From the NCBI RefSeq assembly GCF_023078375.1, contig NZ_CP095554.1, positions 1,178,001 through 1,242,000 on the forward strand: a stretch of DNA of 64,000 nucleotides. Reading direction: 5' to 3'. A model generated the notes under the pieces. The model was given only the letters and a program-made list of their open reading frames with translations. It searched no databases and was not told where the DNA came from. Each line of letters opens with the position of its first letter. Position 1 is the stretch's first letter. The position numbers and the translations under genes were made by a program. This document shows, piece by piece, positions 1 through 64,000 of the stretch. The DNA comes from Roseomonas gilardii subsp. gilardii. GTDB lineage: Bacteria; Pseudomonadota; Alphaproteobacteria; Acetobacterales; Acetobacteraceae.

Positions 1-935
1 TCCGCCACCACGCCGGGGGCCGCCTCCCCGCCGAACTGCTCCGCCAGCCCGCCCACCGGCGTCGCCACCACCGGTACGCCGAGCGCCAGGGCCTGCGACA
101 GCACGCCGGACTGGCTGGCCTCGCGATAGGGCAGCACCACCGCCCAGGCCCGCCGCAGCAGGGCCGGGATCTCGGCATCCGCCACCCAGCGCGGCTCCAC
201 CGTTACGCCCGGCAGGGCGGAAAGCCCCGGCGCGCAGGCTTCCGCATCCCCTTCGCCCACCACCCGCAGCGTCGCCTCCGGGTGCCGCTCCCGCAACAGG
301 CGGAAGGCATCGCGCAGCAGGTCCAGCCCCTTGTAGGCCCGCAGCCGCCCGAAGAAGAGGAACTGCCCCGCCTCCGGCCCCGAGCACACCTCCGAAGACA
401 CCTCCACGGCTGCCCCCAGCGGCAGGCGCAGCACCGGCAGGCCCGGCCGCAGCGCCGCCACCTCCCGCTCCACCGCCTCGGAGAAGACCACCGCCGCGCG
501 CGCCGCTTCCAGTTCCTGCCGCAGCCGCCAGTCCCAGAGCAGGGAGGGGTCGCCCGGATGCGGCCTCGCATCGTGCACGGAGGGCACATAGGCGATGCCG
601 GCACGCGGCAGGGCCGGGGCCACGAAGGGCGTCCAGACATGGTTCATGGCGGACAGCACCAGATCCGCCCGCATCCGCCGCGCCTGCGCCACCAGCCCAC
701 GGCGCAGCGAAGGCAGCCGCGCCAGCCCCGCCAGGGCACCAGGCGCGCCACGGAAGGTCCGCACCACCTCCAGATCGGCATCCAGCGCGCGGAAGGTCTC
801 CAGCGCGTCGAGCCGGTCCGCCAGGGACAGGCCGAGCCGGATATCGGGCCGCCGCGCCAGGGCCCGCGCCAGGTTCAGCGTGTGCTGCGCCCCGCCGCCC
901 CGCCGCCCCCAGTACCAGAGAAGGAGATGGATCAC
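1..935 (-). CDS. Glycosyltransferase family 4-like, partial (3' end beyond window)
   Basis: The reverse strand encodes a GT-B fold glycosyltransferase: it opens with VIHLLLWYWGRRGGG and AQHTLNLARAL, a glycine-rich N-terminal loop typical of the GT4 family. It continues with SVHDARPHPGDPSLL and the second-domain motif FLFFGRLRAYKGLDLL, followed by LRVVGEGD, VVLPYREASQSGVLSQAL and VPVVATPVGGLAEQ, which is the donor-nucleotide-sugar binding region. The protein probably transfers a sugar to a cell-envelope glycan or lipid; donor and acceptor cannot be read from sequence. I place the start at a GTG at 935. The frame is open further upstream, so the start is uncertain. The gene runs off the left edge of the window, losing its C-terminus. 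Confidence 0.75.
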   Translation of the reverse strand, partial: MIHLLLWYWGRRGGGAQHTLNLARALARRPDIRLGLSLADRLDALETFRALDADLEVVRTFRGAPGALAGLARLPSLRRGLVAQARRMRADLVLSAMNHVWTPFVAPALPRAGIAYVPSVHDARPHPGDPSLLWDWRLRQELEAARAAVVFSEAVEREVAALRPGLPVLRLPLGAAVEVSSEVCSGPEAGQFLFFGRLRAYKGLDLLRDAFRLLRERHPEATLRVVGEGDAEACAPGLSALPGVTVEPRWVADAEIPALLRRAWAVVLPYREASQSGVLSQALALGVPVVATPVGGLAEQFGGEAAPGVVA

Positions 936-1191
936 CCCCCGGCGCCTATCATCCCACCGCCCGCGCTGCAAAGGCCGCGTCCTGGAAAGGGGAAAAATCC
1001 CGTTTTCCGGCACAGTCGGCGGCATAGGAAGCCTGTTACAAAGTATCAGAGTGTTTCCGTGGGTGAAATAATTGATGAGTCGGCGGAAATTGCACGATTT
1101 GCCCTTCACGAGTGAAGGTCATCCGTGAGACGGATGCGGCCAGCCTCTCACGGCGTCTCAAACAAGGATCGGAGCAGTCCGGATTCGCGGC

Positions 1192-2625
1192 ATGATGATC
1201 CCTCCGCCTCTTTCCCGCCCGTCCGCCCTGCTGCCCGGGGACAGCCAGGCCAGCCTGCCGCTGCACGCCACCGGCCAGGACGGGCTGGAGGCCTTCGCCG
1301 CCACGCTCGATCCCTCCGCCGCCGCCTTCCTCCGCGCCTCGGGCTTCAAGGCCAGATCCGGGCAACTCGCCCTGCTGCCGGGGCCGCAGGGCCTGTCCGG
1401 CGCCGTGCTGGGCCTGGGCGATTCCCCGGAAGCCGCCCGCGCCGAGCCCTGGACCTATGGCGACCTGCCCCGGAACCTCCCCGAGGGCACAAGCTGGCAC
1501 CTGGCGGGGGAGGGGCCGGACCCGGCCGCCGCCACGCTGGGCTGGGGCCTGGGCGCCTATGCCTACACCGCCTTCAAGCCGGCGAAGCGTGAGGCAGCCC
1601 GCCTCGTCACCCCGTCCGGAGCGGAAGACGCCGCCAGCACCGCCGCGCTGATCCACTGGGTGCGTGACCTGATCAACACCCCCGCCGCAGATCTCGGCCC
1701 GGCGGACCTCCTCGCCGCCGCCCGCGCCATGGCGGAGGCCGAGGGCGCGTCCTTCGAGACGATCGAGGGCGACGCGCTGCGCGAGGGCTTCCCCGCCCTG
1801 GCCGCGGTCGGCGGCGGCAGCCCGCGCGCGCCCGGCGTCGGCATCCTGCGCTGGGAAGGCGCCGCGGACGGCCCGCTCCTGGCCCTGTGCGGCAAAGGCG
1901 TCTGCTTCGACACCGGCGGCCTCGACCTCAAGCCTTCCGCCGGCATGCTGCGGATGAAGAAGGACATGGGCGGCGCCGCGGTGGTGCTCGGCCTCGCCGC
2001 GCGGATCATCCGTGCGCGCCTGCCGGTGCGCCTTCTCGCGCTCGTCGGCGCCGTGGAGAACAGCGTTTCCGGCGAAGCCTTCCGCCCGATGGACGTGCTG
2101 CGCACGCGAAAGGGCCTGACCGTCGAAATCGGCAACACCGATGCCGAAGGCCGCCTCGTGCTCGCCGATCTGCTCGCCTTCGCCGCGGAACAGTCGCCCG
2201 CGCTGCTGCTGGACTGCGCAACGCTGACGGGCGCGGCGCGCGTGGCTCTCGGCCCCGACCTGCCGGCGATCTTTTCCAACAACGACGCGCTGGCGCGCAT
2301 TGTGCAGCGCGCGGGCGACGCACATCACGATCCTGTGTGGCATCTCCCATTGCGGCGCGGTTACGATTCGTGGTTGGACAGCGCCATCGCAGACCTCAAC
2401 AACGTTGCTTCGCGGCCCATGGCCGGTGCGGTGATTGCTGCGTTGTTCCTCAACCGCTTTGTGCCAGAGGCAACGCCCTGGCTGCATGTCGATCTCTACG
2501 CCTGGAACGATGCGAACCGTCCCGGGCGCCCGGAGGGTGGCGAAGCACAGGCGCTTCGTGCCCTGCATGCCGGAATCGCGGACTGGCTTTCCCGCCGGGA
2601 AAATGCCGGTGACGAAACGGCATGA
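1192..2625 (+). CDS. M17 family leucyl aminopeptidase
   Basis: This 477-residue protein is a metal-dependent aminopeptidase of the M17 (leucyl aminopeptidase/PepA) family, which removes N-terminal residues from peptides in the cytoplasm. The catalytic C-terminal domain is clear: GKGVCFDTGGLDLKPS supplies the metal-binding Lys and Asp, MKKDMGGAAVVLG follows, and NTDAEGRLVLADLL is the family signature with metal-binding Asp and Glu and the catalytic Arg. The N-terminal roughly 150 residues are the less conserved macro-like domain. Length fits the family. It is divergently transcribed from the glycosyltransferase gene. The start follows a weak ribosome-binding region, and the next Met is directly adjacent. 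Confidence 0.9.
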   Translation: MMIPPPLSRPSALLPGDSQASLPLHATGQDGLEAFAATLDPSAAAFLRASGFKARSGQLALLPGPQGLSGAVLGLGDSPEAARAEPWTYGDLPRNLPEGTSWHLAGEGPDPAAATLGWGLGAYAYTAFKPAKREAARLVTPSGAEDAASTAALIHWVRDLINTPAADLGPADLLAAARAMAEAEGASFETIEGDALREGFPALAAVGGGSPRAPGVGILRWEGAADGPLLALCGKGVCFDTGGLDLKPSAGMLRMKKDMGGAAVVLGLAARIIRARLPVRLLALVGAVENSVSGEAFRPMDVLRTRKGLTVEIGNTDAEGRLVLADLLAFAAEQSPALLLDCATLTGAARVALGPDLPAIFSNNDALARIVQRAGDAHHDPVWHLPLRRGYDSWLDSAIADLNNVASRPMAGAVIAALFLNRFVPEATPWLHVDLYAWNDANRPGRPEGGEAQALRALHAGIADWLSRRENAGDETA

Positions 2626-2742
2626 CGGCATAGCGGTTCCACCAAACGGCATCGTACGCGGCGCCGTGAAAGCCGGCCCCGGCCACTGCGGGTTCCGACC
2701 CCGTGCGGGGCTGCCAGAAGAAGAGAAGGATGGAAAAAACTG

Positions 2743-3156
2743 ATGTCATCGAAGATCAGCGGAGATGAGCTCGTAGAGATCCTGCGGGACACCGTGGTCG
2801 CGCTGGTTCGTCGTGATGGCCCCGACCTCTCGGCCCGGCAGCTCGGCGTCTTCCTGACCACCTACCTCTCCGATGGCCCGCACACCGTACGCGGACTTGC
2901 CGCGACGCTGAACGTGTCCAAGCCGGCGATCACGCGCGCGCTGGACCGTCTGGGCGAGCTCGACCTGACCCGCCGCAAGACCGATCCGCAGGACCGTCGC
3001 AGTGTGCTGGTGCAGCGCACGCCGAAGGGCACGTCGCTGCTGCGCGAGATGTCCACCATCATGGGCGAGGCCACGCGGGGCGAGGCCGGCACCTCCAGCG
3101 CCCCGGCCAACGAGCCGGTGGCGATCGAGACCCGCCCGCGCCACGTGGCGGCCTGA
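2743..3156 (+). CDS. MarR family winged-helix transcriptional regulator
   Basis: A 137-residue winged helix-turn-helix protein. The DNA-binding part is visible as LGVFLTTYLSDGPHTVRG, LAATLNVSKPAITRALDRL (recognition helix) and the wing DPQDRRSVLVQRTPKG, a typical MarR signature (D-x-R-D/S-x-R-x3-V). The C-terminus (after about residue 105) is a low-complexity Ala/Pro/Thr tail instead of the usual second dimerisation helix, so it is on the short side for MarR. The start at 2743 is preceded by a purine-rich AAGAGAAGGA stretch. The regulated gene is not obvious; it lies between the aminopeptidase and the convergent yej operon. Confidence 0.8.
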   Translation: MSSKISGDELVEILRDTVVALVRRDGPDLSARQLGVFLTTYLSDGPHTVRGLAATLNVSKPAITRALDRLGELDLTRRKTDPQDRRSVLVQRTPKGTSLLREMSTIMGEATRGEAGTSSAPANEPVAIETRPRHVAA

Positions 3157-3252
3157 GGAAAGGCCCCGGCGGCCGGCGGCATGGCGCCGCCGCCGCCCGC
3201 GCCTCCCCAGGATGAGGTCCCGCCCGGATCAGCCCCGGGGTCAACCCCGGAA

Positions 3253-4890
3253 TCAGCCCCAAGTGGCGGAAGCCTCCTCCCCGGCGGAGGTCTCGAAGGC
3301 CGCCGTCATCAGCAGACGCGTGTAGTCCTCGCGCGGCGCCGACGTCACCTGCTCCGTCCCGCCGCTTTCCACCACGCGCCCGTCCTTCATCACCAGGATG
3401 CGGTGCGCCATGGCCCGCACCACGCGCAGGTCGTGGCTGATGAAGAGATAGGCGAGCCCGTGCCGCGCCTGTAATTCGCGCAGCAGCTCCACCACTTGCG
3501 CCTGCACGGAGACGTCGAGCGCGCTGGTCGGCTCGTCCAGCACCACCAGCTTCGGCCGCAGCACCAGCGCCCGCGCGATGGAGATGCGCTGCCGCTGCCC
3601 GCCCGAGAACTCGTGCGGATAGCGATGCGCCGAGGCCGGATCGAGCCCCACCTCCCGCAGCACATCCTCCACCCGTGCCTCGCGCTCCGCCCGCGACAGC
3701 TCCGGCTCATGCACCGCCAACCCCTCGGCCACGATGTCCGCCACCGTCATGCGTGGCGACAGGCTGCCGAACGGGTCCTGGAACACCACCTGCATGCTCC
3801 GCCGCAACGGCCGCAGCGCGCGCCGCCCCAGCCCGTCGATCCGCTCGCCCTCCAGCCGCACCGTGCCTTCGCCGCGCTCCAGTTGCAGCACGGTCAGCCC
3901 CAGCGTCGTCTTGCCGGACCCGCTCTCCCCCACCACGCCCAGCGTCTCGCCGCGCCGGATGGCGAGCGAGACGCCATCCACCGCCCGCACCTCCGACACC
4001 ACCCGCCGCATCAGCCCGCGCCGCACCGGGAAGCGCACGCGGATGTCCCGCGCATCCAGCACCGTCTTCGCCCGCGGTGCGACCGGCGCCGGCCCGCCCC
4101 GCGGCTGCGCGGCCAGCAGCATCCGCGTATAGGGGTGCCGCGGATCGGCGATCACCGAAGCCGCCTCGCCCTGCTCCACCGCCAGGCCGTCCCGCATCAC
4201 CACCACCCGGTCGGCATGGCGCCGCACGATGCCCAGGTCATGGGTGATCAGCAGCATCGCCATGCCGCTCTCGCGCTTCAACCGGTCCAGCAGGTCCAGG
4301 ATCTGCGCCTGCACCGTCACGTCCAGCGCCGTGGTCGGCTCATCGGCGATCAGCAGCTTCGGATCGTTGGCCAGCGCCACCGCGATCATCACCCGCTGCC
4401 GCTGCCCGCCCGAGAGCTGGTGCGGGAAGGCGTCCAGCCGGTTCTCCAGCGCCGCCAGCCCGGCGCGCCGCAACAGGCGCCGCACCTCCTCCCGCAACGC
4501 CACGCCGCGCAGTGGCCGGTGCAGCGTGATCGCCTCCGCCACCTGCCGCCCGATGCTGTGCAGCGGGTTCAGCGAGGTCATCGGCTCCTGGAACACCATC
4601 CCCGCCACGCCGCCGCGCAGCCGCCGCAGCTCGCCCTCCCGCGCCGACAGCACCTCCACCCCGTCCAGCCGCACCCGGCCCGAGGGGTTGCTCCCTCCCA
4701 CCGTCAGCAGCCGCAGGCAGGACAGCGCCGTCACACTCTTGCCCGATCCGCTTTCCCCCACCAGCGCCACCGTCTCCCCCGGCCGCACGTCGAAGGAAAC
4801 GCCATGCACCACCGGCACGCCCCGGAAGGCGACCTGGAGGTTCTCCACCGCCAGGACCGGCTCGCCCACAGGCTCGCTCATGGCGCTCAT
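3253..4890 (-). CDS. yejF: Peptide/microcin C ABC transporter, fused ATP-binding protein YejF
   Basis: A 545-residue protein with two complete ABC ATPase domains in one chain, as in YejF/DppDF-type oligopeptide importers. Each half has a Walker A (GESGSGKS near residue 45, GESGSGKTT near residue 325), an ABC signature (LSGGQRQRVMIA and FSGGQRQRISIA) and a Walker B followed by DEPTTALD or DEPTSALD. It energises peptide uptake through the YejB/YejE permeases. It is the last gene of the minus-strand operon yejA-yejB-yejE-yejF. Its start codon overlaps the stop of yejE by four bases, indicating translational coupling. In E. coli the orthologous system imports microcin C; the natural substrate here is inferred only as peptides. 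Confidence 0.93.
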   Translation of the reverse strand: MSAMSEPVGEPVLAVENLQVAFRGVPVVHGVSFDVRPGETVALVGESGSGKSVTALSCLRLLTVGGSNPSGRVRLDGVEVLSAREGELRRLRGGVAGMVFQEPMTSLNPLHSIGRQVAEAITLHRPLRGVALREEVRRLLRRAGLAALENRLDAFPHQLSGGQRQRVMIAVALANDPKLLIADEPTTALDVTVQAQILDLLDRLKRESGMAMLLITHDLGIVRRHADRVVVMRDGLAVEQGEAASVIADPRHPYTRMLLAAQPRGGPAPVAPRAKTVLDARDIRVRFPVRRGLMRRVVSEVRAVDGVSLAIRRGETLGVVGESGSGKTTLGLTVLQLERGEGTVRLEGERIDGLGRRALRPLRRSMQVVFQDPFGSLSPRMTVADIVAEGLAVHEPELSRAEREARVEDVLREVGLDPASAHRYPHEFSGGQRQRISIARALVLRPKLVVLDEPTSALDVSVQAQVVELLRELQARHGLAYLFISHDLRVVRAMAHRILVMKDGRVVESGGTEQVTSAPREDYTRLLMTAAFETSAGEEASATWG

Positions 4891-5930
4891 CCGCGACCTC
4901 CTCCACCGCCCCCTGGCAGCTTGCGCGGGTCGAAGGCGTCGCGCACCGCCTCGCCGATGAAGATCAGCAGCGTCAGCGTGCCCCCCAGCACGGCGAAGGC
5001 GGTCGCCCCCAGCCAGGGCGCCTGGAGGTTGTTCTTCGCCTGCGCCACCAGTTCTCCCAGGGAGGGCGAGCCCGGCGGCAGGCCGAAGCCCAGGAAGTCC
5101 AGGCTCGCCAGCACCGTCACGCTGCCCGACAGGATGAAAGGCAACAGCGTCAGCGTCGCCACCATCGCATTGGGCAGGATATGCCGCGCCATCACCCGCG
5201 CATCCGACACGCCCAGCGCCTTCGCTGCCCGCACATAGTCCAGGTTCCGCCCGCGCAGGAACTCCGCCCGCACCACCCCCGTCAGGCTCATCCAGGAGAA
5301 AAGCAGCAGGAAGATCAGCAGCGTCCAGAACCCGGGCTCGATCACCGAGGACAGGATGATCAGCAGGAAGAGCTGCGGCATCCCCGACCAGACCTCGATG
5401 AAGCGCTGGAACCCCAGATCCACCCAGCCGCCGTAATAGCCCTGCACCGCCCCCGCCGCGACACCGATCGCCGAGGCCGCGAAGGTCAGCGCGAAACCGA
5501 ACAGCACCGAGATCCGGAACCCCCAGATCACCCGCGCCAGCACGTCCCGCGCCTGGTCGTCCGTCCCCAGCCAGTGCCGCGCATCGGGCGGGGTGGGCGC
5601 CGGCCGCCCCAGATCCCGCACCACCGTGTCATAGCGGTACGGCACCAGCGGCCACACCGCCCAGCCGCGCTTCGCCACCTCCGCCGCCAGCACCGGGTCG
5701 TGCCAGTCCGCATCGGTCGGGAAGCCGTCCGGCAGGATGTCGCTCTCGGCATAATCCGTGACCACCGGGAAGAACCACTTCCCCTCCACCCGCGCCACGA
5801 TCGGCCGGTCATTCGCCAGCACCTCGGCGAAGAGCGTCACCAGGAAGATCGCCCCGAACAGCCACAGCGAGACATGGCCCCGCCGGTTGGCCCGGAAATT
5901 CGCCCAGCGGCGCCGGTTCAGGGGACTCAT
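4887..5930 (-). CDS. yejE: Peptide ABC transporter permease YejE
   Basis: A 347-residue inner-membrane permease of the binding-protein-dependent transport family. It begins MSPLNRRRWANFRANRRGH, a Pro/Arg-rich cytoplasmic N-terminus typical of YejE, followed by a membrane segment (VSLWLFGAIFLVTLF). A long periplasmic loop contains the family-specific HWLGTDDQARDVLARVIWG. The permease core follows, with the EAA-like loop RAAKALGVSDARVMARHILPN that contacts the ATPase. An upstream in-frame Met at 6035 would add 35 residues of repeat-derived sequence, so 5930 is preferred. It lies immediately upstream of and overlapping yejF. Confidence 0.9.
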   Translation of the reverse strand: MSPLNRRRWANFRANRRGHVSLWLFGAIFLVTLFAEVLANDRPIVARVEGKWFFPVVTDYAESDILPDGFPTDADWHDPVLAAEVAKRGWAVWPLVPYRYDTVVRDLGRPAPTPPDARHWLGTDDQARDVLARVIWGFRISVLFGFALTFAASAIGVAAGAVQGYYGGWVDLGFQRFIEVWSGMPQLFLLIILSSVIEPGFWTLLIFLLLFSWMSLTGVVRAEFLRGRNLDYVRAAKALGVSDARVMARHILPNAMVATLTLLPFILSGSVTVLASLDFLGFGLPPGSPSLGELVAQAKNNLQAPWLGATAFAVLGGTLTLLIFIGEAVRDAFDPRKLPGGGGGGRG

Positions 5931-6276
5931 CCGGGGCGGCGCTCCGTGGTCGGGGCGAGGCTCCGCCTCTCCCCGAACCCCTCTCCGCTCAGGGAGGCAG
6001 TGCCTCCCCGAGACCCCGCCGGGAGTTGGCTCCATGTGGCCACCACCAGCGCGGTGTCCGATCCCGCACGGCCGGCGAAAACAGCGGGCGCCGGAAAAGA
6101 ATCCAGCCAGGCCTTAGCCCGTGCGGCGTCGTCCCTCGCCGGAGGGCATGGCCCTCCGGCGCACATCCCCTGGCCGAAAGAGCCAGCGAATGGGAGGTCC
6201 AGGAACCTCAGGTTCCTGGCGGATGGGGTTTGGGGAAGGCAGAGCCTTCCCCAAGGACCACGAGGCGTGACACCTC
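5931..6276. other. Intergenic region between yejB and yejE, occupied by a palindromic repeat unit
   Basis: About 345 bases separate yejB from yejE inside what should be one operon. No coding capacity is convincing here. The right half is a repeat unit with three perfect hairpins (see the repeat entry at 6131-6255). The left half is G/C-rich and contains a GGGGCGAGGCTCCGCC-like segment that resembles sequence near the other repeat copies. The repeat may have inserted into the operon and could act as a processing or attenuation site between the two permease genes. Confidence 0.6.
6131..6255 (+). repeat. Dispersed intergenic palindromic repeat, copy 1
   Basis: Three successive perfect hairpins. 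The first is 6138-6160, arms GCCGGAGGGC and GCCCTCCGGC around ATG. The second is 6199-6219, arms CCAGGAACCT and AGGTTCCTGG around C. The third is 6231-6253, arms TGGGGAAGGC and GCCTTCCCCA around AGA. The first hairpin recurs with identical arms at 63861-63883 and in variant form at 19510 and 28515. Confidence 0.8.
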
Positions 6277-7374
6277 TCAACGCCGTGCCTCGAAATCGAT
6301 CCGCGGGTCCACGAGGGTATAGGCGAAGTCGCCGATGATCTGCATGACGAGGCCGAGCAGGGTGAAGATGTAGAGTGTGCCGAACATCACCGGATAGTCC
6401 CGCCGGATCGCGGATTCGAAGCCGAGCAGCCCGAGGCCGTCGAGCGAGAAGACGATCTCCACCAGCAGCGCGCCGGTAAAGAGGATGCCGATGAAGGCCG
6501 AGGGGAAGCCCGCGATGATCAGCAGCATGGCATTGCGGAAGACATGGCCGTAGAGCACGCGCCGCTCGCCCGCCCCCTTGGCCCGGGCGGTCAGCACGTA
6601 CTGCTTGCCGATCTCGTCCATGAAGGAGTTCTTGGTCAGCATCACCAGCCCGGCGAAGCCGCCCACCACCAGCGCCACGGTCGGCAGCACCATGTGCCAG
6701 GCATAATCCAGCGCCCGTTCCCAGAAGGGCCAGTTCTGCGAACCCGAGGAGACCAGCCCGCGCAGCGGGAACCACTGGAAGAACGACCCCCCGGCGAAGA
6801 CCACCACCAGCAGGATGGCGAAGAGGAATCCCGGGATGGCATAGCCCACCAGCACCACACCGGAGGTCCAGGCATCGAAACCCGTCCCGTCCCGCACCGC
6901 CTTGCGGATGCCGAGCGGGATGGAGACGAGATAGATGATCAGCGTGGACCACAGCCCCAGGCTCACCGAGACGGGCAGCCGCTCCCCGATCAGCTCGATC
7001 ACCGGCCGCCCGCGGAACAGGCTCTGCCCGAAATCGAAGCGCAGATAGTCCTTCAGCATCGCCAGGAACCGCTCCGGCGCCGGCTTGTCGAAGCCGAAGG
7101 CCTTCTCGATATCCTTCACCACCGCCGGGTCCAGCCCCCGCGCGCCGCGATAGCCCGAACCTTCCCCGCCCTGGGGCTGGGCCGGCCGCACCTCCGCATT
7201 CCCGCCCCCTTCGGTCAGCCGCCCGATCGTGCCGCCCCCGCCACGCTTCAGCTCGGCGATCATCTGTTCCACCGGCCCGCCCGGCGCGAACTGCACCACG
7301 GCGAAGTTGATCAGGATGATCCCGAACAGCGTCGGGATCACCAGGATCAGGCGCCGGAGGAGATAGGCGGCCAT
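6277..7374 (-). CDS. yejB: Peptide ABC transporter permease YejB
   Basis: A 365-residue inner-membrane permease. It starts [20 protein letters not shown], the amphipathic start plus first membrane helix characteristic of DppB/YejB permeases. A long periplasmic insertion with [14 protein letters not shown] and [21 protein letters not shown] is diagnostic of YejB. The C-terminal core contains [20 protein letters not shown], the EAA-loop equivalent, and ends with [14 protein letters not shown]. It lies nine bases downstream of yejA and upstream of yejE, from which it is separated by a repeat-bearing spacer. Confidence 0.92.
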
Positions 7375-7383
7375 GCGCGCCGC

Positions 7384-9269
7384 TCAGGCCGGGGAGCGCC
7401 GCGCCTCGGCCAACGCCCGGTCCCGCGCGGGATCGATCCACCAGCCCTCGAAGCCGATATTGTAGCGCGGGTTGCGCGGCGGCCGCCCGAAGCGGTCCCA
7501 CCAGGCGATGCGGAAACTGTCGCTGTACCAGTGCGGCACGACATGGAAGCCCCAGAGCAGCACGCGGTCCAGCGCATGGGTGCGCGTCACCAGCTCCTGC
7601 CGGTCCGGCGCGTTCACCACCAGCTCCACCAGCGCATCCACCACCGGATCGGCGAGGCCCAGCGTGTTGCGGCTGCCATCCTGCTTCGCCGCCGCGCTGC
7701 CCCAGAAATCGCGCTGCTCGTTGCCGGGCGACTGGCTCTGCCCGAACAGCTCCACCGTCATGTCATAGTCGAAGTGGTCCATCCGCACCTGGTACTGCGC
7801 CAGGTCGATGGTCCGCACATTCGCCTCCACGCCCAGCCGCTGCAGCGATTGCGCATAGGGCAGGGCGATGCGCTCGAACGTCGCGTCGCTCAGCAGGATC
7901 TCGAAGCTCAGCTTCTGCCCCTGCGCGTTCACCATCTGCCGGTCACGCACCACCCAGCCCGCCTGCCGCAGCAGTTCCAGCGCGCGGCGCTGGTTGTCAC
8001 GGTTGTTGCCGCTGCCATCCGTGACCGGCAGCTTGAAGGGCTGCGTGAACAGCTCCGCCGGCAGCCTGTCGCGATAGGGTTGCAGGATCTCCAGCTCCCG
8101 CCCCTCCGGCACGCCGGAACAGGCGAGTTCCGAATTGGTGAAGTAGGAATAGCTGCGCTTGTACGCGTTGTAGAACAGGTTGGCGTTCATCCACTCGAAA
8201 TCGAAGACCAGCCCCAGCGCCTCGCGCGTCCGCCGGTCGGCGAAGAGGGGCCGCCGCAGGTTCATCGCGAAGCACTGCATCCCCGCCGGAAGCTCGTGCT
8301 TCAGCTCGTCCCGCTTCACCAGCCCGCGCTGCACGGCGGGGAAGTCATAGGCGGTGGCCCAGGAGCGCGCGATGTTCTCCTGCCGGAAATCGATCTGCCC
8401 CGCCTTGAACCCCTCGAAGGCGACGGTCGGGTCGCGGAAATACTCGAAGCGCTGCACGTCGAAATTCTGCAGCCCCTTCATCGTCGGCAGGTCGCGCCCC
8501 CAGTAGTCCTTCACCCGCGACAGCACCATGCTGCGCCCCGCCTCGAAGCGCTCCACCTTGTACGGCCCCGAGCCCAGCGGCACCTCCAGCGAGGGCTGCG
8601 CGAAATCCCGCCCCTCCCACCAGTGCTTCGGCAGCACCGGCATCTGCCCGATGATCTGCGCCAGCTCCCGGTTGTCCGCGTTGCGGAAGCGGAAGACCAC
8701 CCGCCGCTCGCCCTCGGCCACCGCCTCCGCCACATCGGCCCAGTAGGCGCGGAAACGCGGATGCCCCTTCTCCATGATGGTGGCGAAGGTCCAGGTCACA
8801 TCCGCCGCCGTCACCGGCCGGCCGTCATGCCAGCGCGCCTCCTCCCGCAGCTCGAAGGCGGCCCAGCGGTTGTCCGCCGGCAGCTCCACCAGCCTCGCCA
8901 GATGCGCATAGGCGGTGCTGGCCTCGTCCGAGCTGTCCATCAGCAGCGTCTCGTAGAGCAGCCCGATCCCCACCGCCGACGTGCCGCGCAGGATGAAGGG
9001 GTTGAAGGAGTCGTAGGAACCCAGCGCCGTCCGCACCACCTCGCCGCCCTTCGGCGCATCGGGGTTCGCCCAGGGCCAGTGCGTGAAATCGGGCGGCAGG
9101 GAGGGATCGCCCAGCAGCGACAGCGCATGCACCCGGCGCACCGCCGTGTCCGGAATGGGGGAGGGGGTGGGGGCCGCCGTCCCTGCCCCTGGGCCAGGAC
9201 GGCGCGTGACACCGTCCCCGACAGGGTGGCGGTCATCAGGGAGGCAGCGAGCAGGTCTCGGCGGAACAT
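7384..9269 (-). pseudogene. yejA: Peptide ABC transporter substrate-binding protein YejA (family 5), apparent -1 frameshift
   Basis: This would be the periplasmic receptor of the yejABEF system, about 630 residues. The start at 9269 encodes MFRRDLLAASLMTATLSG with cleavage-like VLAQG, a good signal peptide. The mature family-5 solute-binding domain (RRVHALSLLGDPSLPPDF, YDSFNPFILRG, ANPDAPKGG) lies in another frame that is open from about 9180 to the stop at 7384. Restoring one base in the G run at about 9181-9183 joins the frames as AQGQG then TAAPTPSPIPDTAVRR, a natural linker. Apart from this, the domain is full length and uninterrupted, so a sequencing or assembly indel is at least as likely as real inactivation. 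First gene of its operon. Confidence 0.85.
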
Positions 9270-9512
9270 CCCGCGAGGATGAGGCTTTCCCGCCCCGCCC
9301 TCAACCTCTCCCTGCGTAGCGGATTGTCTCACGCTCCGGCGGGCCGGCCCTCCGACCGGAGCCGGAATTTATCCACCCCCGAAACCGTATGCCGCACCGC
9401 GGTGTTCCTTCCGGCGAGGCACCGTCTCCGCAAGGGGCAGGGCCACCGGACCGAAACGACATCCCGACCGATGAACCCACGCCCTGGCGGAAACACCATG
9501 GGAGTGCCCCCG

Positions 9513-9692
9513 ATGGCCGAGGAACAGCCTGCCGCGAAGAGCCTGGGCGGCGCGATGAAGAATGGCGGGCAGATGCTGCGCAACGGGCTGAACCGCCTGC
9601 GCCGCTCGCCCGACGAGCTCCTGGCGCATCTCGACGCGAAGGCGAAGAAGGCGATGGACCGCCTGCGCTCCCGCCGCCGCTGGGAAGCCTGA
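9513..9692 (+). CDS. Small basic hypothetical protein
   Basis: A 59-residue protein, MAEEQPAAKSLGGAMKNGG then QMLRNGLNRLRRSPDELLAHL and a Lys/Arg-rich end. It looks like one or two amphipathic helices with a strongly basic C-terminus; no membrane segment or known motif is seen. The start at 9513 has a GGAG eight bases upstream. An in-frame Met at 9498 lacks such a site. I do not recognise the family. It stands alone between yejA (divergent) and the phosphatase gene (convergent). Confidence 0.5.
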   Translation: MAEEQPAAKSLGGAMKNGGQMLRNGLNRLRRSPDELLAHLDAKAKKAMDRLRSRRRWEA

Positions 9693-9715
9693 CGCGGCCC
9701 CCGGGGACTCCCCGG

Positions 9716-10510
9716 TCAGCCCGGCGCCGGGCTCAGGATGTGCCCCGCCTGCGCCAGCAGTGCCGGGTCGCCCACGGCGATCACCGTGCCGTCGCCCTCC
9801 AGCGTCAACGGCCGTCCCTTCCAGTCGGTGACACGCCCGCCCGCCCCTTCCACGATGGGCACCAGCGCCGCCCAGTCCCAGGGTTTCATCGTGGAATCCA
9901 CCACCACGTCGATCAGCCCCAGCGCCAGCAGGCCATAGCTGTAGCAGTCACCGCCCCAGCTCACCCGCCGCACCGCGCCGCAGAGCCCGTCCCGCGCCGC
10001 GTATTCCTCCGGCCGGAAGATCGTGGGGCTGGTCATCGCCAGCTCCGCCGCCGACAGCTCCGGACAGGCCCGGCACCCCGCCACCCCGCCGAAAGGCCCG
10101 CGGAACTCCGTCCGCCGTCCGGTGATCCCGGTCCAGCGCTCCCCCGTCGCCGGCTGGTCGATGATCCCCAGCACCGGCCTGCCCCGGTGCAGCAGCCCGA
10201 TCAGCGTGCCGAAGAGCGGCCGCCCGGTGACGAAGGCCCGCGTCCCGTCGATCGGGTCCAGCACCCAGACCCATTCGGCATCCGGGCGCACGGAGCCATG
10301 CTCCTCCCCGATCACCCCATGCTCCGGGAAGGCGGTCAGCAGATGCTCGCGCAGCACCAGCTCCGCCCGCCGGTCCGCCTCGGTCACCGGGCTGGCGTCG
10401 CCCTTGGCCTCCACCAGCAGCGCCGAGCGGAAGAGCGGCCGGATCACCGCCCCCGCCAGGTCGGCACCCGCCTGCGCGGCGGCCAGGAAGCTCTCGGGAG
10501 GCACGGGCAT
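9716..10510 (-). CDS. hisN: Inositol monophosphatase family protein, probable histidinol-phosphatase
   Basis: A 264-residue Mg2+-dependent, Li+-sensitive-type phosphatase. It has the metal-binding Glu pair in FPEHGVIGEE (residues 69-70), the family signature WVLDPIDGTRAFVTGRP (Asp and Asp of DPIDGT, 85-90) and the C-terminal KPWDWAALVPIVEGAGG containing the third metal Asp. The form DPIDGTRAF-TGRP is that of the HisN branch, which dephosphorylates L-histidinol phosphate in histidine synthesis; general inositol-phosphatase activity remains possible. The Met at 10510 is chosen because upstream in-frame sequence overlaps the cytochrome c gene in the wrong frame. Confidence 0.85.
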   Translation of the reverse strand: MPVPPESFLAAAQAGADLAGAVIRPLFRSALLVEAKGDASPVTEADRRAELVLREHLLTAFPEHGVIGEEHGSVRPDAEWVWVLDPIDGTRAFVTGRPLFGTLIGLLHRGRPVLGIIDQPATGERWTGITGRRTEFRGPFGGVAGCRACPELSAAELAMTSPTIFRPEEYAARDGLCGAVRRVSWGGDCYSYGLLALGLIDVVVDSTMKPWDWAALVPIVEGAGGRVTDWKGRPLTLEGDGTVIAVGDPALLAQAGHILSPAPG

Positions 10511-10521
10511 GTCCGGCACCG

Positions 10522-11064
10522 TCAGGGGGTGGGGAGGGGAGGCGGGTTGTCCGACAGCGTCCGCAGATAGGCCAGCACATCCGCCCGCTGCTGCGCGTTG
10601 CTCAGCCCGGCGAAGGCCATGCGCGTGCCCGGCATCGCCTTGGCCGGCGCCGAGATGAAGCGGTTGATCGCCTCGTAGTCCCAGACCTTGTCGGCCAGCG
10701 CCTTGTTCGCCGGGGAGTAGTTGAAGCCCGCCTCCGCCGCGTGGTGCCGCCCGATGATGCCGTACAGATTCGGCCCCACCCCGTTGCGCCCGTTGTTCTC
10801 GAAGATATGGCAGGCCCCGCATTGCCGCTGCACCAGGGTCTTGCCCGTATCCGCATTGGCATTGGCCAGCAGCGGCGCGATGGGGGGCACCTCATAGGGC
10901 GCGGGGGCCGCCGCCCCGGCCTCGGCCGGCGCATCGCCGATCTGGATCGCCGGCTTCTCCAGCCGCTGCGGGGAAACGACGACACTGCCGATGAAGCCGG
11001 CCACTCCGAAGACGACGCCCGCCGTCAGGATCGCCGCAAACGCCTTGTTCCCCTCCAGGCTCAT
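10522..11064 (-). CDS. Membrane-anchored c-type cytochrome (CycM/c552-like)
   Basis: A 180-residue protein with an N-terminal uncleaved-type membrane anchor (AFAAILTAGVVFGVAGFIGSVVV, about residues 8-30), a Pro/Ala linker, and one class I cytochrome c domain. Haem attachment is CGACH (Cys82, Cys85, His86), and the Met axial ligand is in PGTRMAF (Met149). VGPNLYGIIGR and NKALADKVWDYEAINRFI are typical of the c2/c552 group. It probably shuttles electrons between the bc1 complex and a terminal oxidase on the periplasmic face. It ends 11 bases before the phosphatase gene and is likely cotranscribed with it. Confidence 0.9.
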   Translation of the reverse strand: MSLEGNKAFAAILTAGVVFGVAGFIGSVVVSPQRLEKPAIQIGDAPAEAGAAAPAPYEVPPIAPLLANANADTGKTLVQRQCGACHIFENNGRNGVGPNLYGIIGRHHAAEAGFNYSPANKALADKVWDYEAINRFISAPAKAMPGTRMAFAGLSNAQQRADVLAYLRTLSDNPPPLPTP

Positions 11065-11309
11065 CGCCCCGTCGTTCCCTTCTTATCGTTTTTCCGCGCC
11101 CGCGGGCCGTCGTCCAGTGGCGCAAAGGCCCAGCCCCGCCCAAGCTCCGGCAGGCCCCCCGGCCGCCCCGGCACGGCCTCCATCGGGAGGGCCTGGGGAA
11201 TCGGCCGGACGGCATGCGCGGAACCCGTTCAGGCCATAGGTTTGCGCCTGTTCCCCGGCTCCATTACAAGCGCCTGGACCTTAATCGCCCAAGGCTCGTC
11301 TCACAACCC

Positions 11310-12056
11310 GTGCGCCCGCTCGTCCTGATCCCGGCCCGGATGGCCTCCACCCGCCTGCCGGACAAGCCTCTCGCCGACATCCATGGCAAGCCGATGATCG
11401 TCCACGTCCTCGACCGGGCGCGGGAGGCCGATATCGGCCCGGTCGCCGTCGCCTGCGACAGGCCCGAGATCGCCGAGGCCGTCCGCGCCGCCGGCGGCAC
11501 CGCCATCCTGGTCGCCGACGACGTGCCCTCCGGCACGGATCGCATCAACCTCGCCCTCGCCACCATCGACCCGGTGGGGGCGCATGACGTGGTGGTGAAC
11601 CTCCAGGGCGACCTGCCCACCATGCCGCCGGACATGCTGCGCGCCGTGCTCGCGCCGCTGGCCGACCAGCGCGTCGATATCGGCACCCTCGTCGCCCCGA
11701 TCACCGATCCCGGGGAAGCCGCCGCCCCCTCCGTGGTCAAGGTCGCCTGCGCCTTCCCGCGCGGCGTCGCCGTCGCGCCCGCCCTCTATTTCTCGCGCAA
11801 CATCATCCCCTCCGGCGAAGGGCCGCACTGGCACCATATCGGCGTCTACGCCTATCGCCGCCCGGCGCTCGCCCGCTTCGTCGCCCTGCCCGAGGGCGCG
11901 CTGGAGAAGCGCGAGAAGCTGGAGCAACTCCGCGCCCTGGAGGCCGGGATGCGCATCGGCGTGGTCCGCGTCGATCACGCCCCCTTCGGCGTGGACACCC
12001 CAGCCGACCTCGAACGGGCCCGCAGGACCCTCGCATCCGGGAGCCAGGCTGCATGA
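11310..12056 (+). CDS. kdsB: 3-deoxy-manno-octulosonate cytidylyltransferase (CMP-Kdo synthetase)
   Basis: A 248-residue cytoplasmic enzyme that activates Kdo with CTP for lipopolysaccharide core assembly. It shows the nucleotidyltransferase start LVLIPARMASTRLPDKPLADI, VAVACDRPEIAEAVRAAGG, PSGTDRINLALA, VVVNLQGDLPTMPPD, the HHIGVYAYRRPALARFVALP segment, and the LEKREKLEQLRALE and GVDTPADLERAR signatures near the C-terminus. I choose the GTG at 11310 because it gives VRPLVLIPAR and the usual family length of about 248. A Met at 11214 would add an unconserved leader. It overlaps pheA by four bases. Confidence 0.92.
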   Translation: MRPLVLIPARMASTRLPDKPLADIHGKPMIVHVLDRAREADIGPVAVACDRPEIAEAVRAAGGTAILVADDVPSGTDRINLALATIDPVGAHDVVVNLQGDLPTMPPDMLRAVLAPLADQRVDIGTLVAPITDPGEAAAPSVVKVACAFPRGVAVAPALYFSRNIIPSGEGPHWHHIGVYAYRRPALARFVALPEGALEKREKLEQLRALEAGMRIGVVRVDHAPFGVDTPADLERARRTLASGSQAA

Positions 12057-12907
12057 GCCAGACCATCGCCTTCCAGGGCATGCCGGGGGCCTATTCCGAC
12101 CTCGCCTGCCGCGCCGCCTATCCGGGCTGGACCACGCTGCCCTGCCCCTCCTTCGAGGCCGCCATGGCCGCGGTGCGGGAGGGCAGGGCCGATCTCGCCA
12201 TGCTCCCCTGCGAGAACAGCCTGGCCGGCCGCGTCCCCGACATCCACCGCCTGCTGCCCGATTCGGGCCTGCATGTGGTGGGTGAGCATTTCGAGCGCGT
12301 CGAGCACTGCCTGATGGCCCCGAAGGGCGCCACCCTGGACAGCCTGAAGCGCATCCACAGCCACCCCGTGGCGCTCGGCCAGATCCTCGACCTGCTGCGC
12401 GAGACCGGCCTGCAGGCGGTGATCGAGGCCGACACCGCCGGCGCCGCCCAGCTCGTCGCCCAGCGCGGCGGCATCGAGGACGCCGCCGTCGCCTCCTCCC
12501 TCGCCGCTGAGCTCTACGGCCTCGACATCCTCCGCCGCAACGTCGAGGACGCGGCCCACAACACCACCCGCTTCTACGTCATGTCGCGCGAGGCAACCCT
12601 GCCGCCGCCGGACACGCCCGGCTGCGTCACCACCCTGGTCTTCCGCACCCGCAGCGTCCCCGCCGCGCTCTACAAGGCACTCGGCGGCTTCGCCACCAAT
12701 GGCGTGAACATCACCAAGCTCGAATCCTACATGCTCGACGGCCGCTTCGCCTCGACGCAGTTCCTCTGCGACGTGGACGGCCATCCCGACAGCCCGCCGC
12801 TGCAACGCGCTTTCGAGGAACTGCGCTACTTCTCGCGCCAGATGCACGTTCTCGGCGCCTATCCCGGCCATGCCTATCGCCGGCAGCAGGAAGAGGCTCC
12901 GCTATAA
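12053..12907 (+). CDS. pheA: Prephenate dehydratase
   Basis: A 284-residue monofunctional prephenate dehydratase, converting prephenate to phenylpyruvate for phenylalanine synthesis. The catalytic domain begins IAFQGMPGAYSDLACRAAYP and has the motifs LAMLPCENSLAGRVPDIHRLL and DAAVASSLAAELYGLDIL. The conserved NTTRFYVMSRE carries the key Thr-Arg-Phe. A C-terminal ACT domain follows (TTLVFRTRSVPAALYKAL, NITKLESYMLDGRFASTQF), the phenylalanine-binding allosteric site. There is no chorismate mutase fusion. The ATG overlaps the kdsB stop codon (ATGA), so the two genes are translationally coupled, as commonly found in alphaproteobacteria. Confidence 0.95.
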   Translation: MSQTIAFQGMPGAYSDLACRAAYPGWTTLPCPSFEAAMAAVREGRADLAMLPCENSLAGRVPDIHRLLPDSGLHVVGEHFERVEHCLMAPKGATLDSLKRIHSHPVALGQILDLLRETGLQAVIEADTAGAAQLVAQRGGIEDAAVASSLAAELYGLDILRRNVEDAAHNTTRFYVMSREATLPPPDTPGCVTTLVFRTRSVPAALYKALGGFATNGVNITKLESYMLDGRFASTQFLCDVDGHPDSPPLQRAFEELRYFSRQMHVLGAYPGHAYRRQQEEAPL

Positions 12908-13077
12908 GACATAAGCCCGGCCAAATATTCATATCCGAGCCGGATTCCTGCCTTCCGCCTGCATCCGGAATGCTCCACAAGAACCGCAGGCGCATCCAGG
13001 CTGGTGAATATTCTTCCCGGTCCTGACGCGCAGCCTATTTCTTGAGACGCCCTTGAGACGCAGGAGCAGCGGCCCGC

Positions 13078-13884
13078 ATGGATCTCGCCACTATTCTTCC
13101 GGCCCTGCTAATGGGGATCGTGGAGGGGCTGACCGAATTCCTGCCCATCTCCTCCACCGGCCACCTGATCCTGCTCAGCGACCTGATCGGCTTCCAGGGC
13201 CCGCCCGGCAAGACCTTCGAGATCGTCATCCAGCTCGGCGCCATCCTGGCCGTCATCGTCGTCTACTGGCGTGACCTCATCGCCATGGCCACCGGTTTCT
13301 GGGTTCCGCGCTCGCGCGAACGCTACGCGGTGGTCAACCTGATCCTCGCCTTCATCCCGGCGATGGTGCTCGGCGCCCTGCTGCACAAGACCATCACCGA
13401 GGTCCTGTTCAACCCCTATGTCGTCTGCTTCGCCCTGATCATCGGCGGCGTCGCGCTCATCATCATCGAACGCAACCGCCCCAAGCCGAACATCCACTCC
13501 ATCGCGGAAATCGGCCCGCTCTCCGCCCTGCTGATCGGCTTCGGCCAGGTGCTCGCCATGATCCCCGGCACCAGCCGCTCCGGCGCCACCATCATCTTCG
13601 CCCTGCTCTTCGGCGTGGAACGCAAGGCAGCGGCCGAGTTCTCCTTCCTCCTCGCCATCCCCACCATGCTCGCCGCCACGGTCTACAGCCTCTACAAGGC
13701 CCGCGCCGAGCTCGCTGTCGGCGACATCAGCGAGATCGCGATCGGCTTCGCCGCCGCCTTCGTCGTGGCGCTGCTGGTGGTCCGCTGGGTGATCCGCCAC
13801 ATCAGCCGCATGGGCTTCCAGCCCTTCGGCTGGTACCGCATCGCCCTCGGCCTCGTGATGCTGGCGCTCCTCGGCCTGCGCTGA
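13078..13884 (+). CDS. uppP: Undecaprenyl-diphosphatase (BacA/UppP)
   Basis: A 268-residue integral membrane enzyme that dephosphorylates undecaprenyl diphosphate to recycle the lipid carrier of peptidoglycan synthesis. It also confers bacitracin tolerance. It has both family signatures: GIVEGLTEFLPISSTGHLIL near the N-terminus, with catalytic Glu and the SSTGH loop, and MIPGTSRSGATIIFALL mid-protein. Eight or so hydrophobic segments run through the chain, and length matches the family (about 270). It lies 170 bases downstream of pheA and is preceded by a possible structured leader. Confidence 0.95.
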   Translation: MDLATILPALLMGIVEGLTEFLPISSTGHLILLSDLIGFQGPPGKTFEIVIQLGAILAVIVVYWRDLIAMATGFWVPRSRERYAVVNLILAFIPAMVLGALLHKTITEVLFNPYVVCFALIIGGVALIIIERNRPKPNIHSIAEIGPLSALLIGFGQVLAMIPGTSRSGATIIFALLFGVERKAAAEFSFLLAIPTMLAATVYSLYKARAELAVGDISEIAIGFAAAFVVALLVVRWVIRHISRMGFQPFGWYRIALGLVMLALLGLR

Positions 13885-13971
13885 GGAACTACCCTCGGGG
13901 GAAACACCTGCGCTAGGCTCGCCCGGAAGTGGCGCCGGGCGCCACGACAGGAAAGTCTCCCCCGAGGTCCC

Positions 13972-14451
13972 ATGCGCCGCATCGCCGCTCTCGCGCTTCC
14001 CGCCCTGCTGCTGGCCGGGTTCGTGCCGGGTCCCGCCAGCGCCCAGATGTGGCCGAACGATGTCGGCCCACGCCGCGACATGCTGGAACTCGCCCTCCAG
14101 CCCTTGCAGCGCTTTCAGCCCCCACCTTCCATCGCGCCCGCCGCAGCCATCCCGCCGCCACCCGTGGCGCCCCTGCCGGTCTGGACCCAGCCCGTGCCGG
14201 CACAACCCGCCCGCACCGCGCCACGCCGCGTCGCCCGCAGCACGCCGCCCCGCACACCCCCGCAGGCCCAACAGCCCCAGCCATCCGCCGCCGCGATCGG
14301 CGATCTGGAGCAGCGCCTCGCCGGGCGCGAAAAGCAGCTCGAGGAAATGCGCCGCCAGATAGAGACGGACCGGCGCAGCCTCCAGGCCCTGCGCTCCACT
14401 TCGGACAATGGCGCAAAGCCCGCGGCGAGCGTGTCTTCCACAATACAGTGA
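13972..14451 (+). CDS. Secreted proline-rich protein with C-terminal coiled coil, function unknown
   Basis: A 159-residue protein with a clear Sec signal peptide (MRRIAALALPALLLAG...GPASAQM, cleavage after ASA). A Pro/Ala-rich extended segment follows (about residues 45-105). A predicted charged coiled coil comes next, IGDLEQRLAGREKQLEEM and RRQIETDRRSLQALR, before a short tail. It may be a periplasmic spacer or scaffold protein. No enzymatic motif is visible and I do not recognise a named family. The start is preceded by GAGGTCCC, a reasonable ribosome-binding site. It stands between uppP and a small lipoprotein gene. Confidence 0.65.
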   Translation: MRRIAALALPALLLAGFVPGPASAQMWPNDVGPRRDMLELALQPLQRFQPPPSIAPAAAIPPPPVAPLPVWTQPVPAQPARTAPRRVARSTPPRTPPQAQQPQPSAAAIGDLEQRLAGREKQLEEMRRQIETDRRSLQALRSTSDNGAKPAASVSSTIQ

Positions 14452-14567
14452 TGCCAAAAAGTGACGGCCTCATCTCTTTCCGTGGTAGCAACCAGAGCCG
14501 TTGTCTGTTCTTGCTTGTAACAGGCGGATCGTCACGATTCGTCCAGAAGAACCAGGGAGTATGCGGG

Positions 14568-14965
14568 ATGAATGCCCGTCTTTTCTTTGCCCTTCCCCTG
14601 CTCGCCGCGGTCGCGGCCTGCGCCAGCAGCCCTCCCCCCCGCCGCCGCCGGCGCCCGCTCCCGTCGTTGAGGCCCCGGCCTTCCCGCCCGGCCTCGACGG
14701 CGTCTACACCGGCTACGCCGTGGCCAACCAGCGCGCCTGCCGTCCCGCCCGCGTGGCGGTGACCAGCACCGTCGCCAACGGTCAGGCCGTGTTCCGCTGG
14801 TTCCGCCGTGCCGAGGTCGAGACCAAGATCCACGCCGATGGCGGCGTCGATTACCTGTTCGATGGTGGCCAGACCACCGGCACCTTCGCCCCCGGCACCT
14901 TCACCGGCAAGGCTGTGACGCAGAGCGGCGCCTGCACCTACACGCTCACGCTGAAGCGCTCGTAA
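14568..14965 (+). CDS. Small outer-membrane-type lipoprotein, apparent frameshift in C run
   Basis: The start at 14568 encodes MNARLFFALPLLAAVAACASS, a textbook lipoprotein signal with lipobox VAAC, and has AGGGAG nine bases upstream. The rest of the protein (APAPVVEAPAFPPGLDGVY, then a beta-rich domain ending TLTLKRS) is in the next frame. Restoring one C in the run at 14634-14640 fuses the two as ACASSPPPP then PPAPAPVVEAP, giving a protein of about 130 residues. An alternative uninterrupted frame from an ATG at 14561 lacks a signal peptide and has poor ribosome-binding spacing. The small domain recurs as an unnamed periplasmic fold; function is unknown. Confidence 0.6.
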
Positions 14966-14995
14966 CCCCCGCACGCCTCCGGGCCGCGGAACGGG

Positions 14996-15028
14996 AAAGG
15001 GCGGCCGGGAAAACCGGCCGCCCTTTTT
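14996..15028. terminator. Bidirectional Rho-independent terminator
   Basis: A perfect 13-bp stem (AAAGGGCGGCCGG pairing with CCGGCCGCCCTTT, loop GAAAA) runs from 14996 to 15026 and is followed by T residues on the plus strand. The AAA at its base gives a T run on the minus strand too. It sits between the convergent lipoprotein gene and CoA-transferase operon, so it can end both transcripts. Confidence 0.85.
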
Positions 15029-15106
15029 CATGCCCCATCACTCTCCCGTCAGGGGAGGCGGCACCGCCATTCCGGCGGCCTCCGCCAGCCCCTGCCGGCG
15101 AGGCTC

Positions 15107-15757
15107 TCAGCCAGCGAGGCCGGACGCCACCGTGTAGTCCGCCTCGGTCTTGCCGCGCACCTCATCAAGGGTCACGCCCGGCGCCAGCTCGATCAGCTCC
15201 ATCTTCCCCGCCTCCTTGTCGATGGAGAAGACGGCGAGCTCGGTGATCACCAGATCCACCACACCCTTGCCGGTGAGCGGCAGGTTGCAGCTGTGCAGCA
15301 GCTTCGGCGCGCCCTTGGCGGTGTGCTCCATCAGCACCACCACGCGCTTCACGCCGGCGACGAGGTCCATCGCCCCGCCCATGCCCTTCACCATCTTCCC
15401 CGGCACCATCCAGTTCGCCAGGTCCCCATTCTCCGCCACCTGCAGCGCACCCAGCACCGACAGGTCGATATGCCCGCCGCGGATCATCGCGAAACTGTCG
15501 GCGGAGGAGAAGAAGGAGGTGGTCGGCAGCGCCGTCACGGTCTGCTTGCCGGCATTGATCAGGTCCGGGTCCTCCTCGCCCTCATAGGGGAAGGGGCCCA
15601 TGCCCAGCATGCCGTTCTCGCTCTGCAACTGGACGTTCACACCCTCCGGGATGTGGTTCGCCACCAGCGTCGGGATGCCGATCCCGAGATTCACGTAGAA
15701 ACCGTCCTCAAGCTCGCGGGCGGCGCGCGCCGCCATCTCGTCGCGGGTCCAGGGCAT
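15107..15757 (-). CDS. scoB: 3-oxoacid CoA-transferase subunit B
   Basis: A 216-residue beta subunit of a succinyl-CoA:3-ketoacid (or acetoacetyl) CoA-transferase. The catalytic Glu is in [39 protein letters not shown] at the N-terminus and [22 protein letters not shown] further on are family signatures, as is [20 protein letters not shown]. It moves CoA between succinate and a 3-oxoacid, linking ketone-body or short-chain acid metabolism to the TCA cycle. It is transcribed just after subunit A with a 12-base gap. The exact acid substrate is not determined by sequence. Confidence 0.93.
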
Positions 15758-15769
15758 CGTCGCGTCTCC

Positions 15770-16519
15770 TCAGGCGGTGGCGGGGTCGGAACCGGCGGCG
15801 GCGGAAGCCGTCCCGCCGCGCTTGCGCACGGTGCGCTGCTCGATCCGCTTCTCGTAGCCCGCGGGCAGCTTCACGATCCGCTGCACATAGATCCCCGGCG
15901 TGTGGATCTGGTCCGGGTCGATCTCCCCGGGCTCCACCAGCTCCTCCACCTGCACCACCGTCACCTTGGCGGCGGTCGCCATCATCGGGTTGAAGTTCCG
16001 CGCCGTCTTGCGGAAGACAAGGTTGCCCTCGGTATCCGCCTTCCAGGCATGGACGAGCGCGAGATCGGCGAAGATCCCCCGTTCCATCACATAGTCATGA
16101 CCGTCGAAGTTCCGCACCTCCTTGCCCTCGGCCACCGCGGTGCCGACGCCGGTGCGGGTGAAGAAGGCCGGGATGCCCGCCCCGCCCGCGCGGATGCGCT
16201 CGGCCAGCGTCCCCTGCGGGTTGAACTCGATCTCCAGCTCCCCGGCCAGGTACTGCCGCGCAAACTCGGCATTCTCGCCGACATAGGAGGAGATCATTTT
16301 GCGGATCTGCCGCGTCTCCAGCAGCAGCCCCAACCCCGCCCCGTCGATGCCCGCATTGTTGGACACGACCGTCAGGTCCCTCGCGCCGCTGTCCCGCACC
16401 GCCTCGATCAGCGCCGCCGGAATGCCGCAAAGCCCGAAGCCACCGGAATGGATCAGCATCCCGTCATGCAGCAACCCGTCCAGCGCCGCCGCCGGACTGT
16501 CGTAAACCTTTCTGCTCAT
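15770..16519 (-). CDS. scoA: 3-oxoacid CoA-transferase subunit A
   Basis: A 249-residue alpha subunit partnering the adjacent subunit B. It begins MSRKVYDSPAAALDGLLHDG, then shows GFGLCGIPAALIEAVRDSGARDL, VVSNNAGIDGAGLGLLL, SSYVGENAEFARQYLAGELE and the GTLAERIRAGGAGIPAFFTRTGVGT signature, all characteristic of SCOT/AtoD-type alpha subunits. I choose the Met at 16519; upstream in-frame sequence crosses the tRNA region and is not conserved. It is the first gene of a two-gene operon. Confidence 0.93.
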   Translation of the reverse strand: MSRKVYDSPAAALDGLLHDGMLIHSGGFGLCGIPAALIEAVRDSGARDLTVVSNNAGIDGAGLGLLLETRQIRKMISSYVGENAEFARQYLAGELEIEFNPQGTLAERIRAGGAGIPAFFTRTGVGTAVAEGKEVRNFDGHDYVMERGIFADLALVHAWKADTEGNLVFRKTARNFNPMMATAAKVTVVQVEELVEPGEIDPDQIHTPGIYVQRIVKLPAGYEKRIEQRTVRKRGGTASAAAGSDPATA

Positions 16520-16674
16520 TCCCACTCCCTGGCCTCTGCCCGGCCCCGTGCGCTGGCCCATTGCCCTGCGGATTTCGCGGCACGGTAATCCGTCGCGCGC
16601 ATGTTTTAAAGTCACGGTAGGGGGCTTGCGGGGGTCTGCGGACGCGGCTAAAAGCCCGTTCACCGCAGCACGGC

Positions 16675-16750
16675 GGGGCCATAGCTCAGTTGGGAGAGCG
16701 CCTGAATGGCATTCAGGAGGTCGTCGGTTCGATTCCGATTGGCTCCACCA
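16675..16750 (+). tRNA. tRNA-Ala (anticodon GGC)
   Basis: A 76-base cloverleaf with encoded CCA. The acceptor stem GGGGCCA pairs with TGGCTCC and contains the G3-U70 wobble that is the alanine identity element. The D arm has AGCTCAGTTGGGAGAGC, the anticodon stem CCTGA/TCAGG encloses ATGGCAT with anticodon GGC, and the T arm contains GGTTCGATTCC. It reads GCC/GCU codons. A strong terminator follows immediately. Confidence 0.97.
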
Positions 16751-16754
16751 TGAC

Positions 16755-16792
16755 GAGGGGTTTCCGGAAACGGAAACCCCTCGAGCCTTTTT
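16755..16792 (+). terminator. Rho-independent terminator of tRNA-Ala
   Basis: A perfect 12-bp stem, GAGGGGTTTCCG (16755-16766) with CGGAAACCCCTC (16771-16782), closes a GAAA tetraloop. It is followed by GAGCC and a run of five T. Confidence 0.9.
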
Positions 16793-16867
16793 CGGCCCCC
16801 ACTCACGCGCCGCCATCGCAGCCGGGTCCCCGCCAGGAACCTCCGCCCAGACCGCGGCAGCCCCGCT

Positions 16868-17242
16868 TCAGCTCAGGCTGACCACCCGCCAGGCATGCTC
16901 CTGCCCGTCCGCCTCCACGATCGTGACATTCTCGCCGGGCCGCAGCCGCGCCCGCAACTGCATCACCGCATGCAGCGGCGCATCCATCGCGGCCGAAGCC
17001 TGCCCGCCCTGCCCGAAGAAGCGCAGCGCCCAGCCCATGTCCTCGTCATACTGCACATCCCCCTCCGTCAGGCCCTCGCCCGGCCAGAGGCGCCGCGCCG
17101 GCCAGGGATTCGGGTCCGCATGCCAGGCCTCGGGGGAGGGGAGCCCGTCCGGCCCCAGGGTCAGCGTGATCTCATAGCGATGGTCGCGGCTTCCTTCCGG
17201 AAGGCTCGCCCCGCCACTCGGGGAGAGGATCAGCAGGGCCAA
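16868..17242 (-). CDS. Hypothetical protein downstream of kup
   Basis: A 124-residue soluble protein without signal peptide or membrane helix. The sequence is rich in Trp and acidic residues (YEITLTLGPDGLPSPEAWHA, MGWALRFFGQGGQASAAMD, RLRPGENVTIVEADGQEHAW) and looks like a small beta-rich domain. I do not recognise a family. It begins 52 bases after the kup stop codon on the same strand, so it may be cotranscribed with the potassium transporter. No evidence links them functionally. Confidence 0.6.
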   Translation of the reverse strand: MALLILSPSGGASLPEGSRDHRYEITLTLGPDGLPSPEAWHADPNPWPARRLWPGEGLTEGDVQYDEDMGWALRFFGQGGQASAAMDAPLHAVMQLRARLRPGENVTIVEADGQEHAWRVVSLS

Positions 17243-17294
17243 ATGCCACCTCCTTCAGCGGATCGCGGCGGCCGAGGCCCCCAGCCAAGGGGGC

Positions 17295-19178
17295 TCAGAT
17301 GGCCACGCGCGCACCCAGTTCCACCACGCGGTCGCTGGGGATTCGGAAAAACTCCGTCGCGGGCAGCGAGTTGCGGCTCATCAGCGTGAACAGCCACTGC
17401 TGCCAGCCCGGCATCTTCGGCACGGAGGCCGCCACCACCGTCTCGCGTCCCAGGAAATAGGAGGCCTGCATCGGCTCGAAGGGCACGCCCATCGTCTCGT
17501 GCATCATCTCCAGGTCGCGCGGGATGTTCGGGCTCTCCAGGAAGCCATAGCGCAGCAGCACGCGATAGATCCCGGGCCCCAGCTCCTCCGCCGAACCCCG
17601 GTCGCGCACCTGCGGCACATCCTCGTTGAGCACCGTGACGAACACGATCCGCTCGTGCAGCACCTTGTTGTGCTTCAGGTTGTGCAGCAGCGCGTTGGGC
17701 ACGTAGTCCGCCTGCCCCGTCATGAAGATCGCGATCCCCGGCACCCGGATGGTGCGCGACTGCGGCAGCCGTGCCAGGAAGGACTTCAGCGGCAGGCTGT
17801 CCTGCTGGAAGCGCCGGAACAGCAACTCCCGCCCGCGCCGCCAGGTCAGCATCTGCACATAGAGCACCGCCCCCAGCAGCAGCGGCACCCAGCCGCCATC
17901 GGGGATCTTCAGCACGTTGGAGATGAAGAAGGCGAGGTCCAGCAGCAGGAGCGGCAGGAAGACCAGCGTCACCAGCCACCAGGACCACTGGAACCGGCGG
18001 TGGAAGACGATGGCGGCGAGGCAGGAGGTCGCCACGAACGTCCCCGTCACCGCGATGCCATAGGCCGCCGCCAGGCTGTCGGAGTTGCGGAAGGCCACCA
18101 CCAGCACCACCACCCCGGCCAGCAGCGAGAAGTTCACCTGGGGCACATAGATCTGCCCCTCCTCCGTCTCGCTGGTGTGCTTCACCACCAGCCGCGGCAG
18201 CAGGCCGAGCTGCACGCATTGCCGCGCGATGGAAAAGGCGCCCGAGATCATCGCCTGGCTGGCGATGATCGTGGCCAGCGTCGCCAGCACCACCATCGGC
18301 AGCCGCAGCCAGTCCGGCGCCAGCAGGAAGAAGGGGTTCTCCAGCGCCTCGGTGTTGTTCAGCACCAGCGCGCCCTGGCCCAGATAGTTCAGGATCAGCG
18401 AAGGCAGCACGAAGCCCAGCCAGGCCATCCGGATCGGCCGCTTTCCGAAATGCCCCATATCGGCATAGAGCGCCTCCGCCCCCGTCACCGCCAGCACCAC
18501 CGATCCCAGGGCGATGAAGGCCGCCAGCCGGTAGGCGACGCAGAACTGGATGGCATGGTGCGGCGACAGCGCCTCCAGCACCCCCGGCTCGCGCAGGATC
18601 TCGATCAGCCCCAGCAGCCCGATCAGCCCGAACCACAGCACCATCACCGGGCCGAAGATCCGCCCCATCGCATGGGTGCCGCGATACTGGATCAGGAACA
18701 GCCCGATCAGCACCGCCAGCGAGACCGGCACCACGATCTCCCCGAAGGTGGGCGAGATCACCTTCAGCCCCTCCACCGCCGAGAGCACGGAGATCGCGGG
18801 GGTGATGATCCCGTCGCCGAAGAACAGGCAGGCCCCGGCGATGCCGATCAGCGCCACCATGTGACGCCCCCGCTCGGTTCCCACCGCGCGCTGCGCCAGG
18901 GCCATCAGCGCCAGGATGCCGCCTTCGCCCCGGTTGTCCGCACGCAGCACGATCAGCACGTATTTCACGGTCACCACGATGATGACCGACCAGACGATCA
19001 GGCTGAGGACCCCCAGGATCTCCCAGCGCTCCAGCCCGTCGGAGGCGAAATGCACGAGTGCGGCCCGGAGCGCATAGAGCGGGCTGGTGCCGATATCGCC
19101 GAAGACGACGCCGAGAACCCCCACCACAAGGCCGATGCTCAAAGGGCGGGATTCACTGCTGGACGTGGTCGGTGTCAC
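17295..19178 (-). CDS. kup: Low-affinity potassium transporter Kup
   Basis: A 627-residue KUP/HAK/KT family K+/H+ symporter. The N-terminal signature [19 protein letters not shown] starts the first helix. About twelve hydrophobic segments follow, including [33 protein letters not shown] and a motif [19 protein letters not shown] cytoplasmic C-terminal domain of about 150 residues follows, ending [12 protein letters not shown]. The GTG start at 19178 gives [16 protein letters not shown] and a length close to E. coli Kup (622). A longer in-frame extension is repeat-derived intergenic DNA. It imports K+ across the inner membrane. Confidence 0.93.
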
Positions 19179-19650
19179 GATGTCCGGAATATTCCAGTGG
19201 AGCCCCAAGGCATACGCCGGAGGCGGAGACGCCCGCAAGGTCCGCCCCCAGCCCCCTCTCCGGACCGTGCGAGTCCATCCCCCCGCCCGCTGCTGAATTT
19301 CCTGTGCGCGCCGCTTTCGTGGCCGGCCCCGGGCTGAGGCTCCGCCTCCCCCGGCCCCCTCCGCTGGGGGGATGGTATCCCCCCAGACCCCGCCTTTCGT
19401 TGGCACGGGTGGTTCCACCAGCCCGCAGGCCGATCCCTGGGAGCAGGTGGATCAGCGGCGCTCCCGAAAGGAAAAATGCACCCTCTTCGCGCTGGTGGCG
19501 GCCGCCGTCGCCGGAGCGCGATGCTCTCCGGCGCGATCCGGCATCAGCAAGTGCCAGCGAACCGGGTCCAGGGCCCGCAGGGTCCTGGTAGAGTGGGGGT
19601 TTGGGGGCGAGGCAAAGCCTTGCCCCCAAAGGCACCCCCTCCGGAGGGGA
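19179..19650. other. Long intergenic region carrying repeat copy 2
   Basis: About 470 bases lie between the kup start and the aapP stop. No gene is supported. Most of the right part (19381-19627) is a repeat homologous, in inverted orientation, to 28421-28669. The left part is G/C-rich with GAGGCTCCGCCTCC-type short palindromes similar to those flanking the copy at 6.1 kb. Confidence 0.65.
19381..19627 (+). repeat. Dispersed intergenic palindromic repeat, copy 2 (about 250 bp)
   Basis: By eye this segment aligns over its whole length with the reverse complement of 28421-28669. Shared blocks include GATCCCTGGGAGCAGGTGG, TCCGGCGCGATCCGG, GAACCGGGTCCAGGGC and a terminal GGCAAAGCCTTGCCCCC-like palindrome. 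The internal hairpin at 19510-19532 is degenerate compared with the perfect copies. Confidence 0.75.
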
Positions 19651-20445
<795 letters not shown>

Positions 20446-20471
20446 GGTGTCACTCTCCGGGGAAAAGGGGG

Positions 20472-21605
20472 TCAGCGCCGGCGGTGCCGGTTGAGCTCGG
20501 CCTCGAGGTTCTGGCTGTAGCGCGACATGGCGAAGCAGAAGCAGAAATAGATCAGCGCCACCACGACATAGACCTCGATGCCGAAGCCCTGCCAGGCGGG
20601 CTCCACGATCGCGGTCTTGGCAGCGGTCAGCAGGTCGAAGATGCCGATGATCAGCACCAGCGACGTGTCCTTGAAGAAGCCGATGAAGGTGTTCACCAGC
20701 GGCGGGATCACGAGGCGCAGCGCCTGCGGCAGCACGATCAGCCCGGTCTTCTTCCAGTAGCTCAGGCCCAGCGCGTCCGCCGCCTCGTACTGCCCCTTGC
20801 TCAGCGCCTGCAGCCCGCCGCGCACCACCTCCGCCAGATAGGCGGCGGCGAAGAGGATGATGGCGATCTGCGCGCGCAGCAGCTTGTCGATGTTCATCCC
20901 CTCGGGAAGGAACAGCGGGAACATCACGCTCGCCATGAACAGCAGCGAGATCAGCGGCACGCCGCGGATCAGCTCGACATAGACGATGCAGAGCAGCCGG
21001 ATCGCCGGCATCGAGGAGCGCCGCCCCAGCGCCACCAGGATCGACAGCGGGAACGCCACCGCGATGCCGAAGGTGGACAGGATCAGCGTGATCGGCAGCC
21101 CGCCCCAGCGCTCCTGCGGCACATAGGTGAGACCGAACACGCCCCCCCACATCAGCAGCGCGATGACGGCCAGCGTCACCAGCCACACCACCCCCAGCTC
21201 CCACCGCCAGAAGCGCCGCATGGCGGAGACGATATAGAGCCCGATGAACAGCAGGCAGACCAGCGCCGGCCGCCACTGCTCGTCATAGGGGTAGGTGGCG
21301 AAGAGGATGAAGCGGTACTTCTCCGTGATCACCGCCCAGCAGGCGCCCGTGCCCTGCACCGCGCGGCAGGCCTGGGTCTGGTTGTCCGGCACATACCAGA
21401 CGGCGTTCAGGAAGGCCCAGTCCACGAAGCCGATCGCCCAGCGCACGATCAGATAGATCAGCGCCAGCGTGACCGCGGTGGACCACCAGGAGGAGAACAG
21501 GTTCGCCCGCAGCCAAGCCACCGGCCCCACCACCGTGGTGGGGGGCTGGCGCGGCGCCGCCTCGGGCGAATTGGCGGCGGCGGTGTTGAGGGTGATGTCG
21601 CTCAT
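20472..21605 (-). CDS. aapM: General L-amino acid ABC transporter, permease AapM
   Basis: A 377-residue permease of the HisMQ family, longer than typical because of an extra N-terminal membrane region (about residues 40-170) as in AapM. The Aap-specific [19 protein letters not shown] precedes the core. The core includes [41 protein letters not shown] (EAA loop) and [20 protein letters not shown] then [16 protein letters not shown]. It ends with the conserved [17 protein letters not shown] tail. It forms the membrane channel with AapQ. Confidence 0.92.
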
Positions 21606-21621
21606 GCTGCCTCTCCCTCTC

Positions 21622-22824
21622 TCAGCGTTCCACCAGCGCGATGCGCGTGTTGTACCAGTTCATGAACAGGCTGATGCTCAGGCTGATGGTCAGGTAGACC
21701 AGCATGATGATGGCGATGCCCTCGATCGCCTGCCCCGTCTGGTTCAGCGTCGTGTTGGCGATGGACACGATGTCCTGATAGCCGATGGCCACCGCCAGCG
21801 AGGAGTTCTTCGTCAGGTTCAGGTACTGGCTGGTCATCGGCGGGATGATCACCCGCAGCGCCTGCGGCAGGATGATCCGCCGCAGCATCATCCCCGGCCG
21901 CAGCCCCAGCGCCTGCGCCGCCTCCCACTGCCCCTGCGGCACGGAGGTGATGCCGGCGCGCACGATCTCGGCGATGAAGGCCGCCGTGTACATCACCAGG
22001 CCCAGCAGCAGCGCGAAATATTCCGGGCTCACCGTGATGCCGCCCTGGAAGTTGAAGCCGCGCAGCGCCGGGATGTCCGGCGTCCAGGGCGCGCCCAGCA
22101 CCCCCCAGATCACGATCGGCAGGCCGAGGATCAGCCCCAGCCCCACCGGCCAGACCCGGCGCGGCTGCCCGTCCTGCATCTGCTTCGCCCGAGCGGAGCG
22201 GGCATAGGCCCAGGTGCCGGCCACCCCCGCCACGAGGCCCAGCAGCGCCCAGTTGTGCGCCTCCGTCCACTCGACCCAGGGCAGCTTCAGCCCGCGATTG
22301 CTCAGGAACACGCCCGTCACCGGGTTCAGCGACTGCCGCGGGGCGGGGAGCCCCTGCATGATCGTGTACCAGAACAGCAGTTGCAGCAGCAGCGGCACGT
22401 CGCGCACCGCCTCGACATAGACCGCCGCGATCTTGCTCAGCAGCCAGTTCTTCGACAGCCGCGCGATGCCCACCATCGTGCCGAAGACCGTGGCCAGGAT
22501 CACGCCCACCACCGCCACCTTCAGCGTGTTCAGCACGCCCACCGTCAGGGCGCGGAAATAGGTGCTGGTGGGCGAGTACTCGATCAGGTGCTCGCCGATC
22601 GGCAGCCCGGCCTCGCGCCAGAGGAAGCCGAAGCCCGTGGCGATGCGCCGCACCTCCAGGTTGCGCGCGGTGTTGCTGGCCAGCCACCAGACGATGGCCA
22701 CCACCAGCCCCAGGATCAGCACCTGCCAGACGATCGAGCGCACCCGCTCGTCCCGCCAGCTCAGGCGGAAGGCTTTCTTCGGGGGCGCCTTCATGGTGCG
22801 CGGGTCCGTCGAGCTCTGCGACAT
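21622..22824 (-). CDS. aapQ: General L-amino acid ABC transporter, permease AapQ
   Basis: A 400-residue HisMQ-family permease and partner of AapM. It begins with a hydrophilic leader and WRDERVRSIVWQVLILGL, has a long insertion characteristic of AapQ between the first helices and the core, then VYVEAVRDVPLLLQLLFWYT, EIVRAGITSVPQGQWEAAQALG (EAA loop), ILPQALRVIIPPMTSQYLNL and TKNSSLAVAIGYQDIVSI. It ends LFMNWYNTRIALVER. It stands between aapJ and aapM in the operon. Confidence 0.92.
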   Translation of the reverse strand: MSQSSTDPRTMKAPPKKAFRLSWRDERVRSIVWQVLILGLVVAIVWWLASNTARNLEVRRIATGFGFLWREAGLPIGEHLIEYSPTSTYFRALTVGVLNTLKVAVVGVILATVFGTMVGIARLSKNWLLSKIAAVYVEAVRDVPLLLQLLFWYTIMQGLPAPRQSLNPVTGVFLSNRGLKLPWVEWTEAHNWALLGLVAGVAGTWAYARSARAKQMQDGQPRRVWPVGLGLILGLPIVIWGVLGAPWTPDIPALRGFNFQGGITVSPEYFALLLGLVMYTAAFIAEIVRAGITSVPQGQWEAAQALGLRPGMMLRRIILPQALRVIIPPMTSQYLNLTKNSSLAVAIGYQDIVSIANTTLNQTGQAIEGIAIIMLVYLTISLSISLFMNWYNTRIALVER

Positions 22825-22917
22825 CGGGAAAGCCCCTTGCGTCTGTCCGGCCTTCTGCGGGCCGCGTCCGGAGGAAAATGCCGCGGGCCGGACCCGGCCC
22901 GCGGCGTTCAGCTCAGC

Positions 22918-23964
22918 TCAGCGCATCGGCGGCGCGTATTGCAGCCCTTCCTTGGTCCACAGCGCGTTCTTGCCGCGGGGCAGGCCGATCGCCTTCAGGT
23001 TGCGGTCGAACACCTCGCCATAATTGCCCACGGCCTTGATGATCTGCACCGCCCAGTCGTTCGACACGCCCAGCATCTTGCCCAGGTCGCCGTTCTTGCC
23101 GACGAAGCGCTGGATGTCCGGGTTCGGGCTGTTCGCCATCGAATCCACGTTCTTGGAATCGATCCCCAGCTCTTCCGCGGTCACCAGCGCGAAATGCGTC
23201 CAGCGCACGAGGTCGGCGAAGCCCGGGTCGCCCTGCCGCACCGCCGGCGCCAGCGGCTCCTTGCTGATCAGCTCCGGCAGGATCACGTAGTCGTCCGGCT
23301 TCGGCTGGGTGGAACGCGTCGCCGCCAGCCCCGAGGCATCGGTCGTATAGGCATCGCAGCGCCCGGCCACGAAGGCGCTCACCAGCTCCTCCAGCCGCTC
23401 GATCACCACCGGGGTGAACTTGATGTTGCTGGCCCGCGCCCAGTCGGTCAGGTTCTGCTCGGTGGTGGTGCCCGGCTGCACGCAGATCGTGGCGCCGTCC
23501 AGCTCCTTGGCGCTCTTCACCCCCAGCGACGTCTTCACCATGAAGCCCTGGCCGTCATAGAAGGTCGTCGCCGCGAAATCGAAGCCCAGGCTGGTGTCGC
23601 GCGACAGTGTCCAGGTCGTGTTGCGCGCCAGCATGTCCACCTCGCCCGACTGCAGCGCGGTGAAGCGGTTCTGCGCCGTGGTCGGCACGTAGCGCACCTT
23701 GCTGGCATCGCCGAAGATCGCCGCCGCCACCGCCTTGCAGTAGTCCACGTCGAAGCCGCGCCACACGCCCTGGCTGTCCGGCTGGGCGAAGCCCGCCAGC
23801 CCGGTGTTCACCCCGCAGACGAGGCTGCCGCGGGACTTGATCGCTCCCAGCGTCGCCCCGGCCGGAGCCGCGGGTGCCTGCTGTGCCGCAGCCGGCGTCG
23901 CGAAAGCCCCGAGCGCCAGGGCGCCAAGGGACCCGAGCATGACGGCAAGCCGAAAAGGCCGCAT
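22918..23964 (-). CDS. aapJ: General L-amino acid ABC transporter, periplasmic binding protein
   Basis: A 348-residue extracellular solute-binding protein of family 3. A signal peptide (MRPFRLAVMLGSLGALALG, ending TPAAAQQ) leads into GAIKSRGSLVCGVNTGLAGFA, then FDVDYCKAVAAAIFGDASKV, VPTTAQNRFTALQSGEVDML, and LDGATICVQPGTTTEQNLTDW. These are AapJ hallmarks, as is FDRNLKAIGLPRGKNALW at the C-terminus. It captures a broad range of L-amino acids. The start at 23964 places the signal peptide at the N-terminus; an in-frame Met 17 codons upstream adds a hydrophilic leader. First gene of the operon. Confidence 0.94.
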   Translation of the reverse strand: MRPFRLAVMLGSLGALALGAFATPAAAQQAPAAPAGATLGAIKSRGSLVCGVNTGLAGFAQPDSQGVWRGFDVDYCKAVAAAIFGDASKVRYVPTTAQNRFTALQSGEVDMLARNTTWTLSRDTSLGFDFAATTFYDGQGFMVKTSLGVKSAKELDGATICVQPGTTTEQNLTDWARASNIKFTPVVIERLEELVSAFVAGRCDAYTTDASGLAATRSTQPKPDDYVILPELISKEPLAPAVRQGDPGFADLVRWTHFALVTAEELGIDSKNVDSMANSPNPDIQRFVGKNGDLGKMLGVSNDWAVQIIKAVGNYGEVFDRNLKAIGLPRGKNALWTKEGLQYAPPMR

Positions 23965-24219
23965 TCCCTGAACTCTCCAAAATGGATTCCACAGATCCCG
24001 CCCGTTGCCCGGCACGGTGGGCCATCATTCCGGGGTCCTACATTCCGGTCTGGCAGCCCTGCGTAAATCGATACCCTTGACCTTCGAACGGCGCAAATCC
24101 TCGCTTCGCATCGGCTTCTGCCCGAATCTGCGCCATAAGAGCCCGCCGTAGCCAGCAAGGGCCGTGCCATGAACTGGAACAGGCCCGCCCGAACCCCAGC
24201 CCGCGGAAGGCCCACCACC

Positions 24220-25152
24220 ATGCGCATCATCCCGAAAACGGACCTGGACCGGCTGCTCCCCTGGCCGGAACTGCTCGCCGCGCTGGAGGAGGTCTTCCGC
24301 CTCGGCTGCGAGGCCCCGCTGCGCCATCACCACCCCGTGCCGAACGGCCCGGATGCCACCGGCTCGCTCCTGCTGATGCCCGCCTGGTGGGCAGACCGCT
24401 TCACGGGGGTCAAGATCGTGCATGTCATGCCAGCGAACGCCTCCGCCGGCCTGCCCGCCGTCCAGTCCTCCTACCTGCTCTCCGACGGCCGCACCGGGGA
24501 GGCCCTGGCCCTGCTGGATGGTGGCGCCCTGACCGACCGCCGCACGGCGGCCAGCAGCGTCCTCGCCGCCCGGTTCCTGGCCCGCCCCGGCAGCCGCCGC
24601 CTGCTCATCATGGGCAGCGGCCGCGTCGCCGAGGCGCTGGCCGCCTGCTACGCCAGCACCTTCCCCCTGGAACAGGTCGCCATCTGGTCGCGCCGCCCGG
24701 AAAACGCCCAGACCCTGGCCCGCCACCTGCGCGCCGAGGGCCTGCCCGCCGAGTCCGTGCCGCAACCGGACCTCGCCTCGGCCGACATCATCGCCTGCGC
24801 CACCCTCTCGGCCACGCCGCTGGTCACAGGCGACTCCGTCCGCCCGGGCACCCATGTGGATCTCGTCGGGGCGTTCCGCCCCACCATGCGCGAAAGCGAC
24901 GGCCCCCTCCTGGCCCGCGCCCGCCTCGTGGTGGACACCCGCCCCGGCGCCCTGGCCGAGGCCGGCGACGTGGTCCAGGCCATCGCCGAGGGTGCCATCA
25001 CCGAAGCGGACATCGCCGCCGACCTGGCCCAGCTCTGCCGGGGCGAGGCCCAGGGGCGCCGCTCCCCCGAGGAGATCACCGTCTTCAAATCCGTCGGCTG
25101 GGCCGGCGAGGACCTCGCCGCCGCCGCCCTGGCCTACCAGCGCGCCACCTGA
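24220..25152 (+). CDS. Ornithine cyclodeaminase / mu-crystallin family protein
   Basis: A 310-residue NAD(P)-dependent enzyme. A substrate-binding N-terminal half carries GCEAPLRHHHPVPN, GSLLLMPAWWADRFTGVKIV and LLDGGALTDRRTAASSVLAARF. The Rossmann half carries RRLLIMGSGRVAEALAACYA, WSRRPENAQTLARHLRAEG and GTHVDLVGAFRPTMRESD. Members deaminate ornithine to proline or reduce/oxidise related imino acids such as delta-1-pyrroline-2-carboxylate. I cannot assign the substrate. The Met at 24220 is chosen because residues upstream are not conserved. It is divergent from the aap operon, which is compatible with amino-acid catabolism. Confidence 0.85.
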   Translation: MRIIPKTDLDRLLPWPELLAALEEVFRLGCEAPLRHHHPVPNGPDATGSLLLMPAWWADRFTGVKIVHVMPANASAGLPAVQSSYLLSDGRTGEALALLDGGALTDRRTAASSVLAARFLARPGSRRLLIMGSGRVAEALAACYASTFPLEQVAIWSRRPENAQTLARHLRAEGLPAESVPQPDLASADIIACATLSATPLVTGDSVRPGTHVDLVGAFRPTMRESDGPLLARARLVVDTRPGALAEAGDVVQAIAEGAITEADIAADLAQLCRGEAQGRRSPEEITVFKSVGWAGEDLAAAALAYQRAT

Positions 25153-25185
25153 ACCGCGCGGCACCTTGCCTCCGCCCCCAGGGGG

Positions 25186-25228
25186 CAAGGCTCCGCCGTC
25201 GACGCACTGCGTCGACGGCGGAGCCTTG
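25186..25228. terminator. Long perfect inverted repeat between convergent genes, probable bidirectional terminator
   Basis: Arms of 21 bases (25186-25206 and 25208-25228) are perfectly complementary around a single C at 25207. The left arm reads CAAGGCTCCGCCGTCGACGCA. The hairpin lies exactly between the convergent cyclodeaminase and sirtuin genes. G and C runs flank it but there is no T run. Its outer arms resemble the GGCAAGGC/GCCTTGCC ends of the dispersed repeats. Confidence 0.65.
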
Positions 25229-25270
25229 TCCCCCGGAGGACAGGGCAAGGCCCGCAGTCAGGCCGCCTGG

Positions 25271-26080
25271 TCAGAGCAGAAAGGCCAGGGCCTCCTCGCA
25301 GCCCTGTTCCACCTTCAGCGCCAGCATCCCATCCGCCCGGGTCCGGCCCAGATTCACCGCCGCCACCGGCTTGCCGGCCTTCACCGCCGCCTGCACGAAG
25401 CGGAAGCCCGAATAGACCATCAGCGAGGAGCCTACGACCAGCACGGCATCGGCACGCTCCAGCGCCTGGAAGGCATCCTCCACCCGCGCCCGCGGCACGT
25501 TCTCGCCGAAGAACACCACATCCGGCTTCAGCAGCCCACCGCAGACGGGGCAGTCCGGCACAACGAATCCTGCGAAATCCCGCCCCTCCAGATCGGCATC
25601 CCCATCGGGCGCGATCCCGGCGGCCAGTCCGGCCCAGTCCGGGTTCAGGCGCACCAGCTCCGCCTGCATCTCCTCGCGGGGCATCGTGTGGCCGCAGGCC
25701 AGGCAACGGACAACGTCCAGCCGCCCATGCAGGTCGATGACGCGCCGGCTGCCGGCCGCCTGATGCAGGCGATCCACATTCTGGGTGAGAAGAATCTCCA
25801 CCCCGCCCCGCTGCTCCAGCCGGGTCAGCGCGAGATGCGCGCGGTTCGGCCGCACCGTGCGGAAGAACCGCCAGCCGACCATGCCCCGGGCCCAGTACCG
25901 GCGGCGGGTGGTGCCCTGGCCCAGAAAGGCCTGGAGGGTAACAGGCGGGCTGCGCTTCCACTGGCCTTCGGCGTCCCGGTAGTCCGGGATGCCGGAATTC
26001 GTGCTGACGCCGGCGCCGGTGAGGAGGAAGAGCCGCGGGTGACGGTCGAGGAAGGCCTGGAGCGGCGCCGGATCGGTCAT
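25271..26080 (-). CDS. NAD-dependent protein deacylase, Sir2 family
   Basis: A 269-residue sirtuin that removes acyl groups from lysines using NAD+. The NAD-binding motif is FLLTGAGVSTNSGIPDYRD (residues 18-36), followed by TQNVDRLHQAAG (99-110) and the catalytic His118 in DLHGR. A four-cysteine zinc site follows (Cys126, Cys129, Cys177, Cys180). VLVVGSSLMVYSGFRFVQAA is the second NAD-contact region. The class appears to be the bacterial/mitochondrial SIRT4-like group, judged from the GIPDYRD-x-GQWKR segment. It is monocistronic and convergent with the cyclodeaminase gene. Confidence 0.92.
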   Translation of the reverse strand: MTDPAPLQAFLDRHPRLFLLTGAGVSTNSGIPDYRDAEGQWKRSPPVTLQAFLGQGTTRRRYWARGMVGWRFFRTVRPNRAHLALTRLEQRGGVEILLTQNVDRLHQAAGSRRVIDLHGRLDVVRCLACGHTMPREEMQAELVRLNPDWAGLAAGIAPDGDADLEGRDFAGFVVPDCPVCGGLLKPDVVFFGENVPRARVEDAFQALERADAVLVVGSSLMVYSGFRFVQAAVKAGKPVAAVNLGRTRADGMLALKVEQGCEEALAFLL

Positions 26081-26166
26081 GAAGGGAAGATGTGGGCGCC
26101 CCCCGGGATGCGCCAGGGCACCCGGATTCGAGGCATCCGACAGGCACGGTGTTTCACAGTGTTGCG

Positions 26167-26185
26167 ATTGATATCCATTATCAAT
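26167..26185. promoter_or_regulatory. Fur-like operator upstream of the TonB receptor
   Basis: A perfect 7-bp inverted repeat, ATTGATA-N5-TATCAAT, lies 34 bases before the receptor start codon. Its A/T-rich sequence GATATCCATTATC stands out in G+C-rich DNA and resembles the GATAAT/ATTATC halves of Fur boxes. Assignment to Fur or the related Irr/RirA systems is inference. Confidence 0.55.
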
Positions 26186-26218
26186 TAAACCCCCGCCTCC
26201 GCTTCGGGATGACGAATC

Positions 26219-28396
26219 GTGCCTGCTCCTTCAGCCTCGAAACACCTCCCTCTTTGCCTGGGCCTGCTCGGCCTGGCCGCCGCCGCCCCCGCCGCATGGG
26301 CGCAATCGGGCGAGGGGACCACCAGCCAGCCGCTGGTCCTGCCCACGGTCTCCGTGGAGGGGCGGGGCAGGCCGGCGGAAACCGCGCGCGGCCCGGTCGA
26401 GGGCCTGGTCGCCACGCGCAGCGCCACCGGCAGCAAGACCGACACGCCGCTGGTGGAGACGCCGCAATCCGTCTCCGTCATCACCAGCGACCAGATCGAG
26501 ATGCTGAACATCGGCTCGGTCAACGAGGCCCTGCGCTACAGCCCCGGCGCCTTCAGCAGCGGCACGGACTATCGCGGCGAGTATTTCAGCGTCCGCGGCT
26601 TCAGCGCCGATGTCTTCCTGGACGGGACGCGCGTGCCGGCGCCGGTGACGGCGCAGTCCTTCCGCATTGAGCCCTGGGGCATGGAACGGATGGAACTCCT
26701 CCGCGGCACCACCTCGGCCCTCTATGGCCAGGGCAATCTGGGCGGGCTGGTCAATGCCGTCAGCAAGACGCCCTATCCGGGCCAGGTGCGACAGATCGCC
26801 TTCCAGGCCGGCAGCTTCGGCCGCCTCCAGGGCATGTGGGATGTCGGCGGCAGCCTGACCGGCGACGACACGCTGCTCGGCCGCTTCGTCGGCCTCATCC
26901 GCGATGCCGACACGGAATTCGACGGCGGCACCGACAACCGCATCTACCTCGCCCCGTCGCTGCGCTGGCGCCCGCGGGCGGACACCACCCTGACCCTGCT
27001 CGGCAGCTATCTGCGCGACGACAACGGCGTGACCGGCCAGTGGCTGCCGCCACAGGGAACGGCGCTCTACAATCCCAACGGCACGATCCCGCGCGGCCGC
27101 ACCACGGGCGAGCCGGGCTGGGACACCTACCGCAAGAGCCAGTACAGCCTGGGCTACATGTTGGACCATCAGGCGACCGACTGGCTGACGCTGCGGCAGA
27201 ACCTCCGCTACACCTACCAGTCCCTCGACTACAACACGATCTACGCCTCCGGCCTCGTCGCCGGGCAATGGCGGCGGGCCAACCGCGTCGCCTCGATCAA
27301 CCAGCCACTCGCCGCCTCGCTGACCCTGGACAACCAGGCCGAGGCGCGCTTCGACACCGGCCCGCTGCGCCACACCGCCCTGGTCGGGCTCGACTACCGC
27401 TACCAGCGCGTCAGCAACCGCACCTGGGCGGGCGCCACCACGACGCTGGATGTCTATGACCCGTCCTACGGCACCGTGCCCACCCTGCCGCGCGGCGCCT
27501 CCAGCATCACCCTGAACAACCAGACGCAGAACCAGCTCGGCCTCTATGCCCAGGACCAGGCGCGGCTGGGCAACTGGATCCTGACCCTGACCGGCCGGCA
27601 GGACTGGGCCAGTTCCGACACGCACAACAACCTCACCGGCAGAAACACCAGCCAGGATGACAGCGCGCTCACCGGCCGCGCCGCGCTGCTCTACGCCTTC
27701 GATTTCGGCCTGTCCCCCTACATCTCCTACGCAACCTCCTTCCTGCCGGTGCTCAGCACCTATGCCCCGCAGCGTGGCGGCGGGGCCTTCAAGCCCGTCA
27801 CCGGCACGCAGTACGAGGGCGGCGTGAAGTACCAGCCGCCCGGCAGCCGCAGCCTCTTCTCGGCGGCCTATTTCGAGCTGACGCAGAAGAACGTCACGAC
27901 CACCGACCCGGTCTACGCGAACTATTCCATCCAGACCGGCGAGGCGCAGTCGCGCGGCGTGGAGCTGGAGGCCCGTGTCGCCCTCACCGACGGGCTCAGC
28001 CTGATCGGCGCCTATACGGCGCAGGAGACGGAGGTGACGCGCAGCAACACCAACAATGTCGGCCGCCGCCTGACCACCGTGCCCAACCACATGGCCTCGC
28101 TCTGGGGCGACTACAGCTATCCGGTGTCGGAGGATCTGACGCTCGGCCTCGGCGCGGGCATCCGCTACGTCGGCAACACCATGGCCAACAACACGCCCAC
28201 GGCGACCACGCCGATCTTCCACGCGCCGGGCTTCACCCTCTACGACGCCATGCTGCGCGCGGACTACAAGCAGTGGCGCATGACCGTGACGGGCACCAAC
28301 CTGGCCGACAAGGACTACTTCGCCGCCTGCTACGCCACCTCCTGCTCCTACGGCGTCGGCCGCGCCGTCTACGCCACGCTCGCCTATCGCTGGTAA
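26219..28396 (+). CDS. TonB-dependent siderophore receptor
   Basis: A 725-residue outer-membrane receptor. A signal peptide ends in APAAWAQSG. A TonB-box-like PTVSVEG is followed by a plug domain with DTPLVETPQSVSVITSDQIE, RYSPGAFSSGTDYRGEYFS and LLRGTTSALYGQGNLGGLVN. A long beta-barrel ends in the aromatic GRAVYATLAYRW. This architecture is the FhuA/FpvA-type ferric siderophore receptor. The start is a GTG at 26219; the only nearby ATG (26209) is out of frame. A Fur-like box lies just upstream, and the convergent neighbour is a Fur-box-preceded YncE-like propeller, so this looks like an iron-uptake module. The siderophore cannot be named. Confidence 0.93.
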   Translation: MPAPSASKHLPLCLGLLGLAAAAPAAWAQSGEGTTSQPLVLPTVSVEGRGRPAETARGPVEGLVATRSATGSKTDTPLVETPQSVSVITSDQIEMLNIGSVNEALRYSPGAFSSGTDYRGEYFSVRGFSADVFLDGTRVPAPVTAQSFRIEPWGMERMELLRGTTSALYGQGNLGGLVNAVSKTPYPGQVRQIAFQAGSFGRLQGMWDVGGSLTGDDTLLGRFVGLIRDADTEFDGGTDNRIYLAPSLRWRPRADTTLTLLGSYLRDDNGVTGQWLPPQGTALYNPNGTIPRGRTTGEPGWDTYRKSQYSLGYMLDHQATDWLTLRQNLRYTYQSLDYNTIYASGLVAGQWRRANRVASINQPLAASLTLDNQAEARFDTGPLRHTALVGLDYRYQRVSNRTWAGATTTLDVYDPSYGTVPTLPRGASSITLNNQTQNQLGLYAQDQARLGNWILTLTGRQDWASSDTHNNLTGRNTSQDDSALTGRAALLYAFDFGLSPYISYATSFLPVLSTYAPQRGGGAFKPVTGTQYEGGVKYQPPGSRSLFSAAYFELTQKNVTTTDPVYANYSIQTGEAQSRGVELEARVALTDGLSLIGAYTAQETEVTRSNTNNVGRRLTTVPNHMASLWGDYSYPVSEDLTLGLGAGIRYVGNTMANNTPTATTPIFHAPGFTLYDAMLRADYKQWRMTVTGTNLADKDYFAACYATSCSYGVGRAVYATLAYRW

Positions 28397-28748
28397 GGGC
28401 TGCCGGCGTTGCTCTGTCCCGGGGGAAGGCTCCGCCTTCACCCCCGGACCCCCATCCGCCAGGACGCTGCGCGCCCTGGACCCGGTTCGTTGGCACTCGC
28501 TGACACCGGATCGCGCCGGAGAGCATGGCTCTCCGGCGGCTGCGGGTGCCAACAGCGCGGACAGGGTGTTTTTCTTCTTCTCAGGAGCCCCGCCGACCCA
28601 CCTGCTCCCAGGGATCGGGTGTCAGGCTGGCCTTATCCAGCGGTGCCAACTCAGGCCCGGGGTCTGGGGACCGGCTTCGGTCCCCAGCGGAGAGGGGGAC
28701 GGGGGGAGAGGCAGCGCCTCTCCCCCGGATGCGGCGCCGAAGCCCCGA
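28397..28748. other. Intergenic region between convergent genes, filled by repeat copy 3
   Basis: About 350 bases separate the receptor and the propeller gene, which converge. No credible gene is seen. The repeat at 28421-28669 occupies most of it. The remainder contains a GAGAGGCAGCGCCTCTCC palindrome near 28700, which could terminate transcripts. Confidence 0.65.
28421..28669 (-). repeat. Dispersed intergenic palindromic repeat, copy 3 (about 250 bp)
   Basis: Homologous in inverted orientation to 19381-19627 along its full length. It contains a perfect hairpin at 28515-28537, arms GCCGGAGAGC and GCTCTCCGGC around ATG, which is the same hairpin type found at 6138 and 63861. Confidence 0.78.
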
Positions 28749-29924
28749 TCAGAGCGTGATCCGCGCCACGCTGTCCTTCTCCTTGATCTGCTTGAACGGC
28801 AGCTTGATCGAGACGAAGGCCGCGCCGGACTTCTCGTCCAGCGCCAGGCTGTTGGGATGCGGCGGCAGCGGCACGGTCTCGGTGACGCTGTGGCGGCCCG
28901 TATCGAGCACGCTGACCGAGCCGGAGCCGCGGTTGGTGACGAAAAGCCGCTGGCGCGCGGCATCGAGGCGCAGCGCCACCGGCCCTTCGCCCACCGCCGC
29001 CTCCCAGAGCAGCTTGCCGCTCTCCGGCTCCACCGCCACGACGCGGTTGCCGGGATTCTTCGACTTGAAGCCCGGGATCATCTTCTCCTTGTAGCGGGTC
29101 AGGCTCTCCATGCCCTGGTCCACCGCCAGCACGGCGCCGCTGGCGGGATCATAGGCGAGGTTCAGCGGCTGCTCCGCGCCGCCGGCCTCCACCGAATGGC
29201 GCACCTCCTGCGTCTTCCGGTCGATGGTGAAAAGCTGCCCCGCCAGGGTGGAGATGAAGAGGCGGTCCTTCGCCGGGTCCAGGGAGATGCCGGTCGCGCC
29301 GGGGCCGATGCCGGTGATGGGCTTCTCCGCCGTCAGCCCCTTCGTGCCGACGACATAGACCTGGCTGTCCTTCAGGCCGAGACCGGGCAGATACAGGCGC
29401 TCCCCGGAAGGATCGAGGAGCAGTTCCCGCAGCTTATAGGGATAATCCTCCTTGCCATCCTCGCCTTTCACCTTGCTGGCCAGGCGCAGGGTTCCGGCGA
29501 TGCGGTTCGCGCCGAGATCCACGGCGCTGACGGCGGCATCCAGGGTATGGCCGACATAGAGCCGGCCACCCGCGTCATCGAGCGCCAGCCCGAAGCCGCG
29601 CAGCGGCAACACCAGCTCCGACCGGATCGCGAGGCTGTCCGGGTCGAGGCAGAAGAGATGGCTGGCCGGCGAACCCTCCTCGAAACCACCCGCCGAAAGC
29701 ACGTACAGCGCATTCCGCGCCGGGCTGAAGGCCAGTTCGTAAAGGGCGGGCGCCACCTCGGCCTTCACGACCTTCGCCGCCGCCCGGGCGGATCGCATGG
29801 TGGCGAGGGCGAGGCCACCCGCGAGAAGCCCCAGCGCCGCGCGCCGGCGCAGCAGGACCGGGCCGGGGGCGGGCGCGGCCGTGGTCACGGTCGTGCCCGG
29901 ATACGGGCTGGCGGGCCGGTGCAT
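28749..29924 (-). CDS. YncE-like periplasmic beta-propeller protein
   Basis: A 391-residue protein with a twin-arginine-like leader (LLRRRAALGLLAGGLALAT ending SARAAA), pointing to export. The mature part is a run of roughly seven 40-50 residue blade repeats, each with a pattern such as LALDDAGGRLYVGHTLDAAV, ISLDPAKDRLFISTLAG or LRLDAARQRLFVTNRGSGSV. This is the YncE/40-residue YVTN beta-propeller family. In E. coli, yncE is iron-repressed by Fur and sits beside the TonB receptor yncD; the arrangement here is comparable. A strong Fur-like box precedes the gene. Molecular function is unknown. Confidence 0.82.
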   Translation of the reverse strand: MHRPASPYPGTTVTTAAPAPGPVLLRRRAALGLLAGGLALATMRSARAAAKVVKAEVAPALYELAFSPARNALYVLSAGGFEEGSPASHLFCLDPDSLAIRSELVLPLRGFGLALDDAGGRLYVGHTLDAAVSAVDLGANRIAGTLRLASKVKGEDGKEDYPYKLRELLLDPSGERLYLPGLGLKDSQVYVVGTKGLTAEKPITGIGPGATGISLDPAKDRLFISTLAGQLFTIDRKTQEVRHSVEAGGAEQPLNLAYDPASGAVLAVDQGMESLTRYKEKMIPGFKSKNPGNRVVAVEPESGKLLWEAAVGEGPVALRLDAARQRLFVTNRGSGSVSVLDTGRHSVTETVPLPPHPNSLALDEKSGAAFVSIKLPFKQIKEKDSVARITL

Positions 29925-30013
29925 GTGTCTCTCCTGATGCTGGGCCGGGAGCCCGGCCCCGGCGCGGGAATCGTGGCGCCCGACGGAAGGGGCGCGGGCA
30001 GGCGTCTGGAATC

Positions 30014-30034
30014 AGAATATGATTATCATTCGCA
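30014..30034 (-). promoter_or_regulatory. Fur box upstream of the yncE-like gene
   Basis: The segment contains the perfect palindrome ATGATTATCAT (30019-30029). Read on the minus strand it begins TGCGAATGATAATCAT, very close to the known alphaproteobacterial Fur consensus. It lies about 90 bases upstream of the yncE-like start in an otherwise G+C-rich 300-base spacer, so iron-dependent repression is likely. Confidence 0.7.
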
Positions 30035-30224
30035 TATACGGCCGCGGCAAGCCCATGGGCAGAGCCGCCCATATGCCACGCGCAGGGCCGGCGCCGCTTC
30101 CACGGAGGCCGCCGCCATTCCCGCCATTCTGCCAGGACCCGAGCGGCCTCCCCGCGTCGGGACAGTCCGCCGTCAACGGGCGCCGCCAGCCGCCGGACAG
30201 AGCGGTCCCGGACGGCCGCGCGCC

Positions 30225-31451
30225 TCAGGCCGCCGGGGTTTCCCCGGCCGCCGGCCGCCGCTGCCGCTCGGACTCGGTCTTCAACTGCCCGCAGGCGGCC
30301 AGGATGTCGCGCCCGCGCGGCCGGCGGATCGGCGCCGAATACCCCGCATCGCTGACGATCTCCGCGAAGCGCCGCACCACCTCGGGCTTCGAGGTCCTGT
30401 AGGCGCTGCCCGGCCAGGGATTGAACGGGATCAGGTTCACCTTGGCCGGAATGCCCTTGAGCAGCCGCACCAGCTCCCGCGCCTCGGCCTCGCTGTCGTT
30501 CACCCCGTCCAGCATCACGTATTCGAAGGTGATGCGCCGGGCGTTGGAGGCGGAGGGATAGCGCCGGCAGGCGGCCATCAGCTCGGCGATCGGATACTTG
30601 CGGTTCAGCGGCACGATCTCGTCGCGCAGCTCGTCCGTCACCGCATGCAGGCTGACGGCGAGGCCGACATTCAGCTCCCGCCCACAGCGGTCCATCATCG
30701 GCACGACGCCGGAGGTGGACAGGGTGATCCGCCGCCGCGACAGGCCGATCCCCTCATTGTCCATCACGATGGTCAGCGCCTTGGCGACGTTCTCGTAGTT
30801 GTAGAGCGGCTCGCCCATCCCCATCACGACGATGTTGCTCAGGTGGCGCGGCGTGCCGTCCTTGGGGGAGGGCCATTCGCCATAGCTGTCGCGCGCCGCC
30901 ATGAACTGGCCGACGATCTCGGCGGCGCCCAGGTTGCGCACCAGCTTCTGCGTCCCCGTGTGACAGAAGCGGCAGGACAGCGTGCAGCCGACCTGGGTGG
31001 AGATGCAGACGGCGCCGCGATCCTCCTGCCCGTCGGGGATATAGACCGTCTCCACCTGCTGCGCGTCGCGGAAGCGGAACAGCCACTTGCGCGTCCCATC
31101 CTTCGAGAGCTGCTCGGTGGCCACGTCCGGCCGCCCCACCACGAACCGCTCCGCCAGCCGCTGCTGCATCGGCTTCGCGATGGTCGGCATCTGCGCGAAG
31201 TCGCGCACGCCCTGGTGATAGATCCAGTGCCAGATCTGGCGGGCGCGGAAGGGCTTCTCGCCCATCGCCACCATCTCCGCCTCCAGCTCCGCCCGCGACA
31301 GGCCGACGAGGTCGCGCCGCCCATCCGGCAGCGTGGCCGGGGGCGGGGCGAAGATCGCCGACTTGGCGAGGATGCGCGCGGCCTCGGCCTCGGTCAGTTC
31401 GGCCGGGCTGGAAGCCGCGTCAGGACGGGTCTGGAGGGCGGCGTCGCTCAT
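30225..31451 (-). CDS. rlmN: Dual-specificity 23S rRNA/tRNA adenine-C2 methyltransferase RlmN
   Basis: A 408-residue radical-SAM enzyme that methylates C2 of A2503 in 23S rRNA and A37 in some tRNAs. The 4Fe-4S binding motif is CTLSCRFC (Cys156, Cys160, Cys163). VCISTQVG precedes it, and [17 protein letters not shown] plus [19 protein letters not shown] follow. The catalytic Cys of the C-terminal region is in [19 protein letters not shown]. The start at 31451 overlaps the stop of the upstream IalB-like gene by ATGA. A Met five codons earlier is possible but less economical. Confidence 0.94.
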
Positions 31452-31978
31452 CGGCGGGGGGGACATTCCTTGGAGATCGCCTCATAGGCCGCGGAGAAGC
31501 CGCTGAGGGAGAAGGTATCGGTGGTGGCGCCCTTGCCCTGCGGCCCCGGCCCCTTGATCACGAGGTCGCGCCCCGCCTTGAAGGCGGCCACGGCGGCGGA
31601 GCCTTCCTGGGCGAAGGCGTTGTTCTGCACGCCATAGAAACGCAGCTCGTTCGAGCCGACCGCGCCGGTGATCTCGGCATCGCGGTTGTTCTCGCGCCGG
31701 AAGGCATAGCCCAGCGAGGCCGCCACCTGGTCGCGCCCCTGCGGCCGCTGCGTCACCGTCAGCATGACGTTCTGCCGGCTGCCGCCGCCCTCGCTCTTCG
31801 CCGCGCGGGTGAAGGCATAGCAGACCTTGCCCCCGCTCTCCTGATGGGTCGCGGCCGTCCAGCTGCCGAAGCTGCCGAGGCGCTGCGGGCCGCTGGCGGC
31901 ACGATTCTGCGCTGAGGCCTCCGGCATCTGGGCGAAGGAGACGAGCGCGAGGGCGAGAACAGGGAGCAATCGCTTCAT
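31448..31978 (-). CDS. Invasion-associated locus B (IalB)-like periplasmic protein
   Basis: A 176-residue exported protein with signal peptide [17 protein letters not shown]...EASAQ. The mature domain starts [20 protein letters not shown] and contains [21 protein letters not shown] and a C-terminal KECPPRR. This fits the IalB fold, with two cysteines that probably form a disulphide. Most members in alphaproteobacteria have no proven role in invasion, so the name reflects family only. Its stop overlaps the rlmN start by four bases, so the pair is translationally coupled. Confidence 0.75.
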
Positions 31979-32097
31979 GGCGGCGCAGATAAGGCCCCGA
32001 AGCCACCCGGTTCAACCGCGGAGATGACCGGATCAGCCATGTTCCGCCGCCGGGCCGGTCCGGAGGGCGGCCCGGAACGGCACCGCTCCCCGCCTCC

Positions 32098-32160
32098 TGG
32101 CATCTCTCCTGGCATCCCTTTTGGCATCCCTTTTGGCATCCCCCGCCGGGGCATCCCCGC
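32098..32160 (+). repeat. Short tandem repeat upstream of the methyltransferase gene
   Basis: Three to four degenerate copies of a 12-base unit GGCATCCCTTTT lie about 55-115 bases before the methyltransferase start. In frame they would encode a GIPF repeat, but the better start is downstream, so the array is probably in the leader. Confidence 0.6.
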
Positions 32161-32212
32161 TTGGCGCCCCGGCCGCATCGCCTTATCAGCCCGGGCCATG
32201 CAGGATGCGCGC

Positions 32213-33496
32213 ATGACCGGCCAGTCCCCACCCCTTCCGGACGAGCGCGACCGCCAGCTCGCCGCCCAGTACGACAGCTACCCCTATCCCGCCCGCAACC
32301 CGGCGGACGAGGCGAAGCGCCTGATCATCGGCAGCCCCTCCCACCTGCGGGAGGTGGACCACTGGATCTTCGGCGCCCGCCGCCCGGAGTCGCAGCCGCT
32401 GCGGGCGCTCATGGCCGGCGGCGGCTCGGGCGACGGCACCATCATGCTGGCCCAGCACCTCGCCCGCGCCGGCCGCCCCGGGGAGGTCGTCTGGCTCGAC
32501 CGCTCCGCCGCCGCGCGCAAGGTGGCGCAGGCCCGGGCGGAAAAGCGCGGCCTCGGCAACATCCGCTTCACCGAGGGCTCGATCCTCGATCTGCCCTCCC
32601 AGGGGCCCGACCCGCAGCTCGGCCTCTTCGACTACATCGACTGCTGTGGCGTGCTGCACCATCTGCCCGACCCGCTGCAGGGCCTGCGCAACCTCGCCGC
32701 CTCGCTCGCCCCCGGTGGTGGCATCGGCCTCATGGTCTATGCCCCGCATGGCCGCACCGGCGTCTACATGCTGCAGGACGCGCTGCGCCTCCTCACCCCA
32801 CCCGAGGAAGCCCCCGCCGCCCGGCTGGAGGTCGGCAAGCGCCTCTGGAAACAGGCGCCCGAGACCGCCTGGCTCCGCCGCAACCCCTGGATCACCGACC
32901 ACACGGAGGGCGGCGACGCCGGCCTCTACGACCTGCTGCTGAACCCGCGCGACGTGGCCTACACCGTGCCGCAGCTCGCCGCCCTGATCGGGGCCGCCGG
33001 CCTGCGCCTGCGATGCCTCGTGGAGCCCCTGCGCTACGATCCCGACCGCTACCTCCCCGATCCGAGGCTGCGCGAACGCGCCGCCCGGCTCGACCCCATC
33101 GGCCGCGCCGCCCTGGCGGAGGCGGTGGCGGGCAACATGGGCATCCACATCGCCTACTGCACCCGCGACCCGGCGCCGGAGCCCGACTGGGACAACCCCG
33201 ATTCGGTCCCCGTGCTGCGCGAGATGGACGGCGCCGCCCTGGCCCGCGCGGTGGCCCCCCAGGGCGTGCTGCCGGTGAACTTCGACGGCGTGCGCATGGC
33301 CCTGGCCCTGCCGCGCCTCGCCCCGGCCATCCTGAGCCGCGTGGACGGCCGGCGCAGCCTGGGGGAGATCGCCGATGCCGTGGCCGCGGGCGGCGCCTCG
33401 CGCGAACAGGTGGCGCGCGACCTCGCCACGCTGCGCGGAGTGATGGAGCCGCTGAACCGCCTCCTCCTCGCCGCGCCCCGCCCGGCCGGCGGGTGA
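32213..33496 (+). CDS. Class I SAM-dependent methyltransferase with C-terminal extension
   Basis: A 427-residue protein. It begins with the family hallmark QLAAQYDSYPYPARNPADEA, then the SAM-binding motif RALMAGGGSGDGTIMLAQHL, LDRSAAARKVAQARAEKRG and the post-motif FDYIDCCGVLHHLPDPLQGL. A C-terminal region of about 180 residues, with PVNFDGVRMALALPRLAPAIL and a winged-helix-like end, follows the catalytic domain. The substrate is not evident. The start at 32213 has AGGA seven bases upstream; Mets at 32198 and 32024 are alternatives, the latter running through a tandem repeat. It precedes the penicillin-binding protein gene by 48 bases. Confidence 0.8.
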   Translation: MTGQSPPLPDERDRQLAAQYDSYPYPARNPADEAKRLIIGSPSHLREVDHWIFGARRPESQPLRALMAGGGSGDGTIMLAQHLARAGRPGEVVWLDRSAAARKVAQARAEKRGLGNIRFTEGSILDLPSQGPDPQLGLFDYIDCCGVLHHLPDPLQGLRNLAASLAPGGGIGLMVYAPHGRTGVYMLQDALRLLTPPEEAPAARLEVGKRLWKQAPETAWLRRNPWITDHTEGGDAGLYDLLLNPRDVAYTVPQLAALIGAAGLRLRCLVEPLRYDPDRYLPDPRLRERAARLDPIGRAALAEAVAGNMGIHIAYCTRDPAPEPDWDNPDSVPVLREMDGAALARAVAPQGVLPVNFDGVRMALALPRLAPAILSRVDGRRSLGEIADAVAAGGASREQVARDLATLRGVMEPLNRLLLAAPRPAGG

Positions 33497-33544
33497 CGCA
33501 GCCCGCCCCGTGCATCCCGGCAGGCCCGCCCTGAGGAAGCCTCC

Positions 33545-35418
33545 TTGAGGCGAGCCCCCGATCCGGACGGGGTGCCGGCCCCACGCCCCCGCGACAGCAG
33601 GCGGGACGGCGCGAGGCGCGCCCCGCCCGCCATCCCCGCCCTCCGCGGAGCGGCCCCCCGGGCGGCGAAGCCGGGCCGGGGCGGCTGGCGCTGGCTGCGC
33701 TACGGCCTGGTGCTCTCCGTCTGGGCCACGATCGGCACCGTCCTGCTCTTCCTGGCCCTGGTCTGGGACCTCCCGGCGCCGGAAAAGGCCCTCTCCGCCA
33801 CCCGCCGCCCCTCCCTGACGCTGGAGGCCCTGGACGGCCGCGTGATCGCCACCCAGGGCGACCTCTATGGCGAGGCGCTGCGGCTGAAGGACCTGCCCCC
33901 CGCCATGCCGCAGGCCCTGATGGCCATCGAGGACCGCCGCTTCCTCGGCCATCCCGGCATCGACCCGCTGGGCCTGCTGCGCGCCGCCTGGGCCAACCTG
34001 CGCGCCGGCCATGTGGTGCAGGGCGGCTCCACCCTGACGCAGCAGCTCGCCAAGAACCTCTTCCTCAGCCCCGACCGCTCCTTCCGCCGCAAGGCGCAGG
34101 AGGTGCTGATGGCCCTCTGGCTGGAACGCCGCTTCAGCAAGGCCGAACTGCTGGAGATCTACCTGAACCGCGTCTACCTGGGCTCCGGCGTCTATGGCGT
34201 GGACGCGGCGGCGCGGGCCTATTTCGGCCTCTCCGCCCGCCGCCTGAACCTGTGGCAGGCGGCGATGCTGGCCGGCCTGCCCAAGGCCCCCTCCCGCCTC
34301 AACCCCCGCACCGATCCGGAGGCCGCCACCCGCCGCGCGAAGGAGGTGCTGCGCGCCATGGCCGAGACGGGCGCCATCGCCCCCGAACAGGCGGAGCGCG
34401 AGGCCGCGCGCATCGCCCTGCCGCCCCGCCCCGGCCGCAACGCCGGCTGGTTCGCCGACTGGGTGCAGGACGAGCTGGGCCGCCGCTTCCCGGAAAGCGC
34501 CGACCTCGTCCTGCGCACCACCCTCGACGCCCGCATCCAGGCCGTGGCGGAGAACCGCCTGAACGCCCTTCTCTCCGGCCCCGGCGCGGCGGCCGGGGTG
34601 GGCGACGGCGCGGTGCTGGTGCTGGACGCCCCCACCGGCGCCGTGCGCGCCATGGCCGGCGGCCGCTCCTACCGCACCAGCCAGTTCAACCGCGCCGTGG
34701 ACGCCCGCCGCCAGCCCGGCTCCGCCTTCAAGCCCTTCGTCGTCCTGGCGGCGCTGGAGGCGGGCATGGACATCACCTCCACCGTCTCCGACGCGCCCCT
34801 GACCCTCGGCGACTGGTCCCCCGGCAACGGCCACTGGGCCAGCCGGGGGGAGATCACGCTGGAGGACATGCTGGTCCACAGCGTCAACACCGCCGCGGTG
34901 CGCACCCTGCTCCGCGCCGGCGGGGCGAAGGCGGCCATCGCGGTGGCCCAGCGCCTGGGCCTCGCCGGGCCTTTTCCGCGCGACGCCACCGTGGCGCTTG
35001 GCACAGGGCAGGCATCCCTGCTGGAACTCGTGGCCGCCTACGCCGCTTTCGCCAATGGAGGGTTGCACGTGGAACCGTTCGGCCTCGCCGCCGCCCGCAG
35101 CGGCAACACCCTGCGCCCCCTGCCGCCCCCCGATCCGGCCCGCGTGATGACGCCGGATCAGGCCCAGGCCATCCGGCGGGCGCTGGAAAGCGTGGTGGCG
35201 CGCGGCACCGCCCGCGCCGCCGCCATCCCCGGCCGCCCGGTGGGCGGCAAGACCGGCACCACCCAGGATTGCGCGATGCCTGGTTCATCGGCTTCTCCGG
35301 CCGCACCGTGATCGGGGTCTGGCTCGGCAACGACGACGCCACGCCCATGAACGACGTCCAGGGCGGCACCCTGCCGGCCCGCCTCTTCCATGAGATCCTT
35401 GAGGAGATCCCGCGATGA
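33545..35418 (+). CDS. Class A penicillin-binding protein (PBP1A/1C type), apparent frameshift near C-terminus
   Basis: A bifunctional peptidoglycan synthase. After a basic cytoplasmic leader, one membrane helix (about 51-74) anchors it. The GT51 glycosyltransferase domain has IEDRRFLGHPGIDPLG (Glu129) and VVQGGSTLTQQLAKN. The transpeptidase domain has catalytic Ser393 in SAFK, SVN at 446-448 and KTGTT at 569. The frame then breaks after Asp575. The conserved end (RDAWFIGFSGRTVIGVWLGN to EEIPR) lies in the next frame and ends at 35418. One missing base at about 35270-35271 explains this. The start is a TTG at 33545 with AGGAAG upstream. It is translationally coupled to the next gene. Confidence 0.85.
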
Positions 35419-36026
35419 AGCCGGAGACGCCCCCCGGACAGACCCCGGCCGCCCCGCCGGATTCCCCGCCGGATTCCGCCCTGGCGGAACTGTCCTTCCT
35501 GTTCAGCCCCGTGCGCCACGCGGCGAACAACCTCGCCATGGTCCTGCTGATGAACCTCGAATCGGCGGCGCGCGTCATTCCCCCGTCCGAGCGCGGCGGC
35601 CGCCAGATCGCCCGCGCCGTGGAGGCGGCCGAGGAATACGACCGGCTGATGCGCAGCCTCCTGGGCCTGACCCGCGCCGAACAGGCCGTGCCCATCCGCG
35701 CCGCCGCCTATCTGCGGGACCTGCTGCCCCTGCTCGGCCTCGCGGCCGGCCGCAAGCTCACGCTGGAGGTCCAGGGGGAGGTCCAGGGGGAGGTCCAGGG
35801 GGAGGCCCAAGGAGACGCCGCCGAGATCCTGGTCCGGCGCCCGGCCCTGGACGCCGCCCTGCTGACGCTGATGCAGGATATGCCGGCGGAGGCCCCGCCG
35901 GTGCTGCGGCTGCGCGGCGACCGGCTGGAACCCGGCTTCGCGATCGCCCCGGCGCGGCGGGACGCGCTGCAGGCGGCCGGGGCGGCGGTGGAGGATGGCG
36001 ACACCCTCCGCCTCCCCACGGGCTGA
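35415..36026 (+). CDS. Histidine-kinase-like (DHp plus degenerate ATPase-like) protein coupled to the PBP gene
   Basis: A 203-residue soluble protein. The region LSFLFSPVRHAANNLAMVLL to ERGGRQIARAVEAAEEYDRL resembles the two-helix dimerisation and phosphotransfer domain of histidine kinases, with His about residue 35 in an H-box-like setting. The remainder (TLMQDMPAEAPPVLRLRG) could be a remnant ATPase-like domain; N, G1 and G2 boxes are not visible. It may be a ChpT-like phosphotransferase or an inactive kinase. Residues about 117-132 are a fourfold tetrapeptide repeat (EVQG three times, then EAQG). Its ATG overlaps the preceding stop by four bases. The family assignment is tentative. Confidence 0.5.
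   Translation: MKPETPPGQTPAAPPDSPPDSALAELSFLFSPVRHAANNLAMVLLMNLESAARVIPPSERGGRQIARAVEAAEEYDRLMRSLLGLTRAEQAVPIRAAAYLRDLLPLLGLAAGRKLTLEVQGEVQGEVQGEAQGDAAEILVRRPALDAALLTLMQDMPAEAPPVLRLRGDRLEPGFAIAPARRDALQAAGAAVEDGDTLRLPTG
35767..35811 (+). repeat. 12-base tandem repeat inside the histidine-kinase-like gene
   Basis: Three near-identical copies of GAGGTCCAGGGG and a fourth, diverged copy encode EVQG EVQG EVQG EAQG. The in-frame unit length allows expansion or contraction without frameshift. Confidence 0.85.
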
Positions 36027-36148
36027 CGGAAGGGAAGGGGGAACAGGCCCCGCCGCCGTCCCGGGATTGACCCCCGGGCCGCGACAGGCGCCTCATGGCG
36101 GGCGCCTCTTCCCCGGGGGTGGAACCGGATCAGCCAGGAAAGCCCGTC

Positions 36149-36451
36149 ATGCCGCAGACCCGCTTCGTCGTGCTCGCCGAGTTCCGCCTGAAACCCGAGG
36201 GCCGCGCCCGCTTCATCGAACTCGCCCGCGCCGATGCCCAGGGCTCCGTCACCCACGAGCCCGGCTGCCGCCAGTTCGACCTCCTGCTCTCGGAGGAGGA
36301 CGAGACCCTCGCCGTGCTGCACGAGGTCTATGACAGCCGCGCCGCCTTCGAGACGCACCTGACCATGCCGCACTACCTGCCCTTCCGCGACGGCGTGTCC
36401 GAACTCGTCACCGGCAGGACCGTCCGCTTCTTCCAGCAGGACGCCGGCTGA
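36149..36451 (+). CDS. Antibiotic biosynthesis monooxygenase (ABM) domain protein
   Basis: A 100-residue single-domain protein of the dimeric alpha/beta-barrel class. Typical features are FVVLAEFRLKPEGRARFIEL, SVTHEPGCRQFDLLLSEED, LAVLHEVYDSRAAFETHL and MPHYLPFRDGV, as in putative quinol monooxygenases (YgiN-like). These act on small aromatic or quinone substrates without cofactor; the actual reaction here is unknown. The start at 36149 is chosen over an upstream in-frame Met because the conserved domain begins there and an AGGAA lies upstream. It converges with the SDR gene, with only ten bases between the stops. Confidence 0.82.
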   Translation: MPQTRFVVLAEFRLKPEGRARFIELARADAQGSVTHEPGCRQFDLLLSEEDETLAVLHEVYDSRAAFETHLTMPHYLPFRDGVSELVTGRTVRFFQQDAG

Positions 36452-36461
36452 TCCGGGCCGC

Positions 36462-37166
36462 TCACACCGCCCGCATCAGCCCGCCATCGACCCGCAGGTT
36501 CTGCCCGGTGATGTAGCCCGCCCCCTCGGAGGCCAGGAAGGCCACCGTGGCGGCGATCTCCTCCGCCTTGCCATAGCGCCCCATCGGCACGCTCCCGCGC
36601 CGCTCCCCGGTCTCCGGCAGGCTGTCGATCCAGCCGGGCAGCACGTTGTTCATGCGGATGTTCTCCGCCGCATAGGTGTCGGCGAAGAGCTTGGTGAAGG
36701 CCGCCAGCCCGGCCCGGAACACCGCCGAGGTCGGAAACATCGCGCTCGGCTCGAAGGCCCAGGCGGTCGAGATGTTGACGATCGCGCCGGATTTCTGCGC
36801 CTGCATCACCGGCGTCACCAGCCGCACCGCCCGGATCACGTTCATCAGGTACACGTCAAGCCCCGTGTGCCACTGCTCATCGCTGATCTCCAGCAGCGGC
36901 GCGCGCGGGCCATGCCCGGCGCTGTTCACCAGCACGTCGATCCGCCCCCAGCGCTCCATCGCCCCATCGACGAGGCGCTTCAGCGCCTCCCCGGACTGGT
37001 TGGAGCCGGTGACGCCCAGCCCGCCCAGCTCCCGCGCCAGGGCCTCGCCCTTGCCGGAGGAAGACAGGATGCCGACCCGGTATCCATCCGCCGCCAGCCG
37101 CCGTGCCGAGGCCGCGCCCATGCCGCTGCCGCCCGCCATGACCAGCGCCACCCTCTCCGTCGCCAT
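36462..37166 (-). CDS. SDR family oxidoreductase lacking the canonical YxxxK motif
   Basis: A 234-residue Rossmann-fold protein. The cofactor motif is ALVMAGGSGMGAASARRLA (a variant of TGxxxGxG), followed by DVLVNSAGHGP (NAG motif) and the catalytic-Ser region GAIVNISTAWAF. Where Y-x-x-x-K should stand, the sequence reads FPTSAVFRAGLAAFTK, with no Tyr and no properly spaced Lys. The C-terminal NVLPGWIDSLPETGERR and GYITGQNLRVDGGLMRAV are normal SDR features. It is therefore probably cofactor-binding with altered or lost dehydrogenase activity. It borders the IS630 insertion, which begins 34 bases beyond its start codon. Confidence 0.82.
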   Translation of the reverse strand: MATERVALVMAGGSGMGAASARRLAADGYRVGILSSSGKGEALARELGGLGVTGSNQSGEALKRLVDGAMERWGRIDVLVNSAGHGPRAPLLEISDEQWHTGLDVYLMNVIRAVRLVTPVMQAQKSGAIVNISTAWAFEPSAMFPTSAVFRAGLAAFTKLFADTYAAENIRMNNVLPGWIDSLPETGERRGSVPMGRYGKAEEIAATVAFLASEGAGYITGQNLRVDGGLMRAV

Positions 37167-37199
37167 GCTTCGCTCCCCGTTCCGGAAAAGCGCAGGCTA

Positions 37200-38248
37200 G
37201 AGTCTGTCAGGTTCAAATAGAAGCATAGCCGGCATGGCGGAGGTATGCGGCGCATTCGTCGGCGGTGAAGGTCAAGAGCAAGTCGCCGATCTTGCGCCAG
37301 GTGGCATCGATGGAGCGTTCATCGGCCTTTCGCAGGAGGGTCTTGAGCTTGGCGAAGACCATCTCGATCGGGTTGAGGTCGGGGCTGTAGGGCGGCAGGA
37401 AGAGCAGCCTGGCACCGACGCTCCGGATCGCATCGCGGGCTGGTTTTCCCTTATGACTGCCAAGGTTGTCGGCGATGACGATGTCTCGCGGCCCGAGGGT
37501 CGGCAGCAGGAACTGTCGCACCCATGCTGTGAAGGACAAGCCGTTGATCGGTCCGTCGATGACGCAGGGGGCGACGATGCGATCGTGCCGCAATCCGGCC
37601 AGGAACGTCAGCGTCTTCCAGTGCCCGTGCGGCACCTTGGCCAGGAGCGGCGCCCCGCGCAGGCTCCAGCCTCGTGTGCGGGTCATGTTGGTCTTCACCC
37701 ATGTCTCGTCAATGAAGACCAGGCGGGCCGGATCAAACCGATGTTGACGGGTCCGCCAACGGGCCCTCAGACGCGCCAGGCTCGGCCGTTCCGTCTCGCT
37801 TGCCAGCAAAGTTTTTTTTGAAGGTGAGGCCTTGGCGGCGCATAAAACGCCAGACCGTGTCATGCGACACGTCGATGCCGCCGGCCTTCAGGTCGGCGGC
37901 AAGTGCCCGCACGGTCCAATCCGACTTCGCCGCAAGGCGGCTGGTCAATGCTTCGGTCGCATCCAGCAGTCTCGGCCGACGATTGCCCCCCACCTTGCGG
38001 GCCGCCAGACCATGCCCGGATCGGGCAAGTTGACCAATCCGTACCGCACTGGCGACCGAGACGCCAAAGCGTTTCGCCGCTTCTCGAACCGTCGACCCAC
38101 CAGCCAACGCAGCTGCCACACGGATCCGCAAATCCAGGGAAAGGGCTCGAGCCATCGCCGCTGGCCTCCCATCCAGCAGCCATCTTGAATCACGGCCGCC
38201 CCGCGTCGCAGAAGTCAATTCTCGATTCAGAAACAATCTGACAGACTC
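37200..38248 (-). mobile_element. IS630-family insertion sequence, complete
   Basis: A 1049-bp element with inverted termini GAGTCTGTCAG at 37200-37210 and CTGACAGACTC at 38238-38248. It is flanked by TA dinucleotides at 37198-37199 and 38249-38250, as expected for the TA-target duplication of IS630 elements. It carries two overlapping transposase frames on the minus strand joined through a run of eight A. Beyond its right end a conjugation gene is truncated, so it marks the left boundary of the low-G+C island. Confidence 0.93.
37213..38236 (-). CDS. IS630 family transposase (two frames, programmed frameshift)
   Basis: The upstream frame (38236 to 37733) encodes the helix-turn-helix DNA-binding part: LRIRVAAALAGGSTVREAAK, RFGVSVASAVRIGQLARSG and SDWTVRALAADLKAGGI. 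The downstream frame (from about 37863 to 37213) encodes the DDE catalytic domain: Asp in RLVFIDETWVKTNM, Asp in DIVIADNLGSHKG, Glu in SPDLNPIEMVFAKLKTLL. The frames overlap at the run of eight A in TTCAAAAAAAACTTT near 37811-37818. There, ribosome slippage would fuse them into one protein, the usual expression mode in this family. No other damage is visible, so the element may be active. The upstream frame probably initiates at the internal Met (MARALSLDLRIR). Confidence 0.9.
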
Positions 38249-38250
38249 TA

Positions 38251-38960
38251 GTCAGCGCACCGGAGGGCCGGCAGGGACGGCCATGCCCGGCCTTGCCGGC
38301 CTCAGCGGGCAGCCAGCGACACAGGATCGCCACGCGGCGTTTCTCAATGGACCCGTGGACCGGCAGACCGTTGTGCCGGATCGCGTCGCGCCGCCGGCAT
38401 CGCCCTACATCCTTCAGGCCGGGGCCGTGATCCCGGCCGCGCTTATCACCGGTGTCCGTTCCGACCTTCCAGGCCAGATCACAGCGCAAGTGACCGAGAA
38501 CGTCTATGACAGCCCGACCGGCTCGCTGCTCCTGATCCCGCAGGGCACGCGCATCATCGGCCAATACGATGACGGCGTGACCTTCGGCCAGCGCCGCGTG
38601 TTGCTGGTCTGGAATCGCCTGCTCCTCCCGGGCGGCCGCTCCATCGTTCTGGAGCGCCTGCCTGGCGCGGACGCCAGCGGTTATGCCGGGCTTGAGGATG
38701 GCGTCGATTATCATTGGGGGGATCTGATGAAGGCCGCAGGGCTGTCCACGCTTCTCGCAGTCGGTTCGGAGCTGGCGACGAGCGACGAGGACCGGCTGAT
38801 CCGCGCCATCCGCGACGGGGCGCAGGATACCGTCAATCAGGCCGGCCAGCAGATCGTTCAGCGCCAGTTGCAGGTCGCGCCGACGCTTACCATCCGGCCC
38901 GGCTTCCCGGTCAGGATTATCGTCACCCGCGACCTTGTGTTCGAGGCGGCAGGAGGTTGA
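38251..38960 (+). pseudogene. trbI: Conjugal transfer protein TrbI (VirB10-like), N-terminally truncated at the IS
   Basis: The frame is open directly from the IS630 edge and encodes the C-terminal beta-barrel domain of TrbI/VirB10: APPASPYILQAGAVIPAALI, TGVRSDLPGQITAQVTENVY, TGSLLLIPQGTRIIGQYDDG, then LVWNRLLLPGGRSIVLERLP and FPVRIIVTRDLVFEA. In an intact gene this is the outer part of the type IV secretion channel core complex. The cytoplasmic tail, membrane helix and proline-rich stalk are missing, so it cannot work. It is a remnant of an integrative conjugative element or plasmid. A Met at 38283 exists but is internal. Confidence 0.88.
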
Positions 38961-38962
38961 CC

Positions 38963-39193
38963 ATGACCAGGCTGAAACTCGGCCCGCTGCCCGACGACAA
39001 GCCCGTCAAGGTGACGGTGGAGCTGCCCGCGCCGCTTCACCGCGATCTGGTCGCCTATGCCGAGGTGCTGGCCGGCGAGAGCGGCCAGCCCATCGCCGAT
39101 CCCGTCAGGCTCATCGTGCCGATGCTGGAGCGGTTCATCGCCACGGATCGAGGGTTCGTCAAGGCACGGCGAGCCATCGCTCGACCCCGTTAG
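38963..39193 (+). CDS. DUF2274 domain-containing protein (conjugative-element accessory)
   Basis: A 76-residue protein, MTRLKLGPLPDDKPVKVTVE followed by LPAPLHRDLVAYAEVLAGES and PVRLIVPMLERFIATDRGF. This is the short DUF2274 protein that regularly follows trbI in Trb-type conjugation clusters. It has a ribbon-helix-helix-like start with a predicted helical body. Role unknown. It begins two bases after the trbI stop, confirming that this segment is the end of a trb operon. Confidence 0.85.
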   Translation: MTRLKLGPLPDDKPVKVTVELPAPLHRDLVAYAEVLAGESGQPIADPVRLIVPMLERFIATDRGFVKARRAIARPR

Positions 39194-39473
39194 GATCGTG
39201 CCGAGTGGGCCGACGGCACAAGTGCCCCATCAGGCATTGCGTTTTGACAAGAACCGGTCAACGTAACGCTGACTTCGTGAATAAGGCATTGTAGTAGCAT
39301 GTTCTTTCCATCTTCTTGTAGTCTGTCACTGATCTGCCGCGGGGTGATTCTCAGAGGGCGGCCGGCCGAAGGGTGGCGTCAGTATCTCGACACATACGGA
39401 AGCAGAGGATAACTCTCGGACGAACTGCTCTCTTCCGTGTATGGCGATGTGGCTGCGATATCTGGCGGACTGA
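39194..39473. other. Leader region of the hsd-prrC operon
   Basis: About 280 bases of lower G+C DNA between the conjugation remnant and hsdR. A TTGACA at 39244-39249 could be a -35 element, but no convincing -10 follows at 17 bases. No terminator, gene or known operator is visible. The promoter of the operon is presumably here. Confidence 0.45.
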
Positions 39474-42440
39474 ATGACAAAAGAAGTTGAGATCGAGCGA
39501 GAGCTCATTAAAAAGCTCGCGGATCTTAAGTATTCGCATCGCGATGGCGTTTGTGATCGAGAGGCGCTTGAACGAAATTTCCGCGAGAAGTTCGAAGCCT
39601 TGAACCGGGTCAGATTGACTGACAGCGAGTTCGAACGGTTACTCGAAGAAATCGTGACGCCAGACGTGTTCGCCACTGCGGAGCGATTGCGGAACTGGAA
39701 TACTTTTGAGCGCGAAGACGGCACTCCGCTGCATTACCAACTCGTCAACCTGCAAGACTGGTGCAGGAACAGCTTCGAGGTCGTCACCCAGCTTCGGATG
39801 AACACGCGGAGCAGCCATCATCGGTACGACGTGATCCTGCTTCTCAACGGCTTGCCGTTAGTGCAGATCGAAATCAAATCGCTACACGTATCGCCTCGAA
39901 AGGCGATGCAGCAGATCATCGATTATAGAAACGATCCAGGGAACGGCTACGGCAACAGCCTGCTGTGCTTCACGCAGTTGTTCATTGTCAGCAATCGCAG
40001 CCAGACTTGGTATTTCGCAAACAACAACAGTGAGCACTTCTCCTTCAACGTTGAGGAGCGGTTCCTGCCAATCTATCGCTGGGCCACTCGTGACAACAGG
40101 AAGGTCGAGCACTTGTCGGATTTTTCCGACCAGTTCTTAGCCAAATGCACCCTCGCTGAAATGATCAGCCGCTACATGGTGCTTATCCAGAATGAGCGGA
40201 AGCTCGTGATGATGAGACCCTATCAAGTCTATGCGGTCAAGGCGATCGTCGACTGCATTCACGAGAACCGGGGCAATGGCTACATCTGGCACACGACCGG
40301 TTCGGGAAAGACACTGACCTCGTTTAAGACGTCGACCCTGCTCAAGGATAATCCCGACATCGAAAAATGCCTCTTCGTGGTCGACCGAAAGGATCTCGAT
40401 AAGCAGACGCGTGACGAGTTCAACCGCTTCCAGCCCGGTTGCGTCGAGGAAAACACGAATACCGAAACCTTGGTTCAGCGGCTGCTGTCCGACGACTACC
40501 GGCACAAGGTGATCGTCACCACGATCCAAAAGCTGGGACTCGCGCTGGACGGGACGAACAAGCGGCAATATCGTGAACGCCTAGAGCCACTGAGTGACAA
40601 GCGCATCGTCTTCATCTTCGACGAATGTCACCGTTCTCAGTTCGGGGAGAATCACAAGGCGATCCGTGAATTCTTCCCGAATGCCCAGCTTTTTGGTTTC
40701 ACCGGCACGCCGATCTTCGAGCAGAATGCTATCGCCGTCCAGGTCGAGGGCCAAGAAGCGCGCCTGATGACGACGGATGAGGTCTTCGAAAAGGAGCTCC
40801 ACGCCTACACCATCACCCACGCCATCGACGATGGCAACGTGCTGCGCTTCCATGTGGACTATTTCAAGCCTGACGGTTCCCCCATCAAGCCGGGGGAGAC
40901 GCTCGCCAGGCGAGCCGTGGTTGAAGCCATATTGGCCAAGCACGACGCCGCCACCAATCAGCGCAAGTTCAATACGCTCTTCGCTACGGCGTCGATCGAC
41001 GACGCCATCGACTACTTTCGGCTCTTCCGCGACGTTCAGGCGAAACGTGATGAGCAGGACGAGGATTTCGTCCCGCTGAACATTGCCTGCGTCTTTTCGC
41101 CGCCGGCCGAAGGCAACCGCGACGTTGCCCAGCTGCAGGAGGATCTGCCCCAGGAGCTGGAGGACAACAAAAAGGAGCCTGGTCGCAAGAAGGCGGCGCT
41201 AGTGGAGATTATCGCCGACTATAACGCGCGCTATGGCGCCAATCACAACTTGGCGAACTTCGATAGCTATTATCAGGATGTGCAGCAGCGGATCAAAGAC
41301 CAGAAATATCCCAACAGCGATCTGCCGCGCTCGCAGAAGATCGACATTACCATCGTCGTGGACATGCTGCTGACGGGCTTCGATTCGGCCTATCTCAATA
41401 CGCTCTATGTCGACAAGAACCTGAAATACCACGGCCTCATACAGGCCTTTTCACGCACCAACCGGGTGCTGAATGATTCCAAACCCTACGGTAACATCCT
41501 CGACTTTCGCGCCCAGCGCGACGCGGTGGACGAGGCAATTGCGCTCTTCTCGGGGGAGGCGCCGGACCGGGCCAAGGAGGTCTGGCTGGTCGATCCCGCG
41601 CCGAAGGTGATCGGGAAGCTCGAGGAAGCTACGCAGAAGCTGACTGACTTCATGGCTGCGCACGAGCTTCAGCCTCGTCCCGATGAGGTGAGCAACCTCA
41701 AGGGCGATGAGGCGCGCGTTGGCTTCATCGAACGTTTCAAGGAGGTCAAGCGCCTCACCACCCAGCTTGATCAGTACACTGACCTGACGCCAGAGCAGAA
41801 GGCGCAGATCGAGGCGCTGATCCCCCGCGACGATCTGCGCGCTTTCTCTGCCCAATACCTGGAAACGGCTAGGCGCTTGCAGCAGGAAAGCCGCAGTAAG
41901 GACGACCCTGTCGATCCCGTTCAGCAACTCGATTTCGAGTTCGTTCTCTTCGACAGCGCACTGATCGATTACGACTATATCATGCGACTCATTGCCCGCT
42001 TTAGCCAGGCTGCGCCGAAGCGACTGAAGATGACGCGAGAGGAACTCATGCGTCTTCTCGCCTCTTCAGCCCGCCTGATGGAGGAGCGTGAGGATCTCGA
42101 AGCGTACATTGCCACTCTGAAAGAGGGCGAAGGGCTGAGCGAAGAGCAGGTCCGTAAGGGATACGAGCATTTCAAAGCCGAGCGTCAGGCGGCCGAGCTT
42201 TCCGGTATCGCCGGAAAGCACGATCTTCCCGCTGAGGCGCTGCAGCGCTTCGTCGATCTGATCCTTGACCGCTACATCTTTGATCCTGACGCGCTGAGCG
42301 ATCTGTTCCGCTCCCGAGGTCTCGGTTGGAAGGCGCGCGCGCGGGCGGAGCTTGCGCTGATGGAAGACATTACCCCGCTTTTGCGCCGCAAGGCCGAGGG
42401 GCGCGAGATTTCAGGACTGGAAGTTTATGAAGGGTATTGA
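39474..42440 (+). CDS. hsdR: Type I restriction endonuclease subunit R (EcoR124/type IC-like)
   Basis: A 988-residue ATP-dependent translocase and nuclease. The N-terminal nuclease site has Asp119 in RYDVILLLNG and Glu133-x-Lys135 in QIEIKSL. The motor has Walker A HTTGSGKT (273-280), the DECH box (383-386), FGFTGTPIFEQNA and the later helicase motif LLTGFDSAYLNTLYVDKNL. The overall pattern matches the EcoR124I/EcoprrI HsdR group, the type to which PrrC nucleases are tied. Its stop overlaps the hsdS start by 14 bases. Base composition and codon use differ markedly from the chromosomal genes around the island. It begins the operon hsdR-hsdS-prrC-hsdM. Confidence 0.95.
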   Translation: MTKEVEIERELIKKLADLKYSHRDGVCDREALERNFREKFEALNRVRLTDSEFERLLEEIVTPDVFATAERLRNWNTFEREDGTPLHYQLVNLQDWCRNSFEVVTQLRMNTRSSHHRYDVILLLNGLPLVQIEIKSLHVSPRKAMQQIIDYRNDPGNGYGNSLLCFTQLFIVSNRSQTWYFANNNSEHFSFNVEERFLPIYRWATRDNRKVEHLSDFSDQFLAKCTLAEMISRYMVLIQNERKLVMMRPYQVYAVKAIVDCIHENRGNGYIWHTTGSGKTLTSFKTSTLLKDNPDIEKCLFVVDRKDLDKQTRDEFNRFQPGCVEENTNTETLVQRLLSDDYRHKVIVTTIQKLGLALDGTNKRQYRERLEPLSDKRIVFIFDECHRSQFGENHKAIREFFPNAQLFGFTGTPIFEQNAIAVQVEGQEARLMTTDEVFEKELHAYTITHAIDDGNVLRFHVDYFKPDGSPIKPGETLARRAVVEAILAKHDAATNQRKFNTLFATASIDDAIDYFRLFRDVQAKRDEQDEDFVPLNIACVFSPPAEGNRDVAQLQEDLPQELEDNKKEPGRKKAALVEIIADYNARYGANHNLANFDSYYQDVQQRIKDQKYPNSDLPRSQKIDITIVVDMLLTGFDSAYLNTLYVDKNLKYHGLIQAFSRTNRVLNDSKPYGNILDFRAQRDAVDEAIALFSGEAPDRAKEVWLVDPAPKVIGKLEEATQKLTDFMAAHELQPRPDEVSNLKGDEARVGFIERFKEVKRLTTQLDQYTDLTPEQKAQIEALIPRDDLRAFSAQYLETARRLQQESRSKDDPVDPVQQLDFEFVLFDSALIDYDYIMRLIARFSQAAPKRLKMTREELMRLLASSARLMEEREDLEAYIATLKEGEGLSEEQVRKGYEHFKAERQAAELSGIAGKHDLPAEALQRFVDLILDRYIFDPDALSDLFRSRGLGWKARARAELALMEDITPLLRRKAEGREISGLEVYEGY

Positions 42441-43667
42441 AACCAACGGCCCGGCCCCCCGCCTGCGTTTTCCTGAGTTCCGCGATGCGGGACCGTGGGA
42501 GGTGAAGCGATTGGGGGAGATTGGAACGATCATTAAGGGCAAAGGAATCTCCAAGTCCGACATCAAACCGGACGGAGCATCGCCGTGCATCCGCTACGGA
42601 GAGCTTTACACCTTTTATAGCGAAGTCATTAGTGAGGTAGCTTCGCGCACTGACGCCGATAATCTCGTTCTCAGTGAGGAAGGCGATGTAATTATTCCGG
42701 CATCTGGAGAGACGAAAGAAGACATTGCGACGGCCTCCTGTGTTACAAGAAGGGGGTCGCGTTAGGGGGCGACCTCAACATTTTTCGATCGCCTTTGAAC
42801 GGACCATTTCTTGCCTATTATGTGCGCGGAAATCTGCAATCGGAAATTAGCAAGGTTGCGCAGGGTGATTCGGTTGTCCACCTTTACCCGGCGCAGCTCG
42901 AAAGGCTGCAACTTGCGGTTCCGCCTACGCTGGGCGAACAGAAAAAGATCGCCGATTGCCTCACGTCGCTCGACGATCTGATCCAGGCAGAAGGCGAGCA
43001 GTTGGCGTCGCTGAAGGATTACAAGCGCGGCCTTATGCAGAAGCTTTTCCCCCGCTCTGATGAGGCTACCCCTCGCCTGCGCTTCCCCGAATTCCGCGAC
43101 GCAGGCACTTGGGACGTAAAACGGCTGGGGGAGGTATGTCAAATCAATCCGCCTTCTGGTCCCTTACCAGAAAGCTTCTTTTATATCGATTTAGAGTCTG
43201 TTGTCTCTGGGGAGTGGATACTCAGGAAGAGAATTTTTCGCGATGCTGCCCCTAGCCGAGCGCAGCGTATACTTGAATCGGGGGACATCATTTTCCAGAT
43301 GGTTCGCCCCTATCAGAAAAACAATCTGCTTTTTACATCGGAAGTCGGGCAAGAATACGTTGCATCGACAGGTTATGCTCAACTCCGAGCTAAAGACTCG
43401 AGCAGTTTTTTATATCAATTGGTCCACACCGAATCATTCACGAACGCGGTTTTGGAGAAGTGCACTGGTTCAAACTACCCTGCTATCAGCTCTTCCGATC
43501 TCGCGGAAGTGTGGGTTTCCGTTCCCGGTCTTCCTGAACAACAAAAAATCGCCGACTGCCTCACCGCGCTCGATGAGTTAATCAGGGCACAAAGCGGAAG
43601 GATCAAGGCGCACAAGGGCCACAAGCGCGGGCTGATGCAGCAGCTTTTCCCGCAGGAAGTAGGTTGA
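42427..43667 (+). pseudogene. hsdS: Type I restriction specificity subunit S, apparent frameshift in first target-recognition domain
   Basis: HsdS supplies DNA sequence recognition for both methylation and restriction. Two half-repeats are visible. Each starts PRLRFPEFRDAG-x-W-x-VKRLGE (near 42457 and 43070) and each ends in a conserved helix, IADCLTSLDDLIQAEGEQL and IADCLTALDELIRAQ, followed by KRGLMQ-K/Q-LFP. The first frame stops at 42765 after IATASCVTRRGSR. The natural continuation KKGVALGGDLNIFRSP is one frame over. One missing base between about 42738 and 42752 accounts for this. If real, no functional S is made as one chain; if a sequencing error, the gene is about 413 residues and normal. 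Confidence 0.88.
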
Positions 43668-43670
43668 GCC

Positions 43671-44798
43671 ATGGCGGATGCGCAGACCTTCGACACGCTC
43701 GAGACGCTTGCCGCCCACCTGCGGCAAGAGATCGAGGGGAAGAACAAGAAATGTACCCTGATCTTCGCCCATAACGGCACCGGTAAGACGCGGCTGTCGA
43801 TGGCGTTCAAGGAGCTCGGCAAGCTGCGTGACGACGACGGCGCGGTAACAGCCCGTGACACGCTCTATTTCAACGCCTTCACCGAAGACCTCTTCAACTG
43901 GGACAATGACCTGGAAAACGACCGCGACCGCGTGCTGCGGTTGAACACGGCTTCTGCCTTCTTCAATGGCCTTGCCGAGCTGGAGATGGAAAACCGCATC
44001 CGCCCGGTGCTGCGCCGTCATGCCGACTTCGACTTCCAGATCGACTATGCGCAGGGTACGGTCCTGTTCTGGCGCGAGACGGTGAAGAACGCCGAGGGTG
44101 AAGATGTGCCTGTGCCTATCAAGATCTCGCGCGGCGAGGAAAACATCTTCATCTGGTGCTTCTTCCTGGTCGTGGCCCAGCTCGCCATAGATGCTCAGGA
44201 GGCCTATGACTGGGTGAAATACCTCTATATCGATGACCCTATCTCCTCGCTTGACGAGAACAACGCCATTGCCGTTGCTGCGCATCTGGCACTGATGCTG
44301 AAGGGGCAAGACCGGCTGAAGGCGGTGGTCTCCTCCCATCACACGCTATTTTTTAACGTGCTGTGCAACGAATTGAGCAAGCCTTGGCAGTTTTTTCTGA
44401 GCCGAGATAGTGCCGGCTGGCAGCTGCGCGACACGGGCCAGACGCCGCGGTTCTACCATGTCGCAATGCTGAAGGACCTGTACGAGGCCGCGCGGTCGGG
44501 CAGGCTTTACACCTATCACTTCACAATCTTGCGCAGCATCATGGAGAAAACTGCAACCTTTCACGGTTTCAGCAATGTGGGCGATGTGATGAAGCGTGAC
44601 GCAGACGATGAGGACGGTAGGCTTCATTTTCGCTACGTCCAGCTTTTGAGTCATGGGGGCTATTCTTTGTTCGAGCCTGCCGAAATGTTGCCGGAGAACA
44701 AGGACATCTTTCGCAAGATACTCGAGAACTTCATGAATGATTATCGCTTTAATCCCGAGCTGTTTCCGGCGGCCGAAGCAGAAGGAGCCGTCGTATGA
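43671..44798 (+). CDS. prrC: PrrC-family anticodon nuclease
   Basis: A 375-residue protein that by family cleaves the tRNA-Lys anticodon loop when the partner restriction enzyme is disabled, for example by a phage inhibitor. The N-terminal NTPase has Walker A AHNGTGKT (33-40), the PrrC-typical LYFNAFTEDLFNWDNDLEND (65-84), the SRGEE signature (153-157) and Walker B LYIDDPISSLDENN (185-198). The C-terminal nuclease domain has YHFTILRSIMEKTATF, giving Arg288-x3-Glu292, and His328 in LLSHGG. This corresponds to the Arg-x3-Glu...His catalytic triad of E. coli PrrC (Arg320, Glu324, His356). Length is close to PrrC (396). It lies between hsdS and hsdM and overlaps the hsdM start by four bases. Alternative: the related, longer RloC family, excluded by the missing zinc-hook coiled coil. 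Confidence 0.9.
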   Translation: MADAQTFDTLETLAAHLRQEIEGKNKKCTLIFAHNGTGKTRLSMAFKELGKLRDDDGAVTARDTLYFNAFTEDLFNWDNDLENDRDRVLRLNTASAFFNGLAELEMENRIRPVLRRHADFDFQIDYAQGTVLFWRETVKNAEGEDVPVPIKISRGEENIFIWCFFLVVAQLAIDAQEAYDWVKYLYIDDPISSLDENNAIAVAAHLALMLKGQDRLKAVVSSHHTLFFNVLCNELSKPWQFFLSRDSAGWQLRDTGQTPRFYHVAMLKDLYEAARSGRLYTYHFTILRSIMEKTATFHGFSNVGDVMKRDADDEDGRLHFRYVQLLSHGGYSLFEPAEMLPENKDIFRKILENFMNDYRFNPELFPAAEAEGAVV

Positions 44799-46429
44799 CC
44801 GAACAGGACCAAATAAGGCTAGGCAGGACGCTTTGGGCTATCGCCGACGAATTGCGCGGCGCGATGAACGCGGACGATTTTCGCGACTACATGCTGTCGT
44901 TTCTGTTTCTGCGCTACCTGTCGGATAATTACGAGGACGCCGCGAAGGGTGAACTCGATGCGGACTGGCCCGCACTGCCGGCGGGCGACCGTCGCTCGCC
45001 GCTTGCCGTCTGGTATGAGCAGAATCCAGAGGATACGGAGGAATTCGAGACGGTCATGCGCCGAAAGGTACATTACGTCATCAAGCCCGAATTCTTCTGG
45101 AGCTCCATCGCCGAGATGGCTCGGACCCAGAGCGACAAGCTGCTCAGGACCCTGCAAGACGGCTTCAGATTCATCGAAAACGAGTCGTTCTCGTCGAATT
45201 TTCAGGGCCTCTTTTCCGAGATCAACTTGGACTCTGACAAGCTGGGTAGGAACTATGCGCAACGCAACGCGCGGCTATGCACCATCATCCAGAAGATCGC
45301 TGAAGGCTTGGCGGAGTTCCCTAGTGACCGCGACATTCTGGGTGACGCCTATGAATACCTGATCGGCCAGTTCGCCGCCGGTTCGGGCAAGAAGGCGGGC
45401 GAATTCTACACCCCGCAGCAGATTTCTAACATCCTGTCGGAGATCGTGACGTTCGATAGCCAGGACCCGGCATCAGGCAAACGGGCAAAGCTAAACCGCG
45501 TCTACGACTTTGCCTGCGGTTCGGGCTCGCTGCTCTTGAACGTGCGGCGGCACATGGGCAAGCACGGTATCGGGAAGATCTACGGGCAGGAAAAGAACAT
45601 TACTACTTATAATCTTGCCCGAATGAATATGCTGCTGCACGGAGTGCGGGACACCGAGTTCGACATCCACCACGGTGACAGCCTGGAAAACGACTGGGAC
45701 ATCCTGCGCGAGCCGAACCCGGCGAAGAAGATAGAGTTCGACGCGGTGATCGCCAATCCGCCGTTCAGCTACCGCTGGAGTCCGACCGAGGAAATGGCGA
45801 AGGACTTCCGCTTCAAGGACTACGGGCTTGCACCAAAGTCGGCGGCTGATTTCGCCTTTTTACTGCACGGGTTCCACTTCCTCGCTAAGGACGGCACCAT
45901 GGCGATTATCCTGCCGCATGGTGTCCTGTTCCGCGGCGGGGCTGAGAAGAAGATACGTACCAAGCTTCTGAAAGATGGTCACATCGATACGGTGATCGGC
46001 CTGCCAGCCAAGTTGTTCTATTCGACAGGCATACCAGTCTGCATTCTCGTGCTGAAGAAATGCAAGCGGACCGACGACGTTTTGTTCATCAACGCGGCAG
46101 AGCATTATCAGCCTGGCAAGCGACAGAACTCGCTCTTTCCCGAGCACATAGACAAGATCGTCGATACCTATAAGTACCGGAAGGAAGAGGACCGCTATTC
46201 GCGGGTGTTCAGCCTTGATGAGATCGAGAGGGAGCACGACTTCAATCTCAATATCTCCCGCTATGTGAATACTTCCGAAGCCGAGCAAGAAGTCGATCTC
46301 GCAGATGTGCACGGAGAGCTTGATGCCCTTCAACAAAAGATTCAGACAGCCGCGGAGACGCACAACAGGCATCTTGAGGAACTCGGCCTGCCACCTTTGC
46401 CTCTTGGTTTGAAAAATAGTTCGGAATGA
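44795..46429 (+). CDS. hsdM: Type I DNA methyltransferase subunit M
   Basis: A 544-residue N6-adenine methyltransferase that protects the host and, with HsdS, forms the core complex. The N-terminal domain (LGRTLWAIADELRGAMNADD) is the HsdM N-domain. SAM-binding motif I is YDFACGSGSLLLNV (237-250), GEFYTPQQISNIL precedes it, and catalytic motif IV is NPPF (321-324). The C-terminal helical part ends EELGLPPLPLGLKNSSE. It is translationally coupled to prrC by ATGA overlap. This places the nuclease under the same translation control as its methylase, whereas in E. coli EcoprrI hsdM is first in the operon. Confidence 0.95.
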   Translation: MTEQDQIRLGRTLWAIADELRGAMNADDFRDYMLSFLFLRYLSDNYEDAAKGELDADWPALPAGDRRSPLAVWYEQNPEDTEEFETVMRRKVHYVIKPEFFWSSIAEMARTQSDKLLRTLQDGFRFIENESFSSNFQGLFSEINLDSDKLGRNYAQRNARLCTIIQKIAEGLAEFPSDRDILGDAYEYLIGQFAAGSGKKAGEFYTPQQISNILSEIVTFDSQDPASGKRAKLNRVYDFACGSGSLLLNVRRHMGKHGIGKIYGQEKNITTYNLARMNMLLHGVRDTEFDIHHGDSLENDWDILREPNPAKKIEFDAVIANPPFSYRWSPTEEMAKDFRFKDYGLAPKSAADFAFLLHGFHFLAKDGTMAIILPHGVLFRGGAEKKIRTKLLKDGHIDTVIGLPAKLFYSTGIPVCILVLKKCKRTDDVLFINAAEHYQPGKRQNSLFPEHIDKIVDTYKYRKEEDRYSRVFSLDEIEREHDFNLNISRYVNTSEAEQEVDLADVHGELDALQQKIQTAAETHNRHLEELGLPPLPLGLKNSSE

Positions 46430-46548
46430 TGGGTCGGGAGGTAAAGCGTGAAGCAGCGATTGAACGTTCTATCTACGCATCTGACCTGCTCATTCAGCCT
46501 GAGATCTGGGTGCGCCTCCTTTTGAGCAGCAGGGAGTATAGCCGATAA
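46429..46548 (+). CDS. Possible 39-residue ORF coupled to hsdM (speculative)
   Basis: The hsdM stop overlaps an ATG (TGATG at 46427-46431) opening a 39-codon frame, MGREVKREAAIERSIYASDL then LIQPEIWVRLLLSSREYSR. It has alternating charged and hydrophobic residues compatible with two short helices. No homologue is recalled. The overlap favours translational coupling, but short frames like this arise by chance. Confidence 0.25.
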   Translation: MGREVKREAAIERSIYASDLLIQPEIWVRLLLSSREYSR

Positions 46549-46786
46549 GGCATTCGCAGACGCTTATCTGCCGTCGCTGAGTTGGTAGGGGTCAAGGTCT
46601 GCCCCTTATCAGATCATAACCTCTAACTTATGTCGGCATCGGTAGTTGCGCGTCCCCGCATCCAAATCCCCACACAATCACCCTGCATAAACACCCCCCC
46701 CAAGCCATAAACCGGGGGGGTAGCGTTGCGGTTCTGTCAAAAAGAAAACACGACAGCACCCATTCGCCCGTGCAGCATGTGTCGTC
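46549..46786. other. Right edge of the low-G+C island
   Basis: No gene is supported. Near 46687-46723 a run of eight C and a run of seven G are separated by a short A/T-containing loop (AAGCCATAAACC) and could fold into a G/C hairpin. G+C-rich chromosomal sequence resumes with the next gene. I see no attachment-site direct repeat or tRNA fragment at this edge. Confidence 0.4.
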
Positions 46787-49345
46787 ATGCGGCACGATTC
46801 ACCTATCGACATCCTCCGGCTCGCAGCTGAAACCCGGCAGGCAGCTGTCAGCGATCCCTTTGGCAGCCCCGCCCTTGCCTTGGCTCTTCTGCTCAGCCGC
46901 CGCATGGACGATGGAGGGCTAGCACGGCCGGAACTCGCGCAGCTTCTGCGTGACCTGGGGCAAGCGGCCTTCCGCGATCGTGCCGGCCGGTTGCGGGAAT
47001 CCGTCGGCGTCGTCCCGACCGCCGAGACCGATCAAGCCCTGACCCTTCTCGCCAGCCGCATTGCCCGGCCCGATCCCCAGGACAGCCCGGTGCGCTTCGC
47101 GGCCTTCGCGGCGGCGGCAGAGCGCCCCCGGGCGGCGGCGGTCTTTACGGCACATCCCACCTTCAGCCTTCCCCCCATTGCCAACAAGGCCCTGGCTGCC
47201 ATGGCCAGCGGCGGTCCGGCACCCGCCGAAGCGCTGCCGCTCCGCCCGGATGTGCCGACCTTGGCCATGGAATTCGCCCAGGCCGCAGAAGCCATCGGCC
47301 ATGCCCGGGACGCGCTGGACCGCCTGGCGGAAGCCTTCCTGAAAGTGGCACGGGATTTCTGGCCGGACCGCTGGCTCAGGCTGGAGCCCAGGCCGGTCAT
47401 CCTGGCCTCCTGGGTCGGCTACGACACCGACGGGCGTACGGATATCGGTTGGCAGGATACGCTTCACCTCCGCCTGTCCATGAAGCGGATGCAGCTCGAA
47501 CGCTTGAGACTCCAGCTCGATTCCCTGGAAGAGAAGGCGGCGGGTCCCCTGCGGCAGCGCGTGGATGAGGCCCTTCTGGCCGTGGACGAGCAGATCGCCA
47601 CCTGTCCACCTTCCGGGCCGACGGAGCCCATGGCAGTGCGCGACTTCGCCCACAAGCTGGTGGGGCTCCGCGATGCCGCGCTCACCACCCCGGCTCCGCT
47701 GCTGGATCTGTTCGAGACCGCCATTGCCGAGGCTGCGGACGAGGAGACCCGCATGGCCCTCTGTGTCGCCCGGGCCGGGCTGGTCGCGCATGGCCTTTCC
47801 CTGGCCGGCACGCATGTCCGCCTCAACGCGGCGCAGCTCCACAACGCCGCCCGGCTGCATTTCGCGGAGATCGGTGGCGACCCCGCCGATCCGGCCCGGC
47901 GCCGCGCCATGTTCGCCGCCGTGAACGAGGCCCTGCAGCATGTGAAGCCCGAACCGGTCGATCTGGGGGGGCTGATGGCCGAGCAGGCCAGCGCGCTGCG
48001 CCTGATCATGACCGTCACCCAGATCACCAAGCATGTGGATGCCTCGCAACCCGTCCGCTTCCTGATCGCCGAGACGGAAAGCGGGCTGACCCTGCTGATC
48101 GCCCTGCTCCTGGCCAGGCTCTGCGGCGCGGAGGAGCATCTGGAGATCTCCCCGCTCTTCGAGACCGCGGAGGCCCTGGAGCATCGTGGGGAACGTGTGG
48201 TCGAGGAAGCTCTGCGCTCCCCGGCCTGGCGGGACTATCTGCGCAAGCTGGGCCGGCTCTGCCTGCAATTCGGCTACTCCGACTCCGGCCGCTATGTCGG
48301 CCAGGTCCAGGCCAGCCAGCTCATCGAGCGGCTGAAGCTGCGCGTCGCCGATCTCCTCGACCGCTACGGGCTGGGGGATCTGGAGGTCGTGCTCTTCGAC
48401 ACCCATGGCGAGGGGCTCGGCCGCGCCGGCCATCCGGATGGGCTGGCCGCCCGGCTGGACTATCTCGACCCGCCGGCGGTGCGGGCGGCCTTTGCCGCGC
48501 ACAACACCCCGGTCCGCCTGGAGACGAGTTTCCAGGGCAGCGACGGCTACCTGAATTTCGGCACGCCGGAACTGGCCCATGCCACGATTGCCCGGATCGC
48601 CGAGCACGCCTTCGCCCCGATCGAGACGGAAAGCGATCCCGTCTATGCCGAGGGCGGCTTCGCCAATGACCTCTTCGCCGGCGCCCGCGCCGCGATGACG
48701 GCGCTGGTGGATGATCCAGGCTATGCGGCCCTGCTGGGCGCCTTCGGCACGGCCCTGCTGGACCGGACCGGATCGCGCCCCGCCGCCCGGCAGAGCGATA
48801 GCGGCGGCCCGAGCGTCATCCGGCATGTACGCGAACTGCGCGCCATTCCCAACAATGCCGTGCTGCAGCAGCTCGGCTTCCTGGCGACGCTCACCCATGG
48901 CATGGGCGAAGGAGCGTCGCGCGAGCCCGACACCTTCGCCGACCTTCTCCGCCGCTCGCCACGCTTCCGCAATGCGATGGCCTTCGTGCGCGCCGCCCTG
49001 CGTTGCTCGGACCCGGATGTGCTGCGCGGCTATGTGGCCAGCCTGGACCCGGGCATGTGGCTGGACCGTGCCGCCCGTACGCGGCGTGCCGGACGCCCAG
49101 CGGCCCTGATGCGGGTGGCCAAGGCGCTGGAGGATCTCGGCCTGACCGACCCCACGCGCCGCGTCCTGCGCCGCCTCCTGGCCGACGATATCCGCCTGCG
49201 GGGCGCCTGGCCGAAGGAGGGCAGCTACCTTGCCCCCGCGATGAGCGACCGGCTCTTCGCCCTGCATGCCCTGCGGCTCTGCCTGATCCACCGGATCTGG
49301 CTGATCGCCGTGGAGATGCCCGATTTCTCCCCCGTCACAGCGTGA
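46787..49345 (+). CDS. Phosphoenolpyruvate carboxylase homologue with divergent active-site motifs
   Basis: An 852-residue protein of the PEP carboxylase superfamily, slightly short of the usual 880-950. The first signature is AAVFTAHPTFSLPP, retaining the catalytic His (His123), but the Glu-Ala that normally follows is replaced. The GYSDS-x-K-D-x-G motif is GYSDSGRYVG (496-505), with Lys replaced by Arg. The glycine loop FHGRGG-x-x-GRGG is DTHGEGLGRAG (538-548), keeping only one Arg. SFQGSDGYLNFGTPELA and LRAIPNNAVLQQLGFLATL match later family blocks loosely. It could have lower or different activity; oxaloacetate synthesis from PEP and bicarbonate is not assured. It is coupled to a small downstream gene. 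Confidence 0.75.
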   Translation: MRHDSPIDILRLAAETRQAAVSDPFGSPALALALLLSRRMDDGGLARPELAQLLRDLGQAAFRDRAGRLRESVGVVPTAETDQALTLLASRIARPDPQDSPVRFAAFAAAAERPRAAAVFTAHPTFSLPPIANKALAAMASGGPAPAEALPLRPDVPTLAMEFAQAAEAIGHARDALDRLAEAFLKVARDFWPDRWLRLEPRPVILASWVGYDTDGRTDIGWQDTLHLRLSMKRMQLERLRLQLDSLEEKAAGPLRQRVDEALLAVDEQIATCPPSGPTEPMAVRDFAHKLVGLRDAALTTPAPLLDLFETAIAEAADEETRMALCVARAGLVAHGLSLAGTHVRLNAAQLHNAARLHFAEIGGDPADPARRRAMFAAVNEALQHVKPEPVDLGGLMAEQASALRLIMTVTQITKHVDASQPVRFLIAETESGLTLLIALLLARLCGAEEHLEISPLFETAEALEHRGERVVEEALRSPAWRDYLRKLGRLCLQFGYSDSGRYVGQVQASQLIERLKLRVADLLDRYGLGDLEVVLFDTHGEGLGRAGHPDGLAARLDYLDPPAVRAAFAAHNTPVRLETSFQGSDGYLNFGTPELAHATIARIAEHAFAPIETESDPVYAEGGFANDLFAGARAAMTALVDDPGYAALLGAFGTALLDRTGSRPAARQSDSGGPSVIRHVRELRAIPNNAVLQQLGFLATLTHGMGEGASREPDTFADLLRRSPRFRNAMAFVRAALRCSDPDVLRGYVASLDPGMWLDRAARTRRAGRPAALMRVAKALEDLGLTDPTRRVLRRLLADDIRLRGAWPKEGSYLAPAMSDRLFALHALRLCLIHRIWLIAVEMPDFSPVTA

Positions 49346-49590
49346 CACGGGAAGGGCTGGTGCAGCGCCTGCTGCGCCTCGACGTGGAAGGCGCGGCCGA
49401 TCTCTTCGATGCGGTCTTCCCGGCGGTGGAACCGGCGGGAGCCTCACTGGACTTCGCCGAACCGCCCACGCCACGCCACGGCGGCTATGGCCGTGAACAT
49501 GCCGAGATCACGGAACCCCTGCGCGAGCTTTTCGCCATGGTGCGCGAGGTCAGCGCTGTCGTGACGCTGGAATGCGACGCCTTCGGGTGA
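49342..49590 (+). CDS. Small hypothetical protein coupled to the PEP carboxylase homologue
   Basis: An 82-residue frame starting at a GTG that overlaps the preceding stop codon (GTGA). The sequence VTREGLVQRLLRLDVEGAAD then LFDAVFPAVEPAG and EPLRELFAMVREVSAVVTLE is mostly helical and acidic, without signal peptide or known motif. The tight coupling suggests a product needed in stoichiometry with the large protein, possibly a stabilising subunit. That is inference; no family is recognised. Confidence 0.5.
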   Translation: MTREGLVQRLLRLDVEGAADLFDAVFPAVEPAGASLDFAEPPTPRHGGYGREHAEITEPLRELFAMVREVSAVVTLECDAFG

Positions 49591-49656
49591 GATGAAGCCC
49601 GGCTCCGGCCTTGCCTTCCATGGCTGGCCCCTGAGCCACGAAGCGCAGCGCCGGTA

Positions 49657-50691
49657 TCAGCCCGGCAGCAGATGTGCTTCCCCAAGGATGCGAAGCGAGA
49701 CCTCGTCACCCGCCCGCGGCACCCGGAAGGGCGAAGCGCGCAGGGTGATGACGGTCCCGTCGGTTTTCAGGCGCAGCCACAGGCTGCTCCGGCTGCCGCC
49801 GAACGCCGTCTGTTCCACCACGGCCATGCCGGCGCCCGGTGCCGCGGGTTCCAGCTCGATCTGCTCCTCGCGCAGCATGACGGTCGCGTCGCCCGGGCGG
49901 GCGCCGGGATGGACGCGCAGTGTTCCCAGCGGGCAGAGGGCCTCGCCACCGGTGCAGCGGGCCGGCAGCAGGATGGCCGGGCCCAGGAAGCGGGCGACCG
50001 CGGCGTCGCGGGGGCGAAGATACACGTCCTCTGGCGTTCCCGCCTGGAGAAGCCGGCCCTCACGCATCACCACCACCTGATCGGCGAAAGAAAGCGCCTC
50101 GGCCTGATCATGGGTCACGAGGATGGTGGTGATGCCCTCGGCGCGCAGCAAATCGGCCACTGCCTGACGGGTGCTGGCGCGCAGTCCGGTGTCGAGGGCG
50201 GAGAACGGCTCGTCCAGCAGCATCAGCCTCGGACGGCGTGCCAGGGCGCGGGCGAGCGCCACGCGCTGCTGCTGCCCACCCGAGAGCGTGTCCGGCCAAC
50301 GGCGCAGCAGGGCGGCGTCCAGCCCGACCATGGTGGCGAGGCCGGCGATGCGCTCCGCGCGCCGGTCCTCCTGCCGGGGAATGCCGAAGCCGATATTGTC
50401 GGACACGGTGAGATGGGGGAACAGCGCGCCTTCCTGCGCCACCAACCCGATGTTGCGCAAATGCGCCGGCACACTGGCCGGGCCGTCGGCCAGTACCGCG
50501 CCGTCCAGCGCGATCCGCCCGCGATCGGGTGCCTCGAAGCCTACGATGAGGCGCAGCAGCGTGGTCTTGCCGCTGCCCGAGGGGCCCAGGATGGCGGTGC
50601 GGCCGCCACGTGCGACGTTCAGGCTGAGATCGTCCAGGGCCGTCACGGCGCCATAGCGCCGGGTCACGCGATCCAGCGTCAGGATGCTCAT
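49657..50691 (-). CDS. fbpC: Ferric iron ABC transporter, ATP-binding protein FbpC-like
   Basis: A 344-residue ABC ATPase of the Fe3+/spermidine/sulfate subfamily. It has Walker A AILGPSGSGKTTLLRLIVGF, Q-loop GLVAQEGALFPHLTVSDN, signature [18 protein letters not shown], Walker B MLLDEPFSALDTGLR and H-loop LVTHDQAEALSFADQVVV. A C-terminal regulatory TOBE-like domain starts around residue 245 (PARCTGGEALCPLGTLRV). It energises iron import through FbpB. Its start codon overlaps the permease stop. Last gene of the minus-strand operon fbpA-fbpB-fbpC. Confidence 0.9.
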   Translation of the reverse strand: MSILTLDRVTRRYGAVTALDDLSLNVARGGRTAILGPSGSGKTTLLRLIVGFEAPDRGRIALDGAVLADGPASVPAHLRNIGLVAQEGALFPHLTVSDNIGFGIPRQEDRRAERIAGLATMVGLDAALLRRWPDTLSGGQQQRVALARALARRPRLMLLDEPFSALDTGLRASTRQAVADLLRAEGITTILVTHDQAEALSFADQVVVMREGRLLQAGTPEDVYLRPRDAAVARFLGPAILLPARCTGGEALCPLGTLRVHPGARPGDATVMLREEQIELEPAAPGAGMAVVEQTAFGGSRSSLWLRLKTDGTVITLRASPFRVPRAGDEVSLRILGEAHLLPG

Positions 50692-52265
50692 CAGCCGGCG
50701 GTGCGGCGCGACTGGCGGTGCAGGAGCCAGGTCAGTGGAGAGGAGAGGAAGATCATCAGGAGGGCGTAAGGCGCCGCGGCGGCGTAGTCGATCTCGCCGC
50801 TGTAGGACCAGAAGGCCATGGCCAGGGTCTGGGTGCCGTTGGGAGCCAGCATCTGGGTGGCGGTCAGCTCGTTGGTGATGCCCAGGGAGACCATGGCCAT
50901 CGCGGCGGCCACGCCGGGCGCGGCGAGCCGCAGCGTCGTGGCACAGAGCGCCCGGGCCGGGCTTCGGCCCAGGACCAGCGCCGCCTGCTCCAGTTCCACC
51001 GGGGCCTGGGCGAGGCTTGCGCGCAGGCCGATGATGGCGCGCGGCAGGAACATCAGCGCATAGGCCAGCATGATGGTGAACAGCGTCTGGTAGAGCGGCT
51101 GCACCACGCGGATGGCGATGGTCACGAGCGCCAGGGCGATGACGACGCCCGGCAGCGCGCCGCTGACGAAGTTGGCCCCTTCCAGCGCCCGCTGCATCTT
51201 CCCGGGGCGGCGGATGGAGAGCCAGGCCATGGGAAAGGCTGACAGTGTCGCCAGCGCCGCGCCCCCGGCCGCCAGCAGCAGCGTCTGCGCCAGGGCCGGG
51301 CCTATCTCACCCCAACGCCAGATCGTCGCGCCGCCCGCCGCCAGCCAGCGTCCGAGCGTTATGGCTGGGACGCCGAGGGACAGCGCGGCCACCGCCAGGG
51401 GCAGCAGCAGGCAGGGCAGCGTCCAGGCGCCCAGGCGGGCGCGGCGCGGGTGCCGCGCCGCGCCGGAGCCGAGGCGGGCATAGCGGGCCCGGCCACGCAG
51501 CACGGCCTCCAGCCACAGGAGGCCAAGGCAGCAGGCCACCAGGACCAGCGCCAGCATCGAGGCTGCGGGGCCGTTGAAGCTGGACTGGAACTGATCGATG
51601 ATCGCGGTGGTGAAGGTGTCGAACCGGATCATGGCGAAGAGGCCGTACTCGGCCAGAAGGTGAAGTCCGACGAGCAGCGCGCCGCCGCACAGCGCCAGGC
51701 GCATCTGCGGCAGGACGACGCGGCGGAAGACGCGCGCGGGCGGCTCTCCCAGCGCGGCGGCGGCGTCCTCCAGTGCCGGGTCCAGGCGGCGCATGGCGGC
51801 CGCGACCGGAAGATACAGGAAGGGGAAATAGGCGATGACCGAGACCAGGACCCCCGCTGCCAGCCCGTGCAGCCAGGGCACCAGCGTCACCCAGGCATAG
51901 CTCTGCACGAAGGCGGGCACGGCCAGCGGCGCCACCGCGGCCCAGGACCAGAGACGCGCCCCGGGCAGGTCGCTGCGTTCCGTCAGCCAGGCCAGCGCCA
52001 GGGCCAGGACGCCGCAGAGCGGCACCGAGAGCAGCACCAGCAGCAGGGTGTTGACCAGGAGGTCGCCGACACGCGGACGGAACAGCAGGGCGGCGGTGGT
52101 GGACCAGCCAGCCTGCACCGTGGCCCACAGCACAAAGCCAAGCGGCAACAGGGCCAGTAGCGTGACCGACAGCGCCGCCGCAGAAAGCAGCGGCGTCGCC
52201 GGGCGCAGCACCGGGGAGCGGAGAGCGGGACGGATCGCAGCCGCCCCCTCCAGCGATGTGGACAA
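50691..52265 (-). CDS. fbpB: Ferric iron ABC transporter, fused permease FbpB-like
   Basis: A 524-residue inner-membrane permease with two tandem permease modules, as in FbpB/AfuB/SfuB. About twelve hydrophobic segments are visible. The two EAA-like cytoplasmic loops are [22 protein letters not shown] and [22 protein letters not shown], each followed by a Pro-Gln- or Leu-type membrane re-entry. It forms the translocation channel between periplasmic FbpA and cytoplasmic FbpC. It starts four bases downstream of the fbpA stop codon. Confidence 0.9.
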
Positions 52266-52269
52266 GGGC

Positions 52270-53277
52270 CTAGAGCAGGCCGGCCTGCGTCATGAGGCTG
52301 GTGACAGCCTTGCTGTTCAGCGTGGAGGGTTCCACCGCCGGAGCCTGCAGCTCGGCCAGGGGCACGAGCTTCGGGTTGGAGGCTTGGCCCTTGCCCACCG
52401 CATACTCAAAGGAATCGCCGGTGCGCAGGATGCCCTGCCCCTTCGGGCTGGTCACCCAACGGATGAAGGACTGCGCGGCCTCCGGCTTCTTGCTGGAGGC
52501 TAGCACGCCACCGCCGGAAATGCTGACGAAGGCGCCCGGATCCTGGTGGCGGAAGTAATGCAGCTTGACGTTGCTGCTGTTCTCGCCAGTGCGGGCCTGA
52601 TCGCCGAAATAGTAGTAGTGGTAGATGACGGCGCCTTCGATCTCACCGGCATTCACCGCCTTCAGGCAGGTGCTGTTGCCGCGATAGGCGGTGAAGTTCT
52701 GCTTCATGCCCTTCAGCCAGGCCAGGGTTGCGGCTTCGCCCTTCAGTTGCAGCATGGCGCCGACGATGGCCTGGAAGTCCGCGCCGCTCGGCGATGCGGC
52801 CCAGCGGCCCTTCCAGGCAGGGGCGGCCAGATCCATGATGGAGGCAGGCAACTGCGCTTCGGTCAGCTTGCGGGTGTCGTAGGCGAAGACCGTGCTGCGG
52901 GCGGCCACGCCGATCCAGCGGCCATTGGAAGGCTGGAAGCCGGCGGGGACCTGGGCCAGCGTCTCCTTCGCAAGCGGCGCGAACAGCCCCGCCCCGTCCA
53001 CCAACGCCATGGCGGGGGAGTTCTCCGTCAGGAAGACGTCTGCCGGGGAAGCCGCTCCTTCCTGCACGATCTGGTTGCCCAGTTCTACGTCGCCGCCGTT
53101 CCGGATGGTGACGGCAATGCCGGTATCGGCCGTGAAGCCCTCGACCCACTCCTTGGCGAGGCTGGCATGCTGTGCGTTGTACAGGAGGATCGACTGGTCC
53201 TGCGCCCTGGCACGGCCCAACCCGAGCATGGGAACTGCGAGCACGGTGGCGGCGAGGGTACGGCGAGTGACCGGCAT
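52270..53277 (-). CDS. fbpA: Ferric iron ABC transporter, periplasmic binding protein FbpA-like
   Basis: A 335-residue family-1 extracellular binding protein. The signal peptide starts [21 protein letters not shown] and ends ARAQDQ. The mature part opens [20 protein letters not shown], the usual FbpA beginning. The iron-ligand tyrosines are in [18 protein letters not shown], and the C-terminal region is [22 protein letters not shown]. It captures Fe3+ delivered to the periplasm. An in-frame Met 25 codons upstream is ignored because the twin-Arg leader starts at 53277. A Fur-like box lies about 65-85 bases upstream of the start. Confidence 0.9.
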
Positions 53278-53342
53278 GGGACGGGTTCCAGTGGGAAGAT
53301 CCGTCCGATTTATCGAAGCACTCTCTGCCAGCGTCAAGAATT

Positions 53343-53363
53343 TGCTCTTCATACTTATTCGCA
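53343..53363 (-). promoter_or_regulatory. Fur-like box upstream of fbpA
   Basis: On the minus strand this reads TGCGAATAAGTATGAAGAGC then A. It preserves both TGC...GCA ends and the TGCGAAT half of the alphaproteobacterial Fur consensus, with several mismatches in the second half. Its position 66-86 bases before the fbpA start fits iron-responsive control. Similar to, but weaker than, the box at 30014. Confidence 0.45.
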
Positions 53364-53511
53364 ATTTACTCCGTCCGGACACCCGGCGGATGCACGCAGC
53401 CGGGCAAAGGCCGGAACCGGCACAAGCCCGGGACGGAAATGGCCTCACGCTGCTCGCCAGGGCCGCTCCCCCGGCCTCCAGCACCACACCGGATCGGCGG
53501 TGAAGGGCGCA

Positions 53512-54615
53512 TCACTTCCCCGGCTGTTCCAGCCATTCCCGGGCCGCCCGGTCTGCGCCGGAGGGCAGAGGCGCCTCCGGATGGGCGATCCAGGCCAGGA
53601 TATCGCCGGCGACCACGGCCCTTTCCCGGTCGCGCAGCAGCATGTGGTAGCCCTGGGCATAGTAGGCGAGCCGCTGGGAAGGTCCGTCCGGCATGCGGCG
53701 CAGGGCGGCGCGCACCGGATCGGCCCGCACGATCTGGTCATGGGCGCCATAGAGGATCAGCGCCGGGGCGCGGAACTCCGGCGCCGCCTTCACCGCCGCA
53801 TCCATCAGGTTGACCAGGCCATAGAGCGTGTCCACCCGGACCTCCTTGTAGGTGCGCGGATCGTCGCGCCATCCGGCCGCGGCCTCGGGGTTGTCGGTCG
53901 GGGTGATGCCCGGGGCCGAGTTGCGGAAGCCGACCTTGGGGATGGTATGGGCGGCGAATTCCAGCAGGCCGCGCATCCAGCCGGGCATCTCCGAACGACC
54001 CCAGAGGGCGGGGGCCACCAGGATATAGCCATCCGCCACGGGCGGGTCTTTCGAGGCAGCAGCGGCCACGGCGACCGCGCCGCCCATGCTTTCCCCCAGG
54101 ATATAGAGCGGCACACCGGGATAGCGTTGCCGCAGCAGCCGGGAGGCGGCGGTGAGATCGGCCTTCAGGGTTTCGGCGCCAGGCCAGAGCGGCCAGTTCG
54201 GCGCCTCGCCGAACCCCCGCTGGTCATAGGCGTAGAGGGCCACGTCCCCGGCGGTCAGCAGCGGCGCCGCCATGCGGAAGGCGTTCCGGGCGGTATCGCC
54301 GAAGCCATGGACCGCCAGGATCACCGCATGCGGCGGGGCATCCGGCAGCCAGGCATGCAGCGGCAGCCTCGCCCCATCGGCCATGATCAGGCTGTCGGCG
54401 GCCAGTTCCGGCGGGGCCAGCGCCGGCCCGGCAGGAATCACCACCGGCGTGCAGGCCGCCAGCAACAGGGCGCAGAGAAGAAAGGCCGGCTTCCAGGGCC
54501 GCAGGCGCCCATTGCCGGGACGCCAGCCCCGCAGCCGATCCCGGGAACACCAGTTCCGGGGCGGAGCCCTGGAAGGCGACGGCCGGGGCCGTTCAGCCGT
54601 GGTGCCAGACCACAT
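53512..54615 (-). CDS. Alpha/beta hydrolase lipoprotein (monoacylglycerol lipase/lysophospholipase-like)
   Basis: A serine hydrolase with nucleophile elbow ILGESMGGAVAVA. The oxyanion loop is VILAVHGFGDTARNAF, ALYAYDQRGFGEAP follows, the acid is in LILYGAHDQIVRADPV, and the catalytic His is in AQGYHMLLRDRE. The N-terminal hydrophobic stretch FLLCALLLAACTPVV is a lipobox signal, so the protein is probably membrane-anchored. The start is unclear because in-frame ATGs at 54615 and 54657 give an unusually long polar leader. It is chosen at 54615, overlapping the histidine phosphatase gene by 23 bases. Substrate is probably an acyl ester. Confidence 0.8.
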   Translation of the reverse strand: MWSGTTAERPRPSPSRAPPRNWCSRDRLRGWRPGNGRLRPWKPAFLLCALLLAACTPVVIPAGPALAPPELAADSLIMADGARLPLHAWLPDAPPHAVILAVHGFGDTARNAFRMAAPLLTAGDVALYAYDQRGFGEAPNWPLWPGAETLKADLTAASRLLRQRYPGVPLYILGESMGGAVAVAAAASKDPPVADGYILVAPALWGRSEMPGWMRGLLEFAAHTIPKVGFRNSAPGITPTDNPEAAAGWRDDPRTYKEVRVDTLYGLVNLMDAAVKAAPEFRAPALILYGAHDQIVRADPVRAALRRMPDGPSQRLAYYAQGYHMLLRDRERAVVAGDILAWIAHPEAPLPSGADRAAREWLEQPGK

Positions 54616-55150
54616 CCTCCGGCTCGGGCTCGTTCGGGTCGCAGCGCAGCCATTCACCGTTCATCAGTGACCGGCCGGTCATCGCCAGGATGAAGCCCCA
54701 GTGGCTGACCACCACCGTATGCGCCCAGTCGTCCCGCAGCATCATGTCCAGGCGGAACTGCATCGCCCGGGCGGCGATGGCCTCCGGCGGCTCCTCCTCC
54801 TGGGGCCACCAGACCTCGTCGATCCGGGTGAAGTCGTGATGCGGCCAAGCGGTCGAGAGCCGGCTGCAGGGCGAGCCGACATCGCAGGACAGGGCATAGC
54901 GCTCCCGCACCAGCGGGGTGATCAGCACCGGCAGGCCCAGCTTCTCCGCCAGGGGCGCGGCGGTCTGCAGGGCGCGGGTATAGGGGCTGGCCAGGATGCG
55001 GCGGATATCCTCCCTCGCCAGCACATCCGCCGCCGCGCGGGCCTGTTCCTGGCCCAGGGGCGTCAGGCGCGGGTCCGGGATGCCGGGATCGATCTTCGTG
55101 GCCGTGTAGTGGAGGTTGAACTCGCTCTGGCCATGACGCAGCAGGATCAT
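54593..55150 (-). CDS. Histidine phosphatase family protein
   Basis: A 185-residue phosphoglycerate-mutase-like enzyme. The catalytic RHG is at the very start (MILLRHGQSEFNLHYTATK). The second phosphate-binding Arg is in ILASPYTRALQTAAPLAEKL, and the second catalytic His is in VVVSHWGFILAMTG. Members hydrolyse small phosphate esters; the substrate cannot be told from sequence. The start at 55150 places RHG at residues 5-7 as usual. It is cotranscribed with the hydrolase lipoprotein gene, whose start overlaps its stop. Confidence 0.87.
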   Translation of the reverse strand: MILLRHGQSEFNLHYTATKIDPGIPDPRLTPLGQEQARAAADVLAREDIRRILASPYTRALQTAAPLAEKLGLPVLITPLVRERYALSCDVGSPCSRLSTAWPHHDFTRIDEVWWPQEEEPPEAIAARAMQFRLDMMLRDDWAHTVVVSHWGFILAMTGRSLMNGEWLRCDPNEPEPEDVVWHHG

Positions 55151-55323
55151 GCCGGCAAATTGGCGACAGGCTGGGTTTCCGGCAATGGGCTTCGCGGGCC
55201 CCGCGGGCCGGGCCACAAAAAAAGCCGCGGGGGATCGGCGGCGGAGGGCGCCGCCGGGGGTGAACGGCGTTGCGTTAACGGGCGTTCATCCCCATTTTCC
55301 CCTTTCAGAAAGAGGAGACCACG

Positions 55324-55992
55324 ATGCAGGGCGGCTTCCCCATCGACCTGATCCTGTTCGCGATGGTCGCGGCCTTCCTTGTGCTGCGTCTTCGCTCCGT
55401 GCTCGGCCGGCGCACCGGCTTCGAACGGCCACCCGAGGCGCGCCCGGCCCCCGGCTACCCGCCCCGGGTGATCGAGGGTGAGGCCAGCGAGGCGGTGCCC
55501 GTGCCGCCCACGCCGCAGCGCCACGCCGTGCCCGATGCTCAGGGCCCCGTCGGCCAGACCCTGGCCAGCATCCAGGGGGTCGATCCCTCCTTCTCCGTCC
55601 AGAACTTCCTGGGCGGGGCGGAAACGGCCTTCCGCATGATCGTCGAGGCCTTCGCCCGCGGCGACCGCGACACGCTGCGCAGCCTGCTCGGCCCGGAAAC
55701 CTTTGCCGGCTTCGAGGGCGCCATCAAGGCGCGCGAGGATGCGGGCGAGACGCAGCGCACCGAGATCCGGCATATCCACGAGGTCACCGTGGAGGGTGCG
55801 GAACTGCGCGGCTCCGTGGCCGATGTCACCGTCCGCTTCGTGTCGGATCAGGTGAACATGACCCTGGCTGCCGATGGCAAGCCTGTCACGGGCACCGACA
55901 GCGTCACGGAACTGAAGGATCTCTGGACCTTCCAGCGCGACCTGAAGAGCGGCGACCCGACCTGGCGGCTGGTGGATACCCGCTCCGTCTGA
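55324..55992 (+). CDS. timA: Tim44-like domain protein (TimA)
   Basis: A 222-residue protein with an N-terminal membrane helix (FPIDLILFAMVAAFLVLRLR) followed by a Pro-rich linker. The C-terminal Tim44-like domain is marked by FLGGAETAFRMIVEAFARGD, LRSLLGPETFAGFEGAIKAR and the conserved RHIHEVTVEGAELRG and LWTFQRDLKSGDPTWRLVDT. It is homologous to the mitochondrial matrix-tether Tim44; in alphaproteobacteria TimA is membrane-associated with no settled role. It precedes mltA, the same order as in many alphaproteobacteria. The start at 55324 has GAGGAGA upstream. Confidence 0.9.
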   Translation: MQGGFPIDLILFAMVAAFLVLRLRSVLGRRTGFERPPEARPAPGYPPRVIEGEASEAVPVPPTPQRHAVPDAQGPVGQTLASIQGVDPSFSVQNFLGGAETAFRMIVEAFARGDRDTLRSLLGPETFAGFEGAIKAREDAGETQRTEIRHIHEVTVEGAELRGSVADVTVRFVSDQVNMTLAADGKPVTGTDSVTELKDLWTFQRDLKSGDPTWRLVDTRSV

Positions 55993-56364
55993 ACAGCTTC
56001 CTTCCGGCCCTGGACCGGGCGGGCGTTACCCGCCCGCCTCTGCCGGTCTGGGCCCATGTCGCCTGTCGGGCAGAGTGGACTGTCCTTCCTGGCCATGCCA
56101 CCCACGCGCGCATGGCCTCCTTCCCGGCCTGTTCTTCCACTCCTGGCGTTGCGGGGTGAGCCAGGGCCAAGTCCCTTGTTGCGGCAGGATTTTTTGGGCG
56201 CTTCGGCTCTGGCCTCCGTGATGTGCACTTCCCTGGAGCCATTTCGCCGGGCCTGCTGAGCAGAAAAACCTTGATGATTTTTGTTTTCTGTTTCTAAAAA
56301 ACGATCCGACTTGCCCTATCAGAGACCGATTTCTGCTCAGAGGTCCGGAAGAACAGGCTGCCGC
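55993..56364. other. Spacer between timA and mltA
   Basis: About 370 bases without a supported gene. A perfect 8-bp hairpin (CGGGCGGG at 56016-56023 with CCCGCCCG at 56029-56036) follows timA and may be a weak terminator, though it has no T run. An A/T-rich stretch at about 56262-56300 stands out and probably holds the mltA promoter. I see no small gene. Confidence 0.5.
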
Positions 56365-57828
56365 ATGATGCTTCCCCCGCCAAATCCCTGCCAAAAGCCG
56401 ACGATCTGGCACCGGGGCCGCATCCGTGGCCTCTCCGCCCTGGCCCTGCTGGCCGGGGGTGTGTTCCTGGCACCGGCGGGCGGTTCCCCCGCCCTGGCTG
56501 CCGAACGTTCCACCGCACGGACACAGCAGGATGTCCTGCCCGCGCTGCGGCAGGCCCGGACGCGCCTGCCGGCCCTGGAAGCGGCGCTCGGCCGCTCCGG
56601 CACTGCGCAGGGGCCCGGGCCGCGCGGCATGGTACAGCGGCGGATGGAGAAGCAGCGGCAACTCGCCCGCGATGAGGCCCGGGCACGCGGCGTTGCCCTA
56701 CCGGCAGCGAAGCTGGCCGGGGCCGGCGTTGCCGGGGGGCTGCTGGCCGGCACCGCCCGCCCGGCCCTGTGGAGCGAGTTGCCCGGCTGGGAAAGCGACA
56801 CGGTGAGCGAGGCGATGCCGGCCGTGCTGGCCTCCTGCCGTGCCGTCAACGCCGGTTCGCCCGATGCCTGGCGCCGTTCCTGTGATGCGTTGTCCCAGGC
56901 CTGGCGCAACCTGCCGTCCGTGCCGGCCCGCGCCAGCGGTGCCCGGCTGCGCGAGGCGCGGCAGTTGCGCGATGACCGCCTCCGCGATGCGCTGGAGGCG
57001 AATTTCACTCCCACCCCGGTCGGGGAGGGGCTGCTGACAGGCTATTACGAGCCGGTGCTGCGCGGCTCGCGCATGCGGGTAGGCGATTTCCAGACGCCCC
57101 TGCTCGCGCCGCCTTCCGAGCATGTGCAACTCGGCCAGGGCGACGGCCAGCGCCCCCTGCACGGCCAGATGCTGGATGGCAGGTTGCAGCCGCTGCCGGA
57201 CCGCGCCGCCATCCAGAACGGCGCGCTGGACGGGCGCGGGCTGGAACTGGTCTGGGTGGACGATCCGGTGGAGGCCTTCTTCCTGCAGATCCAGGGCTCG
57301 GGCCGTGTGGTGCTCCCGGACGGTAAGATGCTGCGCCTCGGCTATGCCGGGCAGAACGGCCAGCCCTACCGCTCCATCGGCCGCTCCCTGATCAATCGGG
57401 GCGATGTCACGCCGGAGAACATGTCCGCCGACGCCATCCGCCGCTGGATGACCAAGGTGGGCTATGACCGCACCGCCGCGCTGATGGCGGAGAACCCGTC
57501 CTACATCTTCTTCCGCATCAACCAGGGCCTGCGCCCCGACCAGGGGCCGCCCGGCGCCATGGGCATCCCGCTGACGCCGGAACGCTCCATCGCCGTCGAT
57601 CCCTCGGTGGTGCCGCTGGGAGCGCCGGTCTTCGTGGCGGGGGGCGGCATCCGCCGCCTCGTCGCCGCCCAGGACACGGGCGGGGCCATCCGCGGCCCGG
57701 GGCGGGGCGACCTGTTCCGGGGCTGGGGGCCGGAAGCCGGCAAGTGCGCGGGCAACCTGCGCGAGCCGGTGCGGATGTGGGTGCTGATGCCCCGGGCGAA
57801 TGCCCTGGTGGCGGATGGGAGCCGCTGA
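56365..57828 (+). CDS. mltA: Membrane-bound lytic murein transglycosylase A
   Basis: A 487-residue peptidoglycan lytic enzyme. After an export leader (RIRGLSALALLAGGVFLAPA...PALAA) the MltA barrel domain shows GLLTGYYEPVLRGSRMRVG. It continues with VEAFFLQIQGSGRVVLPDGK, YAGQNGQPYRSIGRSLI and NPSYIFFRINQG. The 3D domain is GAMGIPLTPERSIAVDPSVV, then VPLGAPVFV and VAAQDTGGAIRGPGRGDLFRG containing the catalytic Asp. It cleaves the glycan backbone to form 1,6-anhydromuropeptides during growth and recycling. The start at 56365 (or the adjacent 56368) is preferred over a Met at 56281 located in A/T-rich leader DNA. Confidence 0.92.
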   Translation: MMLPPPNPCQKPTIWHRGRIRGLSALALLAGGVFLAPAGGSPALAAERSTARTQQDVLPALRQARTRLPALEAALGRSGTAQGPGPRGMVQRRMEKQRQLARDEARARGVALPAAKLAGAGVAGGLLAGTARPALWSELPGWESDTVSEAMPAVLASCRAVNAGSPDAWRRSCDALSQAWRNLPSVPARASGARLREARQLRDDRLRDALEANFTPTPVGEGLLTGYYEPVLRGSRMRVGDFQTPLLAPPSEHVQLGQGDGQRPLHGQMLDGRLQPLPDRAAIQNGALDGRGLELVWVDDPVEAFFLQIQGSGRVVLPDGKMLRLGYAGQNGQPYRSIGRSLINRGDVTPENMSADAIRRWMTKVGYDRTAALMAENPSYIFFRINQGLRPDQGPPGAMGIPLTPERSIAVDPSVVPLGAPVFVAGGGIRRLVAAQDTGGAIRGPGRGDLFRGWGPEAGKCAGNLREPVRMWVLMPRANALVADGSR

Positions 57829-57855
57829 GCGGCGGGTTCCTCCAGGGGTGGGGAG

Positions 57856-58302
57856 TTATTCCCCGCCCAGCATGCTGCCGCCGACGGTGCGGGACTGCCC
57901 CCGGAAGGTGGCGACCACCTGCTCCTGCTCATCCACCACCAGGACATCATAGATTCCGCTGCGTCCAGCCTCGGCGACGCGCCGGGCGCGGGCGGTCAGC
58001 ACCGTGCCCGCCGTGACGGGGCGGATGTAGTGGATGGTGCAGGACTGGCCGACCGTGATGCGGTCGAAGCTGTTGCAGGCGCAGGCGAAAGCGGAATCCG
58101 CCAGGGTGAAGATGAAGCCGCCATGGCAGTTCTGGTGGCCGTTCAGCATATGCGGCGCGACCTGCATCGACAGTTCCGCCTCGCCCGGCCCCACCCGCGT
58201 CAGGCGCATGCCGAGGCCGTTCGTGGCCGGATCGCGTTCCAGCATGGCGGCGACGCATCGCTCCGCCAGTTGCTGCGCCGCGTTCCGCGTTTCCGTCTCC
58301 AT
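57856..58302 (-). CDS. paaI: Hydroxyphenylacetyl-CoA thioesterase PaaI
   Basis: A 148-residue hot-dog-fold thioesterase. The signature LNGHQNCHGGFIFTLADSAF carries the Asn-His and Gly-Gly active-site segment. SFDRITVGQSCTIHYIRPVT and IYDVLVVDEQEQVVATFRG complete the PaaI family. In phenylacetate catabolism it hydrolyses dead-end ring-hydroxylated CoA thioesters and rescues CoA. Its position beside paaX and the paaABCDE operon supports the specific name rather than a generic thioesterase. It is divergent from paaX. Confidence 0.9.
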   Translation of the reverse strand: METETRNAAQQLAERCVAAMLERDPATNGLGMRLTRVGPGEAELSMQVAPHMLNGHQNCHGGFIFTLADSAFACACNSFDRITVGQSCTIHYIRPVTAGTVLTARARRVAEAGRSGIYDVLVVDEQEQVVATFRGQSRTVGGSMLGGE

Positions 58303-58413
58303 TCCTGATTCTCCCGCCCGTTTTCACCGGCCGCCCGGTCAGGGATAGTCTGCGCGCCGGTCCGGTGCGGGACAAGACGGCCACCATCCGGCCGGTTCCG
58401 CGCCCGCCCCGCC

Positions 58414-59307
58414 ATGGCTATGCAGGAGCCGATGTCCTCTCCCTTCCTCGAACCGATCCTGCGCCACCTGAACAGCGAGCCATCGCGCACCTGGTCGGTG
58501 GTCATCACCTTCTACGGCGACGCCATCCTGCCGCGCGGCGGGTCCGTGGGGCTGCAGACCCTGGCGGAGGTCCTGGGCGGGCTGGGGGTCAACGACGCCG
58601 CCGTGCGGGCCGCCGTGTCGCGCCTCGCCGCCGATGGCTGGCTGGAACGGCGGCGGCTGGGGCGGAACAGCTTCTACCGGCTCGCGGAGAAGGGAGCGGG
58701 GACCTTCGCCGAGGCGGCACGGCGCATCTATGGCCCGCACGAGACCCGGCCGGAGGAGGACCGGCTGCGGCTGCTTCTCCTGCCGCCGGAGATGGCGCGG
58801 GAGCCGGCGCGCGAGGCGCTGCGGGCGGCTGGCTACGGCGCCGCGCTGCCGGATCTCTGGCTGGCGCCCTGGGAGCGGGCCATTCCCGCCGAAGCCCGCT
58901 CCGCGATCACGCTGGAGACGCGGGCCGGGGCGGCGGAGGCAAGGCGACTGGCCGCCCTGGCCTGGGACCTGGAGGGCATCGCCAGCGGCTACCGGCGTTT
59001 CCTGGAGCCCTTCGGCGAGGTTTCGCGCCGCATGCCGGAGGATGGCCTTCCGGGGCTGGAGGCGCTGGTGGCGCGGCTGCTGCTGATCCACGAGTATCGC
59101 CGCGTGGTGCTGCGCGATCCGTTCCTGCCGCGCGGCATGCTGCCGGCGGGCTGGCCGGGCAAAGCGGCGCGGCGGATCTGCGCCGATCTCTATGCGCGGC
59201 TCCTGCCCGCTTCCGAAGCCTGGCTCGATGCCCATGCGGTGGATGAGGACGGGCCGCTGCCCGCGCCGGGGCCGGAGCTCTGGCGGCGCTTTCGCGATGA
59301 CGTGTGA
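58414..59307 (+). CDS. paaX: Phenylacetic acid degradation operon repressor PaaX
   Basis: A 297-residue GntR-like transcription factor that represses phenylacetate genes and is released by phenylacetyl-CoA. The N-terminal winged helix contains RTWSVVITFYGDAILPRGG, VGLQTLAEVLGGLGVNDAAV and VRAAVSRLAADGWLERRRLG. The middle and C-terminal PaaX domains follow (LLLIHEYRRVVLRDPFLPRG, LPAGWPGKAARRICADLYAR). It is 71 bases upstream of paaA and reads in the same direction. The start could also be the second Met (MSSPFLEP) six codons on. Confidence 0.92.
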   Translation: MAMQEPMSSPFLEPILRHLNSEPSRTWSVVITFYGDAILPRGGSVGLQTLAEVLGGLGVNDAAVRAAVSRLAADGWLERRRLGRNSFYRLAEKGAGTFAEAARRIYGPHETRPEEDRLRLLLLPPEMAREPAREALRAAGYGAALPDLWLAPWERAIPAEARSAITLETRAGAAEARRLAALAWDLEGIASGYRRFLEPFGEVSRRMPEDGLPGLEALVARLLLIHEYRRVVLRDPFLPRGMLPAGWPGKAARRICADLYARLLPASEAWLDAHAVDEDGPLPAPGPELWRRFRDDV

Positions 59308-59317
59308 CGGATAATTC

Positions 59318-59346
59318 TTGAACACAGAAATTCTGTCACATATAAT
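59318..59346 (+). promoter_or_regulatory. Strong sigma70-type promoter of paaABCDE
   Basis: TTGAAC at 59318-59323, a 17-base spacer, and a consensus TATAAT at 59341-59346 lie 33 bases before the paaA start. This A/T-rich segment contrasts with the surrounding DNA. Confidence 0.75.
59324..59336. promoter_or_regulatory. Palindromic operator within the paa promoter spacer
   Basis: The perfect palindrome ACAGAA-A-TTCTGT sits exactly between the -35 and -10 elements. GTGAC at 59304-59308 and GTCAC at 59335-59339 form an outer inverted pair. A repressor bound here would exclude RNA polymerase. PaaX or the TetR regulator at the end of the operon are the candidates; the sequence is not the E. coli PaaX site. 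Confidence 0.55.
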
Positions 59347-59378
59347 CCTCCCAACGAAGGACGTCAGGGAGGCCGGCC

Positions 59379-60398
59379 ATGTACACGCAGGCGCTCAACC
59401 AGAAGGATGAGCCGCGCGACATCCCCATGCTGGAGGATGCCGAGGCGGCCGCGCGGTTCCAGGCGCGCGTCGATGCCGAGGAACGCATCGAGCCCAACGA
59501 CTGGATGCCGGCGGCCTATCGCAAGACGCTGATCCGCCAGATTTCCCAGCATGCGCATTCCGAGATCGTGGGCATGCTGCCGGAAGGCAACTGGATCACC
59601 CGCGCCCCCTCGCTGCGCCGCAAGGCCGCGCTGCTGGCCAAGGTTCAGGACGAATGCGGCCACGGCCTCTACCTCTATGCCGCCGCCGAGACGCTGGGCG
59701 TGACGCGGGAGGAACTGACCGACCAGCTCCTCTCCGGCAAGGCCAAGTATTCCTCGATCTTCAACTACCCGACGCTCACCTGGGCGGATATCGGCGCCAT
59801 CGGCTGGCTGGTGGATGGCGCGGCGATCATGAATCAGATCCCCCTCTGCCGCTGCTCCTATGGCCCCTATGCCCGCGCCATGATCCGCGTCTGCAAGGAG
59901 GAGAGTTTCCACCAGCGCCAGGGCTACGAGATCATGCTGACGCTGTGCCGGGGCTCGGAGGAGCAGAAGGCGATGGCGCAGGACGCGCTGAACCGCTGGT
60001 GGTGGCCCTGCCTGATGATGTTCGGCCCGCCCGATGCGGCCAGCCAGCATTCCGACCAGTCCACGCGCTGGAAGATCAAGCGCTTCTCCAATGACGAGCT
60101 GCGCCAGCGCTTCGTCGATGCCACGGTGCCGCAGGCGCGGTATCTCGGCCTGACCATCCCCGATCCGGAACTGCGCTTCGTGCCGCCGCCGGCGGATGCC
60201 CCTGAAGGCACGCCGGGGCACTGGCATTACGGCGCGATCGACTGGGCGGAGTTCAGGCAGGTCCTGGCCGGCAACGGCCCCTGCAACCGCGAACGCCTGG
60301 CCGCGCGCAACAAGGCGCATCGCGAGGGCGCCTGGGTGCGGGAGGCAGCGCTGGCCCACGCGGCCAGGCGCAACGCACGCCGCGCCGCGGCGGCCTGA
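59379..60398 (+). CDS. paaA: 1,2-phenylacetyl-CoA epoxidase subunit A
   Basis: A 339-residue catalytic alpha subunit of the multicomponent diiron epoxidase that turns phenylacetyl-CoA into the ring 1,2-epoxide. It begins [20 protein letters not shown]-like and shows [20 protein letters not shown], the diiron motifs [20 protein letters not shown] and [17 protein letters not shown], and [14 protein letters not shown]. The C-terminal domain has [13 protein letters not shown]. It is the first gene of paaABCDE, with the strong promoter immediately upstream. Confidence 0.95.
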
Positions 60399-60413
60399 GC
60401 GGGAGAGGAACCG

Positions 60414-60704
60414 ATGTCCAAGGAACAGGCCACTCCTCTCTGGGAGGTCTTCATCCGCAGCCGCAACGGGCTGTCGCACAAGCATGTCGGCTCCCTGCAC
60501 GCGGCGGATGCCACGCTGGCGCTGCAGGCGGCGCGCGACGTCTATACGCGGCGGGGGGAGGGGCTCTCGATCTGGGTCGTGCCCTCCAGTGCCATCACCG
60601 CCTCCGACCCCTCGGAGAAGGGGATGATGTTCGAGCCCACCGCCTCCAAGATCTACCGGCACCCGACCTTCTACGAGGTGCCGGACGAAGTCGGGCATAT
60701 GTGA
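60414..60704 (+). CDS. paaB: 1,2-phenylacetyl-CoA epoxidase subunit B
   Basis: A 96-residue small subunit needed to assemble the PaaABC(E) epoxidase. It shows WEVFIRSRNGLSHKHVGSLH, AADATLALQAARDVYTRRGE and SIWVVPSSAITASDPSEKGM, the canonical PaaB sequence pattern, and ends EVPDEVGHM. Length matches the family (about 95). It begins 15 bases after paaA, preceded by GGGAGAGGAA. Confidence 0.95.
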   Translation: MSKEQATPLWEVFIRSRNGLSHKHVGSLHAADATLALQAARDVYTRRGEGLSIWVVPSSAITASDPSEKGMMFEPTASKIYRHPTFYEVPDEVGHM

Positions 60705-60728
60705 CGCGGCGGGGGAGGGAGGCAACAC

Positions 60729-61508
60729 ATGGCCACGAGCTCGATCCGCGTGCGCGAGACGCCGCCGGTGCTGCATGCCCTGCGCCGGGCGGATGACGCG
60801 CTGGTCCTGGGCCATCGCCTGTCGGAATGGTGCGGCCATGCGCCGATGCCGGAAGAGGACATGGCACTGGCCAATATCGCCCTCGACCTGATCGGGCAGG
60901 CGCGCTCGCTCTACGCCCATGCGGCGGAGCTGGGCGGTGAGGGGCATGGCGAGGATGGCTTCGCCTATCTGCGGGAATCCGGCCAGTACCGGAACCTGCT
61001 TCTGGTGGAGCAGCCGAACGGCGATTTCGCGCAGACCATCCTGCGGCAGTTCCTCTATTCCGCCTTCGCCGACCCTTATTGGCGCGCGATGACGCGCTCC
61101 GCCGATCCCACCCTCGCCGCCATCGCCGCGAAGTCGGAGAAGGAGAGCGCCTATCACCTGCGCCACAGCGCGGAATGGGTGATCCGCCTGGGCGACGGCA
61201 CGGAGGAAAGCCATGCCCGTGCCGCCGGGGCGCTGGCGCTGCTCTGGCCCTATACAGGTGAGATGTTCGAGGCCGATGCGGCCGAGCACGAACTGATCGG
61301 GGCGGGCGTGGCGGTGGACCCGGCCACGCTGCGCGAGACCTGGCTGGCGACGGTGCGGGAGGTGCTGGAACAGGCGACGCTGCCGATGCCCGACCCTTCG
61401 GCCTGGATGCAGAGTGGCGGCCGCAGCGGGCGGCACAGCGAGCATCTGGGGCACCTGCTCGCGGAGATGCAGCACCTCCAGCGCACCTATCCGGGCGCCG
61501 TGTGGTGA
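60729..61508 (+). CDS. paaC: 1,2-phenylacetyl-CoA epoxidase subunit C
   Basis: A 259-residue structural ferritin-like subunit that pairs with PaaA. It shows ADDALVLGHRLSEWCGHAPM, EDMALANIALDLIGQARSLY, LRESGQYRNLLLVEQPNGDF and SEKESAYHLRHSAEWVIRLG, followed by GRSGRHSEHLGHLLAEMQHL at the C-terminus. Typical length about 250. It overlaps the beginning of paaD, indicating translational coupling. Confidence 0.95.
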   Translation: MATSSIRVRETPPVLHALRRADDALVLGHRLSEWCGHAPMPEEDMALANIALDLIGQARSLYAHAAELGGEGHGEDGFAYLRESGQYRNLLLVEQPNGDFAQTILRQFLYSAFADPYWRAMTRSADPTLAAIAAKSEKESAYHLRHSAEWVIRLGDGTEESHARAAGALALLWPYTGEMFEADAAEHELIGAGVAVDPATLRETWLATVREVLEQATLPMPDPSAWMQSGGRSGRHSEHLGHLLAEMQHLQRTYPGAVW

Positions 61509-61996
61509 GTCCCGTGGAAACGCTGCGCGATCGCGCCCTGCGGGCCGCGGCGGAGGTGGTGGACCCGGAGATTCCTGTCCTCACCATCGCCGATCTGGGC
61601 GTGCTGCGCGATGTGCGGGAGGTGGATGGCGCGGTGGAGGTGCTGATCACCCCCACCTATTCCGGCTGCCCGGCGATGAACATGATCGCGCTGGAGGTGG
61701 AGATGGCGCTGGAGCGCGCCGGCATCCCGCTCGCCCGCGTGCGCACCGTGCTGTCCCCCGCCTGGACCACGGACTGGATGACGGAGGAAGGGCGGCGGAA
61801 GCTGCGCGACTACGGCATCGCGCCGCCTTCCCGGACCGGCGGGCGGCGTGCCCTGTTCGGCGAGGAGGCGGTCGCCTGCCCGCGATGCGGTTCCGCGCGC
61901 ACGGAGCGGATCGCGGAGTTCGGCTCCACCTCCTGCAAGGCGCTGTGGCGCTGCCTCGCCTGCCGCGAGCCCTTCGACCATTTCCGCTGCCACTGA
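61505..61996 (+). CDS. paaD: Phenylacetate epoxidase maturation protein PaaD
   Basis: A protein of about 163 residues with an N-terminal MIP18/SufT-like domain (VVDPEIPVLTIADLGVLRDV, TPTYSGCPAMNMIALEVEMA). It has a C-terminal Cys-rich zinc or Fe-S region, VACPRCGSARTERIAEFGST followed by CKALWRCLACREPFDHF. PaaD is implicated in iron-sulfur cluster delivery to PaaE. The GTG at 61505 overlaps the paaC stop (GTGA). GTGs at 61502 and 61514 are alternatives; there is no ATG. Confidence 0.9.
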   Translation: MSPVETLRDRALRAAAEVVDPEIPVLTIADLGVLRDVREVDGAVEVLITPTYSGCPAMNMIALEVEMALERAGIPLARVRTVLSPAWTTDWMTEEGRRKLRDYGIAPPSRTGGRRALFGEEAVACPRCGSARTERIAEFGSTSCKALWRCLACREPFDHFRCH

Positions 61997-62009
61997 GGGA
62001 CGCCTCCCC

Positions 62010-63110
62010 ATGTCGAGCAATCCGTCCGGCTCCCTGCCGCGCTTCCACAGCCTCCGCGTCGCGGATCTGCGGCGGGAAACGCCGGATGCCGTCTCCATCG
62101 CCTTCGAGGTGCCGGAGGCGCTGAAGCCGCTCTATGGCTTCAGGCCGGGGCAGTACCTGACACTGCGGCGGGATTTCGAGGGCGAGGAGGTCCGCCGCTC
62201 CTATTCCATCTGCTCCGGCCCCGATGACGGGGAGCTGCGCATCGCCGTGAAGCGCGTGGAGGGCGGCAGCTTCTCCGGCTGGTGCAACACGGCGCTGCGC
62301 GCGGGCGATGCGCTGGAGGTGATGGTGCCGACCGGCCGCTTCGGCATCGCGCCGAAGCCGGAGGAAGCGCGGCTGCATCTTGGCTTCGCGGCGGGGTCGG
62401 GCATCACGCCGATCCTCTCGATCATCCGCTTCCTCCTGGCGCGGGAGCCGAAGAGCCGCTTCTTCCTTTTCTACGGCAACCGCACCGCCGCCGACATGCT
62501 GTTCCGCGAGGCGCTGGAAGAGCTGAAGGACCGTTTCCTCGAACGCTTCTCCGTCTTCCATGTGCTGTCGCAGGAGGAGCAGGACCTGCCCATCCTGAAC
62601 GGGCGGCTGGATGGGGAGAAGGTGCGCCTGCTGCTGCGCCACATCGTGCCGGTGGGGGAGGTGGATCATGCCTTCCTCTGCGGCCCCGCCGGGATGAGCG
62701 AGGAGGTCGCCGCCACGCTGCGCGAGCTCGGCCTTCCGGAGGAGCGCCTGCATGTGGAGCGCTTCGTGTCCGTCTTCGACGGCCGCCCGCGCCGCGCGGT
62801 GGCGCCGAAGCCCGCCCCGGATGCGCCGCCCGCGCACACCGCCGCGCTGATCGTCGATGGCAAGCGGCGCGAGGTGCCCGTGGCTGCGGGCGAGGCCGTG
62901 CTGGACGCGGCGCTGCGGGCGGGGATGGACCTGCCCTATGCCTGCAAGGGCGGGATGTGCAGCACCTGCCGTGCCCGGGTGGTGGAGGGCAAGGTGGAGA
63001 TGGAGGTCAACTACTCGCTGGAACCCTGGGAGATCGAGGCGGGCTATGTGCTGACCTGCCAGGCGCGCCCCACCACCCCGCGCGTGGTCATCGACTACGA
63101 CCAGATGTGA
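62010..63110 (+). CDS. paaE: 1,2-phenylacetyl-CoA epoxidase reductase subunit E
   Basis: A 366-residue oxidoreductase passing electrons from NADPH to the PaaA diiron site. The FAD-binding domain has FRPGQYLTLRRDFEGEEVRR then SYSICSG. The NAD(P) domain has LGFAAGSGITPILSIIRFLL and FLFYGNRTAADMLF. The C-terminal plant-type 2Fe-2S domain has CKGGMCSTCRARVVEGK, with a final Cys in YVLTCQARP. It is the last gene of paaABCDE. Its 3' end overlaps the convergent TetR gene by 23 bases. Confidence 0.95.
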   Translation: MSSNPSGSLPRFHSLRVADLRRETPDAVSIAFEVPEALKPLYGFRPGQYLTLRRDFEGEEVRRSYSICSGPDDGELRIAVKRVEGGSFSGWCNTALRAGDALEVMVPTGRFGIAPKPEEARLHLGFAAGSGITPILSIIRFLLAREPKSRFFLFYGNRTAADMLFREALEELKDRFLERFSVFHVLSQEEQDLPILNGRLDGEKVRLLLRHIVPVGEVDHAFLCGPAGMSEEVAATLRELGLPEERLHVERFVSVFDGRPRRAVAPKPAPDAPPAHTAALIVDGKRREVPVAAGEAVLDAALRAGMDLPYACKGGMCSTCRARVVEGKVEMEVNYSLEPWEIEAGYVLTCQARPTTPRVVIDYDQM

Positions 63111-63735
63111 CGAGTTCCGGCACGGCCATCTTGCCGGGCATCCCATGGGGCGCCCCATCCAGCACCAGGCCGACCGCGAGGCGGGCATAGTCCTCCCGCC
63201 CCAGCGGGCCATCCGGGCGGAACCACATGTAGTTCCAGTTCAGCATGCCGAAGAGCGACATGGTGAGCGGCTTGAGCAGCAGCCGGTTGCCGGCGAGGTC
63301 GGGCCGCGCCGCCAGCAGCGCCTCGGCGAAGACGGCGACGAGGCGCCGCTCCAGAGCCACCAGCCCACGCTTCTTCTCCTCCGGCAGGAGGCGCAACTGC
63401 CCGATCTGTACCTGATGCGCCGCATCCGCCCCGGCATAGGCGCCGAGCAGCGCCACGGCGAGATCCTCCAGATAGCGGCGCGGCGGCCCCCCCGGCTGCG
63501 GCGAGACGGCCTCCACCACCTCCACCAGCTCCTCCAGATGGAAGCGGATGATGTCGTGCAGCAGCTCCAGCTTGTCGCGGTAGTAGTGGTAGAGCAGCGC
63601 CTTCGACACCCCGCAGGCCTGCGCGATCATGCTGGTCGAGGCGCGGTCATAGCCGTGCTCGGCGAACAGCTGCGCGGAACGGTCGAGGATCGCACGCCGC
63701 TTGTCGTCATGGTCGGATGCGCGCGGGCGGCTCAT
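63088..63735 (-). CDS. TetR/AcrR family transcriptional regulator
   Basis: A 215-residue regulator. The N-terminal helix-turn-helix is RRAILDRSAQLFAEHGYDRA, STSMIAQACGVSKALLYHYY and RDKLELLHDIIRFHLEELVE. The ligand-binding C-terminal domain of about 150 residues ends near LVTSGRSR. The position, tail-to-tail with paaE, suggests control of phenylacetate or related aromatic genes (PaaR-like TetR proteins exist in some bacteria), but this is inference. The start at 63735 is chosen because the HTH begins about 10 residues later; an upstream in-frame Met at 63900 runs through repeat-derived DNA. Confidence 0.88.
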   Translation of the reverse strand: MSRPRASDHDDKRRAILDRSAQLFAEHGYDRASTSMIAQACGVSKALLYHYYRDKLELLHDIIRFHLEELVEVVEAVSPQPGGPPRRYLEDLAVALLGAYAGADAAHQVQIGQLRLLPEEKKRGLVALERRLVAVFAEALLAARPDLAGNRLLLKPLTMSLFGMLNWNYMWFRPDGPLGREDYARLAVGLVLDGAPHGMPGKMAVPELVTSGRSR

Positions 63736-64000
63736 CGGCAAATCTCGCTGCGGATCGGGACGGAGGCTGGAATCCGGCCTGCGCCAGGGCCTGTCAAGTT
63801 TCCGGCAGGCGGGAGGGCTGCCTCCTTTCCGAGTGGGCCGCGCTGAAGGTGTCGGCCGTCGCCGGAGGGCATGGCCCTCCGGCACGAACCCCGCCGCCAC
63901 GCGTCCTGGAAAACGGAAGGTGGGGGCCGGGGAGGCACCGTCTCCCCGGCGGAGGGGGAGCCGGGGGGAGGCAAGGCCTTCCTCCGGGAGTTGCCGCGAA
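63736..64000. other. Intergenic right edge with repeat copy 4
   Basis: The last 265 bases hold the TetR upstream region and then, from about 63855, a copy of the dispersed palindromic repeat. No gene is supported. An operator for the TetR gene is not obvious by eye. Confidence 0.5.
63855..63985 (+). repeat. Dispersed intergenic palindromic repeat, copy 4
   Basis: The hairpin 63861-63883 (arms GCCGGAGGGC and GCCCTCCGGC around ATG) is identical to that at 6138-6160. It is followed by a CGTCCTGG segment, GGTGGGGGCCGGGGAGG and a GGGGAG/CTCCCC palindrome, in the same order as in the copies at 6.1 and 19.4 kb. Confidence 0.75.

Follow-up and report, generated by a model that had tools for sequence, protein, structure and literature searches.

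PrrC is a classic guard of a restriction enzyme, and most of the biochemistry in the literature covered here comes from one E. coli protein, EcoPrrC. As far as the portions of the published accounts used here go, its gene is inserted in the type IC operon of EcoprrI, which has the order hsdM-hsdS-prrC-hsdR (PMC3014915, PMC2610378). For Asp287 of this protein, a contact with the modified wobble base of tRNA-Lys has been proposed (PMC3014915). Proteins of the family range from 341 to 416 residues, while the related RloC proteins, which share the plan of an ABC domain followed by an R-x3-E...H nuclease, have 658-897 residues, a coiled coil and a CXXC zinc hook (PMC2610378).

A further example is PrrC170 from Klebsiella quasipneumoniae. 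In the sections of its report drawn on here, the four genes are named in the order HsdR, HsdS, PrrC, HsdM and were cloned with 300 nucleotides before hsdR; the protein combines an ABC ATPase with an anticodon nuclease and is 35% identical to EcoPrrC (PMC11555353). Expression or overexpression of PrrC170 leads to growth arrest, and tRNA sequencing points to tRNA-Lys as the target. The system defends against phages T1 and T7, and phage tRNA-Lys overcomes this defence (PMC11555353).

The window, that is, the whole stretch of 64,000 nucleotides of Roseomonas gilardii DNA that was analysed, contains a gene of this family at 43671..44798 on the forward strand. It runs from an ATG to a stop codon and encodes 375 amino acids. 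The product is a genuine PrrC-family member, as a preliminary description of this DNA had proposed. In a profile search the best match is the PADLOC PrrC profile PDLC02360 (E=5.3e-130, 431.7 bits), aligned over protein residues 5-363 and profile positions 17-349 of 372. Pfam finds the general AAA_13 family alone (38.7 bits; cut-off 36), and no NCBIfam model scores above its cut-off on the protein. The sequence has no CxxC, and its length fits the PrrC size class without a coiled coil or zinc hook. Assignment to RloC or to another AAA_13 family is ruled out by the size, by the absence of a zinc hook and by the score of the next PADLOC family, which reaches only E=5.1e-17. The opposite strand of the prrC stretch carries open reading frames of up to 254 aa, which are taken for by-products of high G+C.

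The protein consists of two domains. The N-terminal one (approximately residues 5-266) is a Rad50/SMC-like ABC NTPase, and a fold search with a predicted model recovered an ABC head fold for it. On the forward strand it is encoded with the Walker A motif AHNGTGKT (43767..43790, residues 33-40), the PrrC box AFTEDLFNWDNDL (43875..43913, residues 69-81), the ABC signature SRGEE (44127..44141, residues 153-157) and the Walker B motif and D-loop IDDPISSLD (44229..44255, residues 187-195). The name of the PrrC box follows the consulted part of PMC2610378; its extent is the present analysis' own reading. The C-terminal domain is a helical anticodon-nuclease domain of HEPN type. Its active-site stretch (44532..44654, forward strand) contains R288, E292, R321 and H328, corresponding to R320, E324, R349 and H356 of EcoPrrC. 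The motifs, together with R288, E292 and H328, all lie where the preliminary description had placed them. The predicted model of the nuclease domain has moderate confidence, and the fold search barely tested this domain. A sequence search found no PrrC in the PDB, with two chance matches at E=0.4 and none at 0.01.

Conservation was followed in an alignment of 90 PrrC proteins, built from the best 80 of 291 confirmed relatives in the genome collection and others. R288, E292 and H328 are invariant throughout this set, and they align with R320, E324 and H356 of a 396-residue E. coli PrrC, which also carries K284, D287 and Y294. N35, G38 and T40 of the Walker A motif are likewise invariant in 90 of 90, K39 is kept in 89, and H223, taken as the linchpin histidine, is a histidine in all 90. 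The gene is under purifying selection: compared with five relatives, dN/dS is 0.070 against the Gemmobacter locus L012 and rises to 0.157 against L017. The window protein is 33% identical to the homologue that carries EcoPrrC numbering, with which it shares the NTPase motifs, the PrrC box and the catalytic triad (motifs as given in the sections used of PMC3014915 and PMC2610378). The spacing from the catalytic glutamate to the histidine is 35 residues, compared with 31 in E. coli PrrC. The earlier statement that all key residues are retained applies to catalysis and to the NTPase, but not to the position of Asp287, the residue of E. coli PrrC linked to the wobble base of tRNA-Lys, which is absent.

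Like its E. coli counterpart, the gene is embedded in a type I restriction-modification operon, in agreement with the first description of the locus. The order is hsdR-hsdS-prrC-hsdM, all four genes lying on one strand and either overlapping or 3 bp apart. hsdR (39474..42440, forward strand) encodes a type IC-like protein of 988 aa (Pfam EcoR124_C 197.3 bits, HSDR_N 112.5 bits), and its EcoR124_C domain points to type IC, the class of EcoprrI. hsdM (44795..46429, forward strand) encodes 544 aa (TIGR00497 372.7 bits, cut-off 242.75; N6_Mtase 352.9 bits). Of the partner enzyme, EcoR124-like HsdR and HsdM subunits are thus present, and HsdS is frameshifted as sequenced. The start of hsdS lies within the end of hsdR, prrC begins 3 bases past the stop codon of hsdS, and the ATG of hsdM overlaps the stop codon of prrC. 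Because of these overlaps and the 3-base spacing, expression of the operon genes is probably coupled. Promoter-like sites numbered 3, against 3.5 expected by chance.

The operon lies within a segment (36455..46728) of low G+C. Its content is 0.50-0.61 over the hsd genes, compared with 0.69-0.76 in sampled flanks. The sequences to its left (to 36454) and right (from 46730) align with widely separated places on a single contig of the sister genome G102, which makes acquisition at a synteny breakpoint probable; G159 is uninformative, because the right flank falls at a contig end there. The operon adjoins IS-like transposase reading frames (37213..38236, reverse strand; a DDE_3 domain, and an HTH part that scores below Pfam cut-offs) and conjugation-gene remnants on the forward strand (38283..39193), namely a TrbI domain protein at 38283-38960 and a DUF2274 protein at 38933-39193. 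None of the TrbI, DUF2274 and transposase sequences had a tblastn match in the relatives' loci searched. Within the genus, prrC is an accessory gene: one genome out of 15 carries it. Sampling 200 genomes of the family gave matches in 10, its own genome included, and two of these matches are weak and lie inside 889-aa frames. L010 and L011, with weak AAA_13 matches in frames of that length, were left out of both the 90-protein alignment and the tree set. No match was found in phage records.

A tree of the best 80 of the 291 confirmed relatives and added loci separates two clades, with 100% SH-aLRT on the branch between them. Clade A contains the window, the best 80 of 291 relatives, two E. coli chromosomal loci, a K. 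quasipneumoniae plasmid locus and L003 (86 rows, one a duplicate). Clade B (9 rows) is made up of six loci in genomes of the same family, together with two plasmids of E. coli and one of Klebsiella. Five of the six clade B members were scored against PDLC02360 and reached 338.9-467.3 bits. The tree is a quick version with a long-branch warning for L003, L005, L009 and Kp_L096 among others, so the exact position of L003 is unsure. Duplicates of L009 and of L093 were removed from the counts made on the tree alignment.

Gene order follows the same division. It was counted in 83 clade A loci, the best 80 of 291 relatives included, and in six clade B loci; for the three clade B plasmid loci, L094-L096, the order was taken from annotation. 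In 81 of the 83 clade A loci, hsdM is the next hsd gene and lies at most 1.4 kb downstream of prrC. Of the two exceptions, one runs off its contig and the other, L035, has no hsdM match in the 5955 bases beyond. An HsdS match ends less than 300 bases upstream of prrC in 73/83 of these best-80-based clade A loci, and hsdR is upstream of prrC in 73/83 as well, some of the remaining loci having inserted genes or short contigs. In clade B, hsdR is downstream of prrC in all six loci and in the three plasmid loci. The order of EcoprrI is that of clade B, and the window operon differs from it. Arginine at position 321 is found in 84 of 84 clade A rows and in 4 of 6 clade B rows of the set with the best 80 of 291 relatives, the remaining 2 having lysine.

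Several members of the two clades have features of their own. In the clade A operon of a Klebsiella plasmid (L097:2967-6754), a TrlF-family ATPase and an AlbA_2/Schlafen-type protein are located among hsdR, hsdS and prrC. An E. coli clade A operon (L092:5793-7223) has an additional 476-aa protein without a Pfam match among the same genes. L026, a clade A prrC operon at 70% identity, lies on a contig whose bin is assigned to a Methanomicrobiales archaeon, which could reflect transfer or a mis-binned contig. The clade B operons L094 and L095 are found on E. coli IncY plasmid records, adjoined by a terminase gene (annotated in L094) and Phd/Doc-type genes, and are possibly carried by phage-plasmids.

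The two clades also differ at the position of Asp287. Every one of the 85 clade A rows, which include the best 80 of 291 relatives, has a gap in this column; of the 9 clade B rows, 6 have aspartate there, 1 has asparagine and 2 have a gap. Absence of the position is thus associated with clade A but not confined to it, because two clade B rows lack it too. Neither the split nor the absence of Asp287 was found described in the open-access literature searched, which covers part of the PrrC papers, and no priority is claimed.

Since the position is absent, recognition of tRNA-Lys cannot be transferred residue by residue from EcoPrrC. PrrC170 offers another route. Enterobacterial clade A proteins are 31.6-35.1% identical to EcoPrrC-like proteins, and a clade B Klebsiella PrrC is 46-47% identical to them. 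PrrC170 is inferred to belong to clade A because its genes have the clade A order and because it is 35% identical to EcoPrrC, according to the parts used of its report. The window protein shares 59% identity with the clade A PrrC encoded on the K. quasipneumoniae plasmid L097. PrrC170 differs from the window locus in its host, and a broken hsdS is not mentioned for it in the sections of the report used (PMC11555353). The best guess for the target of the window protein is tRNA-Lys despite the missing Asp287, by analogy with PrrC170.

Alternatively, the nuclease might cut some other tRNA, as the preliminary description had allowed for. The gap at the proposed wobble-base contact in all 85 clade A rows, which include the best 80 of 291 relatives, would agree with this, as would the substrate of RloC, which is not tRNA-Lys in the portion of the account used (PMC3014915). 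The choice of tRNA-Lys by PrrC170, a probable clade A protein, and the rescue of phages by their own tRNA-Lys (PMC11555353, sections used) argue the other way, as do the two clade B rows that also lack Asp287, and a different target is considered unlikely. Genes for tRNA-Lys(UUU) and tRNA-Lys(CUU), at least one of each, are present in the genome, with the loops CUUUUAA and CUCUUAA. These were found with an Rfam tRNA search and ARAGORN on 30 of 49 tRNA loci, so further tRNA-Lys genes may exist.

Taken with the described systems, the preferred reading is an anticodon nuclease of the hsdR-hsdS-prrC-hsdM clade that would be kept silent by a type IC-like enzyme, be released by phages and cut tRNA; its probability is put at roughly 0.78. 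The Rad50-like ABC NTPase domain would bind nucleotide and gate the C-terminal HEPN-type RNase. R288, E292 and H328, with R321, would then cleave a tRNA, most likely tRNA-Lys, in its anticodon loop. PrrC would be produced together with the type IC-like restriction enzyme, which would normally silence it. When a phage antirestriction factor disturbs the enzyme, PrrC would be released, translation would stop and the infection would be aborted. Cleavage, target, silencing and triggering are inferred from characterised relatives, and a role as a second line of defence is likely on the same analogy.

In the available sequence the operon is broken: hsdS carries a frameshift, which is either real or a sequence error. 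The upstream part (42427..42765, forward strand) encodes 112 aa in frame 1 and overlaps the end of hsdR; the downstream part (42795..43667, forward strand) encodes 290 aa from a TTG in a different frame and contains the second target-recognition domain. Both match Methylase_S. The preliminary description had rightly put prrC between hsdS and hsdM, but hsdS was not reported there as two reading frames. Its term "intact back-up" is not supported for this sequence, in which the only HsdS detected is the frameshifted one. All three Pfam Methylase_S matches in the genome are at this locus, with none elsewhere, a search that a very divergent HsdS could escape. Consequently, it is not certain that a complete type I enzyme keeps PrrC silent here: this genome may lack the guarded enzyme, or the frameshift may be an error.

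In blastx comparisons the frame changes at 42738..42780 (forward strand), inside the first target-recognition domain, on a G-run and a GC-rich 8-bp hairpin that lies exactly there (42753-42776). Against the unbroken HsdS of L012, frame 1 matches residues 200-301 (83%) up to nucleotide 330 of hsdS, and the second frame matches residues 301-401 (81%) from nucleotide 327. The switch is at the same place against L013 and L050 and within about 40 nucleotides against L023, and the upstream piece matches one continuous HsdS of L012, L013 and L050 up to about nucleotide 330. A programmed ribosomal frameshift was set aside: the hairpin is suggestive, but no good slippery site was seen by eye and relatives have a single frame here.

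One possibility is that sequencing or assembly introduced the frameshift and that the operon is complete in the living strain. G-runs with GC-rich hairpins are a context where sequence errors are common, and the break falls on one. The two pieces keep 85-87% and 78-81% amino acid identity to L012/L013 on either side of the break, as an intact gene would, and dN is well under dS in both pieces as well as in prrC, hsdM and hsdR. With identity and dN/dS in each piece still those of a functional gene, the break either arose recently or does not exist. HsdS is a single frame of 346-451 aa in 74 of 81 relatives with an HsdS match, drawn from the best 80 of 291 relatives and others. Of the other seven, four are at a contig end and three (L028, L030 and L087) have a partial or split hsdS without such a cut, so real breakage may happen. 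The flank alignment to G102 neither shows nor excludes an error-rich assembly. An error has a serious claim to being the explanation, at somewhat under even odds.

If the frameshift is instead real and recent, the restriction-modification enzyme could not assemble, and PrrC would be an orphan in a locus that is not a working back-up. It might be silenced by HsdR/HsdM alone, be poorly expressed or unstable, or be heading for loss. The frame change against L012, L013, L023 and L050, the lack of a second detected Methylase_S and the accessory status of prrC in the genus are consistent with such a break. An orphan is conceivable and might be tolerated: EcoPrrC lacking the Hsd proteins still shows activity, yet it is so labile that its half-life is below 1 minute (PMC3014915, portion used). 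Conversely, prrC, hsdM and both hsdS pieces show no decay, PrrC alone elicits nuclease activity in E. coli (same source), and overexpressed PrrC170 arrests growth (PMC11555353, sections used). A real break is held only tentatively.

A split hsdS could also work if the 290-aa downstream piece acted as a dimerising half-S subunit, giving a type IC enzyme for a symmetric site that still guards PrrC. The EcoR124_C domain of HsdR suits this idea, as do the active truncated S subunits of EcoR124I, EcoDXXI and NgoAV described in the parts used of PMC3874165 and PMC12707154. However, the break is within the first target-recognition domain and not between the two, which leaves the upstream piece incomplete, and the 290-aa frame starts with TTG and has no clear ribosome-binding site by eye. 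Such an arrangement is improbable. Slightly better placed, yet still doubtful, is a combined proposal: that the hsdR-hsdS-prrC-hsdM clade reads tRNA-Lys through a loop other than the Asp287 loop, and that PrrC here has been selected beside a truly split hsdS, with an incomplete type I enzyme, either HsdR/HsdM alone or a half-S assembly, keeping it silent.

Two further observations concern the hsd genes themselves. At 42427-43055 of the window, the first HsdS target-recognition domain is related to the second domain of the L012/L013 HsdS (82-83% before the break), a sign of shuffling of such domains between positions. Frame changes are also seen in other members: hsdR of L012 (3826-6787) matches in two frames, and hsdS of L087 (3397-4594) is split.

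In most respects this is an ordinary, widely spread defence locus with a PrrC of a kind already known. Its interest for the family lies in the two clades, whose split goes with gene order. Because one clade (85 rows, the best 80 of 291 relatives included) lacks the position of Asp287 throughout and the other lacks it in 2 of its 9 rows, the choice of tRNA can be tested between proteins with a common catalytic core. If the break in hsdS is real, the strain would be a natural test of what is required to keep PrrC silent.
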